DNA from: a bacterium
Lineage (GTDB): Bacteria > UBP15 > UBA6099 > JAJRTR01
Length of the DNA: 19,881 bases
Assembly: GCA_024278215.1 (NCBI GenBank)
Contig: JAJRTR010000193.1
Span: 1-19,881 of the forward strand
Reading direction: 5' to 3'
Shown: piece after piece, positions 1 to 19,881 of the stretch
How positions within the stretch are numbered: position 1 is the first letter of the stretch
Layout of the letters: every line of letters begins with the position of its first letter
Made by a program: the position numbers and the translations under genes
The notes under the pieces: generated by a model
Seen by the model: only the letters and a program-made list of their open reading frames with translations
Told to the model about the DNA's origin: nothing
The model's database searches: none

Positions 1-1
1 A

Positions 2-70
2 GACCACTACAAAATTGCTATCTACTTCCACTGCGGCGGTCTCAATCTTTATCCGGAAATAGCTCAATGA
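2..70 (+). CDS. Possible 3' end of a rightward gene entering from the left edge
   Basis: An open frame enters at the left edge and ends with TGA at 68-70, giving about 22 residues with the core IYFHCGGLNLYPEIAQ. Codons often end in C, as in real genes of this window. It would converge with the truncated gene ending at 123. I do not recognise a family from so short a piece. A leftward frame over the same bases is also open, so the assignment is weak. Confidence 0.2.
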   Translation, partial: DHYKIAIYFHCGGLNLYPEIAQ

Positions 71-122
71 AAGGAATTATCATGCGCTCGGACTTGCACC
101 ACAACATCTTGTGGCTACCCAC

Positions 123-767
123 TCAAAACCCGGAAGCGCGAAACATGTAATGCAAGATGATTTTCTTTTTCATTTTTTCATCTGAGAAGGTTTCGTATGA
201 TTTGCCGACATAATCCCGAACGGTTCCGACTCTTTGCGACAAGTAATAGACCGGTGTATCGAGATACTGACGTTCACTTACAGTATTTATATTGATAATA
301 CTGAAGGCGAATAGCGCCTGGGTAAACTTCCTGAAAATGAAGCTGTCGTATTTGAGGATCGCCTTTTGTTTTTCGAATTGCCAGTTGAATCTCATATCCC
401 ATTGCGGCGACATCGATCTGAGATTTACGGGAATGATAATCACTTCCGGCTTGTTCTTATTGCCGGCTGCATATTTCACAAAAGAATCGTATATGTCTGT
501 GTTGTAGGCTCCATGAACAATCACGCCGATGGGCACTCCATCGAGTTTCTCCTGCAGGATCGTTGATATTCTTCTTGTGTCTGTATCGTTGCTGCTTGTC
601 GAGTAATCTACGCTGTCGTTGAAGTACAGTATTTTTATTCCTTTTGCCAGATATGTGTCCAGATTTGATTTTTCTTTAAATATAACGGGCATAAATTCCG
701 GTGTGGCCACGACCAGAATGAAGATGACAATGAGCAAAAGTATTGATTTTTTCACAAGCGCAATCAT
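123..767 (-). CDS. SGNH-hydrolase-like partner of MBOAT acyltransferase, C-terminally truncated
   Basis: The 214-residue protein begins with a single hydrophobic segment (about residues 7-24), so it is membrane-anchored or exported. It then shows the start of an SGNH-like fold: strand-NDS turn near residue 50 (block I, normally GDS), HGAYN (block II) and the VNLRS segment (block III). Such proteins sit beside MBOAT enzymes and are thought to finish transfer of acyl groups to extracellular polysaccharide. Family members usually run to about 350-400 residues and carry the catalytic Asp-x-x-His near the C-terminus. Here the reading frame ends just after HYMF, so that block is missing. A GAGG ribosome-binding site 7 bases before the ATG overlaps the end of the MBOAT gene (9-bp gap), indicating translational coupling. 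It is probably non-functional, or part of a rearranged locus. Confidence 0.7.
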   Translation of the reverse strand: MIALVKKSILLLIVIFILVVATPEFMPVIFKEKSNLDTYLAKGIKILYFNDSVDYSTSSNDTDTRRISTILQEKLDGVPIGVIVHGAYNTDIYDSFVKYAAGNKNKPEVIIIPVNLRSMSPQWDMRFNWQFEKQKAILKYDSFIFRKFTQALFAFSIININTVSERQYLDTPVYYLSQRVGTVRDYVGKSYETFSDEKMKKKIILHYMFRASGF

Positions 768-776
768 CTTTGAACC

Positions 777-2207
777 TCAAAACTGAGAGTATATGAACTT
801 GACTTCGTTGTACGCGCCGCATTTCAGCAGGAGAAAGGAAACAATAATGTAAAAGAGCCACCTCGACGCTGTGGGCAACCCGGACAGCCAGTCGGGAAGG
901 TCGCGGAATCCTTTTCGGATGCCGACAAACTCGGCGATGGAGACAGCAACGAAAATCAGGGCGATATTCCGGGGTCCCATTTCCGCCATGATAAAATTGA
1001 TATTGAGCGCCGGAACCGTAATTTTTTGGAATATTCCCAGTGCGGTGGTCATGTTCGGGGCGCGGAAAAACACCCATGCAAAAGCAGTGATGTTAAAAGT
1101 TACGAAAACGCGGGCCGCATGTGAAAAGAAATGTGACATATCCACATGCCCATTATATTTCTGCGGTTTGAAACCGAGGAAATGGAATATGACGAAAAAA
1201 ACGCCGTGCACCGCTCCCCATGCTATGAAAGTCCAGTTGGCTCCATGCCACAAACCACTTAAAACGAAAACCAGCATGATGTTAAAGGTCCAGAACAGTT
1301 TTCCGGTTTTGTTACCGCCGAGAGGAATGTACAAATAATCCCTGAACCAGGTGGAAAGAGAAATATGCCACCGTCGCCAGAATTCCTGCGGGCAATCCGC
1401 ATAATAAGGATTCCTGAAGTTCTCCATAAGATCGAAGCCGAGCAACTTCGCGCTTCCCCTTGCGATATCGGTGTATCCTGAAAAATCGCAATATATCTGA
1501 TATGTGAAGCAGTACGTTGCCAGAAGGAGTGCGCCGCTGCCGAGTTCGGCATAGCTGCCGAAGGCCGAAGCTACATAAACAGCCAGTCTGTCGGCAATCA
1601 CCATCTTCTTGAAAAGGCCCCACAATATGAGTACGAGCCCTCGCCATATCCTGTCACTGTCAAAGCCGCCGGGCTCGGAAAACTGTGGTATAAGCTTTCC
1701 CGCTCTTTCGATGGGGCCTGCGACAAGCTTGGGGAAAAAAGCCATGTAGAGTGCAAACGAGACAGGATCTTTTTCGGGGGTGATTCGGCCTTTGTATACA
1801 TCCACACAATAACTGATTCCCTGGAGAGTGAAAAAAGATATCCCGGCCGGAAGGAGAAAGTTGAACACCGGAATATCGATATTCACGCCCGACCGCAATA
1901 ACATACGGCCTATCGAGTCTGCAAGGAAGTTGTAGTATTTGAAAAAGACAAACTGCATGAGCAGCAGAGTTATGCAGGCGGATAGAATGCTTTTTTTATG
2001 TTTTCTTATATCTCCGATCATTATGCCCACTGTGTAGCAAACTATCGTCACATCGAGCAGCAACAGCGCATAGGCAGGACCGAGAGACATGTAAAAGAAA
2101 TAGCTTGCCGCAAGCAGGAACATGTTCCTGTGTGCAGGCCGCAACAGAGAACAGATTGCTGCTGCCGCAACCAGAAACAGAAGGTAATGAATGCTGTTAA
2201 AAACCAT
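777..2207 (-). CDS. MBOAT family O-acyltransferase (AlgI/DltB-like)
   Basis: This 476-residue polytopic membrane protein has the MBOAT hallmarks: FWRRWHISLSTWFRDYLYIP with His281, and SGLWHGANW with His321, the presumed catalytic histidines. The upstream FFPKLVAGPIER segment (about 158-168) and YCDFSGYTDIARG (about 239-251) are also typical. Length matches AlgI-like proteins. The family moves acyl (usually acetyl) groups across the inner membrane for attachment to an exported glycan. The polymer cannot be told from this window because no polysaccharide synthase is present. It is the third gene of the leftward group and directly precedes the truncated SGNH partner. The ribosome-binding site before the ATG is weak. 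Confidence 0.93.
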   Translation of the reverse strand: MVFNSIHYLLFLVAAAAICSLLRPAHRNMFLLAASYFFYMSLGPAYALLLLDVTIVCYTVGIMIGDIRKHKKSILSACITLLLMQFVFFKYYNFLADSIGRMLLRSGVNIDIPVFNFLLPAGISFFTLQGISYCVDVYKGRITPEKDPVSFALYMAFFPKLVAGPIERAGKLIPQFSEPGGFDSDRIWRGLVLILWGLFKKMVIADRLAVYVASAFGSYAELGSGALLLATYCFTYQIYCDFSGYTDIARGSAKLLGFDLMENFRNPYYADCPQEFWRRWHISLSTWFRDYLYIPLGGNKTGKLFWTFNIMLVFVLSGLWHGANWTFIAWGAVHGVFFVIFHFLGFKPQKYNGHVDMSHFFSHAARVFVTFNITAFAWVFFRAPNMTTALGIFQKITVPALNINFIMAEMGPRNIALIFVAVSIAEFVGIRKGFRDLPDWLSGLPTASRWLFYIIVSFLLLKCGAYNEVKFIYSQF

Positions 2208-2365
2208 ATTTATCCGTTATAAGGACCGTCCGGCAATAATGTGAACATCACAAGGTACAAATGTACTTGATCTGAATTGATCCGTGCAATTCGTGTCAAA
2301 AACAGAGTTTTCAACAATTCGCGACGGCATTGCATCGAATCGCTTCAGGCGCACGAAATAGAGGC

Positions 2366-3295
2366 CTACTGCAGCGAGTAGAAGCCTTTAAGGCTCATAT
2401 TCATAAGCATGTGCATGGGTTTGGATTTGGACTTGCCCTTCAAGGGAATGTTCATGGTGGCGGATATGTCCTGGTCCATGATGAATTCGACGGCGACGGT
2501 GACGCCTGCTTCGGGTGCGAAATAGATGTCGCCGGTGAAAATAATGTTCATATAATCGATGTCGGGCACAGAGCCGGGTGTTGCGCTGCCGAGCATTTTG
2601 CCTGCTATGCTGCTGAGGTCGCCCTGAAATTTCACGTGCAGTTTGGCGCACCTGATGCCCTTGATTTCTTCGTAGCCGATAAACTCGAAGTGTGTGACGA
2701 GTTGCGCTGCGCCCGCGCCCTCGAGTTCGCCCGCCCCGAGGTTTGTTTTCTGTGTCCATTTATCGCCCACGTCAACTGGTTGTTCAGGCAGCGGCATCTG
2801 CATCCGGCTAAGGAGATTTTTGATATCGAAGTCAGGCGACATTCCGACTGTTTTCTCCAGGCCTTTCACGTCGCTGATGATGCCGCGGGGGTCCATCTTC
2901 ATCGTGAGCGGTACGAGCATGTCCGCCATGCCGGGCAGTGCGGCGCTGTCGACATCATTTTTTTTCGAAGCGTCGTAGTCGACGACGGCATTGCCGTCTT
3001 TGGACAGATTATATTTTTCTATAGTGGAAACGATAGTGGCCACGCCGTCTTTGTCGACTTCTTTGACATCGAAGCGCCACGTCATAGCTGTTGTCATATC
3101 GAGAGGAACTTCCTGTTTTGTTTCAGACTTGCCGGGCGAGCCGATGGTGGTTGTGAGAGAGCCGGATGTATCGGCTTGCATGCCGTAGTACATCTCGTCG
3201 CCTTCGGTGAAACGGTATCTGAGCAGCACGGGTTCGGCAACTGCCGCAGTGCAGATAAAGGCGGCGAGCAGAATGAATAATATTGTTTTTTTCAT
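2366..3295 (-). CDS. Exported DUF6263-like protein of unknown function
   Basis: The start chosen is the ATG at 3295, preceded by GGAG at 7 bases. An in-frame upstream codon at 3355 would put a non-signal stretch ahead of the signal peptide. The 309-residue product opens with a clean signal peptide (MKKTILFILLAAF...AVA, cleavage before Glu21). The mature part alternates short strands, with features such as LRYRFTEGDEMYY near the mature N-terminus and DVGDKW in the middle. This resembles DUF6263-type periplasmic or secreted proteins, whose biochemical role is unknown. No lipobox cysteine is present. It follows the FlgT-like gene by 80 bp and may be cotranscribed with it. The family name rests on general resemblance, not on a search. 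Confidence 0.8.
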   Translation of the reverse strand: MKKTILFILLAAFICTAAVAEPVLLRYRFTEGDEMYYGMQADTSGSLTTTIGSPGKSETKQEVPLDMTTAMTWRFDVKEVDKDGVATIVSTIEKYNLSKDGNAVVDYDASKKNDVDSAALPGMADMLVPLTMKMDPRGIISDVKGLEKTVGMSPDFDIKNLLSRMQMPLPEQPVDVGDKWTQKTNLGAGELEGAGAAQLVTHFEFIGYEEIKGIRCAKLHVKFQGDLSSIAGKMLGSATPGSVPDIDYMNIIFTGDIYFAPEAGVTVAVEFIMDQDISATMNIPLKGKSKSKPMHMLMNMSLKGFYSLQ

Positions 3296-3375
3296 TTTTG
3301 TCTCCAGGTTTGTGCCGATTGCAGACAGACGAAACAAGTAATAATTCCTTGACATTCATCCGGCATTCGGCGTAT

Positions 3376-4725
3376 TCAATTAAGGGTGACAATATCGCCG
3401 GCGGCAATATCGGCCAGCGGAAGTTCTTTAGTGACAGCCTGCGAATATGTTTCCTTCGCCTCGACGACTTCGATAGAGCCGATGCGGTCGCGTATGCGGT
3501 CGATCTCCTGGCCCGTTACGGGGTCGATGAGCATGTCGCCGATGCGGTAGACATTCAGGACATCGCCGTTCTTAAGTCCGTCGGCCCTTGTGAGATTCAC
3601 ATATATCCTGTCGCCCGAGACCTTCAGGATGTAGCCTTCGAGAGGGAATGCGATTCGGATTTTATCTTCGATTTTGGTGACTATCGCCTGGAAGGCCCTG
3701 GCCGCGAGTGCATCGGGGTTGTTCAGATTGTTGCTGTCGACAACCTCAGCGGGTGTGTCGGTCGACTTCAGCGAGAAGTTGTTTTCGGAAAGCTGGACGG
3801 GGATTTTTTCGTAGAACGACCATCTTCCGTTGCGCGCGTCGAGCACTCTGAGATCAACCTCGATATTGAAAGACATCTCGAGGAATCCGGTTTCGGCAAT
3901 GCCGTGTTTTTTTGTGATGGATTCATATTTCGTAATTGCGCCGACTACGACGCCGTCTATGCCTTTGAGCTTCATTATTTTTGTGATGTCGGCATTCCAT
4001 ATATCGTCGAAAGACTTGTCGTTTTTGTCCAGCATCTCTTCGGCGGCATCACCGGAAATAAAGGAAAACCTGTGGTCGCGCTGGAAACGGCTCACGATTT
4101 CGCCTGTCATGAGTGGCCCGATGTCGGCGTCGCCGAACTCGGTAAAATTGAGGAAGTCCGGAATTACTATTTCATAAGGTTTTGTCAATTCGTCGGGTGA
4201 GCGGCCTGCGATGCGGTCGGCGAGTTCCGCCCTGACATTATTGTCGAGTTCGCCGCCGGCGGCGAAGCTGTTGTCGGCATCGGCAAATTTGCTGCCTGTA
4301 AGGCGCGCGAGCATCTCCTTGTAGCCGCCGGGCCCCTCGACAAGCAGCTGGAGCGTGACAATGACACTGTTGCCGCTTTCATTTTTCTTGTGCATGATGA
4401 GCTTTGCGGAGTTGATAAAGTTAGAGAATATGCGAGTCTTGCCGGGGTTGTCGTCGAGAAATTCCGCGATAGTGCGTGTGTCGATGGAGGCCGGATCGAC
4501 AGGCTGGCGCTCCAGCACTTTGCGTATCTCGCTCTTCGCCTTCTCGACCGCCACGCCGCGCGCCGACTGGTACGAATCCACACGCTGCATCTCCGCCTCA
4601 CCGCGCCCGATGATGATCCCACTCTTCATATCTATGTAGGCATCAAGCGCATATGAAGCGGTTGCACTGAAAAGAAAACATAAAACAATAACGGTCAAAA
4701 AAAATAAACTTCTCTTTTTATCCAT
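3376..4725 (-). CDS. FlgT/CsgG-like three-domain periplasmic protein
   Basis: The 449-residue protein starts with a signal peptide (about 1-26, ending in ATASYA-LDA) and has no lipobox Cys, unlike true CsgG. Residues about 27-145 resemble the LPP20/FlgT N-terminal domain (GRGEAEMQ..., followed by an A-rich helix with AVEKAKSEIRKVL). Residues about 180-350 look like the CsgG-type domain (IVIPDFLNFTE, later GIDGVVVGAITKYE). The C-terminal 100 residues (GYILKVSGDRIYVNL...GDVLNVYR...IGSIEVVEAKE...GDIV) match the SH3-like FlgT C-terminal domain. FlgT forms part of an outer flagellar ring in Vibrio, but no flagellar gene lies nearby, so another envelope role is likely. GGAGG lies 10 bases before the ATG. 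It is the first gene of the leftward group. Confidence 0.8.
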   Translation of the reverse strand: MDKKRSLFFLTVIVLCFLFSATASYALDAYIDMKSGIIIGRGEAEMQRVDSYQSARGVAVEKAKSEIRKVLERQPVDPASIDTRTIAEFLDDNPGKTRIFSNFINSAKLIMHKKNESGNSVIVTLQLLVEGPGGYKEMLARLTGSKFADADNSFAAGGELDNNVRAELADRIAGRSPDELTKPYEIVIPDFLNFTEFGDADIGPLMTGEIVSRFQRDHRFSFISGDAAEEMLDKNDKSFDDIWNADITKIMKLKGIDGVVVGAITKYESITKKHGIAETGFLEMSFNIEVDLRVLDARNGRWSFYEKIPVQLSENNFSLKSTDTPAEVVDSNNLNNPDALAARAFQAIVTKIEDKIRIAFPLEGYILKVSGDRIYVNLTRADGLKNGDVLNVYRIGDMLIDPVTGQEIDRIRDRIGSIEVVEAKETYSQAVTKELPLADIAAGDIVTLN

Positions 4726-4804
4726 ATCGTTTTTGCCTCCGATGTTGTCTAATGGATAATTTTAGTCTAATCTAACACTACTTACAAAGCAAGCAGGTAA
4801 TAAG

Positions 4805-4933
4805 GGGTGTGCGACACAAAAGTGGGTTTTTACGGAAAGCGGGACAGGTACCGCAAAAAACAGCGTTACCAGTCCCTGTCTTTCGCACATTAAAAATGTG
4901 GTTGGTTTTAACCCACTTTTATGTCGCACACCC
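4805..4933. repeat. 129-bp palindromic MITE-like element
   Basis: Both ends carry the same 24-bp terminal inverted repeat, beginning GGGTGTGCGACA and continuing through AAAAGTGGGTT, with one mismatch (4805-4828 against 4910-4933). Inside is a second imperfect inverted repeat (GGGACAGGTACCGC near 4850, answered by GCGTTACC...AGTCCC near 4864-4876) around an A-rich loop. The right arm carries an extra small hairpin (CACAT/ATGTG, about 4886-4900). It has no coding capacity. It occupies the 316-bp gap (4726-5041) between the divergent FlgT-like and PlsC-like genes. No convincing target-site duplication is visible. Structure suggests a non-autonomous mobile or REP-like element. Confidence 0.8.
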
Positions 4934-5041
4934 GGCACTAAGGTGCATTTATTACTGGAATGCGATGTATCTAGTCGAAAAGAATTCCCCGGTACCTACG
5001 TCGGGGAGCTTCATTCTTTAAAATCAGCGAGGTGCATATCT

Positions 5042-6100
5042 ATGGACAGTGCGCACGAAAAAAATTATAAACTATTCAGCAATCTCATCAAGCCCGCATT
5101 CGACATCACTATCGACAGCAGCATATCGAACCCGCAATATATTCCGGACGAAGGCTCCGGCATACTGATATCAAACCACCGCAGCGACCTGGACCCATTT
5201 CTCATCATGGTCAACTCCTACAGGCCGGTGAACTGGATCGGCGCGCGCTATCTCTGGAACATTCCGTTTCTCAACCTGCTTTTCGACGGCATCGGCGCCA
5301 TCCCGATATCCAAAAGGAAAAAAGACATACACGAAGCCATCGACAAGGCCATCGAATGTCTCGAAGACGGCCAGCTCGTCGGCATCTTCCCCGAGGGCTG
5401 GGACTATATCGCCCAGAACCAGTTCGACTGGAGCGTCGGCAAATTCCAGACCGGATTCGCACGCATGGCATTCCAGACCGGCGCGCCCATCGTGCCCATA
5501 GCGATGCTCGGACTCAAGGAGCAGCGCGGCATACAGGCGTTTTCGCCCCGAATCAGGAAATTTTTCGATTACCCCATCGAACTCCAGTACATCAAAGGAC
5601 GTGTCGTCTACAAAAAGATTCACATCAACGTCGGTAAACCCATTCCCTGTCCCACCGATGCAGACCCCGACAATTACAAATCCGTCAAAGAATTCGCGCA
5701 ACACGTAAATGAAGTCGTCAGGCAATTGTACGAGGATATTCCTGAGAATGTTGTCGGATTCGACAGGTTCGAGCCGATCACAGCCGAAGAGGGCGTCGGC
5801 AAACCAATGCCGGAAGACGAATTCGCCGACGACATCCTGGAAGCTGTCGTTATGGTACGCCGCAAGACAAAAGATGCCGGCCTCGAGTACGACGAAGAAC
5901 TTCTCGAACGCCTGGAAAACCACCATGCGCAGCTCGAAATATTGAGATCTTCTGAAGACAAAAATGTCCGACGCATGGCGGCGTTCTACATCGAGTGGCT
6001 CTCGAAGATCGACAACGCGATAGAAAACGGTGCCAACATTAACGAATGGTTCCAGCAATATCTTCGTAAACCATCAAGAGGCCCAAAACAATTCAGGTAG
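5042..6100 (+). CDS. PlsC-family 1-acyl-glycerol-phosphate acyltransferase with C-terminal extension
   Basis: The ATG at 5042 is preceded by GAGGTG at 7 bases; the longer open frame upstream runs through the palindromic repeat and is not used. The 352-residue protein has motif I NHRSDLD (His46, Asp51, the HX4D pair), a motif II-like segment GAIPISKRK (about 85-93), motif III FPEGW (116-120) and a motif IV-like APIVPIAMLG. These are the LPLAT/PlsC signatures of enzymes that acylate the sn-2 position of lysophosphatidate at the inner membrane. The second half (from about residue 215), after the catalytic domain, is acidic and helical, ends with a basic tail, and is not part of the usual 200-250-residue enzyme. 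No membrane segment is obvious. Substrate could be another acyl acceptor. Confidence 0.9.
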   Translation: MDSAHEKNYKLFSNLIKPAFDITIDSSISNPQYIPDEGSGILISNHRSDLDPFLIMVNSYRPVNWIGARYLWNIPFLNLLFDGIGAIPISKRKKDIHEAIDKAIECLEDGQLVGIFPEGWDYIAQNQFDWSVGKFQTGFARMAFQTGAPIVPIAMLGLKEQRGIQAFSPRIRKFFDYPIELQYIKGRVVYKKIHINVGKPIPCPTDADPDNYKSVKEFAQHVNEVVRQLYEDIPENVVGFDRFEPITAEEGVGKPMPEDEFADDILEAVVMVRRKTKDAGLEYDEELLERLENHHAQLEILRSSEDKNVRRMAAFYIEWLSKIDNAIENGANINEWFQQYLRKPSRGPKQFR

Positions 6101-7256
6101 TTTTCAATGTAATACAATAACAAACAGGTAGTCTCTTTGTTCGCCATGATCGACAACGCTTAAAAAAGAATAGCGCTTTAACCGCATGTCACATGCAGCC
6201 GGGAATAGACCAATTTCACATACAATTTACTTTCCATGTCCATTTGACATCATCCATAATTGCATCAACTCTTTACTCCATTACATCCACACACACAACA
6301 AAAAACGCAACACTCTTTTGTACATATAGCTTGTCGTCGTAATACCAATCCATCCTGATTATTCTATTTCGTAATTACATAACTATTGCTTTCATGTCTC
6401 CTGCTTTTTATCACTATATATTTTCAGGCGGCACAACATCCTCATAGTTCACATTTCATACATTTAAACACAACATCTCATCTTTCACATCTCCGATTAT
6501 ATAAAACATGATCTATCGAGATATTGGTTTCACGTAGTGATTTGACACAAAATATTTCACACAAAAGCAATGTTTTTAAGCTGTATAAGTTTATTCAAAA
6601 ATCTTCAAAAAAGATGTACATTACGATTTTTCCACAATTTACAGTATGTCTTCTGTGGATAAGTTAAATAAATGTGGAAAAAACAGTGCGGAACCTAATA
6701 TTTCCACCTTATTTTCGTGTATTTCACTTTATATTAAGCTATTCAGATGGATTTTTCACATTACTTTTATGTCTTCACCATACTATCGGCAATTCTTTAC
6801 CCTCTTCCAAAATATCATTGCGTCAGCTTTCCACCTGTTATGAAATACGTGTTTTTTCTCCGGAAAATACATCATTAATCCGATATTCCGCCCGCTTTAC
6901 ACAGAAAACGATATAGTACATAGCGTTTTACCGGACAATAAAATATAAACGGACTGTGTGTCGTCATGGTGAAAATATGTGTGTATTTGATTATCATGAT
7001 ACTCGTGACAGCAGTATGATATTGATAACGGATACAATATATGCACATTGAAAATACCCTGGCTGTGGTCAATTCTTGGATTATATATTTTGTATAGATT
7101 ATGATTTATCACTTACTGCTCAGGGCGATAGTACACAAACGTACAATACTAACACATGACCATAAACGCATGTATTCTATGAAAGCATGAGATAAGTCAG
7201 CGCATGTATGTCCATAGAAATGTACATGGCAGAAGTATAAATGTTTATCATGAACA
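6101..7256. other. AT-rich gene-free region, candidate oriC (left half)
   Basis: These 1156 bases contain no credible gene and are far more AT-rich than the flanks. A tight cluster of DnaA-box-like sites occurs in the middle: TTTTCCACA at 6628-6636, a perfect TGTGGATAA (consensus on the minus strand) at 6654-6662, TGTGGAAAA at 6673-6681 and TTTTTCACA at 6752-6760. Leftward genes dominate to its left and dnaA/dnaN read rightward on its right, as expected near a bidirectional origin. The right end (7140-7256) holds several CATG/ACATG palindromic bits and a small AATGTT/AACATT inverted repeat at the end of the next gene. I see no strong terminator with a U-run. Confidence 0.65.
6628..6681. promoter_or_regulatory. 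DnaA-box cluster upstream of dnaA
   Basis: Three 9-mers within 54 bp match the TTWTNCACA pattern: TTTTCCACA (6628-6636, plus), TGTGGATAA (6654-6662, exact consensus on the minus strand) and TGTGGAAAA (6673-6681, minus strand). They face each other, and AT-rich sequence flanks them on both sides. A fourth weaker site is at 6752-6760. Proximity to dnaA makes chance unlikely. Confidence 0.7.
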
Positions 7257-8117
7257 TTATTTATTTTGAATTGTATAAGTCAGGTAGACACTGTCGTCGA
7301 TCCGGGTATTCGCTCCATCTTGAGTCATAAGGTAGGTAATGCCGATTGAATTATCATCTCCGGTTCTGAAATCGATGCCCCCGCCGACCCGGAACCTTTC
7401 TTCGCTTATTTCATCGAACGGGACAGTGCCGCCGCCGCCGAGTGCTGTCATGCTAAGGTCATTGCCGCTTATCTGGTCTGTATAGCGGACGATGCCGCGA
7501 ATAAGAAGTTTATCAAATACGCGGCCGGCTTCGAAATCAATTTCATATTCATCTTCAGGCCTTCCGACCCTTACCCTGTAGAGCACATCGGCGCTCCAAT
7601 ACATGGTTCTTGCCTGATAATATTCACCGAAAGCAACGCCTGCCTCGAAATCAAAGGTGGCGTCTCCGGGGGAATTAAGATATTGCTCATCATAAGTGCC
7701 GGGAATAGAAATGCCGGCAACCAGGGCTATTGCAGTGTGTCCGCCGTGGAGTTGTTTCCTGTATCGAAGCCTGGAATCTGTTAAACCCTGTATCGACTTT
7801 TTCGAGACACCGTCTATTACGGTATCAGCCTGGGAGCGCACAAACCCGACGAGCAGGCTGAGGTCCTGATTATTTTCGAGGCCCCAGTTGTAATAATAGA
7901 AAAACTCATACTGGTCGTAATCGTCATTCAGGCTTATTTCCCTGCCTGCGCCGTCGTAGTAATTGTCATAGAAAGAGTAAGCGACAGTAAGCGCGGTCTG
8001 CACACGGCCCTGCTCCTGAACCCATGGATTTGCAAATGCGATTGCCGGTGCTATCAAAGCGAATAGTACAACGGATACAATGGGTACAAAATGATTTTTT
8101 GCAATTTTTTTTCTCAC
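7257..8117 (-). CDS. Putative outer-membrane beta-barrel protein
   Basis: The start is a GTG at 8117-8115 with a strong GAGGAG site 7 bases upstream. The 286-residue product has a signal peptide (about 1-29, ...IAPAIAFA before NPW). The rest is a run of short amphipathic strands rich in Tyr, Phe and Gly separated by acidic turns (for example YEFFYYYNWGLENNQDLSLL, YWSADVLYRVRVGR, FRVGGGIDFRTGDDNSIGIT). This is typical of a small barrel of the transporter/phenol-degradation MetA type. It ends ITYTIQNK-like with Lys, not the usual terminal aromatic residue. The gene is transcribed away from dnaA and lies between the two DnaA-box clusters. Function is unknown. A TATAAT -10 lies at 8191-8196. Confidence 0.75.
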   Translation of the reverse strand: MRKKIAKNHFVPIVSVVLFALIAPAIAFANPWVQEQGRVQTALTVAYSFYDNYYDGAGREISLNDDYDQYEFFYYYNWGLENNQDLSLLVGFVRSQADTVIDGVSKKSIQGLTDSRLRYRKQLHGGHTAIALVAGISIPGTYDEQYLNSPGDATFDFEAGVAFGEYYQARTMYWSADVLYRVRVGRPEDEYEIDFEAGRVFDKLLIRGIVRYTDQISGNDLSMTALGGGGTVPFDEISEERFRVGGGIDFRTGDDNSIGITYLMTQDGANTRIDDSVYLTYTIQNK

Positions 8118-8190
8118 GGTTGTTCTCCTCTAAATGCAAATACAATGAACCCGGAGTAAACTCCAAGGAATTCTTTTCGATTAAATGCAG

Positions 8191-8196
8191 ATTATA
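8191..8196 (-). promoter_or_regulatory. Possible -10 element for the outer-membrane protein gene
   Basis: On the minus strand this is an exact TATAAT, 74 bases before the GTG start. The -35 position holds only a poor match (GCAAAA-like), so the call is tentative. Confidence 0.35.
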
Positions 8197-8245
8197 GCAG
8201 ATTTCCTGATATTTTTGCTGCTTGAAATTTTATATTTTTTTTCCA

Positions 8246-8274
8246 TTGAAAACATCGTGCGTATTTGATAGTAT
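8246..8274 (+). promoter_or_regulatory. Putative sigma70 promoter of dnaA
   Basis: TTGAAA at 8246-8251 is followed after 17 bases by TAGTAT at 8269-8274 (with an overlapping TATAAG). Transcription would start near 8281 and give a leader of about 245 bases before dnaA. No other good match lies closer to dnaA. Confidence 0.5.
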
Positions 8275-8281
8275 AAGCAAG

Positions 8282-8527
8282 CACGTGGTCGTCCCGGGGA
8301 ACCACATACTACTAAGAAGATAGAGAAGCGAGCAAAACGAGTTCTCCTTATAAGATATCGACGATCAGTTAGATTCTGACAAAGTACATTCTGAGAATAT
8401 GTCTCTCATGGTGTATCTCACTCACAAAGGAAGGAACTTTGTGTATGTTATATATTATTGGAGTCTGTCATAAGATGTATTTGTATAGAATTCATCCATA
8501 AATACGATACCTGCGGGTGAGATAAAC
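8282..8527 (+). ncRNA. Hairpin-rich dnaA 5' leader or small RNA, unassigned
   Basis: This non-coding stretch (part of the 410-bp gap 8118-8527) contains several potential stems in a row: GTGGT/ACCAC around a C/G-rich core (about 8286-8306), GAGAA/TTCTC (about 8325-8346), GAGA/TCTC (about 8394-8406), and a perfect 7-bp stem CACAAAG/CTTTGTG (8423-8443) whose loop GAAGGAA contains a ribosome-binding-site-like GGA. I compared it by eye with tmRNA, SRP RNA, 6S RNA and common riboswitches and recognised none. It could be a regulated leader of dnaA or a separate small RNA. Confidence 0.35.
8445..8501 (+). CDS. Possible 18-residue leader peptide upstream of dnaA
   Basis: An ATG at 8445 opens MLYIIGVCHKMYLYRIHP and stops at 8499-8501, 26 bases before dnaA. 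A GGAAGGA sequence about 8 bases upstream could serve as ribosome-binding site, and it sits in the loop of the CACAAAG/CTTTGTG hairpin. Nothing else supports translation; it may be chance. Confidence 0.2.
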   Translation: MLYIIGVCHKMYLYRIHP

Positions 8528-9910
8528 ATGTCTGTAAATGAAATATGGAAGCAAATTCTTGTTTCTCTTGAGAACAGGGTGAGTCGGCCTGTTTACGAGA
8601 TGCTTATCAAGAAGATCGAACCAGTGGAAATCGACGGGGACACATTCAAGGTGATAGTCAGAGGTTCGATGGCAAGTGAGATAAATAATTACAGCGGTAT
8701 TATAAAAGAAGAGTTATTTAATGTGATGGGGCGGGAAATGGGTCTGGAATCGGAAATCGACGAAAGTGATGTTGAGATTCCGATACGCACTTTGCCGCCT
8801 GTGAAAAGAAAAACCGTTGTGCAGGAGACAACAAGACATGAACAGAGACCGCCGCTGAGGCAGGAAAGCCGCATTTCAAGGCCATCGCTCAATAGTATGT
8901 ATACGTTCGATACGTTTGTGGTCGGATCGAACAATCAGTTCTGTCACAACGCATCGCGGGCGGTGGCGGAAAAACCGGGTCAGACTTATAATCCGCTTTT
9001 TATATACGGAGGCGTGGGGCTCGGCAAAACCCATTTGATGCACGCTATAGGCCAGTATGTAATGTCGGTCCGGCCCGACCTCAATGTCGCTTATGTACAT
9101 GCTGATGGTTTTATTCACGACTACACGGAACACATACTGCAGAATAATGTAGTGGGCTTTAGAAACTATTATCTGCGTTCGGACCTTCTGCTGATCGACG
9201 ATATTCACAAGCTCGAGGGGAAAGAAGGAACACAAAACGAATTTTTTCAACTTTTCAATACATTTTATGAGAACCACAAGCAGATAGTAATAACGTGCGA
9301 CCGAATACCGCGCGAACTGACGACGCTCGAGGAAAGGCTCGTGTCGCGGCTGGGATGGGGCTTGATCGCGGATATAAAACCACCCGACTATGAGACGAGA
9401 TTCGCAATTTTAAAGAGAAAATTGAAAAGTGATAATATAGATAAGAGACTGCATGTTCCGGACGAGGTACTTGACTATATTGCAAAGACCATAAAGCAGA
9501 ACATACGTGATCTCGAAGGTGTACTGAATATCATCTGTGCAAGAAGCGAATACAACAACCAGGATATTACGATTGGTCTTGCAGAAGATATTATAAGCAA
9601 TATCGCCCCACGCATGGACGAGGGAGAAGTGACGCTGGACCTGATAATAAATGCTGTAGCAGCTCATTTCGGTGTAGATAAGGAGAAGATAACAGGAAAA
9701 AGCCGCAAGAAGGAAATAGTTGTTCCGCGACGTGTAGCCATGTTTATGATGAGAGAGATTAAGAATCTACCATACAACTCCATCGGCGAATATTTCGGTA
9801 AAGACCATACAACTGTGATGTATTCATGCGACACGCTTATAAAGGAAATGGAACATGACAGCAGACTTCAAAAAGCAGTAGAGAAAATAAAAGAAAAAAT
9901 CACAGGTTAA
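8528..9910 (+). CDS. dnaA: Chromosomal replication initiator protein DnaA
   Basis: The 460-residue protein has all four DnaA domains. Domain I (about 1-75) starts IWKQILVSLENRVSRPVYEML. A short linker (about 76-122) contains charged residues. The AAA+ domain starts at YTFDTFVVGSNNQF (125 onward) and has Walker A GGVGLGKT (161-168), Walker B LLIDDI (221-226) and the SRLGWGL/PPDYETR segment (273-291). The C-terminal helix-turn-helix carries the DnaA signature GKDHTTVMYSC (about 424-434). It binds DnaA boxes, opens the origin and recruits the helicase. GGTGAG lies 8 bases before the ATG. The loop after Walker B reads HKLEGKEGTQNEFF where QFL is usual, a modest divergence. dnaN follows after 230 bp. 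Confidence 0.98.
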   Translation: MSVNEIWKQILVSLENRVSRPVYEMLIKKIEPVEIDGDTFKVIVRGSMASEINNYSGIIKEELFNVMGREMGLESEIDESDVEIPIRTLPPVKRKTVVQETTRHEQRPPLRQESRISRPSLNSMYTFDTFVVGSNNQFCHNASRAVAEKPGQTYNPLFIYGGVGLGKTHLMHAIGQYVMSVRPDLNVAYVHADGFIHDYTEHILQNNVVGFRNYYLRSDLLLIDDIHKLEGKEGTQNEFFQLFNTFYENHKQIVITCDRIPRELTTLEERLVSRLGWGLIADIKPPDYETRFAILKRKLKSDNIDKRLHVPDEVLDYIAKTIKQNIRDLEGVLNIICARSEYNNQDITIGLAEDIISNIAPRMDEGEVTLDLIINAVAAHFGVDKEKITGKSRKKEIVVPRRVAMFMMREIKNLPYNSIGEYFGKDHTTVMYSCDTLIKEMEHDSRLQKAVEKIKEKITG

Positions 9911-9943
9911 AAATCGGTGGAAATATGTTAAAATGTATATCAC

Positions 9944-10013
9944 TTTTACACACACGGAAAAACAGATGTGGAAAAAGCCGAGTTGTCCAGAAGTTATCAG
10001 ATGGTTATACACA
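9944..10013. promoter_or_regulatory. DnaA-box cluster between dnaA and dnaN, candidate oriC (right half)
   Basis: The 230-bp dnaA-dnaN gap holds three matches to TTWTNCACA: TTTTACACA (9944-9952, plus), TGTGGAAAA (9967-9975, minus strand) and TTATACACA (10005-10013, plus). AT-rich sequence follows (10040-10130). In many bacteria the origin lies in one or both gaps flanking dnaA, as in Bacillus subtilis. Confidence 0.65.
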
Positions 10014-10140
10014 CTATCGAAACTGGAAGAAACAGTGTTGTAAGATGTTTTTTTGATGCTTTGCACTTTTCAACACGGCCTATATTGTTTTATATAAAAG
10101 AGATTAAATAAAGTATGATAAAGATAGAGGAGTGAAAAAC

Positions 10141-11241
10141 ATGAAATTCTCATGTGGCAGGGAAACACTAATAAGAAAACTGCAGATGGCGCAAAGGGCC
10201 ACAGATTCTAAAAGCAATATAGCAGTACTCAGAAATGTATTGTTTATGCTGGAAGGCGATAAACTCGACCTGACTGGATTTGATCACAGGATAGGGATCA
10301 AAACAAGTCTGGAATGTGCGATGGAAGAACCTGGAGAAATCACAATGCCGTGTTCGTTGTTGCTGGAGATACTCGGAGTAATGAAAGGTGATTCGGTATA
10401 TTTTCAACTTGACGGATTTGTTATGAATATCGAATGCGGCAGGCAGAGGTATAGTGTCAATTGCATGTCGGCGGAAGATTTCCCGCCGTTTCCTGATATC
10501 AAAGAGAGTAAGTCTTTCGATTTCGCCGCGGAAATGTTGGAGAAGGGTATCAGGCAGACGTATTTTGCGACGAATCCCGATGACCCGCGCGCATTTATGG
10601 GTGGTGTGCTGATGAGTTCTAAGGGCGGCAGATTGCTATATGTAGGCACGGACGGACACAGGCTGGCATTCAGAGAATTCGAGCCGGGCGGTTCAATGCC
10701 GGAGTTTGATGTCGTTATTCCCACGAGGACTCTGGGAGAAATTCTGAGAATGATCTCTGAAACGGATGCCGAAAAAGTTGAGATCACTACCGGAGATAAA
10801 ACGATATCTTTCGTGGTCGGAGATGTGTTTATGGTTTCCAGGCTTATAGAAGTTAAATTCCCCAACTTTACAAAAGTTATACCGGAAAACACGGAAGGGT
10901 CATGTCGTGTCAGCAGGCAGAATTTTGCCGATGCCGTTCGCGGCGCGTCCATCATGGCACGCGCTAAAGAAAACAAGGATATGATCGAGATAAATATCAC
11001 CGACGAAAGCATCAAGCTGTTCGCGAGTACAATGGATATGGGAAGTGCAACGGAAGAGATAGAAGTTGTTAAAAAGGGAAACGATGTAAGGGTCGCGTTC
11101 AACTCGAAGTATATAATTGATTTTCTAAGCGTTGTCGATGAAGAGGAAGTCATAATCGACTACACCGATGAGCTTAAACCCGGTCTTTTCCGCACTGATG
11201 AGCCAGGCTACAAGTATGTTCTGATGCCTATTCAGGTGTGA
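10141..11241 (+). CDS. dnaN: DNA polymerase III beta subunit (sliding clamp)
   Basis: The ATG at 10141 has GAGGAG 8 bases upstream; the GTG at 10132 would leave no room for that site. The 366-residue product matches the three-domain clamp: an N-terminal half beginning MKFSCGRETLIRKLQMAQRA, a central segment with FMGGVLMSSKGGRLLYVGTDGHRLA-type strands (TDGHRLA is highly conserved), and the C-terminal YVLMPIQV that closes clamp sequences. It encircles DNA and tethers the polymerase. It follows dnaA in the classic order. There is no recF after it; a DUF721 gene takes that place. Confidence 0.97.
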   Translation: MKFSCGRETLIRKLQMAQRATDSKSNIAVLRNVLFMLEGDKLDLTGFDHRIGIKTSLECAMEEPGEITMPCSLLLEILGVMKGDSVYFQLDGFVMNIECGRQRYSVNCMSAEDFPPFPDIKESKSFDFAAEMLEKGIRQTYFATNPDDPRAFMGGVLMSSKGGRLLYVGTDGHRLAFREFEPGGSMPEFDVVIPTRTLGEILRMISETDAEKVEITTGDKTISFVVGDVFMVSRLIEVKFPNFTKVIPENTEGSCRVSRQNFADAVRGASIMARAKENKDMIEINITDESIKLFASTMDMGSATEEIEVVKKGNDVRVAFNSKYIIDFLSVVDEEEVIIDYTDELKPGLFRTDEPGYKYVLMPIQV

Positions 11242-11255
11242 AATGATAACGTGAT

Positions 11256-11305
11256 GAGCCAATTGCGCATATTCATGTTCTGCTGTGTCCGGTTGCAATT
11301 GGCTC
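11256..11305. repeat. 50-bp inverted-repeat element, GAGCC family (copy A)
   Basis: A perfect 11-bp inverted repeat, GAGCCAATTGC (11256-11266) and GCAATTGGCTC (11295-11305), encloses 28 bases containing TTCTGCTGTG. Related sequences lie at 12242-12289, 14959-15010 and 19720-19757. It begins 14 bases after the dnaN stop. The stem has no U-run, so it is not a classical terminator, though it could slow or protect the dnaN mRNA end. Confidence 0.7.
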
Positions 11306-11369
11306 TGATGTAAAGAATGTGTAGTCGCGGGAAAAAGATCGGAAACAACTGACGACCGGGATTCCCGAT

Positions 11370-11666
11370 ATGAAAAAAAGAAAAGATATAAAGCCCATAT
11401 CAGGAATACTTGATACTCTTCGCAGTGAACTGAGGGTCGATGAGAATATAGAGCTTCACGCGTCGGTGCGTGATTGGGAAAGTATTGTCGGCCCACGGCT
11501 CAGCGCACACACGAAACCACTCCACATAAAGAATCGAATCCTGTTTGTAAATGCGGAAGGCGCAGTATGGCAGCAGGAAATACTATTTGCCAAAAGGCAG
11601 ATAATAATGAGAGTGAACGACCGGCTTGGTCGCAATCATGTAAGAGAAGTGAGGTTTTCCAATTGA
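11370..11666 (+). CDS. DUF721 / DciA-type helicase-loader-like protein
   Basis: The 98-residue protein has the DUF721 pattern: an N-terminal helix (ISGILDTLRSELRV), the conserved W..IVGPRLSAHTKP segment (about 35-50), a strand LHIKNRILFV, then AVWQQEILFAKRQIIMRVNDRLG. DciA proteins of this family act with replicative helicase DnaB in bacteria that lack DnaC or DnaI loaders. Its place after dnaA and dnaN supports a replication role. The ORF keeps only the KH-like domain; no long disordered tail is present, so it is a short version. The ATG at 11370 has a weak site (GACCGGGA-like) upstream. Confidence 0.85.
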   Translation: MKKRKDIKPISGILDTLRSELRVDENIELHASVRDWESIVGPRLSAHTKPLHIKNRILFVNAEGAVWQQEILFAKRQIIMRVNDRLGRNHVREVRFSN

Positions 11667-11827
11667 AGGTGTCGGCTGTCCGCAGGTTTGAAAAATCCGT
11701 GTCTTAAGGAAACCCCGGCATTATTTCAGACAATCCCGCCCATTATATGTACCCATAAACCGTGAAAAAAAAGAATGAAGAAGACAGGTGAAGCATTAAA
11801 AGAATATTAACAATTTTCAGAATACTT

Positions 11828-12235
11828 GTGTTGCAGAAAAGGATCGGGCGTGACGGAGGGAGCGCGTCTCTGTTGATCCCAGATTGCGCTGTGTCGAAAA
11901 AAACGGATATGAGCGCGGAAGAAATCGAGAAACTTGTAAACAGGACACTGAAAGCCGGTAGTCTTCTCGGAGGTTTGAACACATGTCTTACAAGGTCTGT
12001 TATACGATGCCGGCTTATGAGGGAAAACGGAATAGACGCACGAGTAATGCTGGGTCTGAACAAGGGCGATGAAGAACTTGCCGGTCATAGCTGGGTGGTG
12101 TGGCCCGGCGGACCGGACCACCCGCCGAATCCTGCCGATTATGACGACATACAGATGATTCCAACGCTTGAAAAACAACCAGGCTGGTCACCGGAATTTT
12201 CACAAAGAAACTCAAGGAAACAAGATAAAAAATAA
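11828..12235 (+). CDS. Orphan lasso-peptide B2-like (transglutaminase-like cysteine protease fold) protein
   Basis: The 135-residue product resembles the Transglut_core3/McjB C-terminal family that cleaves lasso-peptide leaders. The signature is GGLNTCLTRSVIRCRLMREN (Cys53), followed by GIDARVMLGLNKG and GHSWV (His87), i.e. the Cys and His of the catalytic triad in order and spacing. The third acidic residue is not at its usual place a few residues after His; Asp97 or the DYDD run may replace it. The start is uncertain: GTG 11828 lacks a clear ribosome-binding site, and the open frame extends back to 11792 without ATG. The ATG at 11908 is possible but would cut the N-terminal helix. No B1 (PqqD-like), C (asparagine-synthetase-like) or precursor gene was found. 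Role unknown. Confidence 0.7.
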   Translation: MLQKRIGRDGGSASLLIPDCAVSKKTDMSAEEIEKLVNRTLKAGSLLGGLNTCLTRSVIRCRLMRENGIDARVMLGLNKGDEELAGHSWVVWPGGPDHPPNPADYDDIQMIPTLEKQPGWSPEFSQRNSRKQDKK

Positions 12236-12241
12236 TACAAC

Positions 12242-12289
12242 GAGCCGGTTGAAAGCCTATTTTTGAAATCAGAATTTTGCAATTGGCTC
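12242..12289. repeat. 48-bp inverted-repeat element, GAGCC family (copy D)
   Basis: Ends are GAGCCGGTTG (12242-12251) and CAATTGGCTC (12280-12289), an inverted repeat with two mismatched positions. Read on the minus strand it starts GAGCCAATTGCAAAATTC and resembles the 5' part of the copy at 19720. It sits in the convergent gap between the B2-like gene and the AmrS gene, where it may act as a bidirectional transcript end. Confidence 0.6.
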
Positions 12290-12296
12290 CAACGTA

Positions 12297-13448
12297 TTAT
12301 TTCCATACACCGGGTATGCTGTTGCCACATGAGGCGCAACGGCCGTCTTTGAGGTTATTTTTTGTGATCCTGTAGCCATATCTGCCGATGACGACATTGC
12401 CGCATTTCGGGCAGTATGTGCTCTCGGCCGGGTGGCCGGGCACGTTGCCGATATAAACATAATTCATGCCGTGTTCCATGCAGATATTCCGTGCTGTTTC
12501 GAGCATGCTAAGAGGTGTGGGCTGGAGGTTTTTCAACTTGTATGTGGGGTGGAAGCGGCTGAAGTGAAGGGGCACATCGGGCCCGACATTTTCCATCAGC
12601 CAGTCGGCCATTTCCCTGATCTCGCCGGGTTCGCCGTTGAGTGTCGGCACAAGCAGGTATACGAGTTCGAACCATATTCCCACATCTTTGAGCAATATAA
12701 GAGTATTCTTCACCGGTTCGAGGTGTCCGAGGCATGTTTTTGCATAATATTCTTCCGTGTGGGCCTTGTAATCGATCTTCACGGCATCGAGCACTTTGCA
12801 CAGAGCGCGCATTGGCTCCGGATTGATGTAGCCGTTGGAGATCATCACGCTGCGCACGCCCTCGCGTCTGCCCGCCACGGCGCAATCGTACATATATTTG
12901 TAGAATACCACCGGTTCGCCGTAAGTGTAGGCGATAGATTCGCTGCCGCTGCGGACAGCGTAGCCGGCGAGGGCGTCGGGTGTGAGATCGTAGCCACGGA
13001 CCTGTTCGGGTCTGACCTGAGAAATCTGCCAGTTCTGGCAGAACTTGCAGTCGAAGTTGCAGCCGGCCTCGGAGATCGAGAGCGCTTTCGTGCCGGGCAG
13101 GTAGTGGAACAGAGGTTTCTTCTCGATAGGGTCGACATTTGCCGAGCAGGGATGACCGTATGCGAGAGTGTAGTAGGTGCCGCCGTGGTTTTCCTTATTG
13201 CCGCAGAAACCGCGCTCGGTGTCGCCGACACGGCACTTTTTCGGGCAGATTTTACATTGGATCATTTTGTTGTCGAGTTTATCGTAGTAGGGCACTTCCA
13301 CAAGGGCTGTGTCGGAGCTGTCCGCCTGACGAGCCTGTGCGACCGGGGAAAAAACAGATGCGGCGAGCGAGCCCGCGCAGGCTGCAAACGGGAGCGCGGC
13401 ACCTGCCTTGATGCCGCCACTGATGATGGCTCTTCTGCTGAACTTCAT
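12297..13448 (-). CDS. amrS: AmmeMemoRadiSam-type radical SAM enzyme with Tat signal (AmrS-like)
   Basis: The start is the ATG at 13448, with GGAAG about 10 bases upstream; an upstream in-frame start would read through a repeat. The 383-residue protein begins MKFSRRAIISGG, a twin-arginine motif (Phe of the consensus replaced by Ile), then a hydrophobic stretch to about residue 38. Four cysteines at 65, 68, 72 and 82 form an N-terminal cluster. The radical SAM motif CNFDCKFC is at 130-137. A zinc-ribbon-like CxxC...CxxC closes the protein. This matches the family that occurs with AMMECR1 and Memo proteins, neither of which is in the window. Substrate is unknown. Position beside the Tat-signal DUF362 gene suggests a shared envelope role, which is inference. 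Confidence 0.9.
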   Translation of the reverse strand: MKFSRRAIISGGIKAGAALPFAACAGSLAASVFSPVAQARQADSSDTALVEVPYYDKLDNKMIQCKICPKKCRVGDTERGFCGNKENHGGTYYTLAYGHPCSANVDPIEKKPLFHYLPGTKALSISEAGCNFDCKFCQNWQISQVRPEQVRGYDLTPDALAGYAVRSGSESIAYTYGEPVVFYKYMYDCAVAGRREGVRSVMISNGYINPEPMRALCKVLDAVKIDYKAHTEEYYAKTCLGHLEPVKNTLILLKDVGIWFELVYLLVPTLNGEPGEIREMADWLMENVGPDVPLHFSRFHPTYKLKNLQPTPLSMLETARNICMEHGMNYVYIGNVPGHPAESTYCPKCGNVVIGRYGYRITKNNLKDGRCASCGNSIPGVWK

Positions 13449-13486
13449 ATTGATCCACTTCTTCCTAACCCGGCAAAGCCGGAACC

Positions 13487-13578
13487 AAACAGGCCGCATT
13501 TTCGTGCCCAAACAAATGCGGTTTGAGCACGGCACACGCACGGTCTACGGTTTGAGTACGGCACACAGAGTTTCATCT
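13487..13578. repeat. Dispersed hairpin repeat R1 with internal 29-bp duplication
   Basis: Starting AAACAGGCC and ending AGAGTTTCATCT, this copy matches 18582-18644 at 59 of 63 positions once a 29-bp insertion is removed. The insertion is a tandem duplication: CGGTTTGAGCACGGCACAC at 13519-13537 recurs as CGGTTTGAGTACGGCACAC at 13548-13566. CGTGCCCAAAC and GTTTGAGCACG form an 11-bp stem with one mismatch. It lies 38 bp upstream of the AmrS start codon. A CCGGC/GCCGG hairpin (13470-13482) sits just before it. Confidence 0.8.
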
Positions 13579-13846
13579 TTCCAAAGGTCTACCTTAGGAA
13601 CGCCTGTAACTGGAAGCTCCAGTTTTCACCGATCTCTTTTCAGCATTTCTTTACCATCCTGCATAGCATTTCAGTCGTAAGATACTTTAGTGGCTGAACG
13701 AAAATCTGCTTTTCAAGATACTATTTCGAAGAGCAAGGTCATTTTACTATTTGAAAGCCACCGACAAGGTCGGTGGATGGAACGAGCCGAAGGATCGTCT
13801 GACATTACTGCCGTATTTCGTATTCGTGCGATTATTCCTGCTTTCT
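13579..13846. other. Non-coding remainder of the DUF362-AmrS gap with two hairpins
   Basis: The whole gap is 13449-13846 (398 bp). Besides repeat R1 it holds a perfect 7-bp hairpin AACTGGA-AGC-TCCAGTT (13608-13624) and a perfect 8-bp hairpin CCACCGAC-AAG-GTCGGTGG (13758-13776). Short open frames here have no codon bias or ribosome-binding site. I see no gene. Confidence 0.6.
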
Positions 13847-14914
13847 TTATATTTCGATCAGCTCGATACTGTCCCAGTCATTAGTGCCGAGTGCCCTTGA
13901 GGGGTCGGCGGCCGAAGCGATATAGCGGGGTGGGCGGCCTTCTTCTTCGAGAGTCGGCAAACCGGCACCGGCTCTTTTTTCTTCGATTATACGCCATGCG
14001 ACAGTGTCCAGCGCCACGGGGTCGGTCCCCACGATTATTCCCGAGAATTTCCAGGCATAAGCGGGTTTGTAGCCGGGTCCGGCGTGATATTGCGCCAGTG
14101 TTCCATCGCACACGATGAGCCTTGTTTTGTCTCTGAAGACAGGCATCGTGTTCAGGTCGGCCACATAGGGATCGCAGCCGTTTTCGTGAAGTTTGTTCGG
14201 GTTGTTAATGGCACCGAAGTAGTTCTTGAGAGCGCCGGAGACGCCTACAAGATCGTGATCTTTCAACACGGGCACATTTACGATTGCATCGCTGAACACA
14301 GAAGCGATACGCGCCACGCGGGAGCCGACTTCGCCCGCGATAGTCAGGTTGTAGTCGTAGTCGAAGAAGTTCATACGCTGCTGCGCAGCGGTGTCGGTGC
14401 CGAGATACCGGATACCCGAAGCGTCGCGGCCTGCCGGGAAGCCCGCCCTGCGAAGTTCCCTGTTTGTGCGGTCCCAGCCGATGATGTTGCCGGGTTTTAC
14501 ACCGGCGGCCACAGCGCCTGCCGCGATTGCGCCTGCCAGTGCGGGAGTAGATGAAAGTTTTTTACCGGCGATGCAGTTGAGTTTCATGGATACTCTTTCG
14601 CCGGGGCTGAAGAAAAGCGACCATGCCGCGTGGTCGTCGTCTTTTCCCGTGAACTTGCGGACAGCGCGGAAAAGCAACTTTTTAACTTTATCGAGGTCGA
14701 GCTGCGCGCCGCTCCATATACCGGCGTCGCGTGCGACGACAATACGGGAAATGCCTTTCGACGGGCTGTCGACTGAAGGGGAGGGGCGTGATTTGTACAT
14801 CTTGGGCGCGCTTTCTGCGCATGAAGGGCCGAGCGCGGATAAACCCGCGAGACCCGCCGCTGCGCCTGCCGCCTTGCGGAAGAAATCACGTCTGCTGTTC
14901 TTGTTGTCTTTCAT
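13847..14914 (-). CDS. DUF362 domain protein with Tat signal peptide
   Basis: The 355-residue protein starts MKDNKNSRRDFFRKAAGAAA, a textbook twin-arginine motif (SRRDFFRK), followed by a hydrophobic segment to about residue 33. The mature part carries DUF362 features: VSMKLNCIAG after the first region, the IVNVPVLKDHDLVGVSGALKN segment that is the best-kept part of the family, and GIIVGTDPVALDTVAWRII near the C-terminus. DUF362 proteins are poorly understood; some carry iron-sulfur motifs, but this one has no cysteine cluster. It is exported folded if the Tat motif is used, so a cofactor is possible. The next gene in the same direction is the AmrS-like enzyme, 398 bp away. The ribosome-binding site is weak. 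Confidence 0.9.
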   Translation of the reverse strand: MKDNKNSRRDFFRKAAGAAAGLAGLSALGPSCAESAPKMYKSRPSPSVDSPSKGISRIVVARDAGIWSGAQLDLDKVKKLLFRAVRKFTGKDDDHAAWSLFFSPGERVSMKLNCIAGKKLSSTPALAGAIAAGAVAAGVKPGNIIGWDRTNRELRRAGFPAGRDASGIRYLGTDTAAQQRMNFFDYDYNLTIAGEVGSRVARIASVFSDAIVNVPVLKDHDLVGVSGALKNYFGAINNPNKLHENGCDPYVADLNTMPVFRDKTRLIVCDGTLAQYHAGPGYKPAYAWKFSGIIVGTDPVALDTVAWRIIEEKRAGAGLPTLEEEGRPPRYIASAADPSRALGTNDWDSIELIEI

Positions 14915-14958
14915 AGCTGTTTATGAGATATGTGCCGAAAAAGTTACACTTTCACGCT

Positions 14959-15010
14959 GGTTGCACAATTCTGGTTCCGCTGTGGTTCTTGTTGTTATAG
15001 CAGAACAAGA
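14959..15010. repeat. GAGCC-family repeat, diverged copy (C)
   Basis: TTGCACAATTCTGGTTCCGC (14961-14980) and the bases to 14987 match the copy at 19720 at about 20 of 27 positions. It continues into a 7-bp hairpin TCTTGTT/AACAAGA (14987-15010). It lies between the TMTC-like gene end and the DUF362 start. Confidence 0.5.
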
Positions 15011-15027
15011 GTCTGCCGGACAGCCGA

Positions 15028-16743
15028 TTATTTCAGGTCAGATTCACCCAGGATTTTTTTCAATTTTTGAAAAATATCAGGCGGAATCGTCAGTGAGATT
15101 TGCTTCTTTCTTGCCTCTTTTCTGAGATAACGGGCCATATCAGCGAGGTTTGCATTATCCGGTTCAATAATCATGGCACGCAAAATGGCGTTGTAAGCTT
15201 CCTGGAACATTTCCTCACTTTGATAGATAGCAGCGAGATTCATCAGAGGAGAAATGCTGTCAGGATTGCTTTTCACCGCCTTTTCCAGAGTGTCGACAGC
15301 CGCCCGGGTTTTTCCGAGGTGTTTGTACTGTGCGCCTGCAAGATTCATGAGAGCGTGGAGGTTGCCGGGGTCTACGGCAATCGCTTTATTGAAATAAGAA
15401 ACGGAGGTTTCGTAATCGCCCTGTTCGTAGTAGGCAAAGCCGAGGTTGCTGAGTGATGTGGGATTGTCGGGTTCCTCCGCGACGGCCGCCTGCCAGAGAG
15501 AGAAGTTGCTGTGCCAGTCCGCCACCCGTCGCACCGTCCTGTATCCAAGCAGCGAAAGTGCGATGAAAAAAAGAATACAGACAGCAACGACACCACGCCT
15601 GCCCGCTTTCAGTGCCGTGCGCGCGAGCAGCACGGCGACGAAACCGAAGAGACCGACTGAGGACAGATAGAAATATCTGTCGGCGATAAGCTTCTGAGCC
15701 GGGATAATATTCATCACGGGCAGCAGGTTTATAATGAACCATGCGGCGAACCAGCACAAAAGTTTGTCTTTTTCAGCCAGCCTTGCCAACAGCCATACAA
15801 GACCTGTCCAGAACACGATTGACAGCAGAACGATGGGGCTGAACAGTGAGTGTTCGATATGTGTCAGATAGTCCGCAGTGAGATGCGCGGGAAAGAAAGC
15901 TTTAGCGAGATAGAGAAGCGGAATTTTCGAGATGGTGAGAATGTGAGAAAAAAGCGAACCGCCGAACAGGCCGTTTATTATGTTGTGTTGTTTGGAAAGA
16001 AGCAGGTCGACGGCGGTAACGAGTGCACCGACAATGAAGAATGGAAGCACCCGTTCGAGCCTCTTTTTCGCGGTTCCCTGGCCGGGGCCCGGTTCGAGCA
16101 GCCACTCGGAAGCGAGAATCAGCAGAGGAAACGCCACTACCGACGCCTTTGACAGAGCCGCCGCCAGAAAGAGCAGGAGCGAAGCGAGCAATGTAAAATC
16201 CGAGCCCTTGCGGGCAGGGTGCGAATAGCTCTTGAAGTAGCACAGAAAAGAAGACAGGGCGAAAAACACCGCCAGAAGGTCTTTGCGCCCGGCTATCCAT
16301 GCTACCGACTCGACTTGCAGCGGATGCACTCCGAACAGAAGCGATGCCGCTCCCGCGCTGAAAGCCGCGGTGACGCTGTCTGCTCCGTTTCGCCGCGCCA
16401 TACGGTGTACGAGCAAAGCGACAAGAAATACACTGAGAAGATGAATAATAAGGTTTGTCAGGTGGAAGCCGAAAGGATTCAGCCCCCAGATTGAATAATC
16501 GATGGAATAGGAAATGAATCTTACCGGCAGATAGTTGCTGTAGCCGTCGAAAGAGATGATCCTTAAAAAATGCGAAAGCGTCATCCTGGAAACGAGCGGG
16601 TGGTTGAGGACAAGCAGGCTGTCGTCGTAGACAAACCCGCCTGCGAGAGCACCCGCGAAAACCGCCGCGGTCACAAGCGCCACCCCTGCGCCGACAAGAT
16701 ACGCTGTTCGTGTCGATTTCATATTTTCCCGGTTTGTATTCAT
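15028..16743 (-). CDS. TMTC-like polytopic membrane protein with C-terminal TPR repeats
   Basis: The 571-residue protein has about ten membrane segments in its first 420 residues and tetratricopeptide repeats from about 427 to 535 (for example LSNLGFAYYEQGDYETSVSY, then two further units). The first lumenal loop has the YDD motif (Asp40, Asp41), as in GT-C glycosyltransferases, and HPLQVESVAWIAGRKDLLA (about 140-158) is the hallmark of the TMTC/DUF1736 group. Eukaryotic TMTCs are protein O-mannosyltransferases; bacterial members are presumed to transfer a sugar from a lipid carrier, substrate unknown. A TATAAT lies only 8 bases before the ATG at 16743, so the transcript would be nearly leaderless, and the Met at 16722 is an alternative start. 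Confidence 0.85.
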   Translation of the reverse strand: MNTNRENMKSTRTAYLVGAGVALVTAAVFAGALAGGFVYDDSLLVLNHPLVSRMTLSHFLRIISFDGYSNYLPVRFISYSIDYSIWGLNPFGFHLTNLIIHLLSVFLVALLVHRMARRNGADSVTAAFSAGAASLLFGVHPLQVESVAWIAGRKDLLAVFFALSSFLCYFKSYSHPARKGSDFTLLASLLLFLAAALSKASVVAFPLLILASEWLLEPGPGQGTAKKRLERVLPFFIVGALVTAVDLLLSKQHNIINGLFGGSLFSHILTISKIPLLYLAKAFFPAHLTADYLTHIEHSLFSPIVLLSIVFWTGLVWLLARLAEKDKLLCWFAAWFIINLLPVMNIIPAQKLIADRYFYLSSVGLFGFVAVLLARTALKAGRRGVVAVCILFFIALSLLGYRTVRRVADWHSNFSLWQAAVAEEPDNPTSLSNLGFAYYEQGDYETSVSYFNKAIAVDPGNLHALMNLAGAQYKHLGKTRAAVDTLEKAVKSNPDSISPLMNLAAIYQSEEMFQEAYNAILRAMIIEPDNANLADMARYLRKEARKKQISLTIPPDIFQKLKKILGESDLK

Positions 16744-16751
16744 TTATCTAA

Positions 16752-16780
16752 ATTATACTTCCCAAATTCTGAAAATCCAA
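16752..16780 (-). promoter_or_regulatory. Putative promoter of the TMTC-like gene
   Basis: On the minus strand TTGGAT (16775-16780) and an exact TATAAT (16752-16757) are 17 bases apart. The predicted start of transcription near 16745 is almost at the annotated ATG. Confidence 0.5.
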
Positions 16781-16847
16781 TTGTGTGAAAGATGAAAAAA
16801 AATGCTTTTCATGCAAAGTTGCCGCATACCCTTTACCCGTTTCGTGT

Positions 16848-16877
16848 TTGACAGTCAATAAACACCTGTCGTATAAT
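16848..16877 (+). promoter_or_regulatory. Consensus sigma70 promoter of the prepilin-like gene
   Basis: TTGACA (16848-16853) and TATAAT (16872-16877) are both exact consensus, with an 18-bp spacer. Transcription would start near 16884, giving a leader of about 175 bases. That leader contains an imperfect direct repeat (AGCAGAATAATCATCAT at 16905 and AGCAGAATCATCATTAG at 16932) and a doubled ACTTCAGG near 17001-17018. Confidence 0.8.
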
Positions 16878-17058
16878 GTATATGTGGAAATATCACTTCA
16901 TACAAGCAGAATAATCATCATCAGTCCGGACAGCAGAATCATCATTAGTTATAGTTTGTAATTGAGCGAATCAGGGAAAGTAATTGTAAAAAGCCCGTGG
17001 TACTTCAGGCACTTCAGGACCAGATGAAACATAACAGATCTGCTAATTGGAGAAAACG

Positions 17059-17868
17059 ATGAAATCAATAAAGAAACAGAGCGGACTTACTCTGATCGAG
17101 ATGCTTATAGTTCTTGCAATAATCGCTTTATTGGCCAGTCTGGCCACCCCCAATTATTTCAGATTCCGGGCACGGCAGAGGGTGCGCGGCGCCATACGAA
17201 CGGTGATCGAGATGAAGAAGGCCCTCAATGACATGTCTGCTGAATGCAAGGGCATGCCTGTACGGGGCGATGTTACCGATGAGAATAACTTTTTGCAGAT
17301 GATAGATAAGCAGGAATGCAACGCGGGCGTGGGCGCCAACGATTCCTATATGTATATATGGAAGTCGAATACGGGAACGGCAAAGAAACCGTGTGTGGGA
17401 ACTTCTATGGGCAAACAGTTGGGTGTAGAAAGCACAGGCGGCGTGAACGCATTCTGCCAGCCGGCGTGTGTGTATGGATCGTCAGGTTGCGGCGCGTCTA
17501 TTGGAATGATGAGCTATGAATTATTCACGGAAGTGCCCGGAGACCCATGTACACCTAATTATCCCTCTTTTGGCGGAGGCTCACCCGGCTGGAACTATAA
17601 CTTGCTAACAGGCGCACCGACCGAAAAACCCGTTGGTGTTCTGTGCGCAATTTCAGCAGGTTATAGAACACCTGTAAAGATCATTATCAACACGGGTGGT
17701 TATTATAACGGCACAGCTGTCAGAGAGGGATCGGGCGTCTACGACATAAACGGTTCCATCCTGCCGAATCAGTGTCCTTGTGGACCATGGTGTGAGAATA
17801 TGGCAACAGGCGAAAAGGGATGCTGCACCTCTTGCTGGGATGAGCCCGGAATAGGTTACAGATATTGA
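17059..17868 (+). CDS. Cys-rich type IV prepilin / type II pseudopilin-like protein
   Basis: The ATG at 17059 has TTGGAG 6 bases upstream. The 269-residue protein starts MKSIKKQSG, then LTLIEMLIVLAIIALLASLA. This is a class-III signal: prepilin peptidase would cut after Gly9, leaving Leu at +1 (Phe is usual) and Glu at +5 (Glu14). The helix is followed by a globular domain with 14 cysteines, many near the C-terminus (CPCGPWC, then GCCTSC). Such a cysteine count is far above typical pilins or GspG. No pilus or secretion machinery is in the window, so it is an orphan that would need assembly proteins elsewhere. It has its own strong promoter. A disulfide-stabilised surface fibre or minor pilin is a reasonable guess. 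Confidence 0.85.
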   Translation: MKSIKKQSGLTLIEMLIVLAIIALLASLATPNYFRFRARQRVRGAIRTVIEMKKALNDMSAECKGMPVRGDVTDENNFLQMIDKQECNAGVGANDSYMYIWKSNTGTAKKPCVGTSMGKQLGVESTGGVNAFCQPACVYGSSGCGASIGMMSYELFTEVPGDPCTPNYPSFGGGSPGWNYNLLTGAPTEKPVGVLCAISAGYRTPVKIIINTGGYYNGTAVREGSGVYDINGSILPNQCPCGPWCENMATGEKGCCTSCWDEPGIGYRY

Positions 17869-18057
17869 TTCTACACGGGCAAGCCGTTGATTCCTGCATC
17901 AGACGCTGTCGATAAACTACGGGCATTCTTCCGGTTTTCCGAATTTCTCACAAAAAAAATCCGGGTTTGATGGTTGCAACGAGAAGAATAGAGTGTTGAG
18001 AACGACAGTGTATTCGCTCTTTGCATTCCGTGTCGGATGGGAACGAACAAGAACTTC

Positions 18058-18444
18058 CTACGATACAGGGGGTGGATACGGTTTATCCCACAACATGATG
18101 AATTTTTTTCCGTTTCTGAGTTCCCCTCTGAGTTTCTCCATGTGACGAAGAGTGGCAATAGCATTTTCAAGTTCATGGCGACATAACCCTGTCATCGACG
18201 CCAGCTCTTCCTGCCCGACCCCGCCTGTCTTTTCGAGAATCTCAATGATTTTGGCTTGACTGTCTGTCAATTCCACTTCATCGCGGCTGTTGTTGACAAA
18301 GGATTTTGCTGTATATACAGCCCAGGGATCGCACGCCCGGGCCGGCGCCACTGCGTCCAGATAGCAGTCTTCACACAAAACCCTGCCGTGATGATTCATT
18401 TCCTCGTCTTCCTCAATATCGACACCACAGCTTTCGCATTTCAT
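18058..18444 (-). CDS. Zinc-ribbon plus winged-helix protein, uncharacterised
   Basis: GGGAGG lies 9 bases before the ATG. The 128-residue protein starts MKCESCGVDIEEDEEM and has CxxC pairs at 3/6 and 24/27, a likely zinc ribbon. A short segment ACDPWAVYTAKSFV (about 37-50) follows. The second half (about 55-118) looks like a winged helix: LTDSQAKIIEILEKTGG, then QEELASMTGL and HELENAIATLRHMEKLRG. It is probably a cytoplasmic DNA-binding or redox/metal-responsive regulator, but no target can be named. No partner gene adjoins it. Confidence 0.75.
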   Translation of the reverse strand: MKCESCGVDIEEDEEMNHHGRVLCEDCYLDAVAPARACDPWAVYTAKSFVNNSRDEVELTDSQAKIIEILEKTGGVGQEELASMTGLCRHELENAIATLRHMEKLRGELRNGKKFIMLWDKPYPPPVS

Positions 18445-18551
18445 GTCGGTGAACCTCCCTCATACATACAGTATAACCACCTCCGACCACCCTTCAAATC
18501 GTCCGGAACGGCTGATTCTCTGTATCCACCCCGGGAACCTGATTTTTTTAT

Positions 18552-18576
18552 CGTTCCGGGGCTACGACCCGGAACG
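18552..18576. repeat. Perfect 9-bp hairpin CGTTCCGGG/CCCGGAACG
   Basis: CGTTCCGGG (18552-18560) and CCCGGAACG (18568-18576) pair perfectly around a 7-base loop. It lies just before repeat R2, in the same relative place as the CCGGC/GCCGG hairpin before R1. It is upstream of the zinc-ribbon gene, so it is probably part of the repeat rather than a terminator. Confidence 0.6.
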
Positions 18577-18581
18577 TATGT

Positions 18582-18644
18582 AAACAGGCCACTTTTTCGT
18601 GCCCAAACAAAAGCGGTTTGAGCACGGCACACAGAGTTTTATCT
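18582..18644. repeat. Dispersed hairpin repeat R2
   Basis: This 63-bp copy of R1 starts AAACAGGCC and ends AGAGTTTTATCT, with the single core CGGTTTGAGCACGGCACAC. The stem is CGTGCCCAAAC (18598-18608) with GTTTGAGCACG (18616-18626), one mismatch, 7-base loop. It lies in the 288-bp gap between the zinc-ribbon and HEAT/STAS genes. Confidence 0.8.
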
Positions 18645-18683
18645 GCTGAACCCCAATACTGTTTACTTAAGGTCATGCCCAGC

Positions 18684-18702
18684 CACAGGCGTCTCGCCTG
18701 TG
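18684..18702. repeat. Perfect 8-bp hairpin CACAGGCG/CGCCTGTG
   Basis: CACAGGCG-TCT-CGCCTGTG lies 31 bp from the end of the HEAT/STAS gene. On that gene's strand no U-run follows, so it is a palindromic repeat or weak transcript end rather than a classical terminator. Confidence 0.5.
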
Positions 18703-18732
18703 AAAATCGAAAGATGCGTTGTAGTGTTAGGT

Positions 18733-19698
18733 CTAATCTTCGATCTCGAAAATCGTATCCAGTTTTGTGGTTTTGAATATGTCTCTGACATGGGGATTCA
18801 TCCTGGAGAGCTTGAAAGTCCTTTTTTTCGATTTAAGCTTTTTCCTGATGTTGTTGAGGACGCCGAGCGCGAACGAGTCGATAAAATCGCACTGGGCGAG
18901 GTCCAGTTCGAGAGGATCGGTGGAGGTGGAGATAACGCCTTCGACATAGCCGCGAAAAATCTGGCTGTTCTCGGAATTGAGTTCTCCCTTTACGTGAATG
19001 ACGATCCTGCCAAGAGGCGCGGAGGTAGTGAGGCCGATGTCGGAAAGTTTTCTCGAATGTGGCGAACGCGGTTGAAGCGCGGGCACGGGCCTGGCCGGTG
19101 CGCTGGGGTCGGTTTCGCGTTTTGTTTCGGCTCTTTTAATGTTCTCGATGGCAACATTTGCCGCCCACTTTATGTCCGGATCTGAATTGTTCATGACTTC
19201 GAGCAGCGGTTCGACAGCTCTCGGATCGCCTATGTTGCCCAGTGTGTGGATAGCGCGCCATTTCATTTCCCAGTCGTCCATTTTCAGCACGGTGATGAGA
19301 GGTTCCACAGCGCGCGGCGACCGAATCTTCTGCAGAGAGCGTATCACTTCGATGAGGACATCCTTGTCTGTCTCGTCGAACATGAGCAGGCGGATAAGGC
19401 GGTCAGTGACATCCGAACCGCCCAGCTCACCGAGCGCCTGGATAATGTTGCGCCGCAGGTACCTGTCGGCGGTGTCGAGCCTGTTGATGAGGATGCGGAC
19501 AGCGTCGTCGCCGAATTTCGCAACGGCTTTGATCGCATTCCAGCGTACTATGGCATCGGCGTCGCTGAGCGTGTCGATAATGGGGCGCAGGCCGCGGCGG
19601 TCGCCGGTCGAGCCGAGCTCATCGACCACACTCGCCTTGATGATTCCACGGTCGGTCGAGTTCAGTTTTTTTATTAGTACTTCAACTCTGTCGGACAT
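18733..19698 (-). CDS. HEAT-repeat protein fused to a STAS domain
   Basis: The 321-residue soluble protein has about five HEAT/PBS-lyase-type helical repeats in residues 1-190 (for example VRWNAIKAVAKFGDDAVRIL, then LRRNIIQALGELGGSD, then MKWRAIHTLGNIGDPRAVEPL). A proline-rich linker (about 191-225) leads to a STAS domain (about 226-321) with RIVIHVKGELNSEN and LDLAQCDFIDSFALGVLNNI. STAS domains of SpoIIAA type are anti-anti-sigma factors controlled by serine phosphorylation in DSSG; here it reads DSFA (Asp274, Ser275, Phe276), so the usual second Ser is absent. It probably scaffolds or senses within a partner-switch pathway; no kinase or phosphatase gene lies nearby. AGG precedes the ATG by 11 bases. 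Confidence 0.85.
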   Translation of the reverse strand: MSDRVEVLIKKLNSTDRGIIKASVVDELGSTGDRRGLRPIIDTLSDADAIVRWNAIKAVAKFGDDAVRILINRLDTADRYLRRNIIQALGELGGSDVTDRLIRLLMFDETDKDVLIEVIRSLQKIRSPRAVEPLITVLKMDDWEMKWRAIHTLGNIGDPRAVEPLLEVMNNSDPDIKWAANVAIENIKRAETKRETDPSAPARPVPALQPRSPHSRKLSDIGLTTSAPLGRIVIHVKGELNSENSQIFRGYVEGVISTSTDPLELDLAQCDFIDSFALGVLNNIRKKLKSKKRTFKLSRMNPHVRDIFKTTKLDTIFEIED

Positions 19699-19719
19699 CT
19701 TTATTGTGCCTTTCTATAA

Positions 19720-19757
19720 GAGCCGATTACAAGATTCTGATTCTGCTGCGGTCGGCT
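19720..19757. repeat. GAGCC-family repeat (copy B)
   Basis: It starts GAGCCGATTACAAGATTC and continues with TGATTCTGCTGCGGTCGG. AGCCGA (19721-19726) and TCGGCT (19752-19757) form an inverted repeat. It aligns with copy A over its first 37 bases and with the minus-strand reading of copy D over about 22 bases. It lies 21 bp upstream of the HEAT/STAS start codon, within the likely promoter or 5' leader. Confidence 0.6.
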
Positions 19758-19786
19758 GCTATTGTCCATAGCTGCGTTGTCAGCGC

Positions 19787-19831
19787 AAAATCATCCTCGA
19801 CGTACTCTGCAAGTACGCCTGCGAGGATTTT
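19787..19831. repeat. Long hairpin repeat at right edge
   Basis: AAAATC, TCCTCG and CGTACT (19787-19806) pair with AGTACG, CGAGGA and TTTT (19811-19831) to make a long stem with small bulges around a short loop. The flanks (AGCTGCGTTGTCAGCGC before, TTCGCCTTGCTCTGAACAAT after) are familiar as part of a hairpin repeat seen in many bacterial genomes. It continues to the window edge region and leaves its right boundary unclear. Confidence 0.6.
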
Positions 19832-19881
19832 ACACCTTCGCCTTGCTCTGAACAATTTCGCTCGACCTCGCTACGAACATA

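Follow-up and report, generated by a model that had tools for sequence, protein, structure and literature searches.

A stand-alone lasso-type B2 peptidase homologue in an uncultured bacterial order and a putative cyclase-less branch of its family

The B2 leader peptidases of lasso-peptide biosynthesis (MEROPS C96; PF13471/NF033537; the McjB, FusB2 and PadeB2 type) depend on an RRE and on a YxxPxL leader. In lasso leaders this motif spans positions -17 to -12 and a Thr stands at -2 (PMC10368454). HprK-like kinases and NTP transferases are found among their partners. RiPP proteases that are encoded outside their clusters are known, and the same review assigns the transglutaminase-like C96 group of peptidases to lasso peptides alone (PMC10885120). 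The databases call every protein of the B2 family lasso B2. RRE-Finder showed that, among discrete lasso-type RREs, roughly one in two is without a peptidase and a cyclase, and about 300 have a radical SAM enzyme nearby (PMC7470986).

Three further systems bear on the locus described here. The phosphorylated peptide BsfA (Duan et al. 2023, PMC10368454) is a true lasso with a cyclase, in which an HprK-type kinase phosphorylates Ser3 and the residue at -2 is Ile. The linear polyphosphorylated peptides, or LPP (Popov et al. 2026, PMC13381572), are cyclase-less RiPPs with a discrete lasso-like RRE, a YxxPxL-type leader, a polysaccharide-locus setting and an HprK-like kinase that phosphorylates Ser3; the RRE, the kinase, an NTP transferase, an MsbA-like exporter and a SipW-like serine signal peptidase are encoded together, and no radical SAM enzyme is described. 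Finally, the SynChlorMet cassette (TIGR04248-TIGR04251) combines an HprK-like protein (ScmC), a PqqD protein (ScmD) and radical SAM enzymes (ScmE/ScmF).

Here we describe a B2-type protein from an uncultured bacterial order. It resembles the lasso B2 peptidases in Cys/His motifs and, by prediction, in fold family, its branch of the family has the same HprK-like and NTP-transferase partners, and dependence on an RRE and a YxxPxL leader would be expected of it too. It differs in that its gene is an orphan, with no cyclase at its locus or at any fetched locus of its branch, in that its N-terminal region is shortened and its third catalytic residue is not conserved, and in that its expected substrate has Tyr at -2 where lasso precursors have Thr.

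The gene and its product

The window, 19,881 nucleotides in length, is the whole of contig C171 in a 207-contig, 4.55-Mb assembly of 95% completeness (Table 1). The reading frame given in the first-pass annotation, 135 amino acids from a GTG at 11828 to a stop ending at 12235, was borne out, although homology found by profile matching with relatives reaches upstream of that GTG, to 11792. The frame contains no ATG, GTG or TTG between 11792 and 11828, and an ATT at 11795 lies four bases after an AGGTG (11786-11790); the true start may be this ATT or else lie beyond a frameshift. Within 11775-11827, an ATG at 11775 opens an 11-codon frame, MKKTGEALKEY, which is similar to the N-terminus of the relatives but differs in frame from the B2 gene, a possible sign of a frameshift or a sequence error.

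Table 1. Coordinates of the features discussed (window positions unless a contig is named)
Feature	Location	Strand	Basis or remark
B2-type (PF13471) stand-alone leader-peptidase-like protein	11828..12235	+	135 aa from GTG; PF13471/NF033537 matches; orthologues in order
In-frame N-terminal extension	11792..11827	+	match to the order's profile begins at 11792
Codon of predicted nucleophile Cys53 (NTCLTRS)	11984..11986	+	alignments; N-end of predicted helix 53-66
Codon of predicted catalytic His87 (AGHSW)	12086..12088	+	alignments; within predicted strand 84-92
Asp97, candidate third residue	12116..12118	+	alignments; conservation through the order fails
dciA (DUF721), upstream neighbour	11370..11666	+	PF05258 E 9e-20; absent beside orthologues
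AmmeMemoRadiSam-system radical SAM enzyme, convergent neighbour, outside the finding	12297..13541	-	TIGR04337 E 5e-111
RiPP-like precursor, 53 aa	G000:C175:28851-29009 (L060:6852-7010)	-	directly after radical SAM gene

By its sequence the product is a genuine PF13471/NF033537 (lasso B2) protein. As the first-pass annotation had proposed, it matches PF13471 (Transglut_core3) significantly and above the curated cut-off (E 3.6e-11; 43.4 bits against 26), and it also matches NCBIfam NF033537, lasso_biosyn_B2 (36.8 bits against 33). No other gene in the genome exceeds the PF13471 cut-off. The Cys (CLTRS) and His (GHSW) signature noted at the outset likewise held: Cys53 and His87 are invariant across a six-row alignment of the order, their motifs are aligned in 36 relatives, and the order retains NxCLxRS and RENGxDAR. 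The acidic member of the triad had been called displaced, and this was right in kind. Most linked relatives have Asp or Glu at His+12, a position taken from alignment only, and the order has a two-residue deletion there; Asp97 (His+10) aligns at the acid position in the window and in one other lineage, and a third lineage has Pro.

An AlphaFold2 model built from six sequences (pLDDT 67.6 overall, and about 80 for the greater part of residues 30-110) has a helix beginning at Cys53 and a strand containing His87, the expected papain/transglutaminase arrangement, at a confidence too low for geometry. Foldseek ranked transglutaminase 2 first, with a probability of 0.85 but an E of only 0.19 (no match had E below 0.001), and VIA gave Z of about 5 to transglutaminases and cysteine proteases; ribosomal rows among the Foldseek matches were set aside as noise. 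These results are consistent with a transglutaminase-like fold but are not proof of one. No relative was found by sequence in the PDB.

Each of the seven genomes of the order (UBP15-type MAGs, the window's included) contains an orthologue and a single PF13471 protein. The orthologues are 44-52% identical where complete; that of G002 is a fragment at a contig end, and that of G003 breaks in frame near residue 96 (L019:18594), its C-terminal part opening another contig (G003:C50:1-60), as could result from rearrangement, insertion or an assembly fault. Scanning contigs with a single sequence found nothing, and scanning them with an alignment recovered the orthologues together with one KSB1 member (L078, the KSB1 record). 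Among four close relatives dN/dS was 0.12-0.32, which indicates purifying selection and argues that the reading frame is not a product of chance. The gene was an orphan in all six readable loci. Its upstream neighbours in family f2 are a peptidase T-like gene and panE, the identity of both having been checked in G001, and a DUF1648 gene lies downstream where the contig allows. An NTP_transf_5 gene lies 2 kb from the B2 gene in G001 and is not conserved in the genus-mate G004.

Two branches of the B2 family

A search of 386 genomes gave a PF13471 match in 58. Around the small PF13471 members, the fetched neighbourhoods were then examined with custom profiles that represent PqqD, HprK-like, radical SAM, NTP_transf_5 and Asn-synthase genes. 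A maximum-likelihood tree of 36 B2-type sequences, including six from the order, was divided by a branch with 100/99 support. On one side an Asn-synthase (cyclase-type) gene was present in the fetched stretch for 11 of 14 rows. On the window's side the count was zero of 22, the order's six among them, several of the fetched contigs being short enough that a cyclase could lie beyond. Row L151, labelled 'I' in the tree, has no Asn-synthase gene in its own stretch; it is a close paralogue of L150. The stem branch of the order's clade is long (2.06 changes per column).

At twelve loci on the window's side, L078 included, the B2 gene is flanked by genes for PqqD, an HprK-like kinase and a radical SAM enzyme in varying combination. 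Most carry all three, and one (L112, on a 4.7-kb contig) carries the kinase only. Three further loci combine PqqD, HprK-like, B2 and NTP_transf_5 genes. The grouping of B2 with PqqD, HprK-like and radical SAM genes recurs in many bacterial families, and Pfam applied to one cassette returned Hpr_kinase_C, PqqD, Radical_SAM and Transglut_core3. The radical SAM enzyme of the main cassette forms a sharply separate family. It is present in 12 of the 386 genomes, and in nine of these 12 a PF13471 protein occurs as well, a co-occurrence that leans upward because the profile was built from B2-linked members. The SynChlorMet profiles (ScmC, ScmD and ScmE/F) gave weak matches, all far under their curated cut-offs, and the named SynChlorMet set is without a PF13471 protein, unlike the B2 cassettes.

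We scanned for short open reading frames with a Shine-Dalgarno-like start, a [YF]xxPxL motif and a Thr exactly at -2. This strict scan returned nine candidate precursors in 177 kb of cyclase-less loci and none in 224 kb of control loci, the mean for shuffled sequence being 0.4; a slightly widened scan also recovered lasso precursors in the cyclase loci. One candidate (MKKKVEKKKYSKPTVKKNEPLVNITFATAGVGAGAVPGSGGAAESAIG) adjoins the HprK gene in G046, another (MASRAEKNKSNNKDNKEKRKLKAFIEPKLTKQESLVKSTLFPGAAAPGAAAVGTS) lies between the B2 and HprK genes in G196, and G231, where genes for precursor, PqqD, HprK, radical SAM and B2 are adjacent, has four. Given the enrichment, these cassettes without a cyclase have the look of functional RiPP clusters. 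By the tree and the neighbourhoods, the B2 family appears to have a cyclase-less branch, mostly in RRE, HprK-like kinase and radical SAM cassettes, and the window protein falls in it. If that branch is real, a large share of lasso B2 names is wrong, a further RiPP kind that unites a radical SAM enzyme, a kinase and B2 has gone unnoticed, and some of the RREs reported without peptidase and cyclase or with radical SAM enzymes (PMC7470986) would be accounted for.

A lasso cluster hidden elsewhere in the window's genome was considered and rejected: its three full-length Asn-synthase genes begin MCGI, and no PqqD or B2 gene was seen in the stretch fetched around them.

A precursor locus throughout the order

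It had been noted at first that no RRE/B1 protein, cyclase or precursor was in view. This stands for the window, in which we found no PqqD, HprK, RiPP-type radical SAM, Asn-synthase or YxxPxL peptide, but not for the genome, in which a PqqD gene and a precursor lie on contig C175. In all seven genomes of the order a SPASM radical SAM gene comes directly after a PqqD gene, with a precursor at the locus; an HprK-like gene is present in the same locus in six, the contig of G005 ending first. In the window's genome the locus (about 26-30 kb on C175) adjoins polysaccharide export genes (Poly_export/SLBB, Wzz) and also has a B12-binding radical SAM gene, which was seen in this genome only.

The C175 precursor, MEKKKNCSQTGSADHFENGKKLFVKPTLTKYGTVKDVYSGPSCKAAMAKDADK, is preceded by a strong Shine-Dalgarno sequence (AAAAGGAGGTGCGGAATG). 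The precursor is single copy in every genome, is 37-53 amino acids long (37-42 in the relatives) and always keeps [YF]xKPxLT-YGT-KDVY-GPSC, with DK at the end. Comparison with the published lasso register (PMC10368454) places Y/F at -17, Pro at -14 and Leu at -12, as in BsfA, with Phe replacing Tyr in the window's genome. The core, in lasso numbering, begins Gly1-Pro2-Ser3-Cys4, and Ser3, the kinase target in BsfA, is invariant. All seven precursors have Tyr rather than Thr at -2, an altered residue for which the Ile of BsfA is a precedent. The residue at position 9 varies among Ala, Glu, Asn and Gly, and no acid is conserved at 7-9, so that a lasso ring is not expected. Two features of lasso biosynthesis, the Asp/Glu at core positions 7-9 as a conserved trait of the precursor and a B2-linked macrolactam cyclase (of which the window has none), were not found here.

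Full-length matches to the precursor were confined to the order in the 386-genome search. Weak matches outside it were to the leader only: two came from genuine lasso loci, and in G112 and G248 the match adjoins a radical SAM gene. In the latter pair (L188, L189) a short peptide, MTIK[KR]KYIKPVLTKYEKVRDVTTATVALEGTASAADCTLTRCTSEPPAIKG, adjoins the radical SAM gene, and neither genome has a PF13471 gene at E 1e-6.

No peptidase gene was recognised in the order's precursor locus, nor was a SipW-like gene in the fetched stretch of C175, and the NTP transferase of the window's genome is on a different contig. C175 holds an RRE, a radical SAM enzyme, an HprK-like protein and polysaccharide export genes rather than the LPP set. 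In place of the SipW-like serine peptidase of LPP the pathway would have a cysteine peptidase of the B2 type, and it would include a radical SAM enzyme of the SPASM type. A test of whether the radical SAM and HprK-like proteins of the order are orthologous to those of the cassettes gave no support, and cassette-type radical SAM was absent from the seven genomes. The occurrence of a single-copy, core-conserved precursor throughout an uncultured order suggests that the GPSC peptide has a cellular function (as a cofactor, in the envelope or as a signal) rather than that of an antibiotic.

A possible role in trans, and the alternatives

Since the window protein falls in a cyclase-less branch with RRE, kinase and radical SAM neighbours, and since the order has such a set without a peptidase, peptide maturation in trans is better supported than a housekeeping role, and the best reading of the sequences is a lasso-type peptidase that would operate within a non-lasso RiPP pathway. 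In the proposed mechanism the B2 protein would be a transglutaminase-fold cysteine peptidase. The PqqD-type RRE would bind the [YF]xKPxL motif of the short precursor and present the leader, and B2, by means of Cys53 and His87, would cut after leader residue -1 and before Gly1, yielding a core that begins GPSC. With RRE, SPASM radical SAM enzyme, HprK-like kinase and precursor encoded together at C175, the orphan B2 would act from a distance. The kinase would act on Ser3, as BsfK and LppK do on their peptides, and the radical SAM enzyme on Cys4 or a residue near it, Cys4 being a guess from its position.

We judge the chances to be about even that the orphan B2 removes the leader of the GPSC precursor in trans; the pairing, the cleavage site and the chemistry are what we infer. 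We hold more tentatively the full proposal of an order-wide, single-copy RiPP that is radical-SAM-modified, phosphorylated on Ser3, changed from Thr to Tyr at -2 and trimmed by a dedicated trans-acting B2, together with a second, cyclase-less B2 branch across phyla that is labelled 'lasso'. Several points count against action in trans. Seven genomes of one order have little power to reveal specific co-occurrence, the peptidase and precursor genes are unlinked in every one of them, and neither the radical SAM protein nor the HprK-like protein of the order is orthologous to its cassette counterpart. Moreover, Tyr stands at -2, the third catalytic residue varies within the order, and in some members the precursor of a second PqqD and radical SAM system offers an alternative substrate.

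An unlikely alternative is that B2 has left peptide maturation for a cellular role, whether as a small cysteine peptidase or amidase or as a transglutaminase-like protein without catalytic activity. The long stem branch, the shortened N-terminal region, the unstable third residue and the orphan state of the readable loci would all fit, but Cys, His, NxCLxRS and RENGxDAR are retained, and the order's RRE-radical SAM-kinase-precursor system would still be without a peptidase. We consider it rather improbable that B2 is the leader peptidase for another substrate, either a precursor not seen or that of the second system in the relatives (PqqD-radical SAM-NTP_transf_5, with precursor YSKPRIKSSSIKDTFLACGKC...). 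That system, with a YxKPxI leader, is present in G001, G003 and G005, and a relative of it in G002; it was not found in the window's genome, whereas B2 and the GPSC precursor are both present in all seven. Descent into a decayed remnant of a lasso cluster is very improbable: the protein is an orphan, short and lacks two residues near the active site, and its G003 relative is interrupted, but the orthologues throughout the order, the purifying selection and the position in the cyclase-less branch uphold the earlier view of a stand-alone protein outside a lasso cluster. Finally, the housekeeping partnership with dnaA-dnaN-DUF721 (dciA) that the first-pass annotation had suggested is scarcely credible, for although B2 lies 162 bases downstream of dciA on the same strand with no terminator seen between them, none of the window's other genes is beside the orthologue in the six relatives, and the proposed survey of homologues showed the dnaN linkage to be private to the window's genome.

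Other PqqD-containing sets were seen in the order. A second PqqD and radical SAM system is present in L066, L067, L068 and L169, with NTP_transf_5 in L066 and L067, and its precursor (YSKPRIKSSSIKDTFLACGKCGSGPV... or similar) has an ACGKC core. The window's genome has only two PqqD matches, one of them beside ATP-grasp-type genes: near 40.7 kb on contig C115 (L170, L061) a weak PqqD-like domain lies by ATP-grasp-like and diaminopimelate-decarboxylase-like genes, possibly another peptide-modifying set.
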